The position numbers were made by a program, and so were the translations under genes. Source: Mitsuaria sp. PDC51 (GTDB lineage Bacteria > Pseudomonadota > Gammaproteobacteria > Burkholderiales > Burkholderiaceae_C). From it: 64,000 nt of DNA. The DNA is taken from the NCBI RefSeq assembly GCF_900113225.1, contig NZ_FOZE01000002.1, positions 1,488,001 to 1,552,000 on the forward strand. The letters run 5' to 3'. Of this stretch, positions 1 through 64,000 are shown in pieces. The stretch's first letter is position 1, and each line of letters opens with the position of its first letter. The notes under the pieces were generated by a model that was not told where the DNA came from, made no database searches, and saw nothing but the letters and a program-made list of their open reading frames with translations.

Positions 1-1
1 G

Positions 2-598
2 GACGCGCCGCTGCCGCGTCGCAACGAGGCGCTGCTGGCCGCCGGCTACGCGCCGCACTATCCGCGCCGCTCACTCGACGATCCCGACCTCGGCGCGGTG
101 CGCGAGGCGCTGCGCCGTCTGCTCGACGCGCACGACCCCGCGCCCGCGCTGGTGCTGGACGGCGGCTGGAACCTGGTGATGGCCAACCGCGGCGCGCACC
201 GGCTGATGACGCTGCTGGGCGTCGACGCCGAGGCGATGCTCCAGCCGGGCTTCAACCTGCTGCGCGCCTGCCTGCAGCCGGGCGGGCTGCGCGCGCTGTG
301 CGAGAACGAGGCCGAGGTCTGCGCCGCGCTCTGGAGCCGCGCCCAGCACGAGGCCGCGCATTTCGCCGAGCTCAAGCCGCTGCTGGAGGAACTGCGTCCG
401 CATGTGCCGCAGCGCGTCACGCCGCACGCACACACGCCGCTGCTGCACACGCGACTGCGCTCGTCGGCGGGCGTGCTCAGCCTGTTCTCGGCGTTCACCA
501 GCTTCGGCTCGCCACTGGACGTCACGCTGGCGTCGCTGCGCGTGGAGCATTTCTTCCCCGCGGACGCCGCGACGCGCCGCGCGCTCGCGGACGGCTGA
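2..598 (+). CDS. XRE-family transcriptional regulator, C-terminal part (MmyB-like ligand domain)
   Basis: The reading frame is open from the left edge, so the N-terminal helix-turn-helix lies outside the window. The visible 198 residues begin with the linker typical of this family (residues reading LLAAGYAP followed by DDPDLGAVREAL) and continue into an MmyB-like, PAS-like domain (ALVLDGGWNLVMANRGAHRLM). Proteins of this kind are DNA-binding repressors or activators with a C-terminal small-molecule pocket; the ligand is unknown. The gene ends at a TGA 122 bp before the next start and looks monocistronic. The family assignment rests on characteristic sequence seen by eye and the effector molecule cannot be guessed. 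Confidence 0.82.
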   Translation, partial: DAPLPRRNEALLAAGYAPHYPRRSLDDPDLGAVREALRRLLDAHDPAPALVLDGGWNLVMANRGAHRLMTLLGVDAEAMLQPGFNLLRACLQPGGLRALCENEAEVCAALWSRAQHEAAHFAELKPLLEELRPHVPQRVTPHAHTPLLHTRLRSSAGVLSLFSAFTSFGSPLDVTLASLRVEHFFPADAATRRALADG

Positions 599-720
599 GC
601 CCTGCTCCGCCGGCGACGGCCGCGAGCCGCGCCGTCCCCGTTTCGCGCGGCGGCGCGGCACTGGCACTCGCCGTTTTCGGCCGGCTATCCTGCGCCCTCC
701 GCATCAGGAGGAGACACGCC

Positions 721-1209
721 ATGAGCGACACCCCGGAGAGCTTCGAAGGCGGCTGCGACTGCCGCCAGGTCCGCTACCGCATGACCAGCCGGCCGCTGTT
801 CGTCCACTGCTGCCATTGCCGCTGGTGCCAGCGCGCCAGCGGCGCGGCCTTCGCGCTCAACGCGCTGATCGAGGCGGACCGCGTGGAGCTGCTCGCAGGC
901 GAGCCGGTGCCGGTGATGAATCCGTCGGCGAGCGGCAAGGGCCAGAAGATCTGGCGCTGCCCGACTTGCTGGATCGCGGTGTGGAGCAACTACGCCGGCG
1001 CCGGCGACGCGATGCGCTTCGTGCGCGTGGGCACGCTCGACGAGCCGGACCGGCTGCCGCCGGACATCCACATCTTCACCGCCTCCAAACAGCCCTGGGT
1101 GCAGCTGCCGCCGGGCGCCGTCGCCGTGCCCGAGTACTACGACGCCCGCGAACGCTGGCCCGCCGAGAGTCTGCGGCGCGGCGCGATCCTGCGGGGCAAG
1201 CAAGGTTAG
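721..1209 (+). CDS. GFA-family (CENP-V/GFA domain) zinc protein
   Basis: This 162-aa cytoplasmic protein carries the cysteine pattern of the GFA family, named after glutathione-dependent formaldehyde-activating enzyme: GGCDC near residue 12, HCCHCRWCQRASGAAF around residues 36-51 and CPTCW near residue 80. Together these cysteines form the two zinc sites of the fold. Most members are not proven formaldehyde enzymes, so the reaction is left open. The ATG at 721 is preceded by AGGAGGAGA, a strong ribosome binding site, which fixes the start. Flanking genes are unrelated and it is probably a single-gene unit. Confidence 0.88.
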   Translation: MSDTPESFEGGCDCRQVRYRMTSRPLFVHCCHCRWCQRASGAAFALNALIEADRVELLAGEPVPVMNPSASGKGQKIWRCPTCWIAVWSNYAGAGDAMRFVRVGTLDEPDRLPPDIHIFTASKQPWVQLPPGAVAVPEYYDARERWPAESLRRGAILRGKQG

Positions 1210-1297
1210 AAGCGTCCCGCATATCGGGCGGGCCGGCGCGGCGCCACAATGCCGCCTTCCCTCGACACCGACGGCTCACGAGGCCGCGCGTTCCGCC

Positions 1298-2887
1298 ATG
1301 ACTTTCCGCACCTCGACCGCCCGGCGCCTGCGCTCGGCCGCCCGCCTGACCGTTCTTGCCGCCGCGCTGTCCACGATCGGCGCGATCCCGGCGCTGATGC
1401 CCGTGGCGACCGCCGCGAGCGCGGCGTCCTCGGTGTCGTGGCAGGAAGCCTCCGGCGACGCCGACATCGAGCGCGCCTTCGCCCAGGCCCGCGGCGAGAA
1501 GAAGCCGGTGCTGCTGTACTGGGGCGCCAAGTGGTGCCCGCCGTGCAACCAGCTCAAGGCCACGCTGTTCAACCGCGCCGACTTCATCGAGCAGTCGCGC
1601 GCCTTCGTCGCGGTGCACATCGACGGCGACAACCCCGGCGCCCAGCGCCTGGGCGCGCGCTTCAAGGTGCGCGGTTATCCGACCATGATCCTGTTCGGCA
1701 ACGACGGCCAGGAGCTCACGCGCCTGCCGGGCGAGGTCGACGCACCGCAGGTGCTGCGCGTGCTGCAGCTGGGCCTGGCCGGCGGCCGGCCCGTCAAGAC
1801 GGTGCTGGCCGATGCCCAGGCGGGCCGGAAGCTGTCCGCCAACGAGTGGAAGCTGCTGGGTTTCTATTCCTGGGAGACCGACGAGCAGCAGCTGGTGCCC
1901 GCCGCGCAGCGGCCCGCGCTGCTGGCGCGGCTCGCCGCGGCGAGCCAGGGCGTCGATGAGGAAACCACCACCCGGCTGTGGCTCAAGGCGCTGGCCGCCA
2001 CCGAGGGCGGCGGCGCGCTCAAGGCGGATGCCGCGCTGCGGTCCCGCGTGGAGCAGGTGCTGGCGGATCCGGCCGCTGCCCGCGCGCAGATGGATGTGCT
2101 GAGCAACAACGGCGACGACATCGTCCGCGCGCTGGCGCCCGCCGCGGGTCCGGAGCGGCAGGCGCTGGTCGCGAAGTTCGACGTGGCGCTCAAGCGCTTC
2201 GAGGCCGACGCCTCCCTGTCGCGGGCCGACCGCCTGCAATCGCTGATCGCGCGGGTCGAGCTGGCGCGGCTGGACCAGTCCAAGACCGAGCTGACGCCCA
2301 AGCTGCCCGCACCGCTGCTGGCGGAGGTGAAGGCGCATGCCGCCAAGGTCGACAAGGAGGTCACCGACGGCTATGAGCGTCAGGCGGTGATCACGTCAGC
2401 GGCCTTCCTGCTCGGACGCGCCGGCCTGTGGAGCGACAGCGACGCGCTCCTCAAGGCCAGCCTGGCCAAGAGCCACAGCCCGTATTACCTGATGAGCTCG
2501 CTGGGCGGCAACGCTCGCAAGCAAGGTCGCAAGGAAGAGGCGCTGCGCTGGTACGAGGAGGCCTTCAACAAGAGCGAAGGGCCGGCGACGCGGTTGCAGT
2601 GGGGGTCGAATTACCTGAGCGCGCTGGTCGAGCTGGCGCCGCAGGACGCGGCACGCATCGAGAAGGCCGCCTCGCAGCTGCTGGCCGAGGCGGGGAAGGA
2701 CAAAGGCGCGTTCTACGAGCGCAGCGCGCGTGCGCTGCAGAAGGTCGGCAGCCAGCTGGTGGCGTGGAACGCGAAGGGGCAGCATGAGGCCACCCTCGCG
2801 CGGCTGCGGACGCAGCTCGATGGCGTGTGCGCGAAGCAGGACGCCGATGACAAGGGCGCCTGCGAGTCGCTGCTGAAGAAGGGGTGA
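1298..2887 (+). CDS. Periplasmic thioredoxin-like protein with long helical C-terminus
   Basis: The 529-aa product starts with an Arg-rich N-terminus and a hydrophobic stretch (residues about 12-45) consistent with a signal peptide. A thioredoxin fold follows, with the active-site motif WCPPCNQ at about residues 79-85 and the cis-Pro region GYPTM near residue 128. The remaining 350 residues are Ala-rich and helical, with a TPR-like stretch (RWYEEAFNKSEGPATRLQWG) near residue 430. The likely role is thiol-disulfide exchange in the periplasm; the extra domain may bind the partner protein. It is far longer than a plain thioredoxin (about 110 aa). No dsb or cytochrome-maturation genes flank it, so the substrate is unknown. 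Confidence 0.82.
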   Translation: MTFRTSTARRLRSAARLTVLAAALSTIGAIPALMPVATAASAASSVSWQEASGDADIERAFAQARGEKKPVLLYWGAKWCPPCNQLKATLFNRADFIEQSRAFVAVHIDGDNPGAQRLGARFKVRGYPTMILFGNDGQELTRLPGEVDAPQVLRVLQLGLAGGRPVKTVLADAQAGRKLSANEWKLLGFYSWETDEQQLVPAAQRPALLARLAAASQGVDEETTTRLWLKALAATEGGGALKADAALRSRVEQVLADPAAARAQMDVLSNNGDDIVRALAPAAGPERQALVAKFDVALKRFEADASLSRADRLQSLIARVELARLDQSKTELTPKLPAPLLAEVKAHAAKVDKEVTDGYERQAVITSAAFLLGRAGLWSDSDALLKASLAKSHSPYYLMSSLGGNARKQGRKEEALRWYEEAFNKSEGPATRLQWGSNYLSALVELAPQDAARIEKAASQLLAEAGKDKGAFYERSARALQKVGSQLVAWNAKGQHEATLARLRTQLDGVCAKQDADDKGACESLLKKG

Positions 2888-2921
2888 GGCCGCTGGCCCT
2901 CACCCCCACCGAGGGCCCCGA

Positions 2922-3530
2922 CTACTTCAGCAGGCCTTCCGCCTTCATGGCTTCCTGAACGGCCGGCCGGGCCGCGACGCGTCCGCGGTAGGCCACCAGA
3001 TTGGGGTAGCCGGCGAGATCCACGCCCACATGCTGGGCCCAGTTCGAGACGGTGAACAGGTAGGCATCCGCGACCGAGAACTGCTCGCCCATCAGGAACT
3101 GCTTGCCTTCGAGCTGGCCGTCGATCCACTTGAAGCGCTCATGCAGCTTGCTGCGGAACACGCCCTTGGCGTCCTCCGAGACCGCCGGGTTGAACAGCGG
3201 GCTGAAGGTCTTGTGCAGCTCGGACGTGATGAAGTTGAGCCACTCCTGCAGCCGGTAGCGCGCCATCGTGCCGTTGGCCGGCGCGAGCTGCTTGTCGGGC
3301 GCCTGGTCGGCGATGTACTGGACGATCGCCGGCCCTTCGGTCAGCCGCTGGCCGTCGTCGAGCTCCAGCAGCGGCACATACCCCTTGGGATTGATGCCGT
3401 AGTAATCGGTCCCGTCCTGCAGCTTGTGGGTCTTGGTGCTGGCCAGCACCGGCTCGAAGGCCAGGCCGGCCTCGCGCAGGACGATGTGCGGCGACAGCGA
3501 GCAGGCGCCGGGGCTGTAGTAGAGCTTCAT
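2922..3530 (-). CDS. Glutathione S-transferase, beta-class-like (GstA type)
   Basis: The 202-aa product begins MKLYYSPGACSLSPHIVLRE, the N-terminal thioredoxin-fold signature of bacterial beta-class GSTs, in which the Cys near position 10 contacts glutathione. The motif PKGYVPLLELDDG and a following TEGPAIVQYIAD complete the glutathione site; the rest is the all-helical C-terminal domain. The ATG at 3530 is preceded on the minus strand by AGGAGACCCC, so longer upstream starts are rejected. It ends 34 bp from the convergent thioredoxin-like gene. Expected activity is conjugation of glutathione to electrophiles in the cytosol; no substrate can be inferred. Confidence 0.92.
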   Translation of the reverse strand: MKLYYSPGACSLSPHIVLREAGLAFEPVLASTKTHKLQDGTDYYGINPKGYVPLLELDDGQRLTEGPAIVQYIADQAPDKQLAPANGTMARYRLQEWLNFITSELHKTFSPLFNPAVSEDAKGVFRSKLHERFKWIDGQLEGKQFLMGEQFSVADAYLFTVSNWAQHVGVDLAGYPNLVAYRGRVAARPAVQEAMKAEGLLK

Positions 3531-3732
3531 GGGGTCTCCTTCGACGTGGCCCGCTCGGCAGCGAACGGGCGATGGGGGAACGGATTGGGGAAGCGGAACC
3601 CGGGGACCATACGCGCCCAACCGGACGGGCGCAATGCCGAGGGCGGCGCGCGGGGATGTCGCCGTCGCGCCAATCGCCCGTCGGCCGCGCGCCTACAGTC
3701 GCCCGGTCGCGACTTGTCCGAGGACCTGACCG

Positions 3733-4230
3733 ATGAGCACCCCTACGCCCGCCCCCGCCCCGACTGCCGCTCCGGCCTCCTCCCCGACCCATGCCTTCGA
3801 GGACTTCAGCGTCGGCCAGGTCCGCGAGTTCGGCTCGCGCCTTGTCGACCGCGAAGAGGGCCTGGCCTTCGCCGCGGCCTACGACCCGCAGCCGCTGCAC
3901 CTGGACGAGGACGCCGCCAAGGCCTCGGTGCTGGGCGGCCTCTCGATCAGCGGCTGGCACACCTGCGCGCTGGTGATGCGGATGATGTGCGACGCCTACC
4001 TGCTGGACTCGACCAGCCAGGGCTCCCCCGGCATCGACCAGCTGCGCTGGCTCAAGCCGGTGCGCCCCGGCGACACGCTGCGGGTGCGCATGACCGTGCT
4101 CGAGACCAAGGACAGCCGCAGCCGCCCGGCCATCGGGCTGGTGCGCTCGAGTTGGGAGGTCTTCAACCAGAAGGACGAGCTGGTCATGACCATGGACGGC
4201 TGGGGCATGTTCGGTCGCCGCGGGACCTGA
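3733..4230 (+). CDS. MaoC-like (R)-specific hydratase / hot-dog dehydratase
   Basis: A 165-aa single-domain hot-dog protein. The motif AAAYDPQPLHLDEDAA (about residues 47-62) is the hydratase-2 active-site signature, with the Asp and His that hydrate enoyl-CoA double bonds, and GLSISGWHTCALVMRMMC follows as the second family block. The first 20 residues are Pro/Ala/Thr-rich and may be disordered. Family members act on (R)-3-hydroxyacyl-CoA or on other unsaturated CoA thioesters. There is no beta-oxidation or PHA gene beside it, so the substrate is unknown. The downstream peptidase gene starts 66 bp later behind its own Shine-Dalgarno. Confidence 0.88.
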   Translation: MSTPTPAPAPTAAPASSPTHAFEDFSVGQVREFGSRLVDREEGLAFAAAYDPQPLHLDEDAAKASVLGGLSISGWHTCALVMRMMCDAYLLDSTSQGSPGIDQLRWLKPVRPGDTLRVRMTVLETKDSRSRPAIGLVRSSWEVFNQKDELVMTMDGWGMFGRRGT

Positions 4231-4296
4231 CCGAAGGCACCCGGCCGCGTCTCTCCCGCTGGCCATAATCGCCGGGCACGACGGAGGAGAGAGTCC

Positions 4297-5880
4297 ATGT
4301 TGACGCGTCCCGGGGCAAGGCCTGCCCCCCGAGCCCGGCCGGTCCCGGCCCTGCGACCGAAGGCGGCGGCTTCAGCAGCAGCGTTCGCAGCGGCGATCGC
4401 GGCAGCGCTCGCGCTGGCCGCCGGCGGCGCCCGCGCCGCATCGCCCGAGGCGGCCCCACCGCTGAAGGCCTGCCGCGTCGACGGTGTCTCCACCGAGGTG
4501 CTGTGCGGCCAAGTCAGCCGGCCGCTAGATCCAGCCCGGCCCGACGGCGTGCGCATCGACATCCGCTATGTCGTGGTGCCCGCGCTGGCCCGCAACAAGC
4601 TGCCCGACCCGGTGCTGCTGCTGGCCGGTGGTCCCGGCCAGAGCGCCATCGCGCTGACGGCCTCGGTGATGCCCCGGCTGTCGCGGTTGAACTATCGCCG
4701 CGACCTGGTCTTCATCGACCAGCGCGGCACCGGCCGCTCGGCGCCGCTCTCCTGCCCCGACAACAGCGACCGCAGCCTGGACGAGCTGCTCAAGCCCGGC
4801 GCCAAGGTCCGGCTGCTCGAGCAATGCCGCGACGCGCTGCAACGGCTGCCCCACGGCGACCTGCGCTTCTACACCACGACGATCGCGATGCAGGACATGG
4901 ACGCCGTGCGCGCGGCGCTCGGCGTCGAGCGCTGGAACCTGATCGGCGCGTCCTACGGCACCCGCGCGGCGCTCGAGTACCAGCGCCAGTTCCCCGACCG
5001 GGTGCGCCGCGCCGTCATCGACGGCGTCGCGCCGCCGGACATGGTGCTGCCGGTCAGCTTCTCGCAGGACGCGCAGCGCGCGCTGGACCTCAGCTTCGCC
5101 GCCTGCGCCCAGGCCGCCGACTGCCAGGCCCGCTATCCCGCGCTGAAGGCGGAATGGCAGGCGCTGCTCAAGGGCATGCCGCGCAAGGTGGCCTTCACCC
5201 ATCCGCTGACCGGGCGGCCGGAGGAAGTCACCCTGACGCGCGAAGGCCTGCTGGGCCTGGTGCGCCCGCCGCTGTACGCGCCCCAGGTCGCCGCGGCGCT
5301 GCCGGCGGCCATCCATGAAGCCTCGCTGGGCCGCTTCGACGCGCTGGCGGGGCTGGCCGGCCAGCTCGGCGGCGGCTCGCGCGCGATGCGGATCTTCGAG
5401 GGCATGCACTTCTCGGTGATCTGCGCCGAGGACGCGCCCCGCATCGCCGCCTCGACCGAGGCGCCCTCGCCCGACTTCGGCACCCTGGACCGCGACCTCT
5501 ACGCGCGCGTCTGCGCCAGCTGGCCGCGCGGCGCGGTCGAGCCCGCGTTCTATGCCCTCCCGCCGGCCCGCCATCCGGTGCTGATCGCCAGCGGCGGCAA
5601 CGATCCCGCCACGCCCGAGCGCCACGGCCAGCGCGTGCAGGCCGCGCTGGGCGCGCAGGCGCGGCATGTGGTCGTGCCCACCGCGGGCCATGGCGTCGTG
5701 CTGGCGCTGCCCTGCATGCGCGACGTGCTGTTCCGCTTCATCGACGCACCGCGGGATGCCGATGCCCTGGCCGTCGACGCGAATTGCGCCCTCAAGCTGC
5801 CGCGCCCGCCCGCCTTCCTGCCCCCCACCCCGGCGACCCTCGCGGCCGCCGCCTCCGCCGTCCGGGAGTCCGACCGATGA
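4297..5880 (+). CDS. Secreted alpha/beta hydrolase, peptidase family S33 (tripeptidyl-aminopeptidase-like)
   Basis: The 527-aa protein has an N-terminal Arg/Ala-rich signal peptide (about residues 1-48, ending near GGARAA). The hydrolase core shows the oxyanion-hole segment LLLAGGPGQSA, the DQRGTGRSAPLSC block and the nucleophile elbow GASYGTRAALEYQRQFP, then a C-terminal TAP-like domain containing IASGGNDPATP and the catalytic-His segment PTAGHGV. This is the layout of S33 proline or tripeptidyl aminopeptidases. It starts behind GGAGGAGAG and its stop overlaps the ATG of the following ABC ATPase by four bases (ATGA), so the three genes form one translational unit. A role in processing or degrading something handled by the exporter is inference. 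Confidence 0.85.
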   Translation: MLTRPGARPAPRARPVPALRPKAAASAAAFAAAIAAALALAAGGARAASPEAAPPLKACRVDGVSTEVLCGQVSRPLDPARPDGVRIDIRYVVVPALARNKLPDPVLLLAGGPGQSAIALTASVMPRLSRLNYRRDLVFIDQRGTGRSAPLSCPDNSDRSLDELLKPGAKVRLLEQCRDALQRLPHGDLRFYTTTIAMQDMDAVRAALGVERWNLIGASYGTRAALEYQRQFPDRVRRAVIDGVAPPDMVLPVSFSQDAQRALDLSFAACAQAADCQARYPALKAEWQALLKGMPRKVAFTHPLTGRPEEVTLTREGLLGLVRPPLYAPQVAAALPAAIHEASLGRFDALAGLAGQLGGGSRAMRIFEGMHFSVICAEDAPRIAASTEAPSPDFGTLDRDLYARVCASWPRGAVEPAFYALPPARHPVLIASGGNDPATPERHGQRVQAALGAQARHVVVPTAGHGVVLALPCMRDVLFRFIDAPRDADALAVDANCALKLPRPPAFLPPTPATLAAAASAVRESDR

Positions 5881-6692
5881 TCCGCCTGCATGCCCTCCAC
5901 AAGGCCTTCCAGACGCGCGGCGGCGGCGGCTCGCTGGCGGCCCGCTTCGGCCGCAAGGGCCCGGCGCGCACCGTCGTCGCGGTCGATCACCTGGACCTGG
6001 ACGCGCCCAACGGCCGCATCACCGGGCTGCTCGGCCCCAACGGCGCGGGCAAGACGACCTCGCTGCGGATGCTGGCGGGCCTGTTCCCGCCGGACCGGGG
6101 CGCGATCGAGGTCGACGGCGTGGACGTGCTGCGCTCGCCGCGCGAGGCGCTGTCGCGCATGGGCATCCTGGGTGACGCCCATGGCCTGTACCCGCGCCTG
6201 ACCGCGCGGGAGAACATCGTCTACTTCGCGCGGCTGCAGGACCTGCCGATGGAGCAGGCCCAGGCGCGGGCGGAGTCGCTGGCGGAACTGCTGGACATGC
6301 GCGCCATCCTGGACCGCCGCGCCGAGGGCTTCAGCCAGGGCGAACGGATGAAGACGGCGCTGGCCCGCGCGCTGGTGCACGACCCGGCCAACATCGTGCT
6401 GGACGAACCGACCAACGGGCTGGACGTGGTCGCCACGCGCGCGCTGCGCGAGGTGCTGCGCCACCTGCGCTCGCCGGCCGGCGGTGCCAAGTGCATCGTC
6501 TTCTCGAGCCACATCATGCAAGAGGTGGAACAGCTCTGCGACCAGGTCGTGGTGATGTCGCATGGGCGCTCGGTCGCGACCGGCACCGTCGACGGCCTGC
6601 TCGCGCAGACGGGCCGCCAACGCTTCGAGGACGCCTTCGTCGACCTCGCCTTCCCCGAGGCCGCGCACGCGCGCCACCTGGAGTCCGCATGA
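5877..6692 (+). CDS. natA: ABC transporter ATP-binding protein, NatA-like
   Basis: A 271-aa ATPase with all nucleotide-binding motifs: Walker A GPNGAGKTTSLRM near residue 57, the Q/D-loop region GILGDAHGLYPRLTARENI, an ABC signature FSQGERMK (S-Q-G instead of S-G-G) near residue 153 and Walker B NIVLDEPTNGLD near 173. The sequence is typical of NatA, the ATPase of NatAB Na+-exporting ABC systems, but many drug and peptide exporters look alike. The start at 5877 overlaps the upstream stop and its own stop overlaps the permease start (ATGA), so the two subunits are translationally coupled. NatA is the closest match; the cargo is not shown by the sequence. Confidence 0.85.
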   Translation: MIRLHALHKAFQTRGGGGSLAARFGRKGPARTVVAVDHLDLDAPNGRITGLLGPNGAGKTTSLRMLAGLFPPDRGAIEVDGVDVLRSPREALSRMGILGDAHGLYPRLTARENIVYFARLQDLPMEQAQARAESLAELLDMRAILDRRAEGFSQGERMKTALARALVHDPANIVLDEPTNGLDVVATRALREVLRHLRSPAGGAKCIVFSSHIMQEVEQLCDQVVVMSHGRSVATGTVDGLLAQTGRQRFEDAFVDLAFPEAAHARHLESA

Positions 6693-7867
6693 ACGGTCCC
6701 TTCCTCAAGGCTTTCCGCACCGTCTTCGCCAAGGAGATCGTCGACGCGCTGCGCGACCGCCGCACGCTGCTGCGCCTGCTGGTGCCGGCGGTGCTGATGG
6801 GGCCGCTGCTGCTGATGCTGATGTCGGGCCTGACGGCCTCGCTGCAGGAACGCGCCGAGCAGCGCGAGCTGCTCGCCGTGGGCATCGAGCATGCGCCGAC
6901 GCTGCGCAACTACCTCGAGCGCCAGACCTACACGATCAAGACCGCGCCGGCCGACTACGAGGCCCAGCTGCGCGCGTCCACGCTGAGCGATCCGGTGATG
7001 GTGGTGCCGGCCGACTTCGAGACGCTGCTGGCCGGCGGCGAAGCGCCGCGCATCGAGATCGTCACCGACAGCGCCAACCAGCGCGCCGAGGCCGGCGTGG
7101 GCACGATCAGCCGCCTGCTGCAGGGTTTCGGCAGCGAGCGCGCGACGCTGACGCTGGCGATGCGCGGCATCGGCGCGCGGCAGCTGCAGCCGGTCGAGGT
7201 CCAGGAACGCGACCTCGCCAGCCTGCAGGCGCGTTCGACGCGGCTGACCCAGATCCTGCCGATGTTCATCATGATGGCGGTGCTCTACGGCGCGCTGACC
7301 GCCGCGCTCGACAGCACCGCCGGCGAGCGCGAGCGCGGCTCGCTCGAGCCGCTGCTGGTCAATCCGGCGCCGCATGCCGCCATCGTCGCCGGCAAGTGGG
7401 CCGCGGTGATGATGGCGGGCCTGGCGGTGGCCGTGCTGTCCAACCTCAGCTTCCTGCCCGGCCAGTGGCTGATGCGCAGCGATGCGCTGGCGGCGATGTT
7501 CCAGTTCGGCTGGAGCGAGGCGCTGCGCTTCCTGCTGCTGCAGATCCCGCTGGCCGCGGGCCTGGCGGCGGTGCTGATGGCGCTGGCCATCCGCACCAAG
7601 ACCTTCAAGGAAGCGCAGGCCAGCACCACGCTGGTGGTGACCGCGATCTCGCTGGCGCCGGTGGTGGCCATCATCCATCCCGGCGGCGAGGCCTCCTGGC
7701 ACCTTTGGGTGCCGGGGCTGGGCCAGAACCTGCTCATGATGCAGGTGCTCAAGGGCGAGCCGCTGACCTTCGCGAAGGTGATGCCGACGGTGATCGTCGG
7801 CGCCGCGCTCACCGTGGCCGGGCTGGCGCTGGTGGCGCGCTCGATGCGCGCGGCCGTGGCGCGATGA
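6689..7867 (+). CDS. natB: ABC-2 type permease, NatB-like
   Basis: A 392-aa membrane subunit. It begins with a cytoplasmic segment (FRTVFAKEIVDALRDRRTLL), one membrane helix at about residues 29-46, a large extracytoplasmic domain (about 47-185) and five or so further helices in the C-terminal half (MFIMMAVLYGALTAALDS, WAAVMMAGLAVAVL, LLQIPLAAGLAAVLMAL and others). This topology, with an external domain between helices 1 and 2, is that of the NatB/ABC-2 family. Its start overlaps the end of the ATPase gene. The transported compound is unknown; the upstream secreted peptidase suggests a peptide or cell-envelope role, which is inference only. Confidence 0.84.
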   Translation: MNGPFLKAFRTVFAKEIVDALRDRRTLLRLLVPAVLMGPLLLMLMSGLTASLQERAEQRELLAVGIEHAPTLRNYLERQTYTIKTAPADYEAQLRASTLSDPVMVVPADFETLLAGGEAPRIEIVTDSANQRAEAGVGTISRLLQGFGSERATLTLAMRGIGARQLQPVEVQERDLASLQARSTRLTQILPMFIMMAVLYGALTAALDSTAGERERGSLEPLLVNPAPHAAIVAGKWAAVMMAGLAVAVLSNLSFLPGQWLMRSDALAAMFQFGWSEALRFLLLQIPLAAGLAAVLMALAIRTKTFKEAQASTTLVVTAISLAPVVAIIHPGGEASWHLWVPGLGQNLLMMQVLKGEPLTFAKVMPTVIVGAALTVAGLALVARSMRAAVAR

Positions 7868-7869
7868 GC

Positions 7870-8115
7870 TCAGTGCCGCGTCGCGAGCGCCAGCTGCACC
7901 TGCTCCTGCCACGGCAGCGTGTGCACGATGCCGTTGAGCTGGATGGCCGATTCGATGGGAGCGAGCACCTCGCCCTCGCCATTCAGGAACTGGAGATTGG
8001 TCACCAGTGCCATCGGATCGACCATCGACACGATGCCGTAAGGCATGCGCACCCAGTCCCAGGCCACGCCGGCGGCGCCGAATTCCGACTCGCCACTCCA
8101 CAGGGTTTGCCCCAT
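7870..8115 (-). CDS. Small uncharacterised protein divergent from luxR
   Basis: No family recognised. The 81-aa product is compact and globular-looking, with a conserved-looking core (MPYGIVSMVDPMALVTNLQF, then LNGEGEVLAPIESAIQLNG) and no membrane segment, Cys or signal peptide. The ATG at 8115 has a GAGG 11 bases upstream. The frame stays open to another ATG at 8241 (123 aa), but that longer form has no ribosome binding site and its extra part is AT-rich, promoter-like DNA, so I prefer the short form. It is transcribed away from the luxR gene and shares its upstream region, which holds a lux-box-like site. It may belong to the peptide-export cluster, for example as a modulator; this is a guess from position. 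Confidence 0.5.
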   Translation of the reverse strand: MGQTLWSGESEFGAAGVAWDWVRMPYGIVSMVDPMALVTNLQFLNGEGEVLAPIESAIQLNGIVHTLPWQEQVQLALATRH

Positions 8116-8240
8116 GGCCGGGTGATCCTCGTCTCCCGCCACCAACACGCGCGTGCTCAAATGCGCGAACTGTAAGCGGGGTAGACGCTGCACATCACAC
8201 AATATTCGTGGCCACGCGTACACAATCCAAGCTGGTGTCA

Positions 8241-8269
8241 TTGTCAGAATTGTTTGGTTTGGCTATTGC
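8241..8269 (+). promoter_or_regulatory. Candidate sigma-70 promoter upstream of luxR
   Basis: TTGTCA at 8241-8246 and TATTGC at 8264-8269 are separated by 17 bases inside a locally AT-rich stretch that stands out from the surrounding high-GC DNA. The site would start transcription about 200 bases before the luxR start codon. It is a by-eye match with two imperfect hexamers and has no other support. Confidence 0.3.
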
Positions 8270-8332
8270 GGATCGGCGGTTGCTGCTTCTCCCCTTGACC
8301 AGCAGTGTGGTCATGATGGGCACGACCCGCCA

Positions 8333-8350
8333 GCTGTAAACCCTGTCAGG
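8333..8350. promoter_or_regulatory. Lux-box-like site between the divergent gene and luxR
   Basis: GCTGTAAACCCTGTCAGG contains CT-N12-AG, the minimal lux/las-box pattern, with imperfect dyad symmetry (CTG...CAG). Its left half, CTGTAA, is the same as in the better site at 9219-9236. It lies 128 bases before luxR and about 220 bases upstream of the divergent small gene, so it could serve autoregulation or control of either gene. Confidence 0.4.
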
Positions 8351-8477
8351 GGCGTGAATGCGTCACGTGGCCTATGCGGTCGCAGTGGGCGCGTGGCGGA
8401 ACCCCGACGAGCCCGGCGCCCCCCGCGACAGCCACCCGAAGAGGCCCACAAGGCCGGCCGATGGGCCGGAGCGATCA

Positions 8478-9191
8478 ATGCTGCAAGGCGGTTATCAATC
8501 AGTCCTGGAAGCGCGCTCACGCGAAGAGTTCCGCAGTGAGGTGATCCGCTTCGCGCAAAAACTGGATTTCCAGACGGTCTCGGCGATCACGGTGGTGGAC
8601 CACACGCTGGCCGACACCGAGTTCATCACCATCGACAACTGCCCCGCCGGTTATGCGGAGGTGATGCACGCGCCCGAATTCGGCCGCCGCGATCCGGTCA
8701 TGCAGCACTGCAAGCGCAACAGCATGCCCATCGTGTGGGACCGCCAGACCTACGCCCGCCACGGCGCGAGCGACATCTGGGAATCGCAGGCGCAATTCGG
8801 CTACAGCACCGGCATCTGCCTGGCGCTGCACCTGCCCGAAGGGCGGCACTTCGTGCTTGGCGTCGATCGCGACCAGCCGCTGCCCAGCGATTCGGGCCAG
8901 CTCACGCGCATGGTCGCGGACCTGCAGCTGTTCGCGGTGCACGCGGTCGACACCGCGCTGCGCGTGCTGCTGCCGGAGGAGAAGGTCACCGAATCGCCGC
9001 GGCTCACGCCGCGCGAGCTCGAGTGCCTGCATTGGACGATGGAAGGCAAGACCGCCTGGGAAGTCGGCGCCATCCTCAGCATCACCGAACGCACGGCGGT
9101 GCTGCACATCAACAATGCGATGCACAAGCTGGGCTGCTCCAACAAGCATCAGGCGGTGCTGAAGGCGCTCCGGCTGGGCCTGATTCGCTGA
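8478..9191 (+). CDS. LuxR-type quorum-sensing regulator (solo in this window)
   Basis: The 237-aa protein has an N-terminal autoinducer-binding domain (about 1-165) and a C-terminal LuxR helix-turn-helix (about 174-237: LTPRELECLHWTMEGKTAWE, then VGAILSITERTAVLHINNAM). Aligned by eye to TraR, the invariant Asp70-Pro71 (RDPV) and Trp85 (IVWD) are present, but the Trp57 position is Tyr and the Tyr61 position is Met. There is no luxI homologue in the window. A longer upstream start exists, but this ATG begins the recognisable domain. The gene is followed by a lux-box-like palindrome and the peptide-export genes, so it is the likely activator of that cluster. The altered pocket suggests an unusual AHL or a non-AHL ligand. 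Confidence 0.9.
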   Translation: MLQGGYQSVLEARSREEFRSEVIRFAQKLDFQTVSAITVVDHTLADTEFITIDNCPAGYAEVMHAPEFGRRDPVMQHCKRNSMPIVWDRQTYARHGASDIWESQAQFGYSTGICLALHLPEGRHFVLGVDRDQPLPSDSGQLTRMVADLQLFAVHAVDTALRVLLPEEKVTESPRLTPRELECLHWTMEGKTAWEVGAILSITERTAVLHINNAMHKLGCSNKHQAVLKALRLGLIR

Positions 9192-9218
9192 TGCTGCCCG
9201 CGGCGGCACCTTGTAAAC

Positions 9219-9236
9219 ACTGTAAGAGCTGACAGT
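9219..9236. promoter_or_regulatory. Lux-box palindrome upstream of the peptide gene
   Basis: ACTGTAAGAGCTGACAGT has perfect 5-bp outer arms (ACTGT/ACAGT) and fits the CT-N12-AG lux-box pattern exactly. It sits 28 bases after the luxR stop and 81 bases before the peptide start codon, where a LuxR-bound activator site would be expected. No good -10 element was recognised by eye, which is common at activator-dependent promoters. Confidence 0.6.
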
Positions 9237-9316
9237 TATGCGTCAGGCGGCGCGCTGCTTCAATGCGTCCCGTGCTCAACACTTTTCCGGGCACGTCACC
9301 GAATCTGGAGCCTCTT

Positions 9317-9505
9317 ATGCAAGCCCAACCGCAAAACGTCGCTGTCACCACGCAAGTCGAAGAAGGTCTGGTCGAGTTGGACCTGCAGGCCCTGGTTCAC
9401 GTCGGCGGCGGCGCCCCGAAGGGCACCTGGCTGGTCGGCAGCGATGCCACGCTGGCCGCGGCCGCATCGGCGGACGTGGAACCCGCGCCCAAGGGCACCT
9501 GGTGA
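9317..9505 (+). CDS. Double-glycine-leader peptide with APKGTW at both ends of the mature part
   Basis: A 62-aa precursor. GGAG at 9307-9310 sits six bases before the ATG at 9317; an in-frame start at 9263 has no such signal. Residues 21-32 (LDLQALVHVGGG) match the GG-leader pattern recognised by C39 peptidases, with hydrophobic residues at -12, -7 and -4 and Gly-Gly at -2/-1 if cut after residue 32. The mature peptide would then be 30 aa, running from APKGTW (33-38) through a small Ala/Ser/Asp-rich middle to APKGTW at the C-terminus (57-62). It has no Cys, so there are no disulfides or lanthionines. Downstream genes encode its expected exporter. It could be a signal or a bacteriocin; I do not recognise the family. 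Confidence 0.75.
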   Translation: MQAQPQNVAVTTQVEEGLVELDLQALVHVGGGAPKGTWLVGSDATLAAAASADVEPAPKGTW

Positions 9506-9558
9506 GCCCTCGCGGCTCACACGCGATCCGTCAGGTTCGCAACCAGGCGTAGCAAATC

Positions 9559-10806
9559 GTGGTGGCGCTCTTCCGCGCCGAAGCCCAGGCCTCGCAGCAG
9601 CAGGCCTGGCTGGGATCGGTGCAGCTGCATCGGCCCGCCACCTTGCGCTGGTTGAGCCTTCTGGCGCTGGGGGGTGTCGTCGCGGTCGGCGCCTTCCTGT
9701 TCAGTACCGAATACACCCGCAAGGCCCGCGTCAACGGCCTGCTGGTGCCCGAGCGGGGCGTGATGCGGCTGAGCGTGCCGCAGAGCGCCACCGTCGTGGC
9801 ACGGCCCGTCCAGGATGGGCAGCAGGTGCGTGAGGGCGACGTGCTGTTCGTGTTGTCCCTGGACAGCGCGAATCCGACGGGCGACAGCCTGTCGCGGACC
9901 TTGAAGGACCGCGAGCAATCGCTGGGTGCCGCGCAGGCGCAGCAGCGGGAACTCGCGCAGAGCCAGGCGGCCTCGCTGAAGGCGCGGATCGCCACGCTCG
10001 AATCCACGCTGCGGCAGGCCGATGCCGAGCTGCAGCTGCATGCCCAGCGCGAGGCGCTGGCGCAGCAGAGTCTGGGACGGCTGGAATCGCTGGCGAAGGA
10101 CCAGTTCGTATCGAGCGCCCAGGTCCAGACCAAGCGGGAGGAGTTGCTTGGCTTGCAGGCCCAACGGCAGGCACTTTCGCGCGAGCGCGAAAACCTGCAG
10201 CGGGAGGCGTTGGGCTTGCAAGCTGAGCTTCAGGCGATTCCCTTGAAGGCACAGGTCCAGCAAGGGGAACTCGCGCGCGACATCGCCGCGCTGCAGGCGC
10301 AGGGCGTCGAGAACGAGGCGCGCCGCCGGCTCGTGCTGCGCGCCCCGAGCGACGGCCAGATGAGCACCGTGCTGGCCGAGCCGGGCCAGGTCGTGCAGGC
10401 CGGCACGCAACTCGCCGCCCTGCTCCCCGCCCGCACGCCGCTGCAGGCGCATCTCTACGCCCCGTCCAGCGCCGTCGGCTTCCTGCGCCCGCACCAGGCG
10501 GTGTTGCTGCGCTACCAGGCCTTCCCGTACCAGAAATTCGGCCAGCAGGCCGGCGAGGTCCTGCAGGTCGCGCGCACCCCGCTGCAGGCCGCGGAGCTCG
10601 CCCAGCTCGGCCTGCCTGCCGCGATGGCGCAGGGCGAGCCGATGTACCGCATCACCGTGCAGCTGCAGCGCCAGTCGGTCGAGGCCTACGGGCAGGACCA
10701 GACGCTCAGCCCCGGTATGCTGCTCGAGGCCGACGTGCTGCTCGAGCGGCGCCGCCTGATTGAATGGATCTTCGAACCGCTGCTGAGCCTCGCCCGCCGT
10801 GTCTGA
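9559..10806 (+). CDS. HlyD-family membrane fusion protein of peptide exporter
   Basis: The 415-aa adaptor has a short cytoplasmic N-terminus, one membrane helix (about residues 31-50, LSLLALGGVVAVGAFLF), a biotinyl-lipoyl-like segment (RLSVPQSATVVARPVQDGQQ), a long Gln/Ala/Glu-rich coiled coil (about 105-240) and a C-terminal beta-barrel with LRAPSDGQMSTVLAEPGQVV. This is the architecture of the periplasmic adaptor of type I secretion systems for GG peptides (CvaA/MchE type). The first possible start is a GTG at 9559, directly after a stop and without a clear Shine-Dalgarno, so translation may depend on the upstream peptide gene. The stop overlaps the next gene by 8 bases. No TolC gene is present here. 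Confidence 0.9.
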   Translation: MVALFRAEAQASQQQAWLGSVQLHRPATLRWLSLLALGGVVAVGAFLFSTEYTRKARVNGLLVPERGVMRLSVPQSATVVARPVQDGQQVREGDVLFVLSLDSANPTGDSLSRTLKDREQSLGAAQAQQRELAQSQAASLKARIATLESTLRQADAELQLHAQREALAQQSLGRLESLAKDQFVSSAQVQTKREELLGLQAQRQALSRERENLQREALGLQAELQAIPLKAQVQQGELARDIAALQAQGVENEARRRLVLRAPSDGQMSTVLAEPGQVVQAGTQLAALLPARTPLQAHLYAPSSAVGFLRPHQAVLLRYQAFPYQKFGQQAGEVLQVARTPLQAAELAQLGLPAAMAQGEPMYRITVQLQRQSVEAYGQDQTLSPGMLLEADVLLERRRLIEWIFEPLLSLARRV

Positions 10807-12979
10807 CGTCCCAGCTTCCGGCGCCCCGCCAGGCGCTCCGCCGCCGGGCGCCGCGCCCACCGGCTTCCTGGCGAAGCTGAACCTCGGCTGGCGCCGCCGC
10901 CGTCCCGTCATCCTGCAGACCGAGGCCGCCGAGTGCGGCCTCGCCTGCCTGGCCATGGTCGCCGCGGCGCACGGCCAGCGCTGGGCACTGGGCGAGCTGC
11001 GGGACCGCTTCGCCGTCTCGCTCAAGGGCCTGACGATGGCGGACCTGGTCCGCATGGGCGCGCAGCTCGGCCTCACCGCCCGCGCGCTGCGCGCCGAGCC
11101 GCACACGCTGCACAAGCTGCACACGCCCTGCATCCTGCACTGGGACTTCAACCACTTCGTCGTGCTGGACCGCGTCGACGGCGACCGCGCGGTCGTGCTC
11201 GATCCCGCGCACGGCGAGCGCCGGCTGCCGCTGGCCGAGGTCTCCAAGCACTTCACCGGCGTCGCGCTCGAACTGCGGCCCGGCATGGACTTCGCCCGCA
11301 AGGCGCCGGCGCCGGCGCCCCAATGGCGGCAGCTGCTCGGCCACGTCAGCGGGCTCAAGCGCTCCATCGCGCAGGTGCTCGCGCTCGCGCTCGGACTTGA
11401 GTTGCTGGGCCTGCTCGCGCCCTTCCTGCTGCAATGGACCGTCGACGGCGTCATCGTCAGCGCCGACCGCGACCTGCTCGTCACGCTGGGCATCGGCTTC
11501 GCGCTGCTCGTGCTGCTGCAGGTCGGCATGGGCCTGCTGCGCTCATGGGCGGTGATGATCCTGTCGGCCTCGCTCAACCTGCAGTGGCTCTCCAACGTCT
11601 TCTCGCACCTCCTGCGGCTGCCGCTGGCCTGGTTCGAGAAACGCCATCTCGGCGACATCTGGTCGCGCTTCTCCAGCGTCCAGGAGATCCAGAAAACGCT
11701 GACCGGCAGCTTCATCGAGGCCGTGCTGGACGGCCTCATGGTCCTGCTCACGCTGGCGATGATGGTGCTCTACAGCGGCCGCCTCACGGCGGTCGCGCTC
11801 ACCGCGGTGGCCGGCTACGCGCTGCTGCGCTGGGCTTGCTTCCGGCCGCTGCGCGACGCGCAGGAAGAGGCGCTGACCCACGAGGCGCGCCAGAGCAGCC
11901 ACTTCCTCGAATCGCTGCGCGGCGCGCAGGCGATCAAGCTCTTCAACGCGCAGGCCGATCGCGGCGCGCGTTTCGCCAACCTGGTCGTCGAGCAGATGAA
12001 CGCCTCGCTCACCGGCCGCAAGCTCGAGCTCGGCATGACGCAGGGCAACAAGCTGCTGTTCGGGCTCGAGCGCGTCGCCATCGTCGCGCTGGGCGCGATG
12101 CTCGTGCTGGACAAGGAACTCTCCGTCGGCATGCTGTTCGCGTTCCTCGCCTACAAGGACCAGTTCAGCCAACGCATCGCCGGCCTGATCGACAAGGTCG
12201 TCGCGCTCAAGATGCTGCGCCTGCAGGGCGAGCGCCTGGCTGACATCGTCCTCACCGCGCCGGAGGCCGACCTGGACGCGCCCGGCCGCGCGGTGCCGCG
12301 CGAGGCGCCGCTGGAGCTCGACGGCCTGCGCTTCCGTTACGCCGACGGCGAGCCGGAGGTCATTGCCGGCTGCTCACTGCGCATCGAGCCTGGCGAATCG
12401 GTCGCCATCGTCGGCCCGTCGGGCTGCGGCAAGACCACGCTGATGAAGCTCATGCTGGGCATCCACGCGCCGCAGCACGGCGAGATCCGCATCGGTGGCG
12501 TCGCCCTCGCCCAGCTGGGCACCAATGCCTGGCGCGAGCGCATCGGCACGGTCATGCAGGACGACCAGCTCTTCGCCGGCAGCATCGCCGACAACATCAG
12601 CTTCTTCGACCTCAACGTCGATCCTGACTGGGTCCGCGAATGCGCGCGACTGGCCTGCGTCCTGGAGGACATCGAGGCCATGCCGATGCGTTTCCAGACG
12701 CTGATCGGCGACATGGGCTCGAGCCTGTCCGGCGGCCAGCGCCAGCGCATCCTGCTGGCCCGAGCGCTCTACAAGCGCCCGCAGTTCCTGTTCCTGGACG
12801 AGGCGACGAGCGCGCTCGACGTCGAGCGCGAGCGCCTCGTCAACGCCAGCCTGCGCCAGCTCTCGCTGACGCGCATCGTCATCGCGCACCGCCCCGAAAC
12901 CATCGCCGCCGCCCAACGCGTCGTCAGCCTGCAAGGCGGCCGCGTCGTGCAGGACCTGCGCTCGGTCCAGCACCGCTGA
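10799..12979 (+). CDS. Peptidase C39-containing ABC exporter (PCAT) for the GG peptide
   Basis: The 726-aa protein combines an N-terminal C39 cysteine peptidase, six membrane helices and a C-terminal ATPase. The peptidase shows QTEAAECGLACLAM with the catalytic Cys at residue 46, the catalytic His in HWDFNHFVVL and the Asp in LDPAHG. The ATPase has Walker [10 protein letters not shown] (about 540), LSGGQRQR (about 643) and Walker B FLFLDEATSALD. PCATs cut leader peptides after Gly-Gly and export the mature part with an HlyD/TolC partner. The GTG start at 10799 lies inside the end of the HlyD gene, showing tight coupling. All catalytic residues needed for activity are present; its substrate is very probably the peptide encoded at 9317-9505. 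Confidence 0.94.
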   Translation: MSDVPASGAPPGAPPPGAAPTGFLAKLNLGWRRRRPVILQTEAAECGLACLAMVAAAHGQRWALGELRDRFAVSLKGLTMADLVRMGAQLGLTARALRAEPHTLHKLHTPCILHWDFNHFVVLDRVDGDRAVVLDPAHGERRLPLAEVSKHFTGVALELRPGMDFARKAPAPAPQWRQLLGHVSGLKRSIAQVLALALGLELLGLLAPFLLQWTVDGVIVSADRDLLVTLGIGFALLVLLQVGMGLLRSWAVMILSASLNLQWLSNVFSHLLRLPLAWFEKRHLGDIWSRFSSVQEIQKTLTGSFIEAVLDGLMVLLTLAMMVLYSGRLTAVALTAVAGYALLRWACFRPLRDAQEEALTHEARQSSHFLESLRGAQAIKLFNAQADRGARFANLVVEQMNASLTGRKLELGMTQGNKLLFGLERVAIVALGAMLVLDKELSVGMLFAFLAYKDQFSQRIAGLIDKVVALKMLRLQGERLADIVLTAPEADLDAPGRAVPREAPLELDGLRFRYADGEPEVIAGCSLRIEPGESVAIVGPSGCGKTTLMKLMLGIHAPQHGEIRIGGVALAQLGTNAWRERIGTVMQDDQLFAGSIADNISFFDLNVDPDWVRECARLACVLEDIEAMPMRFQTLIGDMGSSLSGGQRQRILLARALYKRPQFLFLDEATSALDVERERLVNASLRQLSLTRIVIAHRPETIAAAQRVVSLQGGRVVQDLRSVQHR

Positions 12980-13081
12980 CCCAACCGACAACCCCACGCC
13001 CCCACCCCCTGCCACGCCTCACGGCATCAGCGAGTGTCACGCGCACGCGGTGTCAGCGAGCGTCTGTGGGGCCGGAATGAT

Positions 13082-13112
13082 GCGGGGGGTTCCCGGACGG
13101 GACGCCCCCCGC
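13082..13112. terminator. Strong GC hairpin after the PCAT gene
   Basis: GCGGGGGG and CCCCCCGC form an 8-bp perfect stem around a 15-base loop that can itself pair (TCCC/GGGA). No T-run follows in either direction, so it is not a classical intrinsic terminator; it may protect mRNA ends between the PCAT gene and the convergent Bug-receptor gene. The rest of 12980-13198 shows nothing I can name. Confidence 0.3.
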
Positions 13113-13198
13113 GTCGTGGAGAGCCCGCGCTTGGCCAACCGCAGTCGCCCTCCCGAGGGCACCCCAATTGGCCCCCCGGAGGGGTCACAGAAGCCCCC

Positions 13199-14200
13199 TC
13201 AATCGGGCTTGATCTTCGCCCGTGCCACCACCTGCTTCCAGCGCTGCTGTTCCTGCGCAATGAACGCCGCGAATTGCGCCGGCGTATTGCCGATCGGTTC
13301 CGCCGCATCGTGGCTGAGGCGCTCCTTCGCAGAAACCGATCGGATGGCCTTCGCCGATTCCACGGCGAGTTTGTCCGTGTTTGCCGCCGCGAGATTGGCC
13401 GGCGCGCACAGCCCGTACCACTGGGTCATTTCGAAGCCTGGATAGCCTTGCTCGGCGACGGTTGGCACGTCGGGCAATTGGGGCAGGCGTTCCTTCGAGC
13501 CGGTAGCCAGGCAGCGCAGCTTCCCGGCCTTGATGAATTGAAGGATGGCCGGCGCGCCGACCGACGCGGCCTCGAGCCGTCCCGCCAGCAGGTCGGTCAA
13601 TTGCGGGCCGGTGCCGCGGTACGGAACGTGGAGGATGAACAGGTCGGCGACCATTTTGAGGTACTCCATCGCCAGGTGCCCCGCGCTGCCGTTACCGGCC
13701 GAGCCGTAGCTGAATTTGCCAGGGTTCTTGCGCACCAGCGCGACCCATTCCTTGAGGTTCTTCGCCGGCACGTCGGGATGGACGACGTAGAGGCTGGGCA
13801 CCTTGGCCAGCAGCGTGATCGGCTTGAAGTCGCGGTTGGGGTCGTAGGGCAGTTTGTCGTAGATGTACGGGTTCACTGCCAGCGTCCCGATGTGGCCGAG
13901 GATCAGCGTGTGCTGGTCCTCCGCGCGCGCCACCTCCACCATCGCGATGTTGCCGCCGCCGCCGGGTTTGTTGTCGACGTAGACCGCCTGGCCCAGCGTC
14001 TTGCTCAGTTCGGCGGCGGTGGCGCGGGCCACGATCTCGCTGCTGCCGCCGGGCGCGAAGGGCACGACCAGCCGCACGTTGCGCGACGGCCAGGTGGATT
14101 GCGCGAAGGCGGGGGCGCTTGCGCCGAGGGTCGTGCCCGTGGCGCCGAGCGCGGCGGATTGGAGGAGGAAGCGGCGGCGGTCCTCGTTCGTGGGGGTCAT
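13199..14200 (-). CDS. Bug-family (TctC-like) tripartite tricarboxylate transporter receptor
   Basis: The 333-aa periplasmic solute-binding protein has an N-terminal RRRFLLQSAALGATG segment, a Tat-like twin-arginine signal, and the Bug signature VRLVVPFAPGGSSEIVARAT followed by GQAVYVDNKPGGGGNIAMVEV. Bug receptors bind carboxylates such as citrate or aromatic acids, and Burkholderiales genomes carry many orphan copies. The TctA and TctB membrane subunits are absent here, so this is one of the orphans. The ATG at 14200 is preceded on its strand by GGAGACAT; a longer frame upstream is rejected. Ligand unknown. Confidence 0.92.
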   Translation of the reverse strand: MTPTNEDRRRFLLQSAALGATGTTLGASAPAFAQSTWPSRNVRLVVPFAPGGSSEIVARATAAELSKTLGQAVYVDNKPGGGGNIAMVEVARAEDQHTLILGHIGTLAVNPYIYDKLPYDPNRDFKPITLLAKVPSLYVVHPDVPAKNLKEWVALVRKNPGKFSYGSAGNGSAGHLAMEYLKMVADLFILHVPYRGTGPQLTDLLAGRLEAASVGAPAILQFIKAGKLRCLATGSKERLPQLPDVPTVAEQGYPGFEMTQWYGLCAPANLAAANTDKLAVESAKAIRSVSAKERLSHDAAEPIGNTPAQFAAFIAQEQQRWKQVVARAKIKPD

Positions 14201-14290
14201 GCGATGTCTCCGGTCGGTTCTTCTGGAGAGGATGACTCTACGAACACGCGCTTTCAAGGCGCTGTCGGTCCGTCGGCGCCGCGTGAGGGC

Positions 14291-14551
14291 CTAGGCCGGG
14301 GGCGCGGTCTGCTCCTCCATCCAGCCGAGCCAGCGCATCGCCTGCTCCCGGGAGTCGCCGCACATGTCCTCCGATGGCGGCAGCGATCCGCAGACCGAGG
14401 GCCGTTCCGGCCGGCCGAAGATCCGGCAGCGCAGCTCGTCGTCGAGCTGGATGCAGCGCACGCCGGCCGGCTTGCCGTCGGGCATGCCGGGGATCGGGCT
14501 GCTGATCGACGGGGCGATGCAGCAGGCGGCGCAGTGGGGGCGGCAGTTCAT
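14291..14551 (-). CDS. YkgJ-family cysteine cluster protein
   Basis: An 86-aa protein with the cysteine arrangement of the YkgJ/Fe-S-cluster-like family: CRPHCAACC near the N-terminus, then [20 protein letters not shown] and MCGD. The cysteines probably ligate a metal or Fe-S cluster; the biochemical role of the family is not established. The ATG at 14551 is the start that puts the first Cys motif at the N-terminus as in relatives; longer starts add unrelated sequence. It is transcribed in the same direction as the Bug receptor, 90 bp upstream of that gene. Confidence 0.82.
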
Positions 14552-14624
14552 GACGGCGGGATTGTCGCCGCACGCCCTTCGCAGACGCCAACAAGGTCCG
14601 CCGCCATCTCCCTGAGGCAGTGAC

Positions 14625-14633
14625 TTATCCACA
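14625..14633 (+). other. Perfect DnaA box upstream of mnmG
   Basis: TTATCCACA, the consensus DnaA-binding 9-mer, lies 127 bp before the mnmG start in the 209-bp gap between ykgJ and mnmG. In several gamma-proteobacteria oriC is next to mnmG, but here I see only one box and no AT-rich unwinding element, so it is not called an origin. It may be a titration or regulatory site. Confidence 0.45.
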
Positions 14634-14760
14634 GCCCCGCGTAAAATCGCGCCCTTCCCTCATCTGAACGCCAGCCGGCTGTCCATCGCCTGGATTCGCG
14701 CCTTCCGCGCGCCGCGATGGCCTCGATCGACCGATCGCCGATTCCGCTGGACGCCTTGCC

Positions 14761-16728
14761 ATGCTTTATCCGAAAGAGTTCGACGTGATCGTGGTCGGCG
14801 GCGGCCATGCCGGCACCGAGGCCGCACTGGCGGCGGCCCGCATGGGCGTCAGCACGCTGCTGCTGACCCACAACATCGAGACGCTGGGCCAGATGAGTTG
14901 CAACCCGTCGATCGGCGGCATCGGCAAGGGCCACCTGGTCAAGGAAGTTGACGCGCTGGGCGGCGCGATGGCCGCGGCGACCGATGAAGGCGGCATCCAG
15001 TTCCGCATCCTCAACGGCTCCAAGGGCCCGGCGGTCCGCGCCACCCGCGCGCAGGCGGACCGCATCCTCTACAAGGCCGCCATCCGGCGCCGGCTGGAGA
15101 ACCAGCCCAATTTGATGCTGTTCCAGCAGGCCGTCGACGACCTGATGGTCGAGGGGGACCGCGTCGTCGGCGCGGTCACCCAGTCGGGCCTGCGCTTCCG
15201 CGCCCGGGCGGTCGTGCTGACCGCCGGCACCTTCCTCGACGGCCGGATCCACATCGGCCTGGACAACTATGCTGCCGGTCGCGCCGGCGACCCGCCGGCC
15301 GTGTCGCTGTCCGGCCGGCTCAAGGAATTGAAGCTGCCCCAAGGCCGTTTGAAAACCGGCACCCCGCCGCGACTGGACGGTCGCACCATCGATTTTTCCA
15401 AGTGCGCCGAACAGCCCGGCGACCTGGACCCGGCGCCGGTATTCAGCTTCATGGGCAGCGCCGCGCAGCATCCGCAGCAGTTGCCCTGCTGGATCACCCA
15501 CACCAATGCCCGCACCCACGAGATCATCCGCTCCGGCTTCGACCGCAGTCCGATGTTCACCGGCGTGATCGAGGGCGTGGGTCCGCGCTACTGCCCGTCC
15601 ATCGAGGACAAGATCAACCGCTTCGCAGACAAGGACTCGCACCAGATTTTTCTGGAGCCCGAAGGCCTGACGACGCACGAGTTCTACCCGAATGGGATCT
15701 CGACCTCCCTGCCCTTCGACATCCAGTTGGCGGCCGTCCAATCCATCCCCGGACTCGAAAACGCGCACATCCTGCGCCCGGGCTATGCAATCGAGTACGA
15801 CTACTTCGATCCGCGCGAGTTGAAGTCCAGTTTCGAGACGCGGGCCATTGGTGGCCTGTTCTTCGCCGGCCAGATCAACGGCACCACCGGCTATGAGGAA
15901 GCTGCCGCTCAGGGGCTGTTCGCCGGGCTGAACGCGGCGCTGCAGGTTCAAGGCAGGGACGCCTGGCTGCCCAGCCGCGACCAGGCCTATCTCGGCGTGC
16001 TGGTCGACGACCTGATCACCAAGGGCGTCACCGAGCCCTACCGGATGTTCACGAGTCGCGCCGAGTTCCGGCTCCAACTCCGCGAGGACAACGCCGACAT
16101 GCGGCTGACCGAAGCGGGGCGGCAACTGGGCCTGGTGGACGACGCCCGTTGGGATGCCTTCAACCGCAAGCGTGATGCTGTTTCACGTGAAACAGAGAAG
16201 CTGAAGTCGACCTGGGTGCATCCGAACATCCTGCCGGCCGCCGACGCAGAGCGCCTCGTCGGCAAGCCACTCGAGCGCGAGTACAACCTGATCGACCTGC
16301 TTCGCCGCCCCGGCGTCACCTTCGACACCATCGCTGAAGTGGCTGCAATTGCACGCCCGGAAGCCGGCGTGTCGCGCGCCGCGCTGGCCGCGTCCGTCGG
16401 CGCGGACTTGAGCGATGCGGTGGTCGAGCAGATCGAAATCAGCGTCAAGTACGCCGGCTATATCAGCAAGCAGCAGGAGGACGTCGCCCGCGCCTCCAAC
16501 TACGAGCACCTGAAGCTGCCCGAAGACCTGGACTACGGCTTGGTCACCGCCCTCTCCTTCGAGGCCAGACAAAAGCTGAACAAGCATCGTCCCGAAACCC
16601 TGGGCCAAGCTTCGCGCATCTCGGGCATCACACCGGCGGCGATTTCGCTGCTGCTGATCCACCTGCGCAAGGGCCGCTTCAAGGGATTTACCGACCAGGA
16701 TGCAGCCGCCGAATCGGCCGCCGCCTGA
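14761..16728 (+). CDS. mnmG: tRNA uridine-5-carboxymethylaminomethyl modification enzyme MnmG (GidA)
   Basis: The 655-aa FAD protein has the dinucleotide-binding motif [19 protein letters not shown] at the N-terminus, the family blocks [20 protein letters not shown] and [14 protein letters not shown], and the MnmG C-terminal domain ending near GRFKGFTDQ. With MnmE it adds the cmnm5 group to the wobble uridine of several tRNAs. Length and start ([15 protein letters not shown]) are standard. A perfect parS site (16179-16194) is embedded in the coding sequence at the VSRET residues. It is followed after 48 bp by rsmG, the usual partner, in the same direction. Confidence 0.98.
16179..16194. other. 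parS: parS centromere site inside mnmG
   Basis: TGTTTCACGTGAAACA is a perfect 16-bp palindrome identical to the chromosomal parS consensus bound by ParB. It is in frame with VSRET of MnmG, a position where other proteobacteria also carry parS. ParB from the nearby gene (21325-22233) is the expected ligand. Confidence 0.93.
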
Positions 16729-16776
16729 TTCATCCCTTCCCACGTTCCGATCCTGAATCGACCGACCACGCCGTTG

Positions 16777-17457
16777 ATGACCGACCTCGACCTGCGCTCC
16801 CGACTTGCCGCCGCCGCCCAGACCATGGCGCTCGGTCTGAACGACCAGCAACTGGATCAGCTGATCGCCTACCTACAGCTGCTGTCGAAGTGGAACAAGG
16901 TCTACAACCTGACGGCCGTCCGGGATCCGGAAGCGATGCTCACCCAGCACCTGGTCGATAGCCTCAGCCTGATTTCGCCCCTGCGCCGCCATGCCGCCGG
17001 CCAGCCGCTTCGCCTGATGGACGTCGGCAGCGGTGGCGGCTTGCCTGGCGTGGTGATCGCGATCTGCGATCCGAGCATCGATGTGACCTGCGTCGACACC
17101 GTCGGCAAGAAGGCATTCTTCATCGCTCAGGTCGCGGCGGAAATCGGCCTGCCCAATCTGCATGCAGAGCACTCCCGCGTGGAGCAGCTGAAGACGGCGC
17201 CGTTCGACGTCATCACCTCGCGGGCTTTCGCCTCGTTGGCGGATTTCACCGAGTGGACCCGCATGCACCTGAAGCCCGGCGCCGTGTGGGCAGCCATGAA
17301 GGGGCAGCAACCGGTCGAGGAGCTTGCTGAACTCCGTCAACGGGCCCCGGACCTGAGCGTGTTTCACGTGGAACAGCTGATCGTGCCCGGGCTTGACGCC
17401 CAGCGCTGCCTGCTCTGGATTCGCCCCATTGGGGCGGAAGCGACATCCGCAGCCTGA
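16777..17457 (+). CDS. rsmG: 16S rRNA (guanine527-N7)-methyltransferase RsmG
   Basis: The 226-aa methyltransferase has the SAM-binding motif MDVGSGGGLPGVVIAI and the family-typical N-terminus ending in KWNKVYNLTAVRDPEAMLTQHLVDSL. It methylates G527 in the 530 loop of 16S rRNA. I use the ATG at 16777; a TTG three bases earlier is less likely. A second parS (17360-17375) lies near its 3' end. It is encoded downstream of mnmG in the conserved mnmG-rsmG-parA order. Confidence 0.97.
   Translation: MTDLDLRSRLAAAAQTMALGLNDQQLDQLIAYLQLLSKWNKVYNLTAVRDPEAMLTQHLVDSLSLISPLRRHAAGQPLRLMDVGSGGGLPGVVIAICDPSIDVTCVDTVGKKAFFIAQVAAEIGLPNLHAEHSRVEQLKTAPFDVITSRAFASLADFTEWTRMHLKPGAVWAAMKGQQPVEELAELRQRAPDLSVFHVEQLIVPGLDAQRCLLWIRPIGAEATSAA
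17360..17375. other. parS: parS centromere site inside rsmG
   Basis: TGTTTCACGTGGAACA reads on the other strand as TGTTCCACGTGAAACA, which fits the parS consensus TGTTNCACGTGAAACA exactly. It encodes the FHVEQ stretch of RsmG and lies 1.2 kb from the first site and about 200 bp before parA. Confidence 0.9.
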
Positions 17458-17545
17458 GGTCGCCCTCTCCCGGCGACTCTGCGTCGCCGACCCTTGCGCC
17501 AGCGGTTAAGCTGCGCCCTCTCCCGAGTTCGTTCTCCCAGCATTC

Positions 17546-18319
17546 ATGGCCAAGATCTTTTGCGTTGCGAACCAAAAAGGTGGCGTCGGCAAGACGACCA
17601 CCACCGTGAATCTGGCCGCCGGCCTGGCCAAGGTCGGCCAGCGCGTGCTGGTGGTCGACCTGGATCCGCAGGGCAACGCGACGATGGGATCGGGCATCGA
17701 CAAGCGCGCCCTCGCCCTCACCGTCTACGACGTGCTGCTGGAATCGGCCACCATCGCCGAAGCCCGGCAGCGCAGCGAGAAGGCGGGCTATGACGTGCTG
17801 GGCGCCAACCGGGAACTGGCGGGCGCCGAGGTGGAGCTCGTCGAATTGGAACGCCGCGAGCAGCGCCTGAAGACCGCGCTGGCCGCCGCCGCGCAGGATT
17901 ACGACTTCGTCCTGATCGACTGCCCGCCCTCGTTGTCCATGCTGACGCTCAACGGCCTGTGCTCGGCTCACGGCGTGGTCGTGCCGATGCAGTGCGAGTA
18001 CTTCGCGTTGGAAGGCCTGACCGACCTGGTCAATACGATCAAGCAGATCCACGCCAACCTGAACCCGGACCTGCAGATCATCGGCCTGCTGCGCGTGATG
18101 TTTGATCCGCGCATCACGCTGCAGCAGCAGGTGAGCGAGCAGCTGAAGGCGCACTTCGGCGAGAAGGTCTTCGACACCGTCATTCCCCGCAATGTCCGTC
18201 TTGCCGAGGCGCCCAGTTACGGTCTGCCCGGCGTGGTCTTCGATGGCGGCTCCAAGGGTGCGCATGCCTTCATCGACTTCGCCAAGGAAATGGTGAAGCG
18301 CGTCGGCGGCATGCGCTGA
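17546..18319 (+). CDS. parA: Chromosome-partitioning ATPase ParA (Soj)
   Basis: The 257-aa protein has the deviant Walker A of ParA ATPases, NQKGGVGKTTTTVNLAAGLA, at residues 9-28, a Walker B-like VLIDCPPSLS near 127 and the Soj-like C-terminus ending in EMVKRVGG. It lacks the N-terminal DNA-binding extension of plasmid ParA type Ia, so it is the chromosomal form. It works with ParB and parS to segregate origins. It follows rsmG by 88 bp. Unusually, parB does not follow directly but lies 3 kb downstream. Confidence 0.97.
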   Translation: MAKIFCVANQKGGVGKTTTTVNLAAGLAKVGQRVLVVDLDPQGNATMGSGIDKRALALTVYDVLLESATIAEARQRSEKAGYDVLGANRELAGAEVELVELERREQRLKTALAAAAQDYDFVLIDCPPSLSMLTLNGLCSAHGVVVPMQCEYFALEGLTDLVNTIKQIHANLNPDLQIIGLLRVMFDPRITLQQQVSEQLKAHFGEKVFDTVIPRNVRLAEAPSYGLPGVVFDGGSKGAHAFIDFAKEMVKRVGGMR

Positions 18320-18332
18320 GCGCGTCCCATCG

Positions 18333-19127
18333 ATGTCGCCGGAACTGGAAGCCCTCGCCCGCCGCGCCGAACTGGCCGGCCTCAACGCAGCGTCGGCGCC
18401 ACGTGAAGCCCAGGTGGAGGGGTGGCTGCTGCGCTTGTCGCCGGGCAAGGCCAAGCGGTCTCGCTGCGTGAACCCACTCGCGGGGGGATCGCTTCCCCTG
18501 GAAGAGCTGTTGCGCCGCTGCCGTGTCAGCTTCGAGCAGGCCGGGTTGCCGCTGATCCTGCGCCTCACCCCGTTCAGCCAACCGGACGACCTCGACGACC
18601 GCCTCGCCGCGATGCACTGGCATCGCTTCGATCCGGCCGACGTGATGGTGCTGCCGTCCCTGGACGGCTTCGGCGAGCCTGGTTCGTCGGAGCGGCTGAC
18701 GCCGCTTTCCGCAGCCGACTACGCCGCGCTGATCGGCGCGCTGCGCCGCTCCAGCGTCGAGGAGATCACCGGCCATGCGCGGCGCCTCGAAGAAGCCAGC
18801 GTGCGTCACCAGGCCTTCAAGCTGGAACGCGATGGCGTGCTGCTCGCCTGCGGCCAGGTGGCCATCGATCCCGGGCCGGCCGGCACCTCGGTGGGCGGCA
18901 TGGCGGGACTCTTCGACATCTTCACGCCCGAGGACCAACGCGGTCGCGGGCACGGCCATCGGCTCTGTGCCGCGCTCCTGGCCCAGGCGCGCCTGCAGGG
19001 CGCCACGACGGCCTATCTCCAGGTCGGCGCCGAGAACGACGCCGCGCAACGCCTCTATGCCCGCCTGGGCTTCCTGCAGGCCTACCGCTACCACTACCGC
19101 AGCGACGATCCCCGCGCTTGGGCCTGA
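18333..19127 (+). CDS. GNAT family N-acetyltransferase
   Basis: A 264-aa protein starting 13 bp after parA, so probably cotranscribed with it. The C-terminal half is a classic GNAT fold: GMAGLFDIFTPEDQRGRGHG (acetyl-CoA pyrophosphate loop, R-G-R-G-H-G) and YLQVGAENDAAQRLYARLGF near the end. The N-terminal half (EALARRAELAGLNAASAPR, then EAQVEGWLLRLSPGKAKRSR, CVNPLAGGSLPLEELLRRC) resembles the accessory domain of two-domain GNATs. The substrate is unknown. Its place between parA and parB is probably accidental to partitioning. Confidence 0.9.
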   Translation: MSPELEALARRAELAGLNAASAPREAQVEGWLLRLSPGKAKRSRCVNPLAGGSLPLEELLRRCRVSFEQAGLPLILRLTPFSQPDDLDDRLAAMHWHRFDPADVMVLPSLDGFGEPGSSERLTPLSAADYAALIGALRRSSVEEITGHARRLEEASVRHQAFKLERDGVLLACGQVAIDPGPAGTSVGGMAGLFDIFTPEDQRGRGHGHRLCAALLAQARLQGATTAYLQVGAENDAAQRLYARLGFLQAYRYHYRSDDPRAWA

Positions 19128-19153
19128 GCGCCCTCGTCTCGCGGCGGCGAGGC

Positions 19154-19603
19154 TCAGTCGCGCGCTTGCCAGACCTTCAGCAAGGTGTGCCGGGTGAAGC
19201 CCGGCACGAAGTCGTGGACGTGGCTGATGCAGGCGTAGCCGAGGTGCTCGTAGAGCTCGGCGACCTCGTCCAGCAAGGTTTCGATCAGCGCATCGACGCA
19301 GCCGCGCTGCAGGGCCAGCGCCTCGAGCTGGCGCAGGCAGTCGCCGCCCAAGCCTTGGCCGCGGTGGTCGGCCTCGACCCACAGGTAGCTGATGTAGAGC
19401 CGCTGGAACTCCGTGCGGCCAAAGCCGCCGGCGATCAGCACGTCGCCGTCATAGAGCGCCACCGCGATGTCGCGGGCGTCGCTGCCCTGGGTCTGCTGGC
19501 GTCCGTGGGTGATGACGCCGTCGCGGATGGTGTCCAGGTCAGCCTGCGGAACGGCGCCATCCCGGCGCCATTCGCGGCTGGCGATCCGCGTCGGATCCGC
19601 CAT
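19154..19603 (-). CDS. GNAT family N-acetyltransferase
   Basis: A 149-aa single-domain GNAT. The motif LWVEADHRGQGLGGDCLRQL (about residues 74-93) is the acetyl-CoA loop with the Q/R-x-x-G-x-G/A signature, and YEHLGYACI near residue 118 is the C-terminal strand-helix block. Its ATG shares one base with the argC stop (TGATG on the minus strand), so it is coupled to argC. A link to arginine biosynthesis, which uses acetylated intermediates, is possible but not shown; it does not look like ArgA. Confidence 0.88.
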   Translation of the reverse strand: MADPTRIASREWRRDGAVPQADLDTIRDGVITHGRQQTQGSDARDIAVALYDGDVLIAGGFGRTEFQRLYISYLWVEADHRGQGLGGDCLRQLEALALQRGCVDALIETLLDEVAELYEHLGYACISHVHDFVPGFTRHTLLKVWQARD

Positions 19604-20568
19604 CAGATGCTGTTGAGGTCCGGACCGGTCAGGCCCAGCGATTCGTCGACGCCCAGGTGCACGTTCATGCTCTGCACTGCGGCGCCGCTGGCGCCCTTGC
19701 CCAGGTTGTCCAGACGCGCCATGACGAGGATCTGCTGCTCGCTGCCAAAGACGAAAAGGTCGACGTTGTTGGTGTCGTTGCAGGCCTGCACGTCGAAGAA
19801 GCCACCCGCCAGCGTGTCCGGGTCGCGCAGCGGTTTCACGTGGACGAAGCGTTCGCCCTCGTAATGCGCAGCCAGCGCGTCGCGGACCTGCTGCGGCGTC
19901 GTGCCGGCGCGCAGCTGGCTCAGGTGCAGCGGCACCGTGACGGCCAAGCCCTTGTAGAAGTTGGAGACGATCGGCATGAACACCGGCGCCTGCTTCAGGC
20001 CGGTGTGGGCCATCATCTCCGGCAGATGCTTGTGGGCCAGGCCCAGCGCGTAAGGACGCGGCGCCGTCAGCTTCGGCTGACCGCCGGCCTCGTACTCCGC
20101 GATCATCGACTTGCCGCCGCCGGAGTAGCCGGTGATGGAGGTCGCGGTCACCAGCGCGTCGGGCGACAGCAGGCCGGCATCGACCAGCGGGCGCACCGCC
20201 AGGATGAAGGCGCTCGCATGGCAGCCGGGGTTGGCGATGCGTTTCGATTCGCGGATCGCGGCGCGCTGGCCCTTGGCCAGTTCCGGCAGGCCGAAGGCCC
20301 ACCCCGGCGCGGTGCGGTGCGCGGTGCTGGCGTCGATCAGGCAGGTCTTGGGATTGGTCACCATCGCCGCCGCCTCGCGCGAGGCGGCGTCCGGCAGGCA
20401 GAGGAAGGCGACGTCGGCGGCGTTCAGCAGCCGGGCGCGCTCGTCGGGATCCTTGCGCTTGTCGGCGTCGATGCGCAGTACCTCGATGTCGGCGCGCTGC
20501 GCCAGATATTCATTGATGCGCAGGCCGGTCGTGCCTTCCTGCCCGTCGACATACACCGCGTACTTCAT
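19603..20568 (-). CDS. argC: N-acetyl-gamma-glutamyl-phosphate reductase, type 2
   Basis: The 321-aa enzyme begins [20 protein letters not shown], the signature of type-2 ArgC, which differs from the longer type-1 enzyme. The catalytic Cys is in [15 protein letters not shown] near residue 116. It reduces N-acetyl-glutamyl-phosphate to the semialdehyde with NADPH in arginine biosynthesis, in the cytosol. It runs opposite to parA/parB in the 3-kb block that separates them and overlaps the following GNAT. No other arg genes are nearby. Confidence 0.95.
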
Positions 20569-20647
20569 CGCCGCTCCTGCAAAATCCGCTGCCGCCGAGG
20601 CCCTTCCCCGATGGCGCCAAAGAAAGCGCGAAGCATAAGGCCAACAG

Positions 20648-21238
20648 ATGTCACAGCATGCCCTTCCCTCGAATGACCTCGACGATCCCCTTTTGGCGGG
20701 TCCGGTCTACCTGCTTCCGGGTTGGTTGAATTCCGATCCCGACCATTGGCAGAGCGAGTGGCAACGCCGCCATGGCGACACGCGTGTCGAACAGGACGAC
20801 TGGGAATGGCCACGCCGCGGCGACTGGATGGCGCGCCTGGACGAGGTGCTCCAGCAGGATGCGCGCCTGGTCGAACGACCCGCGCTGCTGGTCGCGCACA
20901 GCCTGGGCTGCCAGCTGGTGGCGGCCTGGGCCGACCACTCCAGCCACACGCGCCTGGTGGCCGGCGCGCTGCTGGTCGCGCCGCCCGACACCGAGCGCGA
21001 GGACACCCCGCCCCAGCTGCACAACTGGCGGCCCATCCGCCGCCCGCGCCTGCCGTTCCCGGCGATCGTGGTCGCCTCCACCGACGACCCTTTCTGCCGC
21101 CCTGAACGCGCTGCCGGCATGGCCGCGGACTGGGGTGCCGAATTCGTCCTGGCGGGCCCGCTCGGCCACCTGAACGCGGCGTCCGGACTCGGCGCCTGGC
21201 CCGAAGGGCGGGCGATGCTGCAGCGCCTCGCCCGCTGA
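20648..21238 (+). CDS. RBBP9/YdeN-family serine hydrolase
   Basis: The 196-aa small alpha/beta hydrolase shows the family order: [20 protein letters not shown] at the N-terminus, the nucleophile elbow [13 protein letters not shown], the acid in ASTDDPFC and the catalytic His in [18 protein letters not shown]. No natural substrate is established for bacterial members. It lies 87 bp before parB in the same direction; an RBBP9-like gene between parA and parB is, as far as I recall, seen in other Burkholderiales. A paralogue is encoded at 39094-39714. Confidence 0.9.
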
Positions 21239-21324
21239 AGCACCCGGTCGGCCGCGAGCCTCCCCCGCAAGGCGGTCGGCGGGGGCCGTCGGAAGAGCGA
21301 AGGAATCACGGAGAATCGCGCCCC

Positions 21325-22233
21325 ATGGCGACAAAGAAACCCAAGGGCCTGGGCATGGGCCTGGAGGCCCTGCTGGGCCCCAAAGTGAGCGACGCACCGG
21401 CGGTGCGCGAAGGCGAACCCGGCGTGCTGCCGCTGGCGCAGATGCAGGCCGGCAAGTACCAGCCGCGCACCCGCATGGACGAGGGCTCGCTGTACGAGCT
21501 GGCCGAGAGCATCAAGGCGCAAGGGATCATGCAACCGATCCTGGTGCGCCCGATCGCGCCCCAGGGCGCGGTCCGCTACGAGATCATCGCCGGCGAACGG
21601 CGCTTCCGCGCCGCCAGGCTGGCCGGGCTGGCCGAGGTGCCGGTGCTGGTCAAGCCGGTGCCGGACGAGGCCGCCGCGGCGATGGCGCTGATCGAGAACA
21701 TCCAGCGCGAGGACCTCAACGCGCTGGAAGAGGCGCAGGGCCTGAAGCGGTTGGTCGACGAGTTCGGCCTGACCCATGACCAGGCGGCGCAGGCGGTGGG
21801 CCGTTCGCGCAGCGCGGCGTCCAACCTGCTGCGCCTGCTCAACCTGGCCGAGCCGGTCCAGAACATGCTGATGGCCGGCGACATCGACATGGGCCATGCC
21901 CGCGCGCTGCTGGCGCTCGACGGGGCCCACCAGATCACCAGCGCGACCGAGATCGCCGCCAAGAAGCTCAGCGTGCGCGAGGCCGAGAAGCTGGTCCAGC
22001 GCCAGCAGGGCGCGGGCCGCCAGGCCCCGCTGCTGCGCGTGAAGTCGGACAAGAGCCGCGACGTGCTGCGCCTCGAGGAAGAGCTGTCCGACCTGCTGAC
22101 GGCGCAGGTCGAGATCCGCGTCCGCAAGAAGACCAAGCGCGGCGAACAGGGCGAGGTGGCGATCAGCTTCGGCTCGCTCGACGAATTGAACGGCTTGCTG
22201 CAAAAGCTGCGTCCGCCAGGCGCGGAGGAGTGA
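21325..22233 (+). CDS. parB: Chromosome-partitioning protein ParB (Spo0J)
   Basis: The 302-aa protein has the N-terminal Lys/Gly-rich ParA-stimulating segment (KKPKGLGMGLEALLG), the ParB/CTPase box YEIIAGERRFRAARLAGL (C-motif region, about residues 90-107), the helix-turn-helix LTHDQAAQAVGRSRSAASNLL and a short C-terminal dimerisation domain. It loads on the parS sites found in mnmG and rsmG and spreads as a CTP-dependent clamp. It is complete and of normal length; only its separation from parA is unusual. Confidence 0.97.
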   Translation: MATKKPKGLGMGLEALLGPKVSDAPAVREGEPGVLPLAQMQAGKYQPRTRMDEGSLYELAESIKAQGIMQPILVRPIAPQGAVRYEIIAGERRFRAARLAGLAEVPVLVKPVPDEAAAAMALIENIQREDLNALEEAQGLKRLVDEFGLTHDQAAQAVGRSRSAASNLLRLLNLAEPVQNMLMAGDIDMGHARALLALDGAHQITSATEIAAKKLSVREAEKLVQRQQGAGRQAPLLRVKSDKSRDVLRLEEELSDLLTAQVEIRVRKKTKRGEQGEVAISFGSLDELNGLLQKLRPPGAEE

Positions 22234-22282
22234 GCGCGGACGGGCCGCGTTGCGCGCCGGTCCGCCGACTAATCCATGAGGA

Positions 22283-22297
22283 TGGCACGCGGGATGC
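22283..22297 (+). promoter_or_regulatory. Candidate sigma-54 promoter of the prkA operon
   Basis: TGGCACGCGGGATGC has the invariant GG and GC of -24/-12 promoters at the right spacing and matches the consensus TGGCACG-N4-TTGC at all but one of its defined positions. It is the only such match noticed in the 425-bp gap before prkA. Transcription would start near 22309, giving a leader of about 350 nt. In E. coli the homologous yeaGH operon is nitrogen-regulated, which fits. No enhancer site was identified. Confidence 0.45.
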
Positions 22298-22658
22298 GTG
22301 CTGTCTTCTTCGTACTTCCCACAGGTGCCCCACACACGGGGGGGCGTCAACGGCAGTGCTTCACAGACGTTGCACGAGGGAGTACAACGGGGTCACGTCT
22401 TGCTATCGCGCATCGCTCTCGATGGGCGTAGCATGGCCTCCAAAGCCGCGCCGCCCTTGAGGTTGTCGATCGCGATCCGCGACAGGGCGAAGGACTTTGG
22501 GCCAGCATGGGCTGGCCGTTTGCTGAATGCTTGCTGAGCTCGGAAAGCTCTGATGACGCCTTGAGTCATGGACGTCGCCAGAACTTCCTGGACGATGCGA
22601 GGTCCGTGGTCACACCTGGACGCGCGTCGCCTCCCTACGAACTACTCCGGAGGTCAGC
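22298..22658. other. Untranslated leader / gap before prkA
   Basis: This stretch has no convincing gene: the frames crossing it lack ribosome binding sites and family resemblance. It holds short C- and G-runs near 22328-22346 and the prkA Shine-Dalgarno (CCGGAGG at 22649-22655). If the sigma-54-like site is real, it is a long 5' leader. I could not identify a riboswitch or small RNA fold. Confidence 0.4.
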
Positions 22659-24581
22659 ATGGATGTGATCAGCCATTTCGCGGCTCGTTATGAACGCAGC
22701 AAGGTCGAGGAACTCACGCTGGAGGAGTACCTGGACGAGTGCAAGCGCAACCCCCTTGCCTACGCCACCGCGGCCGAGCGCATGCTCAAGGCGATCGGCG
22801 AGCCCCAGATGCTGGACACGCGCAACGACCCGCGGCTGTCCCGCATCTTCCAGAACAAGGTCATCAAGATCTATCCCGCCTTCGCCGAGTTCTTCGGCAT
22901 GGAGGACGCGATCGAGCAGGTCGTGAGCTACTTCCGGCATGCCGCGCAGGGGCTGGAGGAAAAGAAGCAGATCCTCTATCTGCTCGGGCCGGTGGGCGGC
23001 GGCAAGAGCTCGATCGCCGAGCGCCTGAAGCAGCTCATGGAGCACGTGCCCTTCTACGCGCTGAAGGACAGCCCGGTGAACGAAAGCCCGCTCGGGCTGT
23101 TCGACCCGGTCGAGGACGGCCCGCTGCTCGAGCGCGAGTACGGCATCCCGCGTCGCTACCTCAATCGCATCCTGAGCCCCTGGGCGGTCAAGCGCCTGGA
23201 CGAATACGGCGGCGACATCCGCAAGTTCAAGGTCATCAAGCGGCTGCCCAGCGTGCTCAAGCAGGTCGGCGTGGCCAAGACCGAGCCCGGTGACGAGAAC
23301 AACCAGGACATCAGCTCGCTGGTGGGCAAGGTCGACATCCGCAAGCTCGAGACCTACGCGCAGGACGACCCCGATGCCTACAGCTATTCCGGTGGCCTGT
23401 GCCTGGCCAACCAGGGGCTGCTGGAGTTCGTCGAGATGTTCAAGGCGCCGATCAAGGTGCTGCACCCGCTGCTGACGGCGACCCAGGAAGGCAACTTCAA
23501 GGGCACCGAGGGCTTCGGCGCGATCCCCTTCGACGGCATCGTGCTCGCCCACAGCAACGAGAGCGAATGGAAGAGCTTCCGCAACAACAAGAACAACGAG
23601 GCCTTCCTCGACCGCATCTACATCGTCAAGGTGCCCTACTGCCTGCGCGTCAGCGAGGAAGTGAAGATCTACGAGAAGCTGATCCGCAACTCCTCGCTGG
23701 CCGAGGCCAAGTGCGCGCCCGGCACGCTGAAGATGATGGCGCAGTTCGCGGTGCTCACGCGGCTGAAGGATCCGGAGAACTCCAGCGCCTTCAGCAAGAT
23801 GCAGATCTATGACGGCGAGAACCTGAAGGACACCGACCCCAAGGCCAAGTCCATCCAGGAGTACCGCGACTACGCCGGCGTCGACGAAGGCATGGCCGGC
23901 ATCTCCACGCGCTTCGCGTACAAGATCCTGTCGAAGGTCTTCAACTTCGACTCGACCGAGGTGGCGGCCAATCCGGTCCACCTGATGTACGTGCTGGAGC
24001 AGCAGATCGAGCGCGAGCAGTTCCCTCAGGAAGCTGAACAGAAATTCGTCGGCTTCATCAAGGAGGTGCTTGCGCCGAGGTATGCCGAGTTCATCGGCAA
24101 GGAGATCCAGACCGCCTACCTCGAGAGCTACAGCGAGTACGGCCAGAACATCTTCGACCGCTACGTCACCTACGCCGACTACTGGATCCAGGACCAGGAG
24201 TACCGCGACACCGACACCGGCGAGGTATTCGACCGCTCCGCGCTGAACGCGGAACTCGAGAAGATCGAGAAGCCCGCGGGCATCAGCAATCCCAAGGACT
24301 TCCGCAACGAGATCGTGAACTTCGTGCTGCGGGCGCGGGCCAACAACGCCGGCAAGAACCCGACGTGGACCAGCTACGAGAAGCTGCGCACGGTGATCGA
24401 GAAGAAGATGTTCTCCAACACCGAAGAGCTGCTGCCGGTGATCAGCTTCAATGCCAAGGCCAGCGCCGACGAGGCCAAGAAGCATGAGAACTTCGTGCAG
24501 CGCATGGTCGACAAGGGCTACACGCCCAAGCAGGTCCGGCTGCTGTGCGAGTGGTACCTGCGCGTGCGGAAGTCGAGCTGA
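22659..24581 (+). CDS. prkA: PrkA-family serine protein kinase (YeaG)
   Basis: The 640-aa protein has an AAA-like N-terminal domain with Walker A LLGPVGGGKSSIAERLK near residue 109 and the conserved C-terminal PrkA kinase-like domain; blocks such as GLLEFVEMFKAPIKVLHPLL, QEGNFKGTE and HSNESEWKSFRNNKNNEAFL are family signatures. PrkA proteins autophosphorylate and act in stress or stationary-phase signalling (YeaG in E. coli, PrkA in Bacillus sporulation). It is the first gene of prkA-yeaH-spoVR, with 31 bp to yeaH. Start fixed by CCGGAGG before the ATG. Confidence 0.95.
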   Translation: MDVISHFAARYERSKVEELTLEEYLDECKRNPLAYATAAERMLKAIGEPQMLDTRNDPRLSRIFQNKVIKIYPAFAEFFGMEDAIEQVVSYFRHAAQGLEEKKQILYLLGPVGGGKSSIAERLKQLMEHVPFYALKDSPVNESPLGLFDPVEDGPLLEREYGIPRRYLNRILSPWAVKRLDEYGGDIRKFKVIKRLPSVLKQVGVAKTEPGDENNQDISSLVGKVDIRKLETYAQDDPDAYSYSGGLCLANQGLLEFVEMFKAPIKVLHPLLTATQEGNFKGTEGFGAIPFDGIVLAHSNESEWKSFRNNKNNEAFLDRIYIVKVPYCLRVSEEVKIYEKLIRNSSLAEAKCAPGTLKMMAQFAVLTRLKDPENSSAFSKMQIYDGENLKDTDPKAKSIQEYRDYAGVDEGMAGISTRFAYKILSKVFNFDSTEVAANPVHLMYVLEQQIEREQFPQEAEQKFVGFIKEVLAPRYAEFIGKEIQTAYLESYSEYGQNIFDRYVTYADYWIQDQEYRDTDTGEVFDRSALNAELEKIEKPAGISNPKDFRNEIVNFVLRARANNAGKNPTWTSYEKLRTVIEKKMFSNTEELLPVISFNAKASADEAKKHENFVQRMVDKGYTPKQVRLLCEWYLRVRKSS

Positions 24582-24612
24582 GCCGAACGGACGCCACCGG
24601 AAAGGTCCCTAC

Positions 24613-25902
24613 ATGACAGGCCTTCAACAGATCATCGATCGGCGGCTGTCGGGCAAGAACAAGTCGATCGGGAATCGGGAGCGCTTCCTGCGCCGCTACA
24701 AGGACCAGATCCGCGAGGCGGTGCGGCGGGCGGTCGACAAGCGCGGCATCCGGGACATGGAGCGCGGCGAGGACGTGCACATCCCCAAACGCGACCTGAG
24801 CGAGCCGGTCTTCAGCCACGGCGAGGGCGGCATCCGCGAGGTGGTGCGGCCCGGCAACACCGAGCACATCAAGGGCGACCGCATCGGCAAGCCGCAGGGC
24901 GGCCAGGGCGGCGGCGGCGGGTCGCAGGCGAGCGACTCCGGCGAGGGCGAGGACGACTTCGTCTTCCACCTCAGCAAGGAGGAGTTCATGCAGGTCTTCT
25001 TCGAGGACCTGGCGCTGCCCAACCTGGCGCGCACCACGCTCGCCGAGACGCCCGAGTACAAGACCGTGCGCGCCGGCTACGTCACCGACGGCACGCCGAC
25101 CAACCTGCATGTGGTGCGCTCGATGCGCGGGGCGCTGGGGCGCCGCATCGCGCTGGGCATGGAGAAGCGGCGCGAGCTGCATGAGCTCGAAGCCCGGCTG
25201 CAGACGCTCACGCAGGAAGAGGACGCGCGCAAGCCGGAGGTCCAGGCGCTGATCGCGGAGACCGAGGCCCGCATCGTGCTGCTGCGCCAGCGCCTGTCCA
25301 ACATCCCCTTCCTGGACCCGATCGACCTGCGCTTCCGCAACCGCATCAAGGTGCCGCAGCCGACCACGCGGGCGGTGATGTTCTGCCTGATGGACGTGTC
25401 GGGCTCGATGGACGAGAGCCGCAAGGACCTGGCCAAGCGCTTCTTCATCCTGCTCTACCTGTTCCTGACGCGGCATTACGAGAAGATCGAGGTCGTCTTC
25501 ATCCGCCACCACACGCAGGCGCAGGAAGTCGACGAGCAGAACTTCTTCCACGCCACGGAGACGGGCGGCACGGTGGTGTCCTCGGCGCTGGTCCTGATGG
25601 AAGAGATCATCCGGGCGCGATACCCCTCCGGCGACTGGAACATCTACGGCGCGCAGGCCAGCGACGGCGACAACTGGCATCACGACAGCGGCCGCTGCCG
25701 CGAGCTGCTGGCCGACAAGATCCTGCCGCTTTGCCGCTACTACGCCTACGTGCAGGTGGCGGAAGCCGAGCAGAACCTGTGGGAGGAGTACGCGAAGCTC
25801 GAGGAGGACGTGCCTCACTTCGCGATGCGCAAGGCGGTCGAGGTCGCGCAGATCTACCCGGTCTTCCGCGACCTGTTCAAGAAGGAAGGGGCGGCCGCGT
25901 GA
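24613..25902 (+). CDS. yeaH: YeaH/YhbH family protein (DUF444)
   Basis: The 429-aa protein has a charged N-terminus (IDRRLSGKNKSIGNRERFLRR), a Gly/Ser-rich linker near residue 100 and a von Willebrand A-like domain whose metal-site motif MDVSGSMDES lies near residue 258, followed by a TGGT motif. DUF444 proteins are always found with PrkA and SpoVR; they probably work as an adaptor, but the mechanism is unknown. The gene begins 31 bp after prkA and ends 23 bp before spoVR, so the three are one operon. Confidence 0.94.
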   Translation: MTGLQQIIDRRLSGKNKSIGNRERFLRRYKDQIREAVRRAVDKRGIRDMERGEDVHIPKRDLSEPVFSHGEGGIREVVRPGNTEHIKGDRIGKPQGGQGGGGGSQASDSGEGEDDFVFHLSKEEFMQVFFEDLALPNLARTTLAETPEYKTVRAGYVTDGTPTNLHVVRSMRGALGRRIALGMEKRRELHELEARLQTLTQEEDARKPEVQALIAETEARIVLLRQRLSNIPFLDPIDLRFRNRIKVPQPTTRAVMFCLMDVSGSMDESRKDLAKRFFILLYLFLTRHYEKIEVVFIRHHTQAQEVDEQNFFHATETGGTVVSSALVLMEEIIRARYPSGDWNIYGAQASDGDNWHHDSGRCRELLADKILPLCRYYAYVQVAEAEQNLWEEYAKLEEDVPHFAMRKAVEVAQIYPVFRDLFKKEGAAA

Positions 25903-25925
25903 GCGCGACGCCGGAGGACAGCACC

Positions 25926-27524
25926 ATGAGCAGTCTCGAGAACCGTCGCCAGGTGGGCGTGGGCGTGGGCGCGAACGAGTACGGCGGTCGCCGCGTGCGC
26001 GCGCCGCTGACGAAGATGCGGCCCCTGGAGAAGCGGCCCGACCGGCCGCTCGAGTCGCCCAGCGACTGGACCTTCGACCTGATCGAGCAGTACCACGAGG
26101 TGATCCGCCAGACCGCGGAGCGCTACGGCCTGGACACCTACCCGAACCAGCTGGAGGTCATCACCGCCGAGCAGATGATGGACGCCTACGCGTCGGTCGG
26201 CATGCCGGTGAACTACCGGCACTGGAGCTATGGCAAGGAGTTCATCTCGACCGAGCGCCACTACAAGCGCGGCCAGATGGGCCTGGCCTACGAGATCGTC
26301 ATCAACTCCGACCCGTGCATCGCCTACCTGATGGAGGAGAACACGATGGCGATGCAGGCGCTGGTGATCGCGCATGCCTGCTACGGCCACAACAGCTTCT
26401 TCAAGAACAACTACCTGTTCCGGATGTGGACCGATGCGTCGTCGATCATCGACTACCTGGTCTACGCGAAGAACTATGTCGCCGACTGCGAGCAGCGCCA
26501 CGGGCTCGATGCGGTGGAGTCGACGCTGGACTCCTGCCATGCGCTGATGAACCACGGCGTGGACCGCTACCGCCGCCCGGCCAAGCTGTCACTGGCCCAG
26601 GAGCAGGCGATGCGCAAGGACCGCGAGTCCTACGCCCAGCAGCAGGTCAACGACATGTGGCGCACCCTGCCGCGCCGGCCCGAGGACGAGGCCAAGGCGG
26701 AAGAGAAGCGGCGCTTCCCCGACGAGCCGCAGGAGAACCTGCTGTACTTCATCGAGAAGAACGCGCCGCTGCTGGAGCCCTGGCAGCGGGAGATCGTCCG
26801 CATCGTCCGCAAGATCGCGCAGTACTTCTACCCGCAGCGACAGACCCAGGTGATGAACGAGGGCTGGGCCACCTTCTGGCATCACAAGCTGCTGAACACG
26901 ATGTACGACGACGGTTATCTGTCGGACGGGATGATGATCGAGTGGCTCAAGTCCCACACCAACGTGGTGGCCCAGCCGCCGATGGCGCAGCTCAATCCGT
27001 ATGCGCTGGGCTTCGCGATGTACACCGACATCAAGCGCATCTGCGAGCATCCCACCGATGAAGACCGCGAGTGGTTCCCGGCGATCGCCGGCAGCGACTG
27101 GCTGCCGACGCTGGATCACGCGATGCGCAACTTCAAGGACGAGAGCTTCATCGCGCAGTACCTGAGCCCGAAGATGATGCGCGACTTCCGGCTGTTCTCG
27201 ATCCTGGACGATGAGCATCAGGCGGAGTACGAGATCTCCGCGATCCACGACGAGCAGGGTTACCAGCACGTGCGCCAGACCCTGTCCCGGCAGTACGACC
27301 TGTCCACGCGGGAGCCCAACATCCAGGTCTGGAACGTGAACCTCAGAGGCGACCGCTCATTGACCCTGCGCCACCAGCAGCACCTGGACCGCCCGCTGCA
27401 CGACGACGCCCAGGAAGTGCTCAAGCATGTGGCGCGCCTGTGGGGCTTCGGCGTCCACCTGGAGAGCGTCAATGCGCGCGGCGATGTCACGCGCCGGTGG
27501 AGCGTGCCGGCACCGCAGCATTGA
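25926..27524 (+). CDS. SpoVR family protein
   Basis: The 532-aa protein contains the SpoVR core: DWTFDLIEQYHEVIRQTAER, YGLDTYPNQLEVITAEQMMD, YRHWSYGKEF, HACYGHNSFFKNNYLF and NEGWATFWHHKLLN, which carry the conserved His/Glu residues. Family function is uncertain: it affects cortex formation in Bacillus and stress survival in proteobacteria. I chose the ATG at 25926 because GGAGGA ends seven bases before it; a GTG overlapping the yeaH stop at 25899 is an alternative that adds nine residues. It is the last gene of the prkA operon and ends convergently, abutting the oxidase gene. Confidence 0.94.
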   Translation: MSSLENRRQVGVGVGANEYGGRRVRAPLTKMRPLEKRPDRPLESPSDWTFDLIEQYHEVIRQTAERYGLDTYPNQLEVITAEQMMDAYASVGMPVNYRHWSYGKEFISTERHYKRGQMGLAYEIVINSDPCIAYLMEENTMAMQALVIAHACYGHNSFFKNNYLFRMWTDASSIIDYLVYAKNYVADCEQRHGLDAVESTLDSCHALMNHGVDRYRRPAKLSLAQEQAMRKDRESYAQQQVNDMWRTLPRRPEDEAKAEEKRRFPDEPQENLLYFIEKNAPLLEPWQREIVRIVRKIAQYFYPQRQTQVMNEGWATFWHHKLLNTMYDDGYLSDGMMIEWLKSHTNVVAQPPMAQLNPYALGFAMYTDIKRICEHPTDEDREWFPAIAGSDWLPTLDHAMRNFKDESFIAQYLSPKMMRDFRLFSILDDEHQAEYEISAIHDEQGYQHVRQTLSRQYDLSTREPNIQVWNVNLRGDRSLTLRHQQHLDRPLHDDAQEVLKHVARLWGFGVHLESVNARGDVTRRWSVPAPQH

Positions 27525-28970
27525 TCAGGCGAAGACCTTCCCCGGATTCATGATGTCGTTCGGATCGAGCGCCCGCTTGAGCGCTCGCATCTGATCGACC
27601 GCGCCCTCCCCGGCCTCCTGGAGCAGGAAGCCCTGCTTGTGCAGGCCGATGCCGTGCTCGCCGGTGCAGGTGCCTTCGAGCGCGATCGCGCGCGCCACCA
27701 TCCGCGCGCTCAGCGCCTCGGCGGTTGCGCGTTCAGCGGGAATGGTGGGATCGATCAGGTAACCCATGTGGAAATTGCCGTCGCCGACGTGGCCGACGAT
27801 GAAGTACGGTAGCCCGCTCGCTTCGACTTCCTCCACCGACGCATTGATCGACTCCGCCAGGCGCGAGATCGGCACGCAGGTATCGGTTGTCACCGCGCGG
27901 CAGCCGGGCTTCATCTGCAGCGCGGACAGGTAGGCGTGATGCCGGGCCGTCCACAAGCGCGTGCGCTCCTCCGGCGTGGTCGCCCACTCGAAGCCGGTGC
28001 CGCCGTGCTCGGCGGCGATCTCCTGCACAGTGGCCGCCTGCTCCGCCACGCCAGCGTCGGAGCCGTGGAACTCCATCAGCAGCATCGGCGCCTCGCGCAG
28101 CGTGAGCTTGTCATGGCGGTTGACCGCCCGCACCGCATGAGCATCAAGCAGCTCGCAACGCGCGATCGGCACGCCCATCTGGATGATCGCGATCGTGGTC
28201 CGGACCGCGGCATCGATCGATTCGAACGAGCAGACCGCCGCCGACACCGCCTCCGGCAGCGGGTACAGCCGCAGCGTGATTTCGCAGATCGCGCCCAGCG
28301 TGCCCTCGCTGCCGACGTACAGGCGCGTGAGGTCGTAACCGGCGCTGCTCTTGCGCGCGCGGGAGCCGGTGCGAATCAGTCGCCCGTCCGGCGTCGCGAC
28401 CGTCAGCCCGAGCACGTTCTCCTTCATCGTGCCGTAGCGCACCGCATTCGTGCCGCTGGCCCGCGTGGCCGACATGCCGCCGATCGATGCATCCGCGCCG
28501 GGGTCGATCGGGAAGAACAGTCCCTGGTGCCGGATCTCCGTATTGAGCTGGTTGCGCGTGACGCCGGCCTGCACGGTCACCGTCAGGTCCTCGGCGTTGA
28601 CGCTGAGGAGGCGCTTCATCCGCGACAGGTCCAGGCTCACGCCGCCCTGCACCGCCAGCAGGTGGCCTTCGAGCGAGGTTCCGGCGCCGTAGGGGATCAC
28701 CGGCACGCGATGCGCGTTGGCCAGGGCCAGCACCGCGGCGACCTCGTCGTTGCTTTCGGCGAAGACGACCGCCTCCGGCGGCGGCACGTCGAAGGGCGAT
28801 TCGTCGCGACCATGCTGCTCGCGCAGGGCCATCGCAGTGCTGCAGCGGTCGCCGAAGCGCGCCTTCAGCGCCTCCAGCATCGCCGCCGGCATCGCGCGCG
28901 GGGCGTAGACCGGCTGGTGCGGCGCGCCGGGGTCTCCCTGGTCGTCACCGAGTTCTCGAGGCGCGTTCAT
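27525..28970 (-). CDS. FAD-linked oxidase, GlcD / D-lactate dehydrogenase (cytochrome) type
   Basis: The 481-aa protein has a PCMH-type FAD-binding domain with VIPYGAGTSLEGH (about residue 87), DPGADASIGGMSATRASGTN and YVGSEGTLG, and a C-terminal domain with the family block GEHGIGLHKQGFL near residue 448. It belongs to the group oxidising D-lactate, glycolate or D-2-hydroxyglutarate and passing electrons to the respiratory chain. No glcE/glcF partners are adjacent, which favours a stand-alone D-lactate dehydrogenase-like enzyme. The ATG at 28970 is preceded by AGGAGACC. Exact substrate unresolved. Confidence 0.9.
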   Translation of the reverse strand: MNAPRELGDDQGDPGAPHQPVYAPRAMPAAMLEALKARFGDRCSTAMALREQHGRDESPFDVPPPEAVVFAESNDEVAAVLALANAHRVPVIPYGAGTSLEGHLLAVQGGVSLDLSRMKRLLSVNAEDLTVTVQAGVTRNQLNTEIRHQGLFFPIDPGADASIGGMSATRASGTNAVRYGTMKENVLGLTVATPDGRLIRTGSRARKSSAGYDLTRLYVGSEGTLGAICEITLRLYPLPEAVSAAVCSFESIDAAVRTTIAIIQMGVPIARCELLDAHAVRAVNRHDKLTLREAPMLLMEFHGSDAGVAEQAATVQEIAAEHGGTGFEWATTPEERTRLWTARHHAYLSALQMKPGCRAVTTDTCVPISRLAESINASVEEVEASGLPYFIVGHVGDGNFHMGYLIDPTIPAERATAEALSARMVARAIALEGTCTGEHGIGLHKQGFLLQEAGEGAVDQMRALKRALDPNDIMNPGKVFA

Positions 28971-29160
28971 CGTGGTCTCCTGGTGCCGCCGTTCCCGGAT
29001 CGGCAGCACCGATCGGCCGGCGGGTCATCGCTCGTCGATGCGATGGATTCTAGGAAGACGCGTCGCTGCATTCACTTGCATCGTCCCGCTTGCGCCGCGA
29101 CCCGCACAGTGACAGCATGAACGGATCGCGCGCCTGGTCGCGCGCCACGAGGAGTCCGCC

Positions 29161-29472
29161 ATGTCCCACCTGTGGTTATGGACGATCTGGGCCCTGCTGC
29201 TGGCGCTGGTGGTGCTGGCCACCCTGCGCATGGATTGGCTGAGGGTCTGGTGGATGGATCAGCTGCGCCACCTGCCCGGCGACGCTGCCGACGAGGACAT
29301 CGATCCCGGACAGCCTGCCCGCGGCCACCTCGAACCTGGCGGCCGTCAGCCGGCGCCGCATGTGCCCCGGCCGGTCGGCATCCCGAGACACACCGTGCAC
29401 GACGTGCATGGCCATGCCGCCGCCATGTCGCACCATCGCCCGGTCTTCCATCGCAGCGGCAGCCGCAACTGA
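29161..29472 (+). CDS. Small membrane-anchored protein, unknown function
   Basis: The 103-aa product has one N-terminal hydrophobic helix (residues 3-23, LWLWTIWALLLALVVLATL) followed by an Asp/Glu-containing, then Pro/His-rich soluble tail with several His-Xaa-His pairs that might bind metal. GAGGAG eight bases before the ATG supports translation. No family recognised. It lies between the divergent oxidase gene and the cobalamin adenosyltransferase gene, same strand as the latter. Confidence 0.6.
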   Translation: MSHLWLWTIWALLLALVVLATLRMDWLRVWWMDQLRHLPGDAADEDIDPGQPARGHLEPGGRQPAPHVPRPVGIPRHTVHDVHGHAAAMSHHRPVFHRSGSRN

Positions 29473-29539
29473 CCGCCTTCCCGGTCGAGTTGCGGCAAGA
29501 TGCCGGGTTTGCACTTCCGCAGCCCGCGCGGCATCCGCC

Positions 29540-30154
29540 ATGGCCAATCGACTTTCCCAGATCGCGACCCGCACCGGCGACGACGGCACCACCGGCCTCG
29601 GCGACGGCACCCGCGTCCCCAAGGACCACCTGCGCATCCAGGCGATGGGCGATGTGGACGAACTGAATTCCCAGATCGGCGTGCTGCTGGCCGAGCCGCT
29701 GCCCGACGAGGTGCGCGAACTGCTGGTCACCATCCAGCATGAGCTGTTCAACCTGGGCGGCGAGCTGTGCATGCCGGGCTACAGCCTGCTCAAGGAAGCG
29801 GCGGTGCTCCACCTCGACCAGGCGCTGGCCGACCACAACGCCGCCCTGCCCCGCCTGGCGGAGTTCATCCTGCCGGCTGGCACCCGCAGCGCGGCGATCG
29901 CGCATGTCTGCCGCACCATCGCCCGCCGCGCCGAACGGGCGGTGGTCACGCTGGCCGCGAACGAGGCCGTCAACGCCACGCCGCGGCACTACCTGAACCG
30001 GTTGTCGGATTTGCTGTTCGTGCTGGCGCGGGTTCTCAATCGCGCCAACCTCGACGGCAAGGGGGGTGATGACGTCTATTGGAAGAGCGAGCGGTTGGCG
30101 CGCTATGAGGCGCAGGAGGCTCAAGAGGCTCAGGAAGACCGCGGACAGGGGTGA
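29540..30154 (+). CDS. Cob(I)alamin adenosyltransferase, PduO type
   Basis: The 204-aa protein starts ANRLSQIATRTGDDGTTGLG, the nucleotide-binding N-terminus of PduO/MMAB-type ATP:corrinoid adenosyltransferases, and carries VDELNSQIGVL and the helix TIARRAERAVVTLA with the conserved Arg pair, then NRLSDLLFVLARVLNR. It makes adenosylcobalamin from cob(I)alamin and ATP. The C-terminal 15 residues are a Glu/Ala/Gln repeat (QEAQEAQEAQ) unusual for the family. No B12 riboswitch or cob genes are seen nearby. Confidence 0.94.
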   Translation: MANRLSQIATRTGDDGTTGLGDGTRVPKDHLRIQAMGDVDELNSQIGVLLAEPLPDEVRELLVTIQHELFNLGGELCMPGYSLLKEAAVLHLDQALADHNAALPRLAEFILPAGTRSAAIAHVCRTIARRAERAVVTLAANEAVNATPRHYLNRLSDLLFVLARVLNRANLDGKGGDDVYWKSERLARYEAQEAQEAQEDRGQG

Positions 30155-30158
30155 GGGC

Positions 30159-31139
30159 TCAGGCAAGGGCAGCTGCAGCAGCGGTAAGGCGCTTCGCGTA
30201 AGCCTCCCGCAGCGCTGGCGGCGACAGCACGTCGACCTGGCCGGCATGGCGCAGCAGGTCCATCAGCAGTTCCGTCGCGTCCACGAAGGGCAGTTCCAAC
30301 TGCCAGCGTCCATCGGACAACCATTCGCTGCGCTGGGACGGATGCCATTCCTCGCTCGACACCCACGCGGCGATCTGCGCGCTGAACACCACCGTCGCCC
30401 ATTGCGGATCGCCACCCGCGAAGATCCCGTAGCCCTGGTCCAGTTCCCCTTCGAGCTCTTTCAACGGCAGGCTGCGCGCGGCCTGCCCTTCGAGGACTTC
30501 CGCATCCTCCATCGCGTCGAGCGCGAACCGTCTCAGCCCATCGCTGGCGTGGCACCACGCGTCCAGGTACCAGGTATTGCGGTAATGCACCAGGCGCTGC
30601 GGTGACACCACGCGCTCGCTGACCGAGCCGCCTCCCGCTCCCCGCTTGCGATAACGCAGCCGCAGCCGCTGGCGCTTCACGACCGCGCTGCCCACGGTCT
30701 CGAAATGCTCCGACGGCACTCGGCGCCGCGCCGTCGAGATCAGCTTGATCCGCCGCGTCATTTCCTGCGCTTCGGCGGCATCGCCGCCCAGCATGCCGGT
30801 GAGCTTGTCCAGCATCGGCTGCAGGTGCCGGCTCAGCAGGCCGTTCTCGTCGAGGCCGGCCATCATCTGATGCATGGTGAGCAGCGCGTGCAGCTCCTTC
30901 TCGCTGAACCAGACGCCCGGCAGCTCATGCCGCTGACCCCGCCATTGCTGCCCGAAGCGATAGCCGTTCTCCGTGGCGTCGTATTCGATCGGCGCATCCA
31001 TCCGCTCGCGCAGGTACTGCAGGTCGCGCTTGAGCGTTGCCGGCGACACCTCCAGCAGCTCGCGCATCTCCGCGAAGCTCACGCAGCCGCGGCTGCGGAT
31101 CAGCATCTCGATCTTGTAGAAGCGCTCGGTGCGATCCAT
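30159..31139 (-). CDS. WYL-domain transcriptional regulator (DeoR-type HTH)
   Basis: The 326-aa regulator has an N-terminal winged helix (residues 1-60, RTERFYKIEMLIRSRGCVSF, LLEVSPATLKRDLQYLRERM), a central WYL domain (about 140-220; HYRNTWYLDAWCHASDGLRRFALD) and a C-terminal WCX extension. WYL regulators sense nucleic-acid-derived ligands in several systems and control DNA-damage or phage-defence genes. It is divergent from the HNH-like gene at 31300, with 160 bp between them, which is the likely target promoter. Its 3' end is five bases from the adenosyltransferase gene, so those two are convergent. Confidence 0.9.
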   Translation of the reverse strand: MDRTERFYKIEMLIRSRGCVSFAEMRELLEVSPATLKRDLQYLRERMDAPIEYDATENGYRFGQQWRGQRHELPGVWFSEKELHALLTMHQMMAGLDENGLLSRHLQPMLDKLTGMLGGDAAEAQEMTRRIKLISTARRRVPSEHFETVGSAVVKRQRLRLRYRKRGAGGGSVSERVVSPQRLVHYRNTWYLDAWCHASDGLRRFALDAMEDAEVLEGQAARSLPLKELEGELDQGYGIFAGGDPQWATVVFSAQIAAWVSSEEWHPSQRSEWLSDGRWQLELPFVDATELLMDLLRHAGQVDVLSPPALREAYAKRLTAAAAALA

Positions 31140-31299
31140 GCGGGGGGCCTCCTGACAGATTTAGGTGGGTCAGCCCCGACTTTCTACTGACCAATTTCGG
31201 GGTGGCTCATTCTATGAGCTACCCAACTTGAATACTTGATCCCAAGCCTGAAGCAGTAGCCGCAGGCCACCCGGTATCCCAGTCTTCAAGGAGCAGCCC

Positions 31300-32388
31300 A
31301 TGGTCGCCACGATCCACCGCAACGCCGACGACATCACCCTCCAGCAACTGGCCCTGCCGATGACGGCCGCCGACACGCTGGAGGACCGGAAGGACGAAGC
31401 CGGCGCGTCGAGCCATGAGCGCGTCGGCTTCGAACTGGGCTGGGACTATGCCCATCACGGCTTGACGCCACCGGTGGAGCAGCTGTTCCGCCAGTCGCCG
31501 CTGCAGCAGGGATGGCAACTGGGACGCTCGACCTTCGGTGCCCGCACGCTGAAGTCTCATCGGCACACGCAGCTGTGGCTCTCGCTGCGCTTGCATGCCT
31601 GGCAGCGCGGCCGCAGCTTCGAAACCCTGCTGGTCACGCCCAACTACCTGCAGCAGCTGGACACCAGCCATTGCCCGGTCAGCCGCCTGCCGTTCAGCGA
31701 CGAAGCGGACCACCCGCAGCGCCGCTCGATCGACCGGGTCCGTGACGACGCCGGTTATGCGGCTGGCAACCTGGCGCTGATGAGCCACGCCGCCAACGTC
31801 GCGAAACTGGACCGCGGCTGGCAGCAATGCTGGGCCATGGGCCAGAGCCTGCGCCAGGGCCCGATGACGATGGCCGGCGGTTTGAACGCCGAGGCCTGGG
31901 AACGGATGGCGATCCTGGCGAGCTTCGTCACGCCGATGGCGCACGAGCTGGCCGCGCAACTGCCGATGCTGGTGCTGCCGCCCAATCGGCTGCGCCTGTT
32001 CAACCCCGTCCAGGCGCTGCAGGCGCTGGTGACGCGCCAATTGGCGACGCCCGGCTGGAGCCAGCGGCTGACTCGCCTGGAGGCGCTGATGGCCACGCAG
32101 CAGCGCGCGGATTTCTCGAAGTTCGTGCTGGCGCTGGTGCCGCGCGTGCTGCGCTGCCAGTCGCTCACCGATCCGATGGAGATCCGCTGGGCTCTGGAAG
32201 ACGCGTGGCGCGATCCGCTGCTGCAGAAGCGCTGGACGCACTTCGCGCAACAACTGACCCCCGAGCAAGCCGAACAACTGGTGCAGCGTGCCGCGAAGAA
32301 GCAGCTGAGCAACGTTCGCGTGCAGAGCCACGCCGCGCCGACCGACGGCTGGGCACTCGAGCGTCAGGGATTCCGCGCGGCGGCGTGA
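31300..32388 (+). CDS. Uncharacterised protein with degenerate HNH-like motif
   Basis: No named family, but residues 124-166 (HCPVSRLPF followed by RRSIDRVRDDAGYAAGNLAL and MSHAAN) match the pattern S-I-D-R-[IV]-x4-G-Y-x3-N-[IVL]-x-[LV]-x4-N of phage-type HNH endonucleases and their relatives. The rest is helical, with no membrane helix or signal. At 362 aa it is much longer than simple HNH nucleases, so it may be a fusion or a repurposed fold. AAGGAG precedes the ATG by a good distance. It faces the WYL regulator across 160 bp. A nucleic-acid-related or defence function is inference; whether the catalytic residues are intact cannot be judged by eye. Confidence 0.72.
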   Translation: MVATIHRNADDITLQQLALPMTAADTLEDRKDEAGASSHERVGFELGWDYAHHGLTPPVEQLFRQSPLQQGWQLGRSTFGARTLKSHRHTQLWLSLRLHAWQRGRSFETLLVTPNYLQQLDTSHCPVSRLPFSDEADHPQRRSIDRVRDDAGYAAGNLALMSHAANVAKLDRGWQQCWAMGQSLRQGPMTMAGGLNAEAWERMAILASFVTPMAHELAAQLPMLVLPPNRLRLFNPVQALQALVTRQLATPGWSQRLTRLEALMATQQRADFSKFVLALVPRVLRCQSLTDPMEIRWALEDAWRDPLLQKRWTHFAQQLTPEQAEQLVQRAAKKQLSNVRVQSHAAPTDGWALERQGFRAAA

Positions 32389-32412
32389 GAGGCGGCCCGA
32401 GGGCGGTGGGCC

Positions 32413-32631
32413 TCAGCCGGGCAGTCCGACGTGCAGCTTCTCCAGACCGCCGTTCTGGTCCTGCAACGCGACGTGATAACCGCGCTCGATGAACCAGTGA
32501 GCCCAGTTGCGGGCGAGGGTCTTCTCCGGCAACCAGGGGCCGGTGCGGTCGAGGTGGACGCGATTGCCGCGGCGTTCATAGAACACCACGCGCCACATGT
32601 TGGCAGGGATGCGGTCTTGGAAGCTGGCCAT
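32413..32631 (-). CDS. Small conserved-looking hypothetical protein
   Basis: A 72-aa protein rich in aromatic and basic residues (MWRVVFYERRGNRVHLDRTG, ARNWAHWFIERGYHVALQ), without Cys, signal peptide or membrane helix. No family recognised. It lies 15 bp downstream of the PIN gene on the same strand and may be the last gene of the GNAT-AbrB-PIN operon; it is convergent with the HNH-like gene. Confidence 0.6.
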   Translation of the reverse strand: MASFQDRIPANMWRVVFYERRGNRVHLDRTGPWLPEKTLARNWAHWFIERGYHVALQDQNGGLEKLHVGLPG

Positions 32632-32646
32632 ATGCGACCGCGGAAT

Positions 32647-33129
32647 CTAGCAAAGCAGCAGGTCGCGTTGGGAGGGGGGCAACACCTGGAACCATGCGGA
32701 CATCGGCTGAACCGTGCAGAGTTGCCGCGCGGCCTGGCTTCGACTGTTCGCAGACCATTCCGCGAGCACCGCATCGTCGCTGAGCAGCAGTGAGGCCTCG
32801 CCTTGCAGCGCCAGTTCAACGAGGGCCTGGGCGTCCTCCGGCATACCAGCCAGACGCGCTTGCCGCTGCGGCTTCACGACCTGCGCATACGGCAGGAAAT
32901 CAGCCAGCAGTTCCTGCTGCTGCGCCGCGGACAGCCGCAGCTTCGGATAGGCCAGCGCGCGCATCAGCGTCGATGCGAGCCCGGGACTGACCAGCGGGCG
33001 CAGCACGCCCTGCTGCCAGGCGCGACGCAGGCCCAGCGATTCGCCGCCGGACCTCAGCAAGGCATGCAGGATCAGGGCGGGATCGATGACGACGAGCACC
33101 GACGCCGCCGGCTTCGATCGACGGCTCAT
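32647..33129 (-). CDS. PIN-domain toxin of a type II toxin-antitoxin pair
   Basis: The 160-aa protein matches the 'putative toxin component, PIN family' group: VLVVIDPALILHALLRSGGE with the first acidic residue at the end of strand 1, a middle segment LVSPGLASTLMRALAYPKLR and LLLSDDAVLAEWS with the later acidic pair. PIN toxins are Mg2+-dependent RNases that cut tRNA or mRNA. The ATG overlaps the antitoxin stop by four bases. Because the canonical second Glu is not obvious by eye, activity is unproven. Confidence 0.8.
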   Translation of the reverse strand: MSRRSKPAASVLVVIDPALILHALLRSGGESLGLRRAWQQGVLRPLVSPGLASTLMRALAYPKLRLSAAQQQELLADFLPYAQVVKPQRQARLAGMPEDAQALVELALQGEASLLLSDDAVLAEWSANSRSQAARQLCTVQPMSAWFQVLPPSQRDLLLC

Positions 33130-33458
33130 GCGGACTTGCGGGTCTTCTTGCCGGCGGCCTGTTTCGCGGCCGGGGACTTCGCAGTTCTCGCCGGCTTTTT
33201 CGCCGCCACTTTTGCCGCCGCTTTCGCAGCCGGCCTGGCGGCCTTGGACGCGAAGGCGATCGCCTGCGCGACCACCTCGTCACCGAGCTCGAGTTCCGCC
33301 AGCTTGGCCCGCACCGCATCGCCGCGCTGGATGCGCACCGGCGTCAACAGCACCTGGCCAGCCTGCAGCTGGACCTCGAAGTACTGCACTGGACCGAGCT
33401 TCTCGGTGACGCTTTTCGGCAGGGTGAGCTGGTTCTTGGACGTCAGCTTCGCCAGCAC
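33126..33458 (-). CDS. AbrB/MazE-type antitoxin with histone-H1-like tail
   Basis: The 110-aa protein begins with a swapped-hairpin AbrB domain (LAKLTSKNQLTLPKSVTEKL) expected to bind its own operator and the PIN toxin. The last 40 residues (71-110) are almost only Ala, Lys, Pro, Arg and Ser, with K-P-A and A-A-K repeats like histone H1 and Burkholderiales H1-like proteins. Such a tail is not part of ordinary MazE antitoxins and probably adds nonspecific DNA binding. The start is a GTG at 33458, three bases after the GNAT stop, so the GNAT, antitoxin and toxin genes form an operon. Confidence 0.8.
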   Translation of the reverse strand: MLAKLTSKNQLTLPKSVTEKLGPVQYFEVQLQAGQVLLTPVRIQRGDAVRAKLAELELGDEVVAQAIAFASKAARPAAKAAAKVAAKKPARTAKSPAAKQAAGKKTRKSA

Positions 33459-33461
33459 GGC

Positions 33462-33980
33462 TCAGACCAGCGAGCGCTGTAGGCGCAGTTGCTCCAGCGG
33501 CTTGCCCTCGACGTCCACCGCCTTGACGCTGTCCGACTCGGCGCGGAAGCCGGCGATCTCGAAGAAGCGCATCGCGCGCTCGTTGTTCCTGTAGGTCCAG
33601 AGCGTGACGCGGGTGCAGCCCTCTTCCTGCAAACCTTCCTGCGCCGCCTCGACCAGCGCCTGGCCGACGCCCTTGTCCCAGTGGGACGGTGCCGCGTACA
33701 TGGCCCAGATCTCGCCCGTCGTCGACGGCGTGCCCTTGTCGCGCGAACGGTCGAAGCCGACGAAGCCCATGACCTCGTTGTCCAGGTGCGCGACCAGCAC
33801 CTGCGGCTCGCACATGTTGATGGCCTCGCGCCAGTAGGCCTGGCGCTGGGCGACGGACAACCCGTTGAGGGCGGTGTCGGGCCAGAACGCCTTGTACGCG
33901 TCCTGAGCGGAACTCACCTGGATCTGGGCGATGGCCTTGGCATCACGCAGCGTGGCCGGGCGAATCTGAATACTCGACAT
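33462..33980 (-). CDS. GNAT family N-acetyltransferase upstream of the TA pair
   Basis: The 172-aa single-domain GNAT begins SSIQIRPATLRDAKAIAQIQ and has the acetyl-CoA loop WDKGVGQALVEAAQEGL near residue 113 and TYRNNERAMRFFEIAGFRAE near residue 140. The pattern resembles RimI/PhnO-like small-molecule or protein acetylases. It is the first gene of the operon leading into the AbrB/PIN pair. GNATs can be toxins in TA systems (TacT, AtaT), but those pair with RHH antitoxins; this gene is more likely a passenger. Confidence 0.86.
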   Translation of the reverse strand: MSSIQIRPATLRDAKAIAQIQVSSAQDAYKAFWPDTALNGLSVAQRQAYWREAINMCEPQVLVAHLDNEVMGFVGFDRSRDKGTPSTTGEIWAMYAAPSHWDKGVGQALVEAAQEGLQEEGCTRVTLWTYRNNERAMRFFEIAGFRAESDSVKAVDVEGKPLEQLRLQRSLV

Positions 33981-34131
33981 ACCTTGAGAACAAACGCAAT
34001 TCAGGAAAGGGCGGGATTGTCCCAGCCAATGCGGCGAAACGGGCACCTTGACAGCAAATGTTTTGCTGACCTTTGATCGCCGGACGCAGCGTCGACGGGA
34101 CGAGGCGCCCGAACGTCACCACATCCGAACT

Positions 34132-34794
34132 TCAGACCAGCGACGCCTGCAGATGCCGACGGAAATCGCGCGCGAAACCGGTGGCCGCCTTGTGCCATTG
34201 CGGCCGCGCGACCGCCTGCAAGCGCAGCAGCAGTTCGTGCTCGACGGACAACTCGCCAAGGAACTCGGCAAGTTCGGTGCCGATGTCGCGCTGCATGCGC
34301 TGCACCAGCTGGGCGGTGGTCATCGCATCGGCGAGCGCTCGGTGCGCGCGGCCGTTGTCGGGCAGGCTGTGGAATTTGGCCAGCGTGCCGAGCTTGCAGT
34401 TCGGCGACTCCGGATAAAGCCGCCGAGCCAGCTTCACGGTACAGGCGAACTCCGGCGCGATGCGGGGCGCGGCTTCCGCGCGGTCCAGTTCGTGCAGCCA
34501 GAAGCCGCGATCGAAACCCGCGTTGTGCGCGACGAAGCCGCAGCCGGCGGTGAACTCGGCGACCTCGCGCATGACGCGGGCCGCGTCGGGGGCGTCCTCC
34601 AGCATCTCGTTGCTGATGCCGGTGAGGCGCTCAATCATCGGCGGGATCCAGGCGCCGGTGTTCATCAGGCTCTGGTACTGGCCGACGATCTCGCCGTCGC
34701 GCAGCAGCACGACGCCGATCTCGGTGGCGCGTCCCCCACCCTGCGGCGAATGGCCGGTGGTCTCGAAGTCGATGACGGCGATCGTGCGTTTCAT
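34132..34794 (-). CDS. DEDDh 3'-5' exonuclease (DNA polymerase III epsilon-like)
   Basis: The 220-aa protein carries all exonuclease motifs: Exo I IAVIDFETTGHSP (Asp and Glu near residues 8 and 10), Exo II VAHNAGFDRGF and Exo III GRAHRALADAMTT with His and Asp. It lacks the polymerase-binding C-terminus of DnaQ, so it is a stand-alone proofreading or repair exonuclease rather than the replicase subunit. Its start overlaps the MazG gene stop by four bases, coupling nucleotide-pool cleansing and exonuclease genes in one operon. Confidence 0.9.
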   Translation of the reverse strand: MKRTIAVIDFETTGHSPQGGGRATEIGVVLLRDGEIVGQYQSLMNTGAWIPPMIERLTGISNEMLEDAPDAARVMREVAEFTAGCGFVAHNAGFDRGFWLHELDRAEAAPRIAPEFACTVKLARRLYPESPNCKLGTLAKFHSLPDNGRAHRALADAMTTAQLVQRMQRDIGTELAEFLGELSVEHELLLRLQAVARPQWHKAATGFARDFRRHLQASLV

Positions 34795-35105
34795 GCGGTC
34801 GGTGCGGGGTACTTCTTCGCGTTCATCGCGATCTTGCGGTCGACCGCCGCCGGCACGTCGATGCCGGCGCGGTCCGCGATCTGCAGCAGGTACATCAGCA
34901 CGTCGGCCACTTCCTCGCCAAGGTAGCGATGCTCGTCGGGCGACAGCTGCTGCGACTCCTCGGCCGTCTTCCACTGGAAGATCTCGACGAGCTCGGCCGA
35001 CTCCACCACCAGCGCCATGGCCAGGTTCTTCGGCGTGAGGTAGGGGTCCCAGTCGCGGGCCGCGGCGAATTCGCGCAGCCGTCGTTGCAGGTCGGCAATG
35101 TCCAT
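34791..35105 (-). CDS. MazG-like nucleotide pyrophosphohydrolase
   Basis: The 104-aa protein has the all-alpha NTP-pyrophosphatase metal-binding pattern: ALVVESAELVEIFQW (E-x-x-E type) and GEEVADVLMYLLQIADRAGI (E-x-x-D). It is of the short, RS21-C6/iMazG-like type that forms dimers and hydrolyses (d)NTPs, possibly modified ones, to NMP. It is the first gene of the mazG-exonuclease operon. Its 394-bp upstream region contains the DnaA-box-rich module described at 35222-35416. Confidence 0.9.
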   Translation of the reverse strand: MDIADLQRRLREFAAARDWDPYLTPKNLAMALVVESAELVEIFQWKTAEESQQLSPDEHRYLGEEVADVLMYLLQIADRAGIDVPAAVDRKIAMNAKKYPAPTA

Positions 35106-35221
35106 GGGTCGGCAGTGTGCAAGTCCGGCGTCGCCCGCTCAAGCGGCCTGTGCGCAGGAAGCGCCCCACAGCAACGCCGGGACGAAATTTCCTGCCTCTC
35201 TTTTCAACATCAAGGTTTTAT

Positions 35222-35416
35222 ATATCTCTCTGGTCGTCTTAGTAGAGGGCTGTAGTTTCTGTGGACAAGTCGATATTTCTCTTTGGAACCAACGACTTGT
35301 CGGCATCCAAACCCTGTGCGTGGAGGGCCGGTTTGGCATTGCATGAACCGACAACAAGACCGGGCGGACCCTCTCCGGCTGTGGAGAAGGCCCCGGTTGC
35401 CAGAAAGTTTTCCACA
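35222..35416. promoter_or_regulatory. DnaA-box-rich module A (possible origin half or promoter region)
   Basis: Inside the 394-bp gap upstream of mazG. An AT-rich stretch (around 35213-35230) leads into TGTGGACAA at 35260-35268; TGTGGAGAA follows at 35380-35388 and TTTTCCACA, inverted, at 35408-35416. Each is one mismatch from the DnaA box. The first 47 bases (35222-35268) are about 80% identical to 37301-37348, and box order and spacing are shared with that module. On the minus strand the same DNA also reads TTGTCC-N18-TACTAA, a plausible promoter of mazG. The rest of the gap, up to the queE end at 35500, shows nothing else I recognise. Confidence 0.5.
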
Positions 35417-35499
35417 GCGTTGTTGGCTTTACAGCCCGCCCTCGGATGCGCTAGCGAGCGCCGAACTGGGGACAACTGCCGCCCGTTCCTGGCATCGCG

Positions 35500-36147
35500 T
35501 CAATCGATCCCGACCACCTTGTGCATCTGGATCGACAGCTTCCACTGCGGATGCGCCATGCAATACGCGACGGCCTCGCGGGTGTTCTGCTTCTGCAGGA
35601 TCGAGTCCATCGGCTGCAGGAAGAAGTGGTCGAAGTCCAGGTCGGCGAAGCGCTCGGGCAAGGCCAGCGGCTGTGGATAAACCAGCTTCAGCTCGTTGCC
35701 CCGGGTCAGCACGAGTTCGGCGTCCGCCTTGGGACTGACGCAGATCCAGTCCAGCCCCTCGGGCGCTGGCTGGGTGCCGTTGGTCTCGACGGCGATCTCG
35801 AACCCCAAGGCCTTCAGCGCGGTGATGAGCGGCCCGTCGAGCTGCAGCAGCGGTTCGCCGCCGGTGCAGACGACGTAGGGCGTGCCGGTCTTGCGGCCAT
35901 CGGCGTCTTTGGGCCACTGCGCGTCGATCGCCTCCGCGAGCGCATCGGCGGAAGCGAACTTCCCGCCACCCTGCCCGTCGGTGCCGACGAAGTCGGTGTC
36001 GCAGAAGCTGCAGACGGCCTTCTCGCGGTCCTGCTCGCGACCGGACCACAGGTTGCAGCCGGCGAAGCGGCAGAACACGGCCGCGCGGCCGGCCTGGGCG
36101 CCCTCGCCTTGCAGCGTGTAGAACATTTCCTTGACGGCGTAGGTCAT
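35500..36147 (-). CDS. queE: 7-carboxy-7-deazaguanine synthase QueE
   Basis: The 215-aa radical SAM enzyme starts TYAVKEMFYTLQGEGAQAGR and has the cluster motif C-X14-C-X-X-C (in FAGCNLW ... VCSFCDTDF), the variant known from Burkholderia multivorans QueE rather than the classical CX3CX2C. It converts 6-carboxytetrahydropterin to 7-carboxy-7-deazaguanine in queuosine biosynthesis. Its ATG overlaps the queD stop (ATGA), so the two consecutive pathway enzymes are translationally coupled. queC and queF are not in the window. Confidence 0.95.
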   Translation of the reverse strand: MTYAVKEMFYTLQGEGAQAGRAAVFCRFAGCNLWSGREQDREKAVCSFCDTDFVGTDGQGGGKFASADALAEAIDAQWPKDADGRKTGTPYVVCTGGEPLLQLDGPLITALKALGFEIAVETNGTQPAPEGLDWICVSPKADAELVLTRGNELKLVYPQPLALPERFADLDFDHFFLQPMDSILQKQNTREAVAYCMAHPQWKLSIQMHKVVGID

Positions 36148-37256
36148 ACCGGGATCAGCTCCTCGAACGGACCGTGGCTGACGATGACGCCGCTGCCGCG
36201 GGTCTCGTAGAGGTCGACGCGCTCCAGCGGCGGCAACTGGGCCTTGGCCTGGCGCAGCACCCACGCGGCCAGGCTGGCGGTGTCGGCGTCCGGCAATCCG
36301 GCCAGCTCATGCAGCGGATGGTGGTCCATGGCCTTGAAGATGGGACCGAACAGCAGCTTCACGTCGCTGAAGTCCATCGCCCAGCCGAAGACCTGGTCCA
36401 GCGCGGCGCTCAGGTGCAGTCGGAGCGTGAAGGTGTGGCCATGGATGCCGGCCAGCGGATGGTCCGCCGGCGCCCGGTTGAGCTGCACCGCGCTGTCGAG
36501 GGTGAATTCCTTCCAGATCCGGTAGCGCTCGCCGTCGAAGTTCGCACCGCTGGAGCCGGTCTCGTACACCGTCACCCAGCTCAGTTCCGGCAACTGCGGC
36601 TTGAGCCGCGCCCAGAGCCAGGACGAGATCAGCTCGCTGGTCGGATTGGACAGACCTTCGATCTCATTGAGGCAGCGGTAGTTCAGCTGCGCATGGAACG
36701 GCGCCCAGAGCTCGTCGAGGTGGTCGTAGTCGATGCTCAGGTCGCGCTCGCCGAGGTCCTGGTTGGCATGCAGGATCAGCTCGAAGCCATGACCATGCAT
36801 GCGGCCGCACTTGTGGCCCATCGGGACATTGGGCAGCTGGTGGGCGGCCTGGAAGCGATAACGGCGCCAGACATGGGCATGGCCATTGGCGTCCAGGTCC
36901 ACGCCCGAGTTCGAGGTGCTCTGGATGCCGACCTGGGTGATGCCAGGCACCTGGAATTCGGATTCGAGGCGCTGACGGATCCAACGGGCGATGTTCTCGT
37001 CGGTCGGCTGCGGGATGTGCGTGTTCAGCAGCCCATGGTCCAGCGGGGCGATGCAGCGCTCGAGGCAGTCGCGCAATGCGCTGACTTCAGCGCCGGGAAA
37101 CGGGGCCCAGCCGGCGGGAAGCTCGGCGCGGATGGTGGCCAGGTAGCTGTGGCCATGCAGGCCGCGCGAGCGGTGGCCGGGGGGCAGCGCGTCGATCTGG
37201 CAGGCCGACTCGAAGCCGGCCGAAGCGGTGAAAAGGGAAGCAGGAAAAGCAGACAT
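36144..37256 (-). CDS. queD: 6-carboxytetrahydropterin synthase QueD, three tandem domains
   Basis: At 370 aa this is three times the usual QueD (about 120 aa) and contains three PTPS-fold units. Unit 1 (about 1-125) has the HGH zinc pair in RGLHGHSYLA; unit 2 (about 128-250) has GHKCGRMHGHGF with the catalytic Cys, plus VTVYETGSSG; unit 3 (about 254-370) has AGIHGHTFTL and VDLYETRGSG. Only unit 2 has Cys, His and Glu in place; unit 1 lacks both Cys and Glu and unit 3 lacks Cys. It should make CPH4 from dihydroneopterin triphosphate for QueE. The degenerate units may be structural. Upstream lies module B (37301-37507). Confidence 0.93.
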   Translation of the reverse strand: MSAFPASLFTASAGFESACQIDALPPGHRSRGLHGHSYLATIRAELPAGWAPFPGAEVSALRDCLERCIAPLDHGLLNTHIPQPTDENIARWIRQRLESEFQVPGITQVGIQSTSNSGVDLDANGHAHVWRRYRFQAAHQLPNVPMGHKCGRMHGHGFELILHANQDLGERDLSIDYDHLDELWAPFHAQLNYRCLNEIEGLSNPTSELISSWLWARLKPQLPELSWVTVYETGSSGANFDGERYRIWKEFTLDSAVQLNRAPADHPLAGIHGHTFTLRLHLSAALDQVFGWAMDFSDVKLLFGPIFKAMDHHPLHELAGLPDADTASLAAWVLRQAKAQLPPLERVDLYETRGSGVIVSHGPFEELIPV

Positions 37257-37300
37257 CCCGACAGTGTGACACGCCCGGTTTTCTTATCTCCTTGTGTTGA

Positions 37301-37507
37301 ATATCTCTTTGGTCGTATTGGTAGGTGTTGGCCGGTTTCTGTGGACAACCACCGTTTCCCCTGGCCCGACAAGGACTTGCGACCGGCGCAACGGTGTGGG
37401 CCGGACCCGGGGCAACAGCGGGATGGCGAGACAACAACTTCCGGCGCGCCCACGCCGCTGTGGACAAGCGCCGAGTTGTTCAAGCGCCATCCCCAGGCTT
37501 GTGCACA
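37301..37507. promoter_or_regulatory. DnaA-box-rich module B, paralogous to module A
   Basis: In the 338-bp gap upstream of queD. ATATCTCTTTGGTCG begins a 48-base block (37301-37348) that matches module A at about 38 positions and ends in TGTGGACAA. A second TGTGGACAA is at 37459-37467 and an inverted TTGTGCACA at 37499-37507. Offsets of boxes 2 and 3 from box 1 are 119 and 159 here versus 120 and 148 in module A. Both modules have the same orientation and bracket queED. They could be origin halves, regulatory elements bound by DnaA, or related promoters. Confidence 0.5.
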
Positions 37508-37542
37508 GGTCCGTTCTCAAGACCGGATCGTCCGTCAGGACG

Positions 37543-37567
37543 AAAAAAAGCCCCGCTATCGCGGGGC
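37543..37567 (-). terminator. Rho-independent terminator of the S1/P1 nuclease gene
   Basis: Read on the minus strand, a 7-bp stem (GCCCCGC/GCGGGGC, loop of four) is followed by seven T. It lies 28 bases after the nuclease stop codon and separates that transcript from the queD promoter region. Confidence 0.88.
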
Positions 37568-37594
37568 GCTGACCACGAGGCCGGGTTCAAGGGC

Positions 37595-38635
37595 TCAGGG
37601 CTTGTCCGGCCAGATCGACCGCAGCAGCTGCGCCAGACGCGCGCCGCCCTTGATGACGTTCTCGCGGGTCTGTTCCAGGCTGCGGGCTTCATAACCGGCC
37701 GGCGGCGTGCCCATCCAGCGGGGGCCGCGCAAGCTCTGCTGGCGGGCGCCGAAACTCATGCCCTCGAAGGCCTCCTTCGCGCCGATCAGCGATTCACTTG
37801 CCCACAGCACCGGCCAGTCGTCCGGATTCCCCGCCGTCGGCGGCACGGCCTTGGCGAGCGCCGGCATCGCGGCCAGCTGCTCGGCGCTCAGGCGCCCGGG
37901 CAGGCCGTCCCAGTAGCTGTGCAGGTTGCCGCCCGGCGTGCCGTCCGGACGCGGCATCGTGATCGCATTGCCGCCGACCGTGTGCGTCAGCGCATCCGCG
38001 CCCTGCCGGTCCGGGTCATAGGGCTTGCCGTCGGCGTCCAGGTAGAGCGAGCCCATGTGCAGCGGCTGGTGCATGTCGCCCAGCGCGTGGACCACCAGCG
38101 CCAGCGCCTCGCGCTCGTTGAAATCCATCGGCGGCGTCTGCCGGCCGGTCTTGAGCACGAGGATCGCGGCCTTCAGCGCCGGCACGATGTCGTGGTCGCT
38201 GGTTCCGATCGCGCCCGGCACATAGCGGCCTCGCTGGATCGCGACGTTGGCGTAGTGGTACTGCTTGTTGCAGGATTCCTCGCCCGGCTTGGGTCCGCAT
38301 TGCTCGAAATTGCGCTTCACGTAGTCGCGCATCCGGGCCTCTTCCTCGGCGTTGTTCTCGAAGACCGCGCACTCGGGAAAGCGGCCGGTCACGGCGTACT
38401 TGAAGTCGTTGCCGGTGTCGATGCCCTTCACGCAGTCGTCCCAGACGGCGATGTCGCGCAGCGAGACCGGTCCGAGGATGCGCTGGACCTCGGCTTCGGC
38501 GCGATGACCCTTGATCAGCTGGGCGGCGATGTCGCCGACCGCGTTGTGGCCGGCGGCGCCGAAGCCGAAGGCGGAGCCGCAGCAGGCGGCGAGCAGCGAC
38601 AGCGCGGCGATGCCGCGCGCGAAGGAAGTGGTCAT
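37595..38635 (-). CDS. Secreted S1/P1-family nuclease
   Basis: The 346-aa protein has a signal peptide (residues 1-25, ending CGSAFGFGAAGH) and the scattered zinc ligands of S1/P1 nucleases: the mature N-terminal GHNAVGDIA, the Asp in VWDDCVKG, HYANVAIQ, ALGDMHQPLHMG and the GGNLHSYWD segment. Family enzymes use three Zn ions to cut single-stranded DNA and RNA and to remove 3'-phosphates. It probably scavenges nucleotides in the periplasm or medium. The start at 38635 gives a compact signal peptide; a longer frame upstream is not needed. It ends in a clear terminator. Confidence 0.92.
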   Translation of the reverse strand: MTTSFARGIAALSLLAACCGSAFGFGAAGHNAVGDIAAQLIKGHRAEAEVQRILGPVSLRDIAVWDDCVKGIDTGNDFKYAVTGRFPECAVFENNAEEEARMRDYVKRNFEQCGPKPGEESCNKQYHYANVAIQRGRYVPGAIGTSDHDIVPALKAAILVLKTGRQTPPMDFNEREALALVVHALGDMHQPLHMGSLYLDADGKPYDPDRQGADALTHTVGGNAITMPRPDGTPGGNLHSYWDGLPGRLSAEQLAAMPALAKAVPPTAGNPDDWPVLWASESLIGAKEAFEGMSFGARQQSLRGPRWMGTPPAGYEARSLEQTRENVIKGGARLAQLLRSIWPDKP

Positions 38636-38838
38636 GACAGGAACCCGTGTCGGACGATGCGCCGGCGGTGCGCCGGCAAGGGATCGCGGATTGTGCATGG
38701 CGCCTTGTGACGGACATCAACGGAGATCCCCGGGGTCCGGGGCTTATGCGCCGGCCGCATGTCCATGGGCAAAGCGCTTCGTTCGGCAAATGAAGGGCGC
38801 TGCCTAAGCTGATCGTCACCTTTTCAGGAGCCCCTCGC

Positions 38839-39057
38839 ATGACCATCACCGCCATCAATGTCCGCAACCAGTTCCGCGGCACCATCAAGGAGATCGTCGA
38901 AGGACCGGTCGTGTCCGAGGTCGACGTGCAGACCGCCGGTGGACTGATCGTCACCTCGGTGATCACGACGCGCTCGGTCAAGGAACTCCAGTTGACGGTC
39001 GGCAAGGAAGTCGTCGCGCTGGTGAAGTCCACCGAGGTGTCGATCGCGACCCTCTGA
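38839..39057 (+). CDS. mop: Molbindin-like molybdenum-pterin-binding protein
   Basis: The 72-aa protein is one TOBE/Mop domain: TAINVRNQFRGTIKEIVEGP at the start, VVSEVDVQTAGG and KELQLTVGKEVVALVKSTEV at the end are the molbindin pattern. Such proteins form hexamers that store molybdate or tungstate oxyanions in the cytoplasm. TTTTCAGGAGCC before the ATG is a good ribosome binding site. No mod transport genes are adjacent. It may be cotranscribed with the following hydrolase gene 36 bp downstream. Confidence 0.93.
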   Translation: MTITAINVRNQFRGTIKEIVEGPVVSEVDVQTAGGLIVTSVITTRSVKELQLTVGKEVVALVKSTEVSIATL

Positions 39058-39093
39058 CGCGCGCTGTCCGCATCGACCCCGCAGGAGACCGCC

Positions 39094-39714
39094 ATGGCGC
39101 TCTACCCTCACCGCTCCGCGCAGCACAACGGCAGCGCCGAGCCGCGGCTGCTGATCATCCCCGGCCTGCACGACAGCGGGCCGGCGCACTGGCAGAGCTG
39201 GCTCGAGCAGCAGTACCGTGACGCCCACCGGGTGCGGCAGCGGGACTTCAGCCAGCCCGACCTGGAGCGCTGGTCGGACCGCATCCACGCGCGGATCGAC
39301 AGCGCCGGCCCCGGCGAATGGATCGCCGTGGCGCACAGCTTCGGCTGCCTGGCGCTGGCGCATCACCTGCAGCGCCATCCCGATTCGCCGGTGCGCGAGG
39401 CCTTGCTGGTCGCCCCCGCCGAGCCCGACAAGTTCGGCCTGGCGGAGAGCCTGCCGCACCAGCGGCTGGGCCGGCCGACGGCGCTGATCGCGAGCCAGAA
39501 CGATCCCTGGATGAGCGCCTCCAGCGCGCTGCGCTGGGCGACGCGCTGGGGCAGCAGCTACAGCAACATCGGTCTGGTGGGCCACATCAACAGCGAATCG
39601 GGCTTCGGCCCCTTCCCGCTGGCCAAGCGCTGGGTCGAGGCCGCCCGGGCCCGCGCCGCGCGCGAGCGCCGACCGGCGCGGGCCAGCATCCTGGAGTGGT
39701 CGTTCTCGGTCTGA
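39094..39714 (+). CDS. RBBP9/YdeN-family serine hydrolase (second copy)
   Basis: A 206-aa paralogue of the protein at 20648-21238, with the same order of blocks: LLIIPGLHDSGPAHWQSWLE, nucleophile elbow VAHSFGCLALAHH, the acid in ASQNDPWM and the His in VGHINSESGFGPFP. The C-terminus has an extra basic tail (RARAARERRPARA). Likely a cytosolic esterase-like enzyme with unknown substrate. GCAGGAGACC precedes the ATG. Confidence 0.9.
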   Translation: MALYPHRSAQHNGSAEPRLLIIPGLHDSGPAHWQSWLEQQYRDAHRVRQRDFSQPDLERWSDRIHARIDSAGPGEWIAVAHSFGCLALAHHLQRHPDSPVREALLVAPAEPDKFGLAESLPHQRLGRPTALIASQNDPWMSASSALRWATRWGSSYSNIGLVGHINSESGFGPFPLAKRWVEAARARAARERRPARASILEWSFSV

Positions 39715-39832
39715 TCGGGTGGGCCGGCTTCAAACGAGGCTTGAAATAGGTTCAACGGTTGACCCGTTCATTGAAAGTCGGCCCGGCGGAACACTGCGTC
39801 CCGTCTCCACCGATTGTCTGAACGAGGACTCC

Positions 39833-40957
39833 ATGAACCGCCATCCTTCGAAGCCATCCGCCCGCTCCCACTCGATCCATCGCGCCGCGACCGCACTGGC
39901 CGGCGCGCTGACTTTCGCGCTCGCTGCCGTCCCCGCCCTGTCTGCCCGCGCGGCGACCCCCGGAGAGCTCGAAGTCGTCGCCGAACTCCCGATCCGTCCC
40001 GGCAACGTGGCGCCCGGGCCCGGGGGCCGACTGTTCGCTACCGTGCATCCGCTGGGCGCGCCCGCCGCGGCGCAGTTGATCGAGATCACCGGCCGGGATA
40101 GCTTCAAGCCCTGGCCGTCCACCGAGCTCCAGCGTGGCACGTCGACCGCCAGCGACGATCGCATCGACACGCCGCTGGGCATCATCGGCGACGGCCTCGG
40201 CCGCATCTGGATCGTCGACATGGGCCTGAACCTTGGAAAGACCCGGCTCTGGGCCTTCGAGGCCGAATCGGGCCGGCAGGTCCAGCGCATCGAGTTGCCG
40301 CCGGAGATCGCGCCCAAAGGCAGCTTCGTGCAGGACCTGGTCGTCGACGACCGCGCGGGCTGGGTCTATCTGGCCGACATCGCCAACCCGGGCCTGATCG
40401 CCGTCGAGATCGCGACCGGTCGTGCCCGCCGCTTCGGCGGTCACGCCGCGCTGCAGGCCGAGCCGCAGGCGCGGATGGTCATCGGCGGCCGGCCGATCCA
40501 GTTCCAGGGCAAGCCGGCGAATGTCGCGGTCAATCCGATCACGCTCTCGGCCGATCGCGAGACGCTGTTCTTCGGCGCGATGAACGGTCGCAGCTGGTAC
40601 TCGGTGCCGGCGCGGCTGCTGCGCACCGGCGTCCCGGACGCCGAGACCGCCGCGGCGATCCGCCGCGTTGGCCCGAAACCAGTCTCCGACGGCGCCGCGA
40701 CCGACGCGAGCGGACGCCACTTCTTCACCAACGTCAACGAGGGCGGCATCGACCGCCTCGGTACCGATGGCAAGCTCGTCCCGCTGGTGCGCGACGCACG
40801 GCTGGACTGGCCCGACAGCGTCCATGTGGGCGACTCGTCCTGGCTCTACATCTCGGTGAACCAGCTGTACAAGACGCCGGCCTTCACCGGCGGGCGGGAC
40901 GAAGGCAAGCCGCCTTACCGGATCATGCGGGTGTGGGCAGGCGACACGGCGCGCTGA
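39833..40957 (+). CDS. Secreted major-royal-jelly/yellow-family beta-propeller protein
   Basis: The 374-aa protein has a signal peptide (residues 1-42, ending ALSARAATP) and the MRJP/L-dopachrome-tautomerase-related propeller pattern: DGLGRIWIVDMGLNLGKTRL, FVQDLVVDDRAGWVYLADIA, ADRETLFFGAMNGRSWYSVP and YISVNQLYKTPAFTGG at the end. Bacterial members are periplasmic or secreted and mostly uncharacterised; lactonase-like or ligand-binding roles have been proposed for the fold. The start at 39833 is supported by GAACGAGGA upstream. It appears to be a single gene. Confidence 0.88.
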   Translation: MNRHPSKPSARSHSIHRAATALAGALTFALAAVPALSARAATPGELEVVAELPIRPGNVAPGPGGRLFATVHPLGAPAAAQLIEITGRDSFKPWPSTELQRGTSTASDDRIDTPLGIIGDGLGRIWIVDMGLNLGKTRLWAFEAESGRQVQRIELPPEIAPKGSFVQDLVVDDRAGWVYLADIANPGLIAVEIATGRARRFGGHAALQAEPQARMVIGGRPIQFQGKPANVAVNPITLSADRETLFFGAMNGRSWYSVPARLLRTGVPDAETAAAIRRVGPKPVSDGAATDASGRHFFTNVNEGGIDRLGTDGKLVPLVRDARLDWPDSVHVGDSSWLYISVNQLYKTPAFTGGRDEGKPPYRIMRVWAGDTAR

Positions 40958-41095
40958 GCCCCCGCGCCGGGACCCTGCGCTGACACGCCGGGCCGAGGTC
41001 CCGGGGAATCCCTGTCAGGGGCGAGGAGTCTCGCGCCGGACACGATCCAGGGCTATGGTCCGTCTCCCATTCGTGCATGAATCCAGGAGACACCG

Positions 41096-41542
41096 ATGCC
41101 CTTCACCCTCCGCCTGCACCGCGTCCTGAAGGCGCCGCCGGAGCGCGTCTATCGCGCGTTCACCGACCCGGCGGCGATGTGCAAATGGCTGCCGCCGCAT
41201 GGCTTCACCGGCACCATGCACCACATGGAACCGAAGGTCGGCGGCAGCTGGCGCATGTCCTTCACCAACCTCTCGGCCGGAGCAACCCACACCTTTGGCG
41301 GGAACTACCTGGAGCTGCAGCCCGGCAAGCGGCTCCGCTACACCAGCAAGTTCGACGACCCCAACCTGCCGGGGGAAATGACCACCACGGTGGAGCTGTC
41401 GCAGGTCTTCTGCGGGACCGAGATGCAGATCACCCAGGAAGGCATCCCGGACGTGATCCCGTCGCAGGCCTGCCATCTGGGATGGCAGGAGTCGCTGGCG
41501 CTGCTCACCCAGTTGGTCGAGCCGGACATTCCGAACGGCTGA
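41096..41542 (+). CDS. SRPBCC (AHSA1/START-like) family protein
   Basis: The 148-aa protein matches the activator-of-HSP90-like SRPBCC group: FTLRLHRVLKAPPERVYRAF, then WLPPHGFTGTMHHMEPKVGG, and the closing WQESLALLTQLVEPDIP helix that covers the hydrophobic cavity. Ligand and function are unknown, as for most bacterial members. CCAGGAGACACCG precedes the ATG. The stop codon sits in a 14-bp tandem duplication (41528-41555). Confidence 0.9.
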   Translation: MPFTLRLHRVLKAPPERVYRAFTDPAAMCKWLPPHGFTGTMHHMEPKVGGSWRMSFTNLSAGATHTFGGNYLELQPGKRLRYTSKFDDPNLPGEMTTTVELSQVFCGTEMQITQEGIPDVIPSQACHLGWQESLALLTQLVEPDIPNG

Positions 41543-41555
41543 TTCCGAACGGCTG
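41528..41555 (+). repeat. 14-bp tandem duplication over the SRPBCC stop codon
   Basis: ATTCCGAACGGCTG occurs twice in immediate succession (41528-41541 and 41542-41555). The first copy encodes the last four residues and begins the stop codon, so the duplication leaves the protein unchanged. It looks like a recent slippage event. Confidence 0.85.
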
Positions 41556-41969
41556 ATCGGTGGCTCGATCGGGCGGCCCGATGGGGCCTCCCTGGTTTTG
41601 CCTGTTTTGCCTGTTTTTCTGCCCCTCTGATTTTTTGGAGCGCCGGCGCTGCCCGGCGTCGGGTTGCGGCTGTCAGGGCTTGTCAGGCTCTCCTCATTTT
41701 TTTCGCCGTCGCCCAGGGTCCTCTCCTGCGTTTCGCCAAGCGCGGGCTCTCCACAGGGCATGGGGGATCCCTCCTGGACCCCCAAGCCCTGTTCCGGCCC
41801 CAGCCGCGCTCGTGGTCGTCGACGTCGTGGCCGAGAGAATGACTCGGGGGCGTCACGGATCGAGCGAATCCAGGATCACAGGGACACCGGATTCTTCGAA
41901 TCCAGGGAGTAAGGAAACAAGGAAGCCGACGCCTTGTGAGGGTCGGCCCCATTCCCTAGCATCGCGCCC
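41556..41969. other. Long gap without a gene before the DsbD-like gene
   Basis: About 410 bases with no convincing coding frame. It has T-rich runs (TTTTGCC twice, then TTTTTC and TTTTTT between 41597 and 41636, and TTTTTTT near 41697) that differ from the neighbourhood and may include the end of the SRPBCC transcript and the next promoter. I found no clear hairpin-plus-T terminator, dyad or promoter pair. Confidence 0.4.
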
Positions 41970-44240
41970 ATGCGTCTTTTCCGACTCGCCATCGCGCCAG
42001 CACTCGCAGCGATCACCCTTGCGGCCCTCACGAGCGCGTCGCTCGCCGCGCCACCCTCGGATCGCGCCGCCACCGATGAAGTCCAGGTCCGGTTGATCAG
42101 CGACAGCACCCAGGTCGCGCCCGGCCAGACCCTGCTGCTGGCGCTCGAGCAGAAGATCGCACCCCACTGGCACACCTACTGGAAAAACCCCGGCGACTCC
42201 GGCCAGCCCACCAGCATCGAATGGAAGCTGCCCCAAGGCGCCACCGCCAGCGACATCCTCTGGCCCGCCCCCAAGCGTTTCGATGTCGGCCCCATCACCA
42301 ATTACGGCTACGAGGACCGGGTCGTCCTCCTGACTGAAATCCGCCTGCCGCAAGGCCTGACCCCCGGCTCCACCGCGACGATCGGCGCCGAAGCCACCTG
42401 GCTGGTCTGCCGCGAGGAATGCATCCCGCAACAGGCGACGCTGTCGCTCTCCCTGCCGGTGGGGCCCACGGCCAAGCCTTCGCTCGAGCACAGCGCGCTT
42501 GCCGTGGCTCGAGCCGCGCTGCCCGGTCCGGCGCCCTTTGCCGCCGTCGCGCGGCTCGAAGGCCGGGACCTGATCGTGAGCTGGCCGTTCACAGGTGCCG
42601 GCGGCGCCTCAGCCAGAGAGGCCCATCAGGCGCTGTTCCTGCCGGAGGCCTGGGGACGCATCCAGCATGCGGCGAAGCCCCAACTGGATCGCGATGGCCA
42701 GCAGTGGCGGCTGCGCATGCCGGTTGGCGATGAGCCGCCTTCAGCCGGCAAGCCGCTGGACGGCCTGCTGCTGATCGACGGCCAGGCCTGGGCGGTCAGA
42801 CTGCCCGTCAGCGGGAGCCTGGACACGGGTGGCGGGACCTTGTCGTCCAACACGGCCAATGCGACGAACGCGACGAACGCCGGGAACGTCGCCAATGCGA
42901 CCAATCCCGCGACTTCGCCCGCCGCGACAACGACGAAGACCCCAGGCGCCACCGCAACCGCCACCGCCGGTGCCGGTGCCGTTGAGGCCGCTGGTCTCGG
43001 CCTGTGGGCCGCGATGGGCTTGGCGCTGATCGGCGGCCTGATCCTCAACCTGATGCCCTGCGTGTTTCCGGTGCTGGCCATCAAGGCGTTGGGCTTTCTG
43101 CACGGCAGCGCATCCACGCATCGCCGTCAGGGGCTGGCCTATACCGCCGGTGTGCTGGCCGCATTCGCCGCGCTCGGCGCGGTGCTGCTGGCCCTGCGCG
43201 GCGCCGGCACGGGCGTGGGATGGGGCTTCCAGTTCCAGTCGCCGCTGTTCGTGCTGCTGCTCGCCTGGCTGATGTTCGTGCTCGGCCTGTCGTTGGCCGG
43301 GCTGCTGTCGATCGGCGCTGGTTTCGCCGGTGTCGGACAGGGCCTCGCGGAGAAGCCGGGTCTCAGCGGCAGCTTCTTCACCGGCGTGCTGGCGACCGTC
43401 GTGGCGACGCCATGCACCGCGCCCTTCATGGGCGCTGCCATGGCCTACGCGCTGGCGCAGCCGGCCGTGGAGCTGATGGCGGTGTTCCTCGCGTTAGGTC
43501 TGGGGCTCGCGCTGCCCTACCTCGCGCTGGCCTGGTGGCCGGCGTTGCAGCGCCGCATGCCTCGGCCCGGGCCCTGGATGGACCTGCTCAAGCAGGCGCT
43601 CGCCTTCCCGATGTTTGCCGCGGCGATCTGGCTGGTGTGGGTGATCGCGCAGCAGGCCGGACCGATGGGCGTGCTGGTGGCGCTGGCCGGCATGGGTCTG
43701 CTGGCGCTGGCCGCGTGGATCCGCACAGTGAGTCGTCACGCGACGCCGCGTTGGCGGTGGACGGGCGCGGGCGCCGCCTTGGCTGCCGTCGTCGCCGCGG
43801 CGGCGCTGGTGCCGACGCTAGGCACGGTGGTCGGCGAGGACGTCGCACGCGCCGGCGGCTCGGGCAGCACGAGCGGTCCGTCGGCGAGCGCCGATCACGA
43901 GCCGTATTCGCCGGAGCGCCTGGCCCAGCTGCGCGCGCAGGGCAAGCCGGTGTTCGTGAACCTGACCGCGTCGTGGTGCATCACCTGCCTGGTCAACGAG
44001 CGCGTGGCCCTGTCCACCGACGAGGTGCGCGAGGCCTTCGTGCGCGAAGGCGTGACCTACCTGAAGGGCGACTGGACGCGCCAGGACCCGCGCATCACCG
44101 AGCTGCTGAAGCAGCACGATCGCAGCGGCGTGCCGCTCTACCTGTTCTATCCGGCCGGCACCGGCAACGACGCCCAGGTGCTGCCGCAACTGCTCACGCC
44201 GGGCATCGTTACCACCGCGCTGCGTGGCGGTGCCGCCTGA
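41970..44240 (+). CDS. DsbD/ScsB-like protein-disulfide reductase
   Basis: The 756-aa inner-membrane protein has a signal peptide (1-24), an N-terminal periplasmic domain of the DsbC-like/ScsB type (HWHTYWKNPGDSGQPTSIEW), a spacer rich in Asn-Ala-Thr repeats (about 290-330), eight or so membrane helices carrying the paired cysteines NLMPCVFPV (near 361) and VATPCTAPF (near 481), and a C-terminal thioredoxin domain with SWCITC (Cys 670 and 673). It moves electrons from cytosolic thioredoxin to periplasmic disulfide partners, often tied to copper resistance. The redoxin gene 70 bp downstream is its likely partner. Confidence 0.92.
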   Translation: MRLFRLAIAPALAAITLAALTSASLAAPPSDRAATDEVQVRLISDSTQVAPGQTLLLALEQKIAPHWHTYWKNPGDSGQPTSIEWKLPQGATASDILWPAPKRFDVGPITNYGYEDRVVLLTEIRLPQGLTPGSTATIGAEATWLVCREECIPQQATLSLSLPVGPTAKPSLEHSALAVARAALPGPAPFAAVARLEGRDLIVSWPFTGAGGASAREAHQALFLPEAWGRIQHAAKPQLDRDGQQWRLRMPVGDEPPSAGKPLDGLLLIDGQAWAVRLPVSGSLDTGGGTLSSNTANATNATNAGNVANATNPATSPAATTTKTPGATATATAGAGAVEAAGLGLWAAMGLALIGGLILNLMPCVFPVLAIKALGFLHGSASTHRRQGLAYTAGVLAAFAALGAVLLALRGAGTGVGWGFQFQSPLFVLLLAWLMFVLGLSLAGLLSIGAGFAGVGQGLAEKPGLSGSFFTGVLATVVATPCTAPFMGAAMAYALAQPAVELMAVFLALGLGLALPYLALAWWPALQRRMPRPGPWMDLLKQALAFPMFAAAIWLVWVIAQQAGPMGVLVALAGMGLLALAAWIRTVSRHATPRWRWTGAGAALAAVVAAAALVPTLGTVVGEDVARAGGSGSTSGPSASADHEPYSPERLAQLRAQGKPVFVNLTASWCITCLVNERVALSTDEVREAFVREGVTYLKGDWTRQDPRITELLKQHDRSGVPLYLFYPAGTGNDAQVLPQLLTPGIVTTALRGGAA

Positions 44241-44310
44241 GCGAGCTTCCCGATCGATCCCCCGGATCCGATCAACCCTCGGCTTCGATTTCATCCCTGG
44301 AGACTGCAAC

Positions 44311-44973
44311 ATGACCCGCTCGATGACCTCCAAGACCCCTTTCCTGCGTGGCCTGCTGTCGCGCCGCACCGTGCTGGCCGGCGCCGCGACGACGGTGCTG
44401 CTGGCCACCGGCGGCCTGGCCCGAGCCCAGGCGCAGCTGGACCAGCCCGCGCCCGCGTTCACCGCGACGACGGCCGAAGGCAAGACCGTCTCGCTCGACA
44501 GCTACAAGGGCAAGACCGTCGTGCTGGAGTGGACCAACCACGATTGCCCCTTCGTGAAGAAGCACTACGGCAGCGGCAACATTCCCGCGCTGCAGAAGGA
44601 GGCGACGGCGCAAGGCGTCGTGTGGCTGCAGGTGATCTCGTCGGCGCCGGGCCAGCAGGGCCATGTGGACGGGCCGACCGCGCTCAAGCTGAACAAGGAC
44701 CGCGGCGCCGCGCCGACGCAGGTGCTGCTGGACCCGAGCGGCCAGATCGGCAAGAGCTACGGCGCGCAGACCTCGCCCCACCTGTTCATCGTCAATCCGC
44801 AGGGCGTGCTGGTCTACAAGGGCGGCATCGACAGCATCGCCACCGCCAAGGTCGACGACATCCCCAAGGCGGATCCCTACGTGAAGACCGCGCTGGGCGA
44901 ACTGGCCGCCGGCAAGAAGATCACGCACGCCAGCACCAAGCCCTACGGCTGCTCGATCAAGTACGGCAGCTGA
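44311..44973 (+). CDS. Secreted thioredoxin-like (redoxin/AhpC-TSA fold) protein
   Basis: The 220-aa protein has a Tat-like or Sec signal (SRRTVLAGAATTVLLATGG) cleaved near ARAQA, then a redoxin domain with PAPAFTATTAEGKTVSLDSY and the active-site segment TNHDCPFVKKHYGSGN near residue 80. Only one Cys is in the active-site motif; a second is near the C-terminus (YGCSIKYG), a pattern shared by a family of periplasmic thioredoxin-like proteins of unknown partner. Being 70 bp after the DsbD/ScsB-like gene suggests it receives electrons from it. CCTGGAGAC precedes the ATG. Confidence 0.88.
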   Translation: MTRSMTSKTPFLRGLLSRRTVLAGAATTVLLATGGLARAQAQLDQPAPAFTATTAEGKTVSLDSYKGKTVVLEWTNHDCPFVKKHYGSGNIPALQKEATAQGVVWLQVISSAPGQQGHVDGPTALKLNKDRGAAPTQVLLDPSGQIGKSYGAQTSPHLFIVNPQGVLVYKGGIDSIATAKVDDIPKADPYVKTALGELAAGKKITHASTKPYGCSIKYGS

Positions 44974-45111
44974 CGCGGCGATCGGCGCGCCGCGCGCCGA
45001 TCTGTCGCTTTCTTCCGTTTCCGGCCGCATTCGTCGCGGTACTGGCGCCGACGCGACGCGGTGCCGGGCCGGTCTCCCGTTACAGTCCGTCGACAACCGA
45101 GAGCGGACGGG

Positions 45112-48100
45112 ATGACGGACAGACGAGCGTGGGAGGCGGCCGATCCAGAGGCCTGGCAGGCGGAGCGGACGATCCATCAGGGTCAGCGGAGCGAGGTCCT
45201 CCAGGTCGGCGACGGCCGGGGCGGGCGGGCGCTGCTCAAGCGCCTGCGCGACGCCCGGCCGGACGCGGCCGCCATCGCCCGGCTGCGCCGCGAATATGAA
45301 CTGGCCCAGCGCCTGGATCCCGCCTTCGTGCTGCGACCGCGCGCGCTGGTCGAGCATGACCAGCGTCCCGCGCTGTTGCTGCCCGAGCTGGAAGGCGAGA
45401 CGCTGCGGCAGCGCCTGCGGCGCGGCACGCTGGACAACGACGCGCTGATCCGGATCGCGCTGGATCTGGTGGAGGCGCTGCAGCACCTGCATGGCCAGGG
45501 TCTGATCCATCGCAACCTCGGGCCCGGCCAGGTGCTGCTGCTGCCTGGCGCGGGCCGCGAGGCCGGCCGGACGCTGATCGCGGACCTCGGCCTGGCCGCC
45601 GAGATCGAGCGCGAACGGCCGCTGGTCCAGCGCGCCGAGCTGATCGAAGCCTCGCTGGCGACGTTGGCGCCCGAGCTGACCGGCCGGATGAGCCGCGATG
45701 TCGACTACCGCGCGGACTTCTACAGCCTCGGCGCCACGCTGCTGGAGGCGCTAACCGGCGCGCCGCCCTTCAGCGTCGACGATCCGGCGCGGGCGGTGCA
45801 TGCGCACCTGGCGCTCGCCGCGCCGATGGCGACCAGCCGCAATCACCAGGTCTTCGCGCCGCTGGCGCAGGTCGTCGCCCACTGCCTGCACAAGGAGCCC
45901 GAAAGCCGCTACCAGAGCCATCAGGCCCTGCGCCAGGATTTGCAGCTTTGCCAGGCGGCGCTGGCACAGGGCCGCGACCTGCCCGGCTTCGAACCCGGCC
46001 ATGGCGATGCCGCCGTGCGCTTCCAGCCCAGTGGCCGGCTCTACGGTCGCGAGTCGGCGCAGGCGCAGCTCGGGCAGGCCTTCGACGAAGCCGCGTCGGG
46101 CCTGGCCGGCGGGCCGGGGCTGGTGGCCGTGGCAGGCTTCTCCGGCATCGGCAAGACCGCGCTGGTGCTGGCCGCGCAGCGCAGCCTGCTGGCCCAGCGC
46201 GGCCACTTCGCCGCCGCCAAGTTCAACCAGTACGGCCAGGACCGGCCCTACGGTCCGCTGCTGCACCTGCTGCAGCAGCGCGCGGCGCAGGTGCTGTCGC
46301 TGCCCGATGAACATCAATCGAGCTGGCGCGATCGCCTGCGGGAGCGCCTGGGCGCGAATGCCGCGCTGCTCGCGCAGGCGCTGCCGGAGATGGCGCCGCT
46401 GCTGACGCCGGACGCGCCGCTGGTGCCGGTGGGCCCGGCGGAGGCGGAGAACCGCTTCCTGCGCAGCATCAGCCAGGGTTTCGCGGCGCTCGCGCGCGAG
46501 GGCGAGCCGCAGACGCTGTTCCTCGATGACTGGCAATGGGCCGACCGCGCGTCGCGCCGGCTGCTGCGCGAATGCCTGAACGACGCGACGCTGCGCCACA
46601 CCCTGTTCGTCATCGCCTACCGGGACAACGAGACTCCGCCCGGCCATCCGATCGCGCAGGAACTGACGGAACTGCGCCAGCAGCTCGGCGAGCGCTTCAC
46701 GCCCTTGCGCGTCGGACCGCTGGGCCTGGACGACACGCGGCGCCTGCTCGCGGACAGCCTGCGTCGCGATCCCGAGGTCGAGGATGCCGGCCTGGATGAA
46801 CTCGCGCGCCTGTGCCAGACCCGCACCGCCGGCAATCCGTTCTTCCTGCGCCGCCTGCTCGAGGACCTGGTGCGCCGCGGCCTGATCCACTACGACGCCG
46901 CGACGCAGCGCTGGGACCATGCGCTCGAACGCATCGCGGCGACGCGCACGGCGGACAACGTCGTCGCGCTGATGCTGCAGCAGCTCGAGCGCCTGCCCGA
47001 TGCGACGCGCCAGGCGCTGAGCGTGGCGGCGCTGCTGGGCGCGAACTTCGGCCTCGACGGCCTGGCCACCGCGCTGGACGTGCCCGCCGACGCCCTGGCC
47101 ACCGACCTGCTGCCGGCGCTGCAGGCGCAGCTGCTGGTGCCGGCGAGCGCGCTGTACCGCTACGCCCCGCAGCTGCAGGGACAGGCCAGCGAGGGCGTGC
47201 GCTACGCCTTCGCCCATGACCGCGTGCAGGAGGCGGCGCTGCAGCGCATCGCGGCCGACCAGCGGCCGGCGCTGCAACTGCGCATCGGCCGGCTGCTGCG
47301 TGACAGCCACCTCGCCGCCCATTCCGAGCTGCCGCTGCCCTACACGGTCCTGCATCACCTGAACGCGTCGCGGCTGCTGCTGTGCGAGCCGGCGCACGAA
47401 GCGGAGCGCGAGGCGCTGGCCGCGTTCAACGCGCAGGCCTCGTTCCAGGCGATGGACGCCGCGGCCTTCGAGCCCGCCGCCGACTACGCGGAGCTCGCGC
47501 TCGAGCTGGCGCCCCTGGCGCCGCAGCGGGCCGCGTGGCTGCATCACGCGGCGCGTATGGCCTACCTCGCGGGCCGGCCGTCGCGGATGGATGCGCTGCT
47601 CGAATCGGCGCTCGCCGATGCCGCGGACAACGCGCAGCGCGCGCGGCTGCTGGAAGTCCGCATGGAGGCCTTCTACGCGCAGGGGCGGCTGGCCGAGACC
47701 GTCGACCTGGGACTGGAGCTGTTCCTGCTGCTGGGCGCGGAGCTGCCGCGCGCCGCGGGGCCCGACCCGATGGCGCAGGTCATGGAATTGCTGGCCGGAT
47801 TGCAGCGCGAGATCGCCGCGATCGGGCTGGACACGCTGGCCGCGCGCGCACCGATGCGCGACGAGCAGCGGCTGCTGCTGATCTCGATCGCCGCCAAGAT
47901 GACCGCCGCCGCCTACATCGTGCGGCCCGCGCTGCTGCCCTTGCTGACGCTGTTCCAGGTCCGCCTGATGGTGGACCACGGCCATGTGCCGCAGGCGCTG
48001 TCGGCGTATTCGGTGCTCGGGCTGATGTGCGCGGAGTTCCTAGGCGACTACCGCTTCGCGCATGACCTGGGCCGCATGTCGACCGAGCTGGTGAGCCGGC

Positions 48101-50538
48101 ACGGCTGGATGCAGGTCTACGCGCATGCGGGCTTCTCCTTTCATGCCTTCCTCAGCCACTGGGTGCAGGGCCTGCGCGTGAGCATGGACGGCCTGATGCA
48201 GACGCATCGCAATGGGCTGGAATTCGGCAACCTGCGCCATGCGGGCCTGGGCCTGTACGTGCACGACGCGCATGCCTTCCTGGCCGGCATGCCGCTGCCG
48301 GCGCTGGAGGAGCAGCTGGTGACGCACGGCCGGCGCCTGCGCGCGATGCGCCAGCCGGTCGCGGCGGACTACGAGGACGCGCTGCTCGCCCTGGTGCGGA
48401 CGCTGCAGCAGCCGCGGCTGCCCGAGGACGGCTTCGACGGCCTGGAGGCGTTCGCGCGCACCTATGGCGAGCGTCAGGACCAGACCGGGCTGATGTTCCT
48501 GCACGGCTGGCAGGCGGTGCTGCACTTCGTGGCGGACCGGCCGGAGCCCGCGCTGCGGCTGGCGCTCGAAGCGCGCGGCCTGTTCGCGGCCGGCCGCGGC
48601 ATGCATGCGCAATCGCTGCTGCTGTTCATCGCGGCCTGGGCGGCGCAGCGCGTCGCGCTGGCCGGCGGGGCGCGCGACCAGGCGCTCGAGGACGACGCGC
48701 TGCGGCGCCTGCAGCGCTGGCAGGACGCGGGACCGGGACACCTGGCCGATCGCGTCGCGCTGCTGCGGGCGCAGCAGGCGATGCTGGCCGGTGAACCGGA
48801 CGAGCAGATCGCCGCGGCCCTGGACCGGGCGCTGGCAGCGGCGGAGGGGCGGCAAGGCACGCCGCTCGATGTCGCGGCCGTGCTGCGCGCGCAGGTCGAC
48901 TGGTGGCGCGAGCGCGATCCAGCGCAGGCCGACCGGGCGCGTCAGCGCCTGCAGCTGGCGTGGAAGGACTGGGGCGTGATCGCGCTCGCCGGCGAGGCGC
49001 TGGTGCTCGCGCCCTTGTCCGATGCGCCGGGCAGGTCGGCCGGTGCCACCACCGAGGGCACGGAGATCCGCGCCGATGCCGCCGACCTCAGCACGCTGAC
49101 CAAGGCGGTGCAGGCCATCAGCAGCCAGCCGGACCTGCCGCGCCTGCTGCGCCGCCTGCTGGAGGTCGTCGCCGAGAACGCCGGCGCGCAGCGCGCGGCG
49201 ATCGTGCTGGCCAGCGGCACGGCGGGCGCGTCGCGCTGGGTGCTGCAGGCCGAGGCGACCCTGGGCGAGCAGCCCCGGCTGCACCTGTTGGAACAGTTGC
49301 CGCTGGAACGCGCCGGCGCGCAACTGCCGCTGGCGCTCATGGCTCGGGTGCTTGGCGACGGGCGACGCGAGCTGATCGTCGACGCGCGGGGCCTGGCGAC
49401 GATGGAGGACTACTTCCAGCGCCATGCGGCGCCGCCGCGCTCGGTGCTGGCGCTGCCGCTGCTCAAGCAGGGGCAGACGGTGGGCGCGCTCTACCTGGAG
49501 AACGCGGCCGCGGCCGGCGTGTTCACCGAGGCGCGGGTGAGTTTCCTGGAGCTGCTCTGCGCCAACGTGGTGAACGCGGTGGACAACGCGCGACTGGTGG
49601 CGGAGCTGCAGGAGCTCAACGCCAGCCTGGAGCGCCGCGTGACGCAGCGCACCCGCGAGCTCGCCGACAGCGAGGAGCGCCTGCGCGCCGTGCTGGACCA
49701 CGCGCCGATCCCGATGGTGGTGACGCGCGAGCGCGATGCGCTGATCGTCTATGCGAATGGCCCGTCGGCCGTCATCGCGGGACGCACGCTGGATGAGCTG
49801 GTCGGCAAGCCGGCGATCAGCTTCTACCGCGACCCGGGCGATCGCGAGCGCATGCAGCTCAAGTTCAAGGAGGAAGGCCGTCTGCAGGGCGAGGAGGTCT
49901 GCCTGCTGGCGGCCGACGGCGGCGAGCTGTGGATGCTGCTGTCGATGGTGCCGGTCGTGTACGACGGCGAGCCCTCGGTGCTCAGCACGCTGGTCGACTT
50001 CACCGACCGCAAGCGGCTGGAGCTCGAGCTGCAGCGGCTGGCGACCACCGATGCCCTGACCGGCGCGGCCAACCGGCGCTGCTTCCTGGACCACGCGGAG
50101 GCGGAGGTGGCGCGCAGCCGGCGCTACGGGCTGGAGATGGCGCTGGTGATGATGGACGTCGACCACTTCAAGCGCATCAACGACACGCTGGGCCACGCGC
50201 GCGGCGACGCGGCGCTGTGCCGCCTGGTGCAGCTGTGCGCGCAGGTCGTGCGCAAGCAGGACCTGCTGGGACGGCTCGGCGGTGAGGAGTTCGCGCTGCT
50301 GCTGCCGCAGACCTCGCTGGCGCATGCGATGCAGTTGGTCGAGCGGCTACGCCATCACATCGAGACCAGCGGCATGGCCTTGCAGCCGGGCCTGCCGCCG
50401 GCGTCGCTGACGGCGAGCTTCGGCGTGACGGCCCTGCGCCCCGAGGACCTGCGGGTGGACGAACTGCTCGGCCGCGCCGATCAGGCGCTGTACCGCGCCA
50501 AGGACGGCGGACGCAACCGCGTCGAGTACCAGGTCTGA
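45112..50538 (+). CDS. Giant signalling protein: kinase-like, AAA ATPase, GAF, PAS and GGDEF
   Basis: The 1,808-aa protein belongs to the Ser/Thr-kinase/predicted-ATPase/sensor hybrids. Order: kinase-like domain (about 20-290; Lys43, HRN at 133-135 where HRD is expected, DLG at 158-160), AAA-type STAND ATPase (Walker A GFSGIGKTAL at about 342-351, Walker B LFLDDWQWAD near 472), helical repeat region (about 650-1300), GAF (about 1325-1495), PAS (about 1525-1635) and GGDEF (about 1645-1808). The GGDEF domain has GGEEF (about 1723) and, five residues before it, RKQD, an intact inhibitory I-site, so it should make c-di-GMP. The catalytic Asp of the kinase is Asn, so phosphotransfer is doubtful. 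Most relatives end in a histidine kinase instead. Confidence 0.9.
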   Translation: MTDRRAWEAADPEAWQAERTIHQGQRSEVLQVGDGRGGRALLKRLRDARPDAAAIARLRREYELAQRLDPAFVLRPRALVEHDQRPALLLPELEGETLRQRLRRGTLDNDALIRIALDLVEALQHLHGQGLIHRNLGPGQVLLLPGAGREAGRTLIADLGLAAEIERERPLVQRAELIEASLATLAPELTGRMSRDVDYRADFYSLGATLLEALTGAPPFSVDDPARAVHAHLALAAPMATSRNHQVFAPLAQVVAHCLHKEPESRYQSHQALRQDLQLCQAALAQGRDLPGFEPGHGDAAVRFQPSGRLYGRESAQAQLGQAFDEAASGLAGGPGLVAVAGFSGIGKTALVLAAQRSLLAQRGHFAAAKFNQYGQDRPYGPLLHLLQQRAAQVLSLPDEHQSSWRDRLRERLGANAALLAQALPEMAPLLTPDAPLVPVGPAEAENRFLRSISQGFAALAREGEPQTLFLDDWQWADRASRRLLRECLNDATLRHTLFVIAYRDNETPPGHPIAQELTELRQQLGERFTPLRVGPLGLDDTRRLLADSLRRDPEVEDAGLDELARLCQTRTAGNPFFLRRLLEDLVRRGLIHYDAATQRWDHALERIAATRTADNVVALMLQQLERLPDATRQALSVAALLGANFGLDGLATALDVPADALATDLLPALQAQLLVPASALYRYAPQLQGQASEGVRYAFAHDRVQEAALQRIAADQRPALQLRIGRLLRDSHLAAHSELPLPYTVLHHLNASRLLLCEPAHEAEREALAAFNAQASFQAMDAAAFEPAADYAELALELAPLAPQRAAWLHHAARMAYLAGRPSRMDALLESALADAADNAQRARLLEVRMEAFYAQGRLAETVDLGLELFLLLGAELPRAAGPDPMAQVMELLAGLQREIAAIGLDTLAARAPMRDEQRLLLISIAAKMTAAAYIVRPALLPLLTLFQVRLMVDHGHVPQALSAYSVLGLMCAEFLGDYRFAHDLGRMSTELVSRHGWMQVYAHAGFSFHAFLSHWVQGLRVSMDGLMQTHRNGLEFGNLRHAGLGLYVHDAHAFLAGMPLPALEEQLVTHGRRLRAMRQPVAADYEDALLALVRTLQQPRLPEDGFDGLEAFARTYGERQDQTGLMFLHGWQAVLHFVADRPEPALRLALEARGLFAAGRGMHAQSLLLFIAAWAAQRVALAGGARDQALEDDALRRLQRWQDAGPGHLADRVALLRAQQAMLAGEPDEQIAAALDRALAAAEGRQGTPLDVAAVLRAQVDWWRERDPAQADRARQRLQLAWKDWGVIALAGEALVLAPLSDAPGRSAGATTEGTEIRADAADLSTLTKAVQAISSQPDLPRLLRRLLEVVAENAGAQRAAIVLASGTAGASRWVLQAEATLGEQPRLHLLEQLPLERAGAQLPLALMARVLGDGRRELIVDARGLATMEDYFQRHAAPPRSVLALPLLKQGQTVGALYLENAAAAGVFTEARVSFLELLCANVVNAVDNARLVAELQELNASLERRVTQRTRELADSEERLRAVLDHAPIPMVVTRERDALIVYANGPSAVIAGRTLDELVGKPAISFYRDPGDRERMQLKFKEEGRLQGEEVCLLAADGGELWMLLSMVPVVYDGEPSVLSTLVDFTDRKRLELELQRLATTDALTGAANRRCFLDHAEAEVARSRRYGLEMALVMMDVDHFKRINDTLGHARGDAALCRLVQLCAQVVRKQDLLGRLGGEEFALLLPQTSLAHAMQLVERLRHHIETSGMALQPGLPPASLTASFGVTALRPEDLRVDELLGRADQALYRAKDGGRNRVEYQV

Positions 50539-50583
50539 TGGGCGGCGGCGGTCCTGAGGTCGCTGCCGGCATCGGCACCGGCA

Positions 50584-51516
50584 TCAGGGATCGATGCGAG
50601 AGGGCTTGGCGCGTTCGCGATAGAACGCGTCGAAGCGGGCTGCGTAGTGGGCCTTCGTTTCCGGCGTGAGCCAATGCATCAGGCCCTTGCGCAGGCTGGC
50701 GGCGCCTTCGGGGCGGCCGTAGGCCTTGTCGATGCCCCGGATCGCGGCCAGGCCCCAAGGCGTGCGGGGACAGGCGATGCCGGCCATGACCAGCTCACTG
50801 GCGCCGTGGATGGGGACGCTGACGAGGTCCGCCGGATGTCCGGCCATGACCAGCGCCATGTCGAGTTCGACTGAATAGTCCGCGCGCCCGAGGCTGATCA
50901 TCTGCAGCAGGCGCGCGCCGAAGTCCTTGGGCGAGTACAGCGAGACGGCGCTGTCGGCCGGCCGTGCGGCGAGTGCCTCGTCGAGCACCGGCCCATAGCT
51001 GCGGCCGTCGATCAGCGCGCCCCGCATCGAGGTGTCGGCGAGCAGGCGTGGCAGCACCACTTCGCCGGCGCCGTTGCGCGGCAGCCGCTTGAGCAGCTCG
51101 CGTCGCACGATCAGTTGCGGCGGCGGCGTGAGTTGCGTGTTGATGAAGTAGGCGGCCCGCTCGCGCTCCGGCGTGCGGACCACGTTGGCGCGGCACACCT
51201 CGTCGCCGTTTTCGATCATCTGCCAGCTGCGCTTGGCGTTGGCGAAGACGATCTCGTGCCGGACGCCGGGCCAGCGCCTGTCGAGGTAGGTGATCACGTG
51301 GCCGGTGACGCCACTCGCGCTCGCCCCGGTCATCTGCGGCGCGTGGTCGGAGGCGAGCCAGGTGATCTTGGCGACCACTGGCGGCGCGACCGCCGCCACC
51401 GCCACGGCATCCCCCTGCGCGTGCGCGGACGCCCCGCCCAAGAGCGAGGCGGCCAACGGAAGCGACGCGACGAGACGGCCGCGGGTCGAGGCAAGGGGGT
51501 TCACGGCGGGCAGCAT
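50584..51516 (-). CDS. Periplasmic substrate-binding-like protein (SBP_bac_3/TIGR02285-like)
   Basis: The 310-aa protein has a signal peptide (about 1-34, ending GGASAHAQG) and a two-lobed binding-protein sequence: ITWLASDHAPQMTGASASGV near residue 51, then GVRHEIVFANAKRSWQMI and CRANVVRTPERERAAYFI, typical of the amino-acid-binding-like family often encoded beside GGDEF or sensor proteins. It is convergent with the giant cyclase gene, 45 bp apart. No ABC transporter is adjacent, so it may sense rather than transport. Start may alternatively be a GTG six codons inside. Confidence 0.78.
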   Translation of the reverse strand: MLPAVNPLASTRGRLVASLPLAASLLGGASAHAQGDAVAVAAVAPPVVAKITWLASDHAPQMTGASASGVTGHVITYLDRRWPGVRHEIVFANAKRSWQMIENGDEVCRANVVRTPERERAAYFINTQLTPPPQLIVRRELLKRLPRNGAGEVVLPRLLADTSMRGALIDGRSYGPVLDEALAARPADSAVSLYSPKDFGARLLQMISLGRADYSVELDMALVMAGHPADLVSVPIHGASELVMAGIACPRTPWGLAAIRGIDKAYGRPEGAASLRKGLMHWLTPETKAHYAARFDAFYRERAKPSRIDP

Positions 51517-51792
51517 ACGGGGATCACCCGCGACGCTCGTCCGCCATCCTTCACGCCGGAGCCGCGGAGCGGTAGTTGGTCACTCCCGGCGTGTCTTCGA
51601 GCGCGGAGCGTCGGGCCGGCCCTCCGGCCAATACGCCAACCAACTCGTCAATCAATCCGCCAAATAGCCCGCCATCGATGTCTGTCAAATTCAGCGGCCT
51701 GGGTCTGGCCCGGATGGTCTGAACCGAACTGGCAGCGGGCAACAACGAGACAAGGTCCAGGTCTGGGCGTCTGGGCGCAATGCTTCCTGAAC
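51517..51792. other. Gap between the binding-protein gene and the repeat protein
   Basis: About 276 bases without a convincing gene; open frames here are antisense extensions. It has lower GC than its surroundings, like the neighbouring repeat-protein gene, and shows imperfect inverted pieces near 51590-51665 but no clear terminator. Confidence 0.35.
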
Positions 51793-53244
51793 TCAGGTTC
51801 GTGGCCCGCGTGGGTTGTTCGGACGCGAAAAGATTCGGGCGTGGTTGTTGTTCGGGTTTTGCGGATCGCCCATCAGCTCGGTCGGATAGTGCCCCACGTC
51901 GAATGGGCCACGGTGTGCCGGAGTCGCCGAGCCATTGTCCAGATGACGGGCACGCGAACGGGCGTGGTTTGAGCCCTGTACGGTCTGCGCTCCATTCCTG
52001 CGCTCGCCTTGGTCGGCTGCCGGGGAGCGCCGGTCTGCGGTCTGTGTTGAAGGGCTCGGGTTGTTCGACAGCACCGGCGGGTTCGCGGTCACAAGGGTCA
52101 GCAGACTGCTGGCCAGCTGTTCCGGGTTGTCGTGCCACCGTTGTGCCGCCTGCCGCACGCCTGCATGCAATGACGAGAAAGGCTGCGTCACGATGTCCCG
52201 CAGATGGCCGGCCACATCGCGCCGGTTTTGCTCGGTGGCCTGCGGCATGCCGGTGCCGCGCGCCACCAGCACGACGGCGTCACCAATCACTTCTGCGCTC
52301 GGCACGGTCGGCGGCTGAACCGATGAGGTCGCTCGTGTGGACAGCACCGGTTCTTTCCTGGTCACAAGACGCAGCAGGTTGAGCACCAACTGCTCGGGGT
52401 CGCCGTTCGCCCGGGTCGCGGCCCTTGCCACCTGCGCATTCAGACCGCCAGAGGGCGGCGAGTGGATGTCCTGCAGATGATCGACCAGGTTTTGCGTGTT
52501 GCGGCCCGCCACGGCCGTCAAGTCGATGTCGTGCATGCCGGTGAGCATGTCCATGGCGTCATGCAACATCGCTGTGCGACGGTCGGCATTGGACTGGACG
52601 TCCTGCCTGGGCATGTTTGTATGGCTGGGGCGGTTGGTCGCCCGATCAGGCTGATTTGCGGGGGCCGAGGCCAACAACTGATCGCCAGGACGTATTTCCG
52701 ATCTCTGGCTTCGCGGCAATACCGGCGAGTCTGACGTCACCAACGCCAACAGGTTGCGCACCAGTTGTTCCGCGCTGCCGCTGCCTCGCTGCGCAGCTTC
52801 GACGACCCGTGGGTCGAGGCGAGATGCGGGCAGCATGGCGATCTGGTGGACGTGATTGGTCACGTGGAGCACCTCTTGATGGCTCATGCCTGTGATGTTG
52901 GAGCGGTCTGTCCCACCCAATAGGCGCAACGCGCCTTCCATCACTTCACGGTTTGGCATGCGCCCAGGGCCAGCCACGGTCGCGCCAGCTGCCGCCCCAG
53001 CGTGGCGTGCTGCATCGCTGCGTGGCGTGGGATTGCCGATCTGCACTCGATGCCTGCGTCCATCTTCAGCCGTGGCCGCAGCCTGATGGCGCCGCCCGGT
53101 CGGAATACCGTAAGGCGATGCTGGCGCGTTCTGCGAGGCTCGTGCCTCGGGAGCCGTCTCTTGGCGTTGCGCTGGCGAGCTACTGGATTCCGCAGAGGGC
53201 GTGCGATTCGTCCGGAAGAGATTGCGAAGATTGTTGATGGTCAT
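51793..53244 (-). CDS. Three-repeat protein behind a PIP box, candidate type III effector
   Basis: No family recognised. The 483-aa product has a Ser/Thr/Pro/Gln-rich N-terminus without membrane segments (residues 1-95), three divergent repeats (about 96-177, 219-303, 314-394) each closing with E-Q-L-x5-L-L-x-L-V-T-x3-P-V-L (159-176, 284-301, 375-392; the last two residues spaced slightly differently in repeat 1), and an Asn/Pro/Arg-rich tail. There is no Sec signal and no Cys. The start at 53244 (MTINNLRNLFRTNRTPSAES) sits about 50 bases after the -10 of a perfect PIP/hrpII promoter (53298-53358). Base use is less GC-rich than that of its neighbours. A disordered, Ser-rich N-terminus plus PIP box is the usual profile of HrpB/HrpX-regulated effectors; secretion is inference. 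Confidence 0.68.
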   Translation of the reverse strand: MTINNLRNLFRTNRTPSAESSSSPAQRQETAPEARASQNAPASPYGIPTGRRHQAAATAEDGRRHRVQIGNPTPRSDAARHAGAAAGATVAGPGRMPNREVMEGALRLLGGTDRSNITGMSHQEVLHVTNHVHQIAMLPASRLDPRVVEAAQRGSGSAEQLVRNLLALVTSDSPVLPRSQRSEIRPGDQLLASAPANQPDRATNRPSHTNMPRQDVQSNADRRTAMLHDAMDMLTGMHDIDLTAVAGRNTQNLVDHLQDIHSPPSGGLNAQVARAATRANGDPEQLVLNLLRLVTRKEPVLSTRATSSVQPPTVPSAEVIGDAVVLVARGTGMPQATEQNRRDVAGHLRDIVTQPFSSLHAGVRQAAQRWHDNPEQLASSLLTLVTANPPVLSNNPSPSTQTADRRSPAADQGERRNGAQTVQGSNHARSRARHLDNGSATPAHRGPFDVGHYPTELMGDPQNPNNNHARIFSRPNNPRGPRT

Positions 53245-53297
53245 CTGTACTGCCAGGTGTGCCGGCGGTCGGCGCCGGTGTCGAAGACGTTCCACAG

Positions 53298-53358
53298 ACC
53301 TTATGTGCGGTCTCGGCATCGAACCTTGCCGGCGCGAAAACTCCTTCAACGATGCGAA
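53298..53358 (-). promoter_or_regulatory. Perfect PIP (hrpII) box with -10 element
   Basis: On the minus strand TTCGC (53358-53354), 15 bases, TTCGC (53338-53334) give the exact plant-inducible-promoter box TTCGC-N15-TTCGC. The -10-like TAAGGT (53303-53298) fits YANNNT, with 31 bases after the TTCG repeat against the 30-32 known for HrpB/HrpX-dependent promoters of Ralstonia and Xanthomonas. The start codon follows at 53244. The match was counted base by base. Confidence 0.82.
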
Positions 53359-53463
53359 GGCGCGGGCGCCGCAGCGATGACGCGGCGCTCCGGAGTCTCC
53401 CGCTAGCAAGCGGCCGTTCCCCATTCACGAATGTTCATGGGGTAGCTACGAGAACGTCAGGAC

Positions 53464-53497
53464 AAAAAAAGCCCCACCGGCCATCGCCAGCGGGGCT
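53464..53497 (-). terminator. Rho-independent terminator downstream of sbp
   Basis: On the minus strand AGCCCC...GGGGCT with an inner GGC/GCC pairing forms a hairpin followed by seven T. It lies about 100 bases after the sulfate-binding-protein stop at 53598 and isolates the PIP-box promoter from that transcript. Confidence 0.85.
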
Positions 53498-53597
53498 GCT
53501 CGCACAGAGCGAACGGTCTGATTGCCTGTGACGCCGCTTGCGCGGCGCCCGAGACCGACCGAGGAGACAAACAGGTGTTCTTGCTCGAGGCGCCGGA

Positions 53598-54623
53598 TCA
53601 GCGCTTCTCGTTGATCTGGTCGAAGACGCCGCCGTCGTCGAAGTGGGTCTTCTGTGCATTGCGCCAGCCGCCGAAGACCTCGTCGATGGTGACCAGCTTC
53701 ACCGGCGCGAACTGCTTGGCGTACTTGGCGGCGACCTTCGGGTCACGCGGACGGTAGTAGTTCTTCGCGGCGATCTCCTGGCCTTCCGGCGAATAGAGGT
53801 ACTCCAGGTAGGCCTGCGCCACCTTGCGCGTGCCCTTCTTGTCCACCGTCTTGTCCACCACCGACACCGGCGGCTCTGCCAGGATCGACAGGCTGGGCGT
53901 GACGATCTGGAACTTGTCCGGCCCCAGTTCCTTCACCGCCAGGTAGGCCTCGTTCTCCCAGGCGATCAGCACGTCGCCGATACCGCGCTCGACGAAAGTC
54001 GTCGTCGCGCCGCGTGCGCCGGAATCCAGCACCTTGGTGTTGGCATAGATCCGCTTGACGAAGGCCTTGGCCGATTCGGCATTGCCGCCCGGCTGCTTCA
54101 GCGCATAGGCCCAGGCCGCCAGGTAGTTCCAGCGCGCGCCGCCAGAGGTTTTCGGGTTGGGCGTGATCACGTCGATGCCGCCGCGGGCCAGGTCCGGCCA
54201 GTCGTTGATGTGCTTGGGATTGCCCTTGCGCACCAGGAAGACGATCGTCGAGGTGTACGGCGACGCGTTGCTCGGCAGGCGCTTCTGCCAGTCGGCGGGC
54301 AGCAGCTTGCCGTGGTCGTGCAGCGCGTCGATGTCGTAGGCCAGCGCCAGCGTCACCACGTCGGCGTCCAGGCCGTCGATGACCGAGCGCGCCTGCTTGC
54401 CCGAGCCGCCGTGCGAGTTCTTCACCGTCACGGTCTCGCCGGTCTTGGCCTTCCAGTACTTCGCGAACGCGGCGTTGAAGTCCTGGTACAGCTCGCGCGT
54501 CGGGTCGTAGGAGACGTTGAGCAGCGTGACCGCGCCCTGCGCATGGGCCTGGGGCATCAGCGCGGCACCCCCCAGCAGAGCGGCGGTGGCAAGCAGCGAG
54601 ACGGTGCGTCGGAGTGCGTTCAC
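53598..54623 (-). CDS. sbp: Sulfate/thiosulfate-binding periplasmic protein (first copy)
   Basis: The 341-aa protein has a signal peptide (ending MPQAHAQG) and the Sbp signature [20 protein letters not shown], then [34 protein letters not shown] and [20 protein letters not shown], the oxyanion-binding segments. It is a paralogue of the protein at 62815-63867. The GTG at 54623, with AGAGAAGA upstream, is the best start. It stands apart from the CysTWA operon, downstream of a TonB receptor gene with its own terminator, and shares a promoter motif with that receptor, so it may serve another sulfur oxyanion source or be the inducible copy. Confidence 0.93.
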
Positions 54624-54700
54624 GGGAGTCTTCTCTTCACGGGGGGGTTGAGGGGAGCGCCCAATGTAGGCAAGCGCACCGGCCAAGGGAACGAAGAAGA

Positions 54701-54714
54701 TCTGCTTTGCTTTG
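54701..54714 (-). promoter_or_regulatory. Shared promoter motif upstream of sbp copy 1
   Basis: TCTGCTTTGCTTTG on the plus strand is identical to 57704-57717 upstream of the TonB receptor gene. Here it begins 78 bases upstream of the sbp start codon; there it begins 75 bases upstream. Same sequence, strand and distance suggest a common regulator, most likely one of the two CysB-family proteins nearby. Confidence 0.55.
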
Positions 54715-54727
54715 CAGCCTTGCCTGG

Positions 54728-54759
54728 AAAAAGGGCCGCTCCCTCGTGAGGAGCGGCCC
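54728..54759 (-). terminator. Rho-independent terminator of the TonB receptor gene
   Basis: On the minus strand a 10-bp perfect stem (GGGCCGCTCC/GGAGCGGCCC, loop of seven) is followed by five T. It lies 57 bases after the receptor stop codon. Confidence 0.88.
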
Positions 54760-54815
54760 GCAATGCCGGCGCGGGGTCGCGCCAGCAGTCGGATCGACGC
54801 GAGGGACCGCCGCGC

Positions 54816-57629
54816 TCAGCCGCCGAAGCGGTAGTCCAGCTCGATCCAGGCCTGCCGCCCATGCGGCAGGTAGTAGCCGACCGGGTAGTACGGCCAGGTC
54901 GCGCTGGGATCGCGGCGGATGCTGTCGAACAGGTTGTTGACGATGACGCTGACGCGGGTGCGCTTGTCCAGTTGCCAGGCGGTGCTCGCGTTGACGTTCC
55001 AGTACGGGCCCAGCCAGCCGTCCTGCGCCTCGCGGGCGATGCGGCCGTTGCGCTGCGCGGCCAGCGTGTGCGTCCAGTCGCCGACCTGCCAGGACAGGCT
55101 GGCGTTGAGCTTGCTCGGCCAGTCGCTGAAGTCCGGCGTGCCCACCAGGTTGCGGTTGTCGTCGCCGGCGAACTGCTGGTACTTGAAGCTCTTGACCCGC
55201 GTGTACTTCGCGTCGGCCGTCCAGCGGCCCCAGGTCGCCGTCGTCCAGCTGTAGCGCGCGCCGACATCCACGCCCCAGGTCGATTCGTTGGCCGCGTTGA
55301 TCGGGTTGACGCGGATCTCCGCCACCTCGCCCGGCCGCACGAGCGCATCCAGTGGATTGCGGCGCACGCGCGCCACCGCGTCCTGGCAGGTCGGCGACTG
55401 CGCGTCCTTCACGCCGGTGCGGCAGTCCGCCTCGGTGCGCAGCACGCCGTCGGCGCTGAGGTCGGTGACCAGGTCGCGGATGGCGATCTTCCACAGGTCC
55501 ACAGAGAGATCGAAGGACGCGGCCGGCTGCCACACGGCGCCCAGTCCCCAGGAGCGGCCGCGTTCGGACTTGAGGTCCGACGAGCCGGTGCGCACGTAGT
55601 TGAAGCCCGGTGACACGCCGGCGAAATCGCATTGCGACAGCGGCTGGCCGGCCTGCGCGCAGCGGTAGTAGTCGGTCGACGACGAGTAATAGCCCTTGGT
55701 CTGCTGCGCGAAGATGTAATTCATGTCCGGCGCGCGGAAGCTGGTTGCGTGCTGCGCGCGCAGCAGCAGCGTGGACAGCGGCCGGAACTCGAGGCCGGCG
55801 TTGTAGGTTGTGCTGCCGTCGCTGCGACCGGCGAATTCATAACGGTCATGGCGCGCGGCGACGGTGGCCGTCAGCTGGCGGGTGATCGGCGCGTTCAACT
55901 CACCGCCCAGCGCCAGCCGCTCGCGCGTGCCGCGCACCGTCGGCGAGGCGCTGGTGTTGTAGAAGACGCCCTGCCCCAGTCGCGGGTCGGCCTCGTTGCG
56001 GAAGCCCTGCGTGCCGGCCTCCGCCACCACCGCGGCCCGCACCGGACCACCGGGCAGCCGGAACCACTCCCCGCTCGCAGAGGCGCTCAGCTGCTGGTTC
56101 CAGCTCGCGTTGCGCGTCCAGCTGCGGTCGCTGACGCTGTCGATCTCCTGCGGCGTGAGCGGGCGGAACAGCCGCGCCGGATCGGCCGAGTAGATCGCCA
56201 CGCCGTCCGCGTCCGTCCCGATGCGCGGGCCGAGCAGCAGCGACTCGATGCCAGCGGTCAGGCGCGGCGTCGTGGTGCGGTTGAGGTAGTAGGAGCTGTT
56301 GGCCGCGACCTCGAAGGTCCAGCTGCCGGTGAGCTCCCCGCGCGCGCCGACCGCCACGTTGTGCGTCGCGTCCCGCCACTGGCGGTTGAAGCGGTCCACG
56401 CCGCCCAGCTCTTCGGGCGCGAAGCGCCGGGTCCAGATCTCCAACTGGTCGGTCGCGGCATTGCGGAAGTAGCCCTTGCCGGCGGCGTCCGAGGTCCAGC
56501 TCGGACCGCGGGTGTTGTTCTCGGTCCGCGCCCAGCCGAACTGGCCTTCGGCGAACAGCTCCAGCCCGCCATCGAGCTGCCAGGTCAGGCCCCCGGCCGC
56601 CTGCGCGCTGCGGTTGCCGGTCTGCGTGGTCCAGTAGGTCGGCGAGGCCCGACCGCTGCCGCAGTAGGTGCCGTTCCTGGCTTGATAAGGCGCGACCGAG
56701 CCCTCGAAGAGCCCTCCGGCCGCGGCGCAGCCGTCGCTGGGCGTGAGGTAGGCGCCGCCGGTGGCGTTGCGGCGGCCGAAGACCACCGTCGGCGCCGCGC
56801 CGCTCAGGGTGGTGTCGGCCATGAAGTCGCGCTGCCGGCTCCAGATCGGCTCGCGGCCGCTGAGCTCGATGCCCCACACGCCCTGCAGCCGGCCGCCGTC
56901 GAAGCCGCCGGTGACCTGGGCCCGGGCGTTCTCCCCGCCGCCGCGCTGCGTGCCGCCGGCGCGCAGGTTTACCGAGACGCCCTCGACCCGCTTCTTCAGC
57001 ACGATGTTGACCACGCCGGCGATCGCGTCCGAGCCGTAGACCGAGGACGCGCCGCCGCTGAGCACCTCGATGCGGTCGATCAGCGCGGACGGGATGTTGG
57101 CGATGTTGACGAAGTTGACCGAGCCCTCGTAGGCGGTCGGGTAGTCGGCGACGCGTCGGCCGTTGACCAGCACCAGCGTGTGGTTGGGCCCCAGGCCGCG
57201 CAGGCTGATCGCATTGGCGGCCGGCGTGAAGGTGTTGCCGAAATCCTCGCCCTGGGTGAAGCCGGTGTTTTCGGTCAGGCCGCTCAGCGCGTCGGAGACG
57301 TTCTTGTAGCCGAGCCGGTCCAGGTCCTCCGACTTGATGACGGTGACCGGGCTCGGCCCTTCGCTGTTGACGCGCGAGATGCGCGAGCCGGTGACGACCA
57401 CCGACGGCAAGGGCGCGTCCTTCGCGTCGTTGACCGCCTTGGCGTCCTTGGGATCTTTGGCCGGACTGGCGTCCTGGGCGGGCGCCGTGGCCGGAACCTG
57501 GGCGTGAACGCTGCCGACGGGAAGGACAGCGATGGAAAGGACGGCGATGGGAGATGCGGCCGCCAGTGCGGCGGCCAGCGTGGCGGCCGATCCGGTGAGG
57601 CGGGCCGCGTGCTCGACGAAGGGCTTCAA
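54816..57629 (-). CDS. TonB-dependent outer-membrane receptor, probably for a sulfur source
   Basis: The 937-aa protein has a signal peptide (about 1-43), a plug domain (SVVVTGSRISRVNSEGP, YKNVSDALSGLTENTG, NAISLRGLGPNHTLVLVNGR, IDRIEVLSGGASSVYGSDAI) and a 22-strand-type barrel (about 200-937) ending in an aromatic-rich strand. The start is a TTG at 57629 with GAGGAA just upstream. The sequence resembles the catecholate/cobalamin-like receptors without a specific ligand. Its place between sbp and a CysB-like gene, and the shared promoter motif with sbp, suggest uptake of organosulfur compounds such as sulfate esters, as seen in sulfur-starved pseudomonads; this is inference. Confidence 0.9.
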   Translation of the reverse strand: MKPFVEHAARLTGSAATLAAALAAASPIAVLSIAVLPVGSVHAQVPATAPAQDASPAKDPKDAKAVNDAKDAPLPSVVVTGSRISRVNSEGPSPVTVIKSEDLDRLGYKNVSDALSGLTENTGFTQGEDFGNTFTPAANAISLRGLGPNHTLVLVNGRRVADYPTAYEGSVNFVNIANIPSALIDRIEVLSGGASSVYGSDAIAGVVNIVLKKRVEGVSVNLRAGGTQRGGGENARAQVTGGFDGGRLQGVWGIELSGREPIWSRQRDFMADTTLSGAAPTVVFGRRNATGGAYLTPSDGCAAAGGLFEGSVAPYQARNGTYCGSGRASPTYWTTQTGNRSAQAAGGLTWQLDGGLELFAEGQFGWARTENNTRGPSWTSDAAGKGYFRNAATDQLEIWTRRFAPEELGGVDRFNRQWRDATHNVAVGARGELTGSWTFEVAANSSYYLNRTTTPRLTAGIESLLLGPRIGTDADGVAIYSADPARLFRPLTPQEIDSVSDRSWTRNASWNQQLSASASGEWFRLPGGPVRAAVVAEAGTQGFRNEADPRLGQGVFYNTSASPTVRGTRERLALGGELNAPITRQLTATVAARHDRYEFAGRSDGSTTYNAGLEFRPLSTLLLRAQHATSFRAPDMNYIFAQQTKGYYSSSTDYYRCAQAGQPLSQCDFAGVSPGFNYVRTGSSDLKSERGRSWGLGAVWQPAASFDLSVDLWKIAIRDLVTDLSADGVLRTEADCRTGVKDAQSPTCQDAVARVRRNPLDALVRPGEVAEIRVNPINAANESTWGVDVGARYSWTTATWGRWTADAKYTRVKSFKYQQFAGDDNRNLVGTPDFSDWPSKLNASLSWQVGDWTHTLAAQRNGRIAREAQDGWLGPYWNVNASTAWQLDKRTRVSVIVNNLFDSIRRDPSATWPYYPVGYYLPHGRQAWIELDYRFGG

Positions 57630-57692
57630 GAGACTTCCTCGTGGGAGTGAACTGGTGAGCCCGTCACTCTAGGAAGCGCCCTCAGGTCGATG

Positions 57693-57717
57693 AAGCAATC
57701 GTTTCTGCTTTGCTTTG
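57693..57717 (-). promoter_or_regulatory. Shared promoter motif and dyad upstream of the TonB receptor
   Basis: TCTGCTTTGCTTTG (57704-57717) is shared with the sbp promoter, and AAGCA-N8-TGCTT (57693-57710) makes an overlapping dyad of LysR-site size. Both lie in the 178-bp gap between the receptor and the LysR gene upstream of it. Confidence 0.5.
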
Positions 57718-57807
57718 TTGTGCGGTCCGGTTATGCACATGCGGAATTTCTTCCGGCACCCCCGGCGGTCCTCACTCCGCCGGTCAGCCGGAGCTTCCGC
57801 GAGGCCC

Positions 57808-58755
57808 TCAGTCCGACCCGTTGGGCGACACCCGCGCCTGCTCGACCAGGTCACGCGTCAGCGGCGGCGCGAAGGTCTCGATGAAGGCGTAGACATAGTC
57901 GCGCAGGTAGGCGTCGCGCCGCACCGCGAGCCGCGTCAGGTTGTCGGCGAAGAGATGGCGCGCATCGATCGCGCGCAGATGGCGGTCGCGCTCCTCGTCG
58001 TAGGCGATCGCCGCGACGATGCCCACGCCCAGCCCGAGCTCGACGTAGGTCTTGATCACGTCCGCGTCCATCGCCACCAGCACGACGTTGAGGTCGAGCC
58101 CGGCCGCCGCGAAGGCGTCGTCGATGTGCGAGCGGCCGGTGTAGCCGGTCTCGTAGGTGATGACCGGGAACTCCGCCAGACGCTCCAGCGTCAGCGGCGT
58201 GCCGGCGCTGGCCTCGGCCTCCAGCGGATGGCCCGGCGGCACCAGCACCGTGTGGGTCCAGCGGTAGCACGGCAGCGTCAGCAGCTGCGGATGCAGCGCC
58301 AGCGCTTCGGTCGCGATGCCGATGTCGGCCTCGCCGTCGATCAGCAGCCGTGCGACCTGCTGCGGCGAGCCCTGCGTGAACTGCAGGCTGACCTCGGGAT
58401 GGGACTCGCGGAAATCGCGCACCGCCGGCGGCAGCGCGTAGCGCGCCTGGCTGTGCGTGGCGGCGATGCGCAGATGCCCGCTGTCGGCGCGGGCGAAGTC
58501 CTCGCCGGCGCGGCGCAGGTTCTCGGCCTCGCGCAGCAGCCGCTCGACGATGGGCATCACGTTGCGGCCCGGCTCGGTCAGGCCGGTCAGGCGCTTGCCG
58601 GCGCGCACGAAGATGTCGATGCCGAGCTCGTCCTCGAGCTCGCGGATCTGCCGGCTCACGCCGGGCTGCGAGGTGTGCAGCGCCTGCGCCACCTCGGTCA
58701 GGTTGAAGTTGCGGCGCTGGGCCTCGCGGACGGATCGGAGTTGCTGGAAGTTCAT
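57808..58755 (-). CDS. CysB-family LysR regulator (Cbl/SsuR-like second copy)
   Basis: The 315-aa regulator has the CysB-type helix-turn-helix (NFQQLRSVREAQRRNFNLTE, VAQALHTSQPGVSRQIRELE) and effector domain blocks SHPEVSLQFTQGSPQQVARL, GEADIGIATEAL and DADVIKTYVELGLGVGIVA. It is clearly paralogous to the CysB at 58944-59867. In E. coli and Burkholderia the second CysB-like protein (Cbl, SsuR) activates genes for sulfonates or sulfate esters. Encoded next to the TonB receptor and sbp, it is a good candidate for their activator. Intergenic dyads at 58825-58890 are likely operators. Confidence 0.9.
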   Translation of the reverse strand: MNFQQLRSVREAQRRNFNLTEVAQALHTSQPGVSRQIRELEDELGIDIFVRAGKRLTGLTEPGRNVMPIVERLLREAENLRRAGEDFARADSGHLRIAATHSQARYALPPAVRDFRESHPEVSLQFTQGSPQQVARLLIDGEADIGIATEALALHPQLLTLPCYRWTHTVLVPPGHPLEAEASAGTPLTLERLAEFPVITYETGYTGRSHIDDAFAAAGLDLNVVLVAMDADVIKTYVELGLGVGIVAAIAYDEERDRHLRAIDARHLFADNLTRLAVRRDAYLRDYVYAFIETFAPPLTRDLVEQARVSPNGSD

Positions 58756-58824
58756 CGTCGGCAGTCACATCGGGGGGAGGGCTCGCCGGCCTCGACGGCA
58801 TTCGATGAACGTCGCGAAAGCGGC

Positions 58825-58890
58825 TTGCTTATGCGGATTGATTATTCGAATCCGCGCCGCCGATGTCCTCCAACAAATTCCGATAAGCAA
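58825..58890. promoter_or_regulatory. Operator-like region upstream of the second CysB-type gene
   Basis: TTGCTTAT at 58825-58832 and its inverse ATAAGCAA at 58883-58890 frame a dyad GCGGATT-N9-AATCCGC (58833-58855). The 8-mer also occurs upstream of the second sbp gene (63954-63961), again followed at once by a dyad. This is probably binding sequence for a CysB-family protein. Confidence 0.5.
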
Positions 58891-58943
58891 TCCCGCGGCG
58901 CCCGCATGAGCAATGCAGGCGCGATGCGCCTGCGCTTCAGGCC

Positions 58944-59867
58944 TCAGGCGTCGGGATCCATCGCCTCGCGGACCGCGTCCTCGGTCAGCTCGGCCACGCA
59001 TTCCTGCAGGAAGCGATAGGCGAAACCGCGCAGGTAGTGGCCGCGCTTGAGCGCGATGCGCGTCGTGTTGGGCGGGAACAGGTGGCTCGCGTCGACCAGC
59101 TGCAGGCCCGAGTCGCGACCCGGCTCGAAGGCCATCGCCGCGATGACGCCCACGCCCAGCCCGATCTGCACGTAGGTCTTGATGACGTCCGCATCGAGCG
59201 CCGACATGACCACGTCGGGCGCCAGGCCCGCGGCGGCGAAGCTTGCGTCGATGCGGGCGCGGCCGGTGTAGCCCTCGTGATAGGTGATCAGCGGCTGCTC
59301 GGCCAGCGCCTCCAGCGTCAGCGGCTGGCGCGTGAGCGCATGGCCCTCGGGCACGACCACCGCATGGCGCCATTCGTAGAACGGGAAGGTGACGAAGGCG
59401 TCGTCCTTGCCGAGCGCCTCGGTGGCGATGCCGATGTCGGCCTCGCCCGACTGCAGCAGCGAGACGATCTCCGACGGACTGCCCTGGTGCAGCACCAAGT
59501 GCACGCGCGGGTAGGCCGCCTTGAAGCGCGCCACCACCTGCGGCAGCGCGTAGCGCGCCTGCGTGTGCGTGGTGGCGATCGTCAGCTGGCCTTGATCCGC
59601 ACTGCTGAACTGCTGCGCCAGCCGCTTGATGTTGCGCACGTCCTGCAGCATGCGGTCAACGACGACCGCCAACTCCTTGCCCGGCTCGGTCAGCCCGAGC
59701 AGCCGCTTGCCGCGGCGCTGGAAGAGCTCGACGCCGAGCTCGTCCTCCAGGTCCTTGATGTGCTTGCTGACGCCCGACTGCGAGGTGAACAGCGCCGCCG
59801 CCACCTCGGTCAGGTTGAAGTTCTGCTGCACCGCCTCCCGGACGATGCGGAGCTGTTGGAGATTCAT
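58944..59867 (-). CDS. cysB: LysR-type regulator CysB
   Basis: The 307-aa protein has the CysB helix-turn-helix (NLQQLRIVREAVQQNFNLTE, VAAALFTSQSGVSKHIKDLE) and the effector-binding blocks TTHTQARYALPQVV, LHQGSPSEIVSLLQSGEADI and GIATEALG, where the conserved Thr/Gln contact sulfate or acetylserine. CysB activates sulfate assimilation under sulfur limitation. It is the last gene of sbp-cysT-cysW-cysA-cysB, 52 bp after cysA, an arrangement common in Burkholderiales that places the activator in its own regulon. Confidence 0.93.
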   Translation of the reverse strand: MNLQQLRIVREAVQQNFNLTEVAAALFTSQSGVSKHIKDLEDELGVELFQRRGKRLLGLTEPGKELAVVVDRMLQDVRNIKRLAQQFSSADQGQLTIATTHTQARYALPQVVARFKAAYPRVHLVLHQGSPSEIVSLLQSGEADIGIATEALGKDDAFVTFPFYEWRHAVVVPEGHALTRQPLTLEALAEQPLITYHEGYTGRARIDASFAAAGLAPDVVMSALDADVIKTYVQIGLGVGVIAAMAFEPGRDSGLQLVDASHLFPPNTTRIALKRGHYLRGFAYRFLQECVAELTEDAVREAMDPDA

Positions 59868-59919
59868 GGTCGGAGGACTCGAGGGATCGCGCGCTCTGCG
59901 GCTCGCTGATCGAGGGGGA

Positions 59920-60993
59920 TCAAGCAGCCTGATCGATGCCGAACAGGCTCAGGCGCGAGGCCTGCAGGCGGACGCGCTGGCCCGAGGCCAGCTGCAGCGC
60001 CTCGGCCTGTTCGCGGCTGAGTTCGGCTTCCAGGTGCTCGCCAGAGGCGCCGCGCAGTTCCACGCGCGCGGCGGCGCCGAAGGCCAGCACGCGCTCGACG
60101 GTGGCGGGCAGGCCCGGCGCGTCCTGCGTCGGGATGATCACCAACTCGTGCGGGCGCGCGTAGGCCTGCACCAGGCCCTGCTGGGCACCTTCGATCGCTG
60201 CGGCCGCGCCCTGCGCCAGCGTCTGGTCGCCGACGCGCACGATGCCGCTGTCCACGCGGCCTTCGAAGCGGTTGACCGCGCCGAGGAAGCCGTAGACGAA
60301 GGGCGTGGCCGGACGCTGGTAGACCTCGGTCGGCGAGCCGACCTGCTCCACGCGGCCGTGGTCCATCAGCACGACGCGGTCGGCGACTTCCAGCGCCTCT
60401 TCCTGGTCGTGCGTGACGAAGATGCTGGTGATGTGCAGCTCGTCATGCAGGCGGCGCAGCCAGCGGCGCAGCTCCTTGCGCACCTTGGCGTCGAGCGCGC
60501 CGAAGGGCTCGTCCAGCAGCAGCACGCGCGGCTCGACGGCGAGCGCGCGGGCCAGCGCGATGCGCTGGCGTTGACCGCCGGACAGCTGCGGCGGATAACG
60601 ATCGGCCAGCCAGTCCAGCTGCACCAGCTGCAGCAGCTCGTGGACCTTGCGCTTGATCTCCGACTCGGGCGGTCGCTGCTTGCGCGGCTTCACGCGCAGG
60701 CCGAAGGCGACGTTGTCGAACACCGTCATGTGGCGGAACAGCGCGTAGTGCTGGAACACGAAGCCGACCTCGCGCTCGCGCACGTGGGTGTCGGAGGCAT
60801 CGGCGCCGTCGAGCAGCACCTGGCCGCGGTCGGCGGTCTCCAGGCCCGCGATGATGCGCAGCAGCGTGGTCTTGCCGCAGCCCGAGGGACCCAGCAGCGC
60901 GGTCAGCTCGCCGGTGGGGAAGTCCAGGCTGACGTCGCCCAGCGCGGTGAAGCTGCCGAAGGACTTGTGGATGTTGCGGACCTGGATGCTCAT
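59920..60993 (-). CDS. cysA: Sulfate/thiosulfate ABC transporter ATPase CysA
   Basis: The 357-aa ATPase has Walker [19 protein letters not shown] near residue 34, the CysA-typical [20 protein letters not shown], signature [15 protein letters not shown] and Walker [13 protein letters not shown], followed by a C-terminal TOBE-like regulatory domain (about 240-357). It energises sulfate and thiosulfate uptake through CysT/CysW. The ATG overlaps the cysW stop by four bases. Confidence 0.96.
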
Positions 60994-61880
60994 GCTTCTT
61001 CCTTGATCACATTGCGCGAGGCCTGCCACTCGACGAACTGCTTGAGTCCGAGCGTGACCAGCGCCAGCAGCGCGAGCAGCGACGCGACGGCGAAGGCCGC
61101 GGCGAATTGGTATTCGTTGTAGAGGATCTCGACCTGCAGCGGCAGCGTGTTGGTCTGGCCGCGGATATGGCCCGAGACCACCGATACCGCGCCGAACTCG
61201 CCGAAGGCGCGCGCGTTGCACAGGATCACGCCGTAGAGCAGGCCCCACTTGATGTTGGGCAGCGTCACATGCCAGAAGGTGCGCCAGCCGCTGGCGCCCA
61301 GCACTGTGGCGGCTTCTTCTTCATCGCGGCCCTGCGCCTGCATCAGCGGGATCAGCTCGCGCGCGACGAAGGGGAAGGTCACGAAGACGGTGGCCAGCAC
61401 GATGCCGGGCACGGCGAAGATGACCTTGATGTCGTGCTCCGCAAGCCAGGGCCCGAACCAGCCCTGCGCGCCGAAGATCAGCACGTAGATCAGGCCCGCC
61501 ACCACCGGCGAGACCGAGAACGGCAGGTCGATCAGCGTGATCAGCAGCTGCTTGCCGCGGAAGTCGTGCTTGGTGATCGCCCACGCGGCGCTGACGCCGA
61601 AGACGACGTTCAGCGGCACTGCGATGACCGCGGCGATCAGCGTCAGCTTGATCGCGGAGACGGCGTCGGGCTCGATCAGCGAGGCCAGGTAGGTGTCCCA
61701 GCCCTTGCGCAGCGCCTCGGTGAACACCGCGGCGAGCGGCAGCAGCAGGAACAGCGCGAAGAAGGCCAGCCCCAGCGTCAGCAGCGTGTAGCGCACCCAG
61801 CGCTTTTCCGCGGTGGCGGGGTTCCCTTGATAGTGACCGGCCGAGCGGGCCCGGCCGAGCGATGCGGCGGATCCGGCCAT
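60990..61880 (-). CDS. cysW: Sulfate ABC transporter permease CysW
   Basis: The 296-aa inner-membrane protein has six predicted helices and the EAA loop ([20 protein letters not shown]) that contacts Cys[21 protein letters not shown] and [20 protein letters not shown] are CysW family blocks. The first 28 residues are a cytoplasmic leader. It starts one base after the cysT stop and ends overlapping cysA. Confidence 0.95.
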
Positions 61881-61881
61881 G

Positions 61882-62763
61882 TCAGCGCTTCCCGTCCAGT
61901 CCGTTGCGGCGCAGGCTCCAGGCCTGCAGTCCGTTGATGCCCAGCAGCAGCACGAACGAGAACACCAGCATCACCACCGCGATCGCGGTAGCGCCGACGT
62001 AGTCGTACTGCTCGAGCTTGGTGATGATCATCAGCGGCGTGATCTCGCTGACCATCGGCATGTTGCCGGCGATGAAGATGACCGAGCCGTATTCGCCCAC
62101 GGCCCGCGCGAAGGCCAGCGCGAAGCCGGTCAACAGCGCCGGCGTCAGCATCGGCAGCACCACCAGGCGGAAGGCCTGCCAGCGGTGCGCGCCCAGCGAG
62201 GCGGCGGCCTCCTCGAGCTCGGTGTCCAGGTCCTCGAGCACCGGCTGCACCGTGCGCACGACGAAGGGCAGGCCGATGAAGATCAGCGCCACCAGCACGC
62301 CCAGCGGCGTGAAGGCGACCTTGATGCCCAGCGGCTCCAGCCACTGTCCCATCCAGCCATTGGGCGCGTACAGCGCGGTCAGCGCGATGCCGGCCACGGC
62401 GGTGGGCAGGGCGAAGGGCAGGTCGATGAGCGCGTCCACCAGCTTCTTGCCCCAGAAGTCGTAGCGCACCAGCGACCACGCCAGGATGAAGCCGAAGATC
62501 ACGTTGATGAAGGCACCCAGCAGCGCCGCGCCGAAGCTCAGGCGATAGGACGCGAGCACCCGCGGCGAGGTGGCCGCGGCCCAGAAGGCCTCGACGCCAT
62601 GGCCGGCGGACTTCAGGAAGACCGCGCAGAGCGGGATCAGCACCAGCAGCGAAAGGTAGAAGAGCGTGAAGCCCAGCGTCGGCGCGAAGCCGGGCAGCAC
62701 GCGGCGTCGCTTGCGGGCGGGCGCCGGGGCGGCCTGCGTCGCGGGGAGCACGGCGGTGTTCAT
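61882..62763 (-). CDS. cysT: Sulfate ABC transporter permease CysT (CysU)
   Basis: The 293-aa permease has an Ala/Pro/Arg-rich start, six membrane helices, the blocks [20 protein letters not shown] and [20 protein letters not shown] and the EAA loop [17 protein letters not shown]. It pairs with CysW as the membrane channel of the sulfate importer. It lies 51 bp downstream of sbp in the same operon. Confidence 0.95.
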
Positions 62764-62814
62764 CGGATCAGTCGGTCAGGAATCGGCGGGGAGGGCGGAC
62801 GGCGCGGGCTTCGA

Positions 62815-63867
62815 TCAGCGGCGCGCGGCCATGATCTGGTCGTAGGTGCCACCGTCGGCGAAGTGCGTCTTGCCGACCTTGGCCCAGCCGCCCAGCGTCT
62901 GGTCGACGCTGAACAGCTTGATCGGCGCGTAGCGCTTCTCGTGCTTCTTGAAGATCGCCGGATCGCGCGGGCGGAAGTTGTTCTGGGCAATGATTTCCTG
63001 GCCCTCGGGCGTCCACAGGAAGTCCAGGTAGGCCTTGGCCAGCGCGGCCGAGCCCTTCTTGGCGACGACCTTGTCGACGATGGCCACCGGCGCGTCGGCC
63101 TCGACCGAGATGCTGGGCGCGACGACCTCGAAGTTGCCCTTGCCGAATTCGTTCTCGATGAGCTCGGCCTCGGACTCGAAGGTCAACAGCACGTCGCCGA
63201 TGCCGCGCTGGGTGAAGGTGGTGGTGGCGCCGCGGCCACCGCCGTCCAGCACCGGCACGTTGGCCAGCACCTTGGAGACGAAGTCCCGGGCCTGCGCGTC
63301 GCTGCCGCCCTTGGCGATGACGCTGCCCCAGGCGGCCAGGTAGCCGTAGCGGCCGTTACCGGTCACCTTGGGGTTGGGAATGATCACCGAGATGCCGGGA
63401 CGGGCCAGGTCGGCCCAGTCCTTGATGCCCTTGGGATTGCCCTTGCGCACCAGGAACAGCATGGTCGAGCTGTAGGGCGCGGCGCCGTTGGGGAACCTGC
63501 TGCGCCAGTCGGCGCCGGTCAGGCCCTTCTCGGCCAGCGTGTCGACGTCGGTGGCCTGGTTCATCGTGACCACGTCCGCCTCCAGCCCGCCGATCACCGA
63601 GCCGATCTGCTTGGACGAGCCGCCGTGCGACTGGTTCACCGTGATCGTCTGGCCGGTCTTGGCCTTGTACGCGGCGACGAAGGCCGGATTGATCTGCTTG
63701 TAGAGCTCGCGCGCCACGTCGTAGGAGACGTTCAGCAGCGTCGTGGGCTGCTCGGCCGAGGCCAGCATCGGCACGCCCAGCAGCGGCGCCGCGGCGGCCA
63801 GCATCAGGGCCCGGCGGCGCGTGGCGGAGAACAGGGAGCGGTTCTTGTGGGCGTTGTTCTGGAACAT
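62815..63867 (-). CDS. sbp: Sulfate-binding periplasmic protein (second copy, operon leader)
   Basis: The 350-aa protein has a twin-Arg-containing signal peptide (ATRRRALMLAAAAPLLG, cleaved near ASAEQ) and the Sbp blocks [40 protein letters not shown] and RGATTTFTQRGIGDVLLTFE. It delivers sulfate to CysT/CysW and is the first gene of the five-gene operon ending in cysB. It is paralogous to the protein at 53598-54623. Its promoter region contains TTGCTTAT and a perfect dyad (63954-63982). Confidence 0.95.
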   Translation of the reverse strand: MFQNNAHKNRSLFSATRRRALMLAAAAPLLGVPMLASAEQPTTLLNVSYDVARELYKQINPAFVAAYKAKTGQTITVNQSHGGSSKQIGSVIGGLEADVVTMNQATDVDTLAEKGLTGADWRSRFPNGAAPYSSTMLFLVRKGNPKGIKDWADLARPGISVIIPNPKVTGNGRYGYLAAWGSVIAKGGSDAQARDFVSKVLANVPVLDGGGRGATTTFTQRGIGDVLLTFESEAELIENEFGKGNFEVVAPSISVEADAPVAIVDKVVAKKGSAALAKAYLDFLWTPEGQEIIAQNNFRPRDPAIFKKHEKRYAPIKLFSVDQTLGGWAKVGKTHFADGGTYDQIMAARR

Positions 63868-63953
63868 GGCAAGCAGGCGGAGCCGGCGACGTTGAAGGTC
63901 GGGCTGCGAAGCTTGCCAAACAGTCCTTATTCCAGGAACGATTGTTTGAGCAT

Positions 63954-63982
63954 TTGCTTATCTCGCATATCGAATATGCGAG
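63954..63982. promoter_or_regulatory. Operator-like dyad upstream of sbp-cysTWA-cysB
   Basis: TTGCTTAT (63954-63961) is followed directly by CTCGCATAT-N3-ATATGCGAG, a perfect 9-bp inverted repeat (63962-63982). The layout, with the same 8-mer, recurs upstream of the second CysB-family gene. It lies about 90-115 bases before the sbp start, a usual place for a LysR activator site. Confidence 0.55.
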
Positions 63983-64000
63983 GCGGGCGGGATGAAAGGC

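Follow-up and report, generated by a model that had tools for sequence, protein, structure and literature searches.

A LuxR-type regulator paired with a tiny xPxxxW peptide gene in the place of luxI: a putative peptide pheromone system in one bacterial family

Organization of the locus

The DNA considered here (the window) is a stretch of 64,000 nucleotides from Mitsuaria sp. PDC51, and positions are counted from its first letter. It contains a very short gene that is preceded by a gene for a LuxR-type regulator (8358-9191) and followed by genes for an HlyD-type protein and a C39 exporter (9559-12979), all on the forward strand. The features of the locus are as follows.

7870..8241, reverse strand: RsaM-like gene (123 amino acids), divergent from luxR and just upstream of it
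8358..9191, forward strand: LuxR-type regulator gene (PF03472, autoinducer-binding domain, E=2.8e-23; PF00196, GerE HTH, E=1.9e-15; both over the cut-off)
9220..9235, forward strand: lux-box-like operator CTGTAAGAGCTGACAG
9256..9264, forward strand: conserved extended -10 element TGCTTCAAT, from the operator-anchored consensus of 80 promoters (gcTGcTnnAAT)
9307..9310, forward strand: ribosome-binding site GGAG, read from the sequence by eye
9317-9505, forward strand: peptide gene, encoding a 62-residue precursor, MQAQPQNVAVTTQVEEGLVELDLQALVHVGGG followed by APKGTWLVGSDATLAAAASADVEPAPKGTW
9317..9412, forward strand: predicted GG leader, residues 1-32, judged from the sequence and its relatives
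9413..9430, forward strand: core copy 1, APKGTW, residues 33-38 (GCC CCG AAG GGC ACC TGG)
9431..9484, forward strand: spacer of 18 residues, varying among relatives
9485..9502, forward strand: core copy 2, APKGTW, residues 57-62 (GCG CCC AAG GGC ACC TGG)
9503-9505, forward strand: stop codon, directly after core copy 2
9559..10806, forward strand: gene for an HlyD-type membrane-fusion protein (PF13437, E=7.3e-15; TIGR01843 at 122.3 bits, under its cut-off of 208.65)
10799..12979, forward strand: gene for an ABC exporter containing a C39 peptidase (PF03412, E=1.8e-34; PF00664; PF00005)

The preliminary description of this DNA had drawn attention to a 62-residue peptide bearing APKGTW twice, with different codons in the first two positions of the two copies, and both the peptide and the codons are indeed present. 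It had also placed the cut after residue 32; this register sets Leu, Leu and Val at positions -12, -7 and -4, in agreement with the GG-leader consensus of hydrophobic residues at -4, -7 and -12, and a relative (L016) reading SGA/GPKGGW agrees with it. We accept 9317 as the start because the frame is closed just upstream in the relatives L009-L013. The precursor has no match in Pfam or NCBIfam.

Both a GG leader with these hydrophobic residues and an adjoining C39 exporter are thus present in the window, the exporter having ECGLAC, NH and DP, read by eye, which we take to hold its catalytic Cys, His and Asp. Between the peptide gene and a gene for a TctC-type receptor (13199-14257, reverse strand) there are only the HlyD and C39 genes and no modification enzyme, and the NHLP exporter models score under their cut-offs (TIGR03796, 496.7 bits against 853.3; TIGR03794, 66.4 against 156.2). 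Lanthipeptide and NHLP-type products were set aside because the locus has no modification enzyme, and microcins and class II bacteriocins because the peptide has no Cys. None of the five locus proteins scanned matches the TPR family, and the locus holds no peptide importer. Some congeners have the TctC-type gene between exporter and mnmG; in others it was not found at that place. PF03412 has seven matches in the genome of PDC51 itself (G000), so that other GG-leader peptides may be made by this strain.

Conservation and copy number of the xPxxxW unit

The precursor is conserved far beyond chance. Among 100 relatives searched, 15 of the 16 members of the genus (PDC51 included) have a homologue, as does one genome of another genus, and a profile search revealed a divergent homologue in the sixteenth, with APTKGW as its core, present twice. 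Both copies change together, the pairs being APKGTW, TPKGTW or APTKGW within the genus and GPKGGW in another genus. In one scan of genome contigs, which gave 11 loci, the named relatives belong to Roseateles and Mitsuaria, next to three metagenome-assembled genomes. When 399 genomes of the GTDB family were searched by pattern, eight proved to have two PKGxW motifs that are spaced apart and precede a stop; four copies of SPKGTW are present in three of these, all from genus g29.

A search with 240 residues of LuxR gave relatives at E<=1e-50 in 102 of the 399 family genomes, and in three of 399 genomes drawn from the whole order, namely that of PDC51, G146 (same family) and G520 (38% identity). 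Eighty stretches around the better LuxR matches were fetched; duplicates (L042, equal to L072, and L047, equal to L068) and secondary LuxR paralogues of tandem arrays were left out, and the 96 primary loci include two, L177 and L178, that share one genome. At 90 of these 96 loci, LuxR is followed downstream by a gene with an xPxxxW (88) or xPxxxxW (two) motif, and all LuxR-linked xPxxxW loci counted fall in one GTDB family. Our first ORF picker found a GG-leader peptide at 86 loci, 84 of them with xP(3-4)W; six further loci have the motif, five without a GG leader and one (L120) with a GTG start. The remaining six comprise GG peptides without the Trp motif (L124, L131), contig edges (L134, L180) and loci with no peptide (L140, L178). 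As this picker rewarded a terminal Trp with points, we take the Trp count from a Trp-blind picker guided by operator position and GG leader, which found a GG-leader ORF in the slot at 80 of 88 operator-bearing loci; 73 of these 80 end in P-x(3-4)-W. Pro at position 2 and Trp at position 6 are part of the core pattern itself, so their invariance among cores is true by definition. The 88 loci hold 53 distinct cores, the 7-residue cores of L156 and L158 being excluded from core statistics.

The 86 GG precursors have one (49), two (31), four (three) or five (one) copies of the core, or none (two), and the leaderless L181 has three. Within a precursor the copies are identical in 32 of 35 multi-copy cases, whereas between precursors 2.6% of pairs are identical. 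A single copy may be the N-terminal one (L166, L157) or the C-terminal one (L114, L115), residues follow the Trp in some precursors (L127, L167, L174), and several single-copy precursors are a leader plus a hexapeptide and nothing more (GG/APRPMW, GG/LPKATW, GG/APGRRW). Loss of copies at either end, tails after the Trp and bare leader-plus-hexapeptide precursors together argue that the unit is a short peptide; judged from the sequences, the repeat unit is xPxxxW in one to five copies, and a two-ended 30-mer appears to be beside the point. The spacers between copies are very short in L175, L122 and L142 (7, 3 and 1 residues), which suggests that cut sites lie close to the repeats.

The preliminary description had considered an exported signal, a two-headed bacteriocin and a substrate for end-to-end joining. 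The first fits best; the other two are disfavoured by the copies lost from either end, the precursors with one, three, four or five copies and the leaderless forms. Homologues that have lost one hexapeptide, which it had regarded as damaging, do exist, and they refute the two-ended reading while leaving the signal reading untouched. A two-ended or end-joined 30-mer as the active form would suit the window peptide and its Roseateles relatives, but it is extremely unlikely in view of relatives with one copy at either end, with three to five copies or with abutting copies. End-to-end joining was set aside for the loss of copies from either end in relatives.

A dispensable leader and exporter

The constant parts of the locus are the divergently oriented RsaM-like gene, a LuxR whose AHL-contact residues are altered (AHL, acyl-homoserine lactone), a lux box that hardly varies and the peptide gene. 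LuxR and peptide remain neighbours at a shared site, from which HlyD and C39 are missing in 11 of 23 stretches, or nine of 18 genomes when stretches from the same contig are merged. These nine genomes have three to six C39-domain matches elsewhere, so another exporter may serve. Hunting for short ORFs beside C39 exporters, as proposed earlier, would miss the loci that lack an adjacent exporter. In genus g29 a stand-alone gene for a C39-like domain follows the four-copy peptide and no exporter is found there; in L062 this gene lies 336-810 bases past the LuxR stop and by eye lacks the catalytic Cys, and C39-like matches occur at the equivalent place in G043 and G289.

In genus g12, LuxR and the operator (exact in three loci, with one mismatch in two) are followed by micro-genes without a GG leader: MIATTTRQANTTTELPRAGW, MQVLLPRNAW, MQAVKTVSTRPVQLPRAGW, MQASRHATATIRRNPKGGW and MKPSHALDASSLSPKGGWSPKGGWWAPKGGW, for some of which longer in-frame starts exist. 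A C39 domain is absent from two of the five genomes (G026, G407) and has one match in each of the other three, one of them partial. What remains in g12 is LuxR, operator and xPxxxW, and leader and exporter appear to be dispensable.

These loci bear on the possibility that the ligand is cell-autonomous, i.e. that the peptide or its precursor binds LuxR within the producing cell while the exporter drains or meters it, which would make the system a timer and not a means of cell-to-cell signalling. LuxR is expected to be cytoplasmic, the locus has no importer, and g12 keeps LuxR and operator together with xPxxxW micro-genes that carry no GG leader, two of its five species tested being without any C39 domain. 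However, 71 of the 96 loci keep an adjacent C39 exporter, most of the loci keep a GG leader, and the matched alleles of core and ligand-binding domain described below, which recur across species, look like signalling specificity. We regard a cell-autonomous ligand as rather unlikely.

Operator and promoter

Upstream of the peptide gene lies the sole CTGT-N8-ACAG of the window, a count that by itself tells little, since 0.63 would be expected by chance. The half-site spacing is that of the Vibrio fischeri lux box. The exact sequence CTGTAAGANNTGACAG occurs once in the 5.85 Mb genome, and the operator is found with at most two mismatches at 88 of the 96 loci. The consensus of the 80 promoters whose operator has no more than one mismatch is CTGTAAGA-gt-TGACAGTtac, followed by 14 variable bases and gcTGcTnnAAT. 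The exact operator is present in 54 of the 55 LuxR-bearing genomes given, a subset of the more than 100 known, lying beside LuxR in 52 and occurring exactly once in 48; 25 genomes that lack this LuxR have none. G131 is without an exact site. In G043 and G208 the exact sites lie elsewhere, and the operator preceding the peptide has three mismatches.

From the -10 element we would place the operator centre about 43 bp upstream of the start site. A lux box centred near -43 is in the usual activating position, which speaks against the alternative that the peptide acts as a co-repressor, binding LuxR and turning the promoter off as a feedback limiter. The sign of regulation is not readable from sequence, and the operator does hold a -35-like tTGACA, its first position being T in 50 of the 80 promoters; yet this hexamer is separated from the conserved extended -10 by 24 bases, a distance too great for it to serve directly. 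A co-repressor thus seems quite unlikely.

The operator, usually unique in its genome, points to no target of the putative signal beyond its own operon. Eight stretches around extra exact operators in six genomes contained no further xPxxxW gene and no clear target. The one-mismatch sites L104 and L105 in the genome of PDC51, for which ORFs were listed, were dropped, about two being expected by chance (a hand estimate). In two g29 genomes (L219, near position 5000, and L220, on the minus strand) a gene that by eye resembles those for flavin-dependent tryptophan halogenases is followed, 150-175 bases downstream, by an exact operator.

The LuxR-type regulator and its RsaM-like companion

The conserved core of LuxR begins at the Met at 8478, and we number its residues so that residue n starts at 8469+3(n-1), residue 72 being 8682-8684 and residue 117 being 8817-8819. 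With AHL-site positions mapped by hand from the LasR alignment and given in TraR numbering, D70, P71, W85 and G113 are kept in 92, 95, 95 and 95 of 95 sequences. The W57 position is Trp in six of 95 and Tyr or Phe in 87; the Y61 position is Tyr in 13 and Phe or Met in 57. The window LuxR has Tyr and Met there, and the full six-residue AHL site (W57, Y61, D70, P71, W85, G113) is not retained. An AHL synthase (PF00765) was found neither in the genome of PDC51 nor, counting it, in 38 of 48 genomes tested; the other ten, one with a partial match, serve as positive control, and 14 control genomes gave no match. Tandem arrays of three to five LuxR paralogues adjoin the system in G121, G151, G251, G266 and G396 (L168, L159, L162, L150 and L151, respectively), and in each the operator is found only after the best-matching paralogue. 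AlphaFold2 models of LuxR (pLDDT 57.6) and of the RsaM-like protein (36.0) were too poor for use.

RsaM is a modulator in AHL systems, and the divergent gene probably encodes a modulator as well. A homologue on the strand opposite to LuxR is found in 93 of the 96 fetched stretches. A profile of 30 members has a single PDB match, 4O2H (BCAM1869, an RsaM; E=2.3e-4), and DUF4902 is matched by 27 of the 30 at E<=0.1 (best 1.3e-5), the window protein itself reaching 13.5 bits, below the gathering cut-off of 25 bits. Its W48, W61, W63 and W111 align with Trp residues of RsaM, whose conserved Trp quartet is described in the accessible part of PMC10710839. The same part reports, for Pelomonas, Kinneretia and other genera, luxR solos that have rsaM next to them in divergent orientation and no luxI, and mentions no peptide at these loci. 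With an RsaM-like gene beside luxR and no luxI, the site therefore resembles a quorum-sensing locus in which the peptide gene would take the place of the synthase gene.

The core peptide tracks the ligand-binding domain of LuxR

Comparison of congeners reveals what appears to be an allelic exchange. The ligand-binding domain (LBD) of LuxR is 92-99% identical to that of the window in five congeners with the same core (A-type, APKGTW) and 63-67% identical in nine with TPKGTW (T-type), in which the HTH remains 92-98% identical; the T-type LBDs are 83-98% alike across species. In the T-type G013, HlyD (97%), C39 (95%), MnmG (96%) and HTH (98%) are nearly those of the window, whereas the LBD is 63% identical. 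At the nucleotide level, identity between the window and G013 is 84-95% over 7801-8300, falls to 57-76% over 8401-8900, returns to 94-96% over 9001-9200 and is 71-80% in the peptide gene; the A-type G002 retains 83-93% over 8501-8900. An LBD exchanged together with the core is, as far as sequence can tell, the pattern of pherotype alleles.

The same association holds more widely. Core distance correlates with LBD distance (r=0.44, 82 loci), also with HTH distance removed (r=0.36, p=5e-4) and with HTH and C39 distance removed (partial Mantel r=0.32, p=5e-4, 66 exporter-bearing loci), although the partial Mantel test is liberal on related sequences. Given the LBD, the core correlates neither with the HTH (r=0.05, p=0.20) nor with C39 (r=-0.03, p=0.83). 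The core thus appears to track the LBD of LuxR, and neither the exporter nor the DNA-binding domain. This cannot be put down to linkage alone, because the HTH-coding end lies nearer the peptide gene than the LBD end.

Core residues covary with pocket residues

In 55 representatives with LuxR under 85% identical, the strongest pairs of core and LuxR positions are core1-117, core3-78, core5-72, core3-71, core4-54 and core3-103. LuxR positions 117, 78, 103, 66 and 62 correspond to LasR Thr115, Val76, Phe101, Tyr64 and Trp60, all among the 20 LasR contacts of a docking table in the accessible part of PMC12061423; the LasR pocket was mapped by hand, and residue 72 (opposite LasR Ala70) is outside the pocket list used. 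Pocket sites covary with the core more than other LBD sites do (p=2e-4, 115 sites), and five of the ten top covarying sites are among the 11 variable pocket sites of 153 (p=1.5e-4).

Eight of 612 core-LuxR pairs exceed z=4 and five exceed 5 (maximum 8.8). With the leader in place of the core, six of 1812 pairs exceed 4 and none 5, in a control that is rough, the GG position having been set by a simple pattern with columns partly out of register. The control of core against C39 (47 sequences) is not clean, as ten of 1620 pairs exceed 4 and six exceed 5 (maximum 7.1); core against LuxR in those 47 sequences gives nine of 596 above 4 and four above 5 (maximum 10.4).

The clearest rule is steric, a size complementarity between core position 5 and LuxR residue 72. 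Thr at core5 goes with Gly72 in 14 of 17 representatives and Gly at core5 in none of 29, Trp, Ala, Met or another residue standing there instead. Over 88 loci, a core5 with a side chain occurs with Gly72 in 40 and without it in 11, and Gly at core5 occurs without Gly72 in 37 and never with it (Fisher 2.7e-15; 1e-8 for the 55 representatives). A tree from which the covarying sites were left out gives 17 changes at core5 and 15 at residue 72, with eight branches on which both change (p=6e-6, or about 0.004 after Bonferroni correction over 612 pairs); the pair was picked from these 612, and the Fisher and branch classes were set after seeing the data. Among seven loci outside the rule-finding set, the six whose core5 is Gly or Thr obey the rule without exception, although four of these come from one genus, and the seventh, with Ala, is neutral; a held-out draw of 399 relatives of G146 gave one new LuxR locus at threshold, L226. 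Pro at core4 and Trp54 coincide in all four loci concerned.

Here the alternative must be weighed that the xPxxxW peptides are antimicrobials or other effectors and that LuxR senses an AHL or another small molecule. A C39 exporter with HlyD is a usual bacteriocin arrangement, the AHL site keeps its Asp, Pro, Trp and Gly, and LuxI is found in ten of the 48 genomes. However, an effector leaves unexplained the covariation of core and pocket on the same branches, the change of the LBD with the core while its neighbours stay constant and the leaderless versions of 10 residues, and the TraR Trp57 position is Trp in only six of 95 sequences. We consider this alternative very unlikely.

A proposed peptide circuit

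We propose that LuxR uses its AHL pocket to sense a peptide pheromone encoded at the locus by a gene standing in luxI's place, and put the probability of this reading at roughly three in four. The precursor would carry a short linear pheromone, which in the window is APKGTW and is present twice. Where a species has the C39 exporter, this would cut after GG(G) and secrete the product, which other proteases would trim, freeing the xPxxxW copies. The peptide would then enter the cytoplasm, a peptide permease being the natural candidate, and the hexapeptide would occupy the pocket that holds the acyl-homoserine lactone in AHL receptors. LuxR would bind the lux box upstream of the peptide gene and activate the peptide-exporter operon, and more peptide and exporter would close a positive loop. 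The layout would be that of rsaM-luxR-luxI with the peptide gene replacing luxI. What the sequences themselves show is the anatomy of the locus, its conservation, the concerted change of the copies, the operator, the swap of alleles and the covariation; binding, the sign of regulation, processing, secretion and uptake are all steps that we infer.

Uptake is the weakest link of this circuit. A precedent is the LuxR solo PipR, which answers to Ser-His-Ser and needs an ABC importer (PMC4981722, accessible part). Counting against a pheromone are the missing importer at the locus, the imperfect C39 control, the 11 of 51 side-chain cores without Gly72, LuxI in ten of 48 genomes, the peptides of L124 and L131 without the Trp motif and the lack of a peptide in L140 and L178.

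It also seems fairly probable that the loci form a family of Gram-negative quorum-sensing circuits in which a tiny peptide gene has replaced the AHL synthase, with more than 50 xPxxxW pherotypes, each recognized by its own LuxR through the AHL pocket, with single-residue changes matched by changes in the pocket, and with a leaderless form that would do without any known exporter. Gram-negative LuxR signalling is textbook small-molecule signalling, and for many LuxR solos the ligands are not known. If the proposal is true, a receptor of the LuxR family whose autoinducer is a genetically encoded peptide would represent a new signalling class, in which the ligand could be read from the next gene and the specificity of receptor for ligand would be predictable and testable from sequence by residue-by-residue rules. 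It would provide an encodable, orthogonal set of signals for LuxR receptors, would show how one receptor fold could shift from lactone to peptide, and could explain the published rsaM-luxR-solo loci without a synthase.

Comparison with known systems

Among the open-access papers listed, none appears to describe this peptide family or a LuxR whose signal is an encoded peptide; the search was confined to open-access papers, and the novelty of the system rests on that literature. The pheromones of Gram-positive RRNPP systems (Phr, PapR, SHP) are short linear peptides cut from a precursor, sensed by a cytoplasmic TPR receptor and differentiated into pherotypes. The present system would share the short linear peptide, the cytoplasmic receptor and the pherotypes, but its candidate receptor is a LuxR, and the bacteria are Gram-negative. 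With the peptides of GG-leader/C39 systems (class II bacteriocins, CSP-type pheromones, NHLP) it has in common the GG leader, the C39 ABC exporter and the HlyD partner, and it differs in the Cys-free xPxxxW repeat, in having no modification enzyme and in a leader and exporter that are dispensable in relatives. Precursors of the yeast alpha-factor type contain several identical short copies with spacers, which is a likeness of design only, given the bacterial origin, the GG leader and the LuxR receptor candidate of the present system.

Other parallels exist among LuxR proteins. The plant-responsive PipR/OryR group likewise consists of LuxR solos, PipR answering to a tripeptide and needing an ABC importer (PMC4981722, accessible part). 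According to the accessible part of PMC4338825, PipR, whose neighbours comprise peptidases and an importer, takes its signal from plant macerates or protein hydrolysates, and members of the OryR group have W57M and Y61W. In contrast, the peptide is here encoded next door and the W57 and Y61 positions are mostly Tyr or Phe and Phe, Met or Tyr, respectively; W57M, Y61W and the neighbouring proline iminopeptidase of that group (PMC4338825, accessible part) are absent from the window locus, which has different neighbours.

Similar in layout are the AHL-based LuxI/LuxR systems with RsaM, including the type 6 arrangement in which rsaM is divergent from a luxR solo. They share with the present locus the LuxR domains, the geometry of the lux box and an rsaM-like gene beside luxR, whereas here no luxI is found at the site, which has a peptide gene and an exporter instead, and the Trp57 and Tyr61 contact positions are mostly replaced. 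The type 6 arrangement in Roseateles relatives may in fact be the peptide locus seen without its peptide gene.
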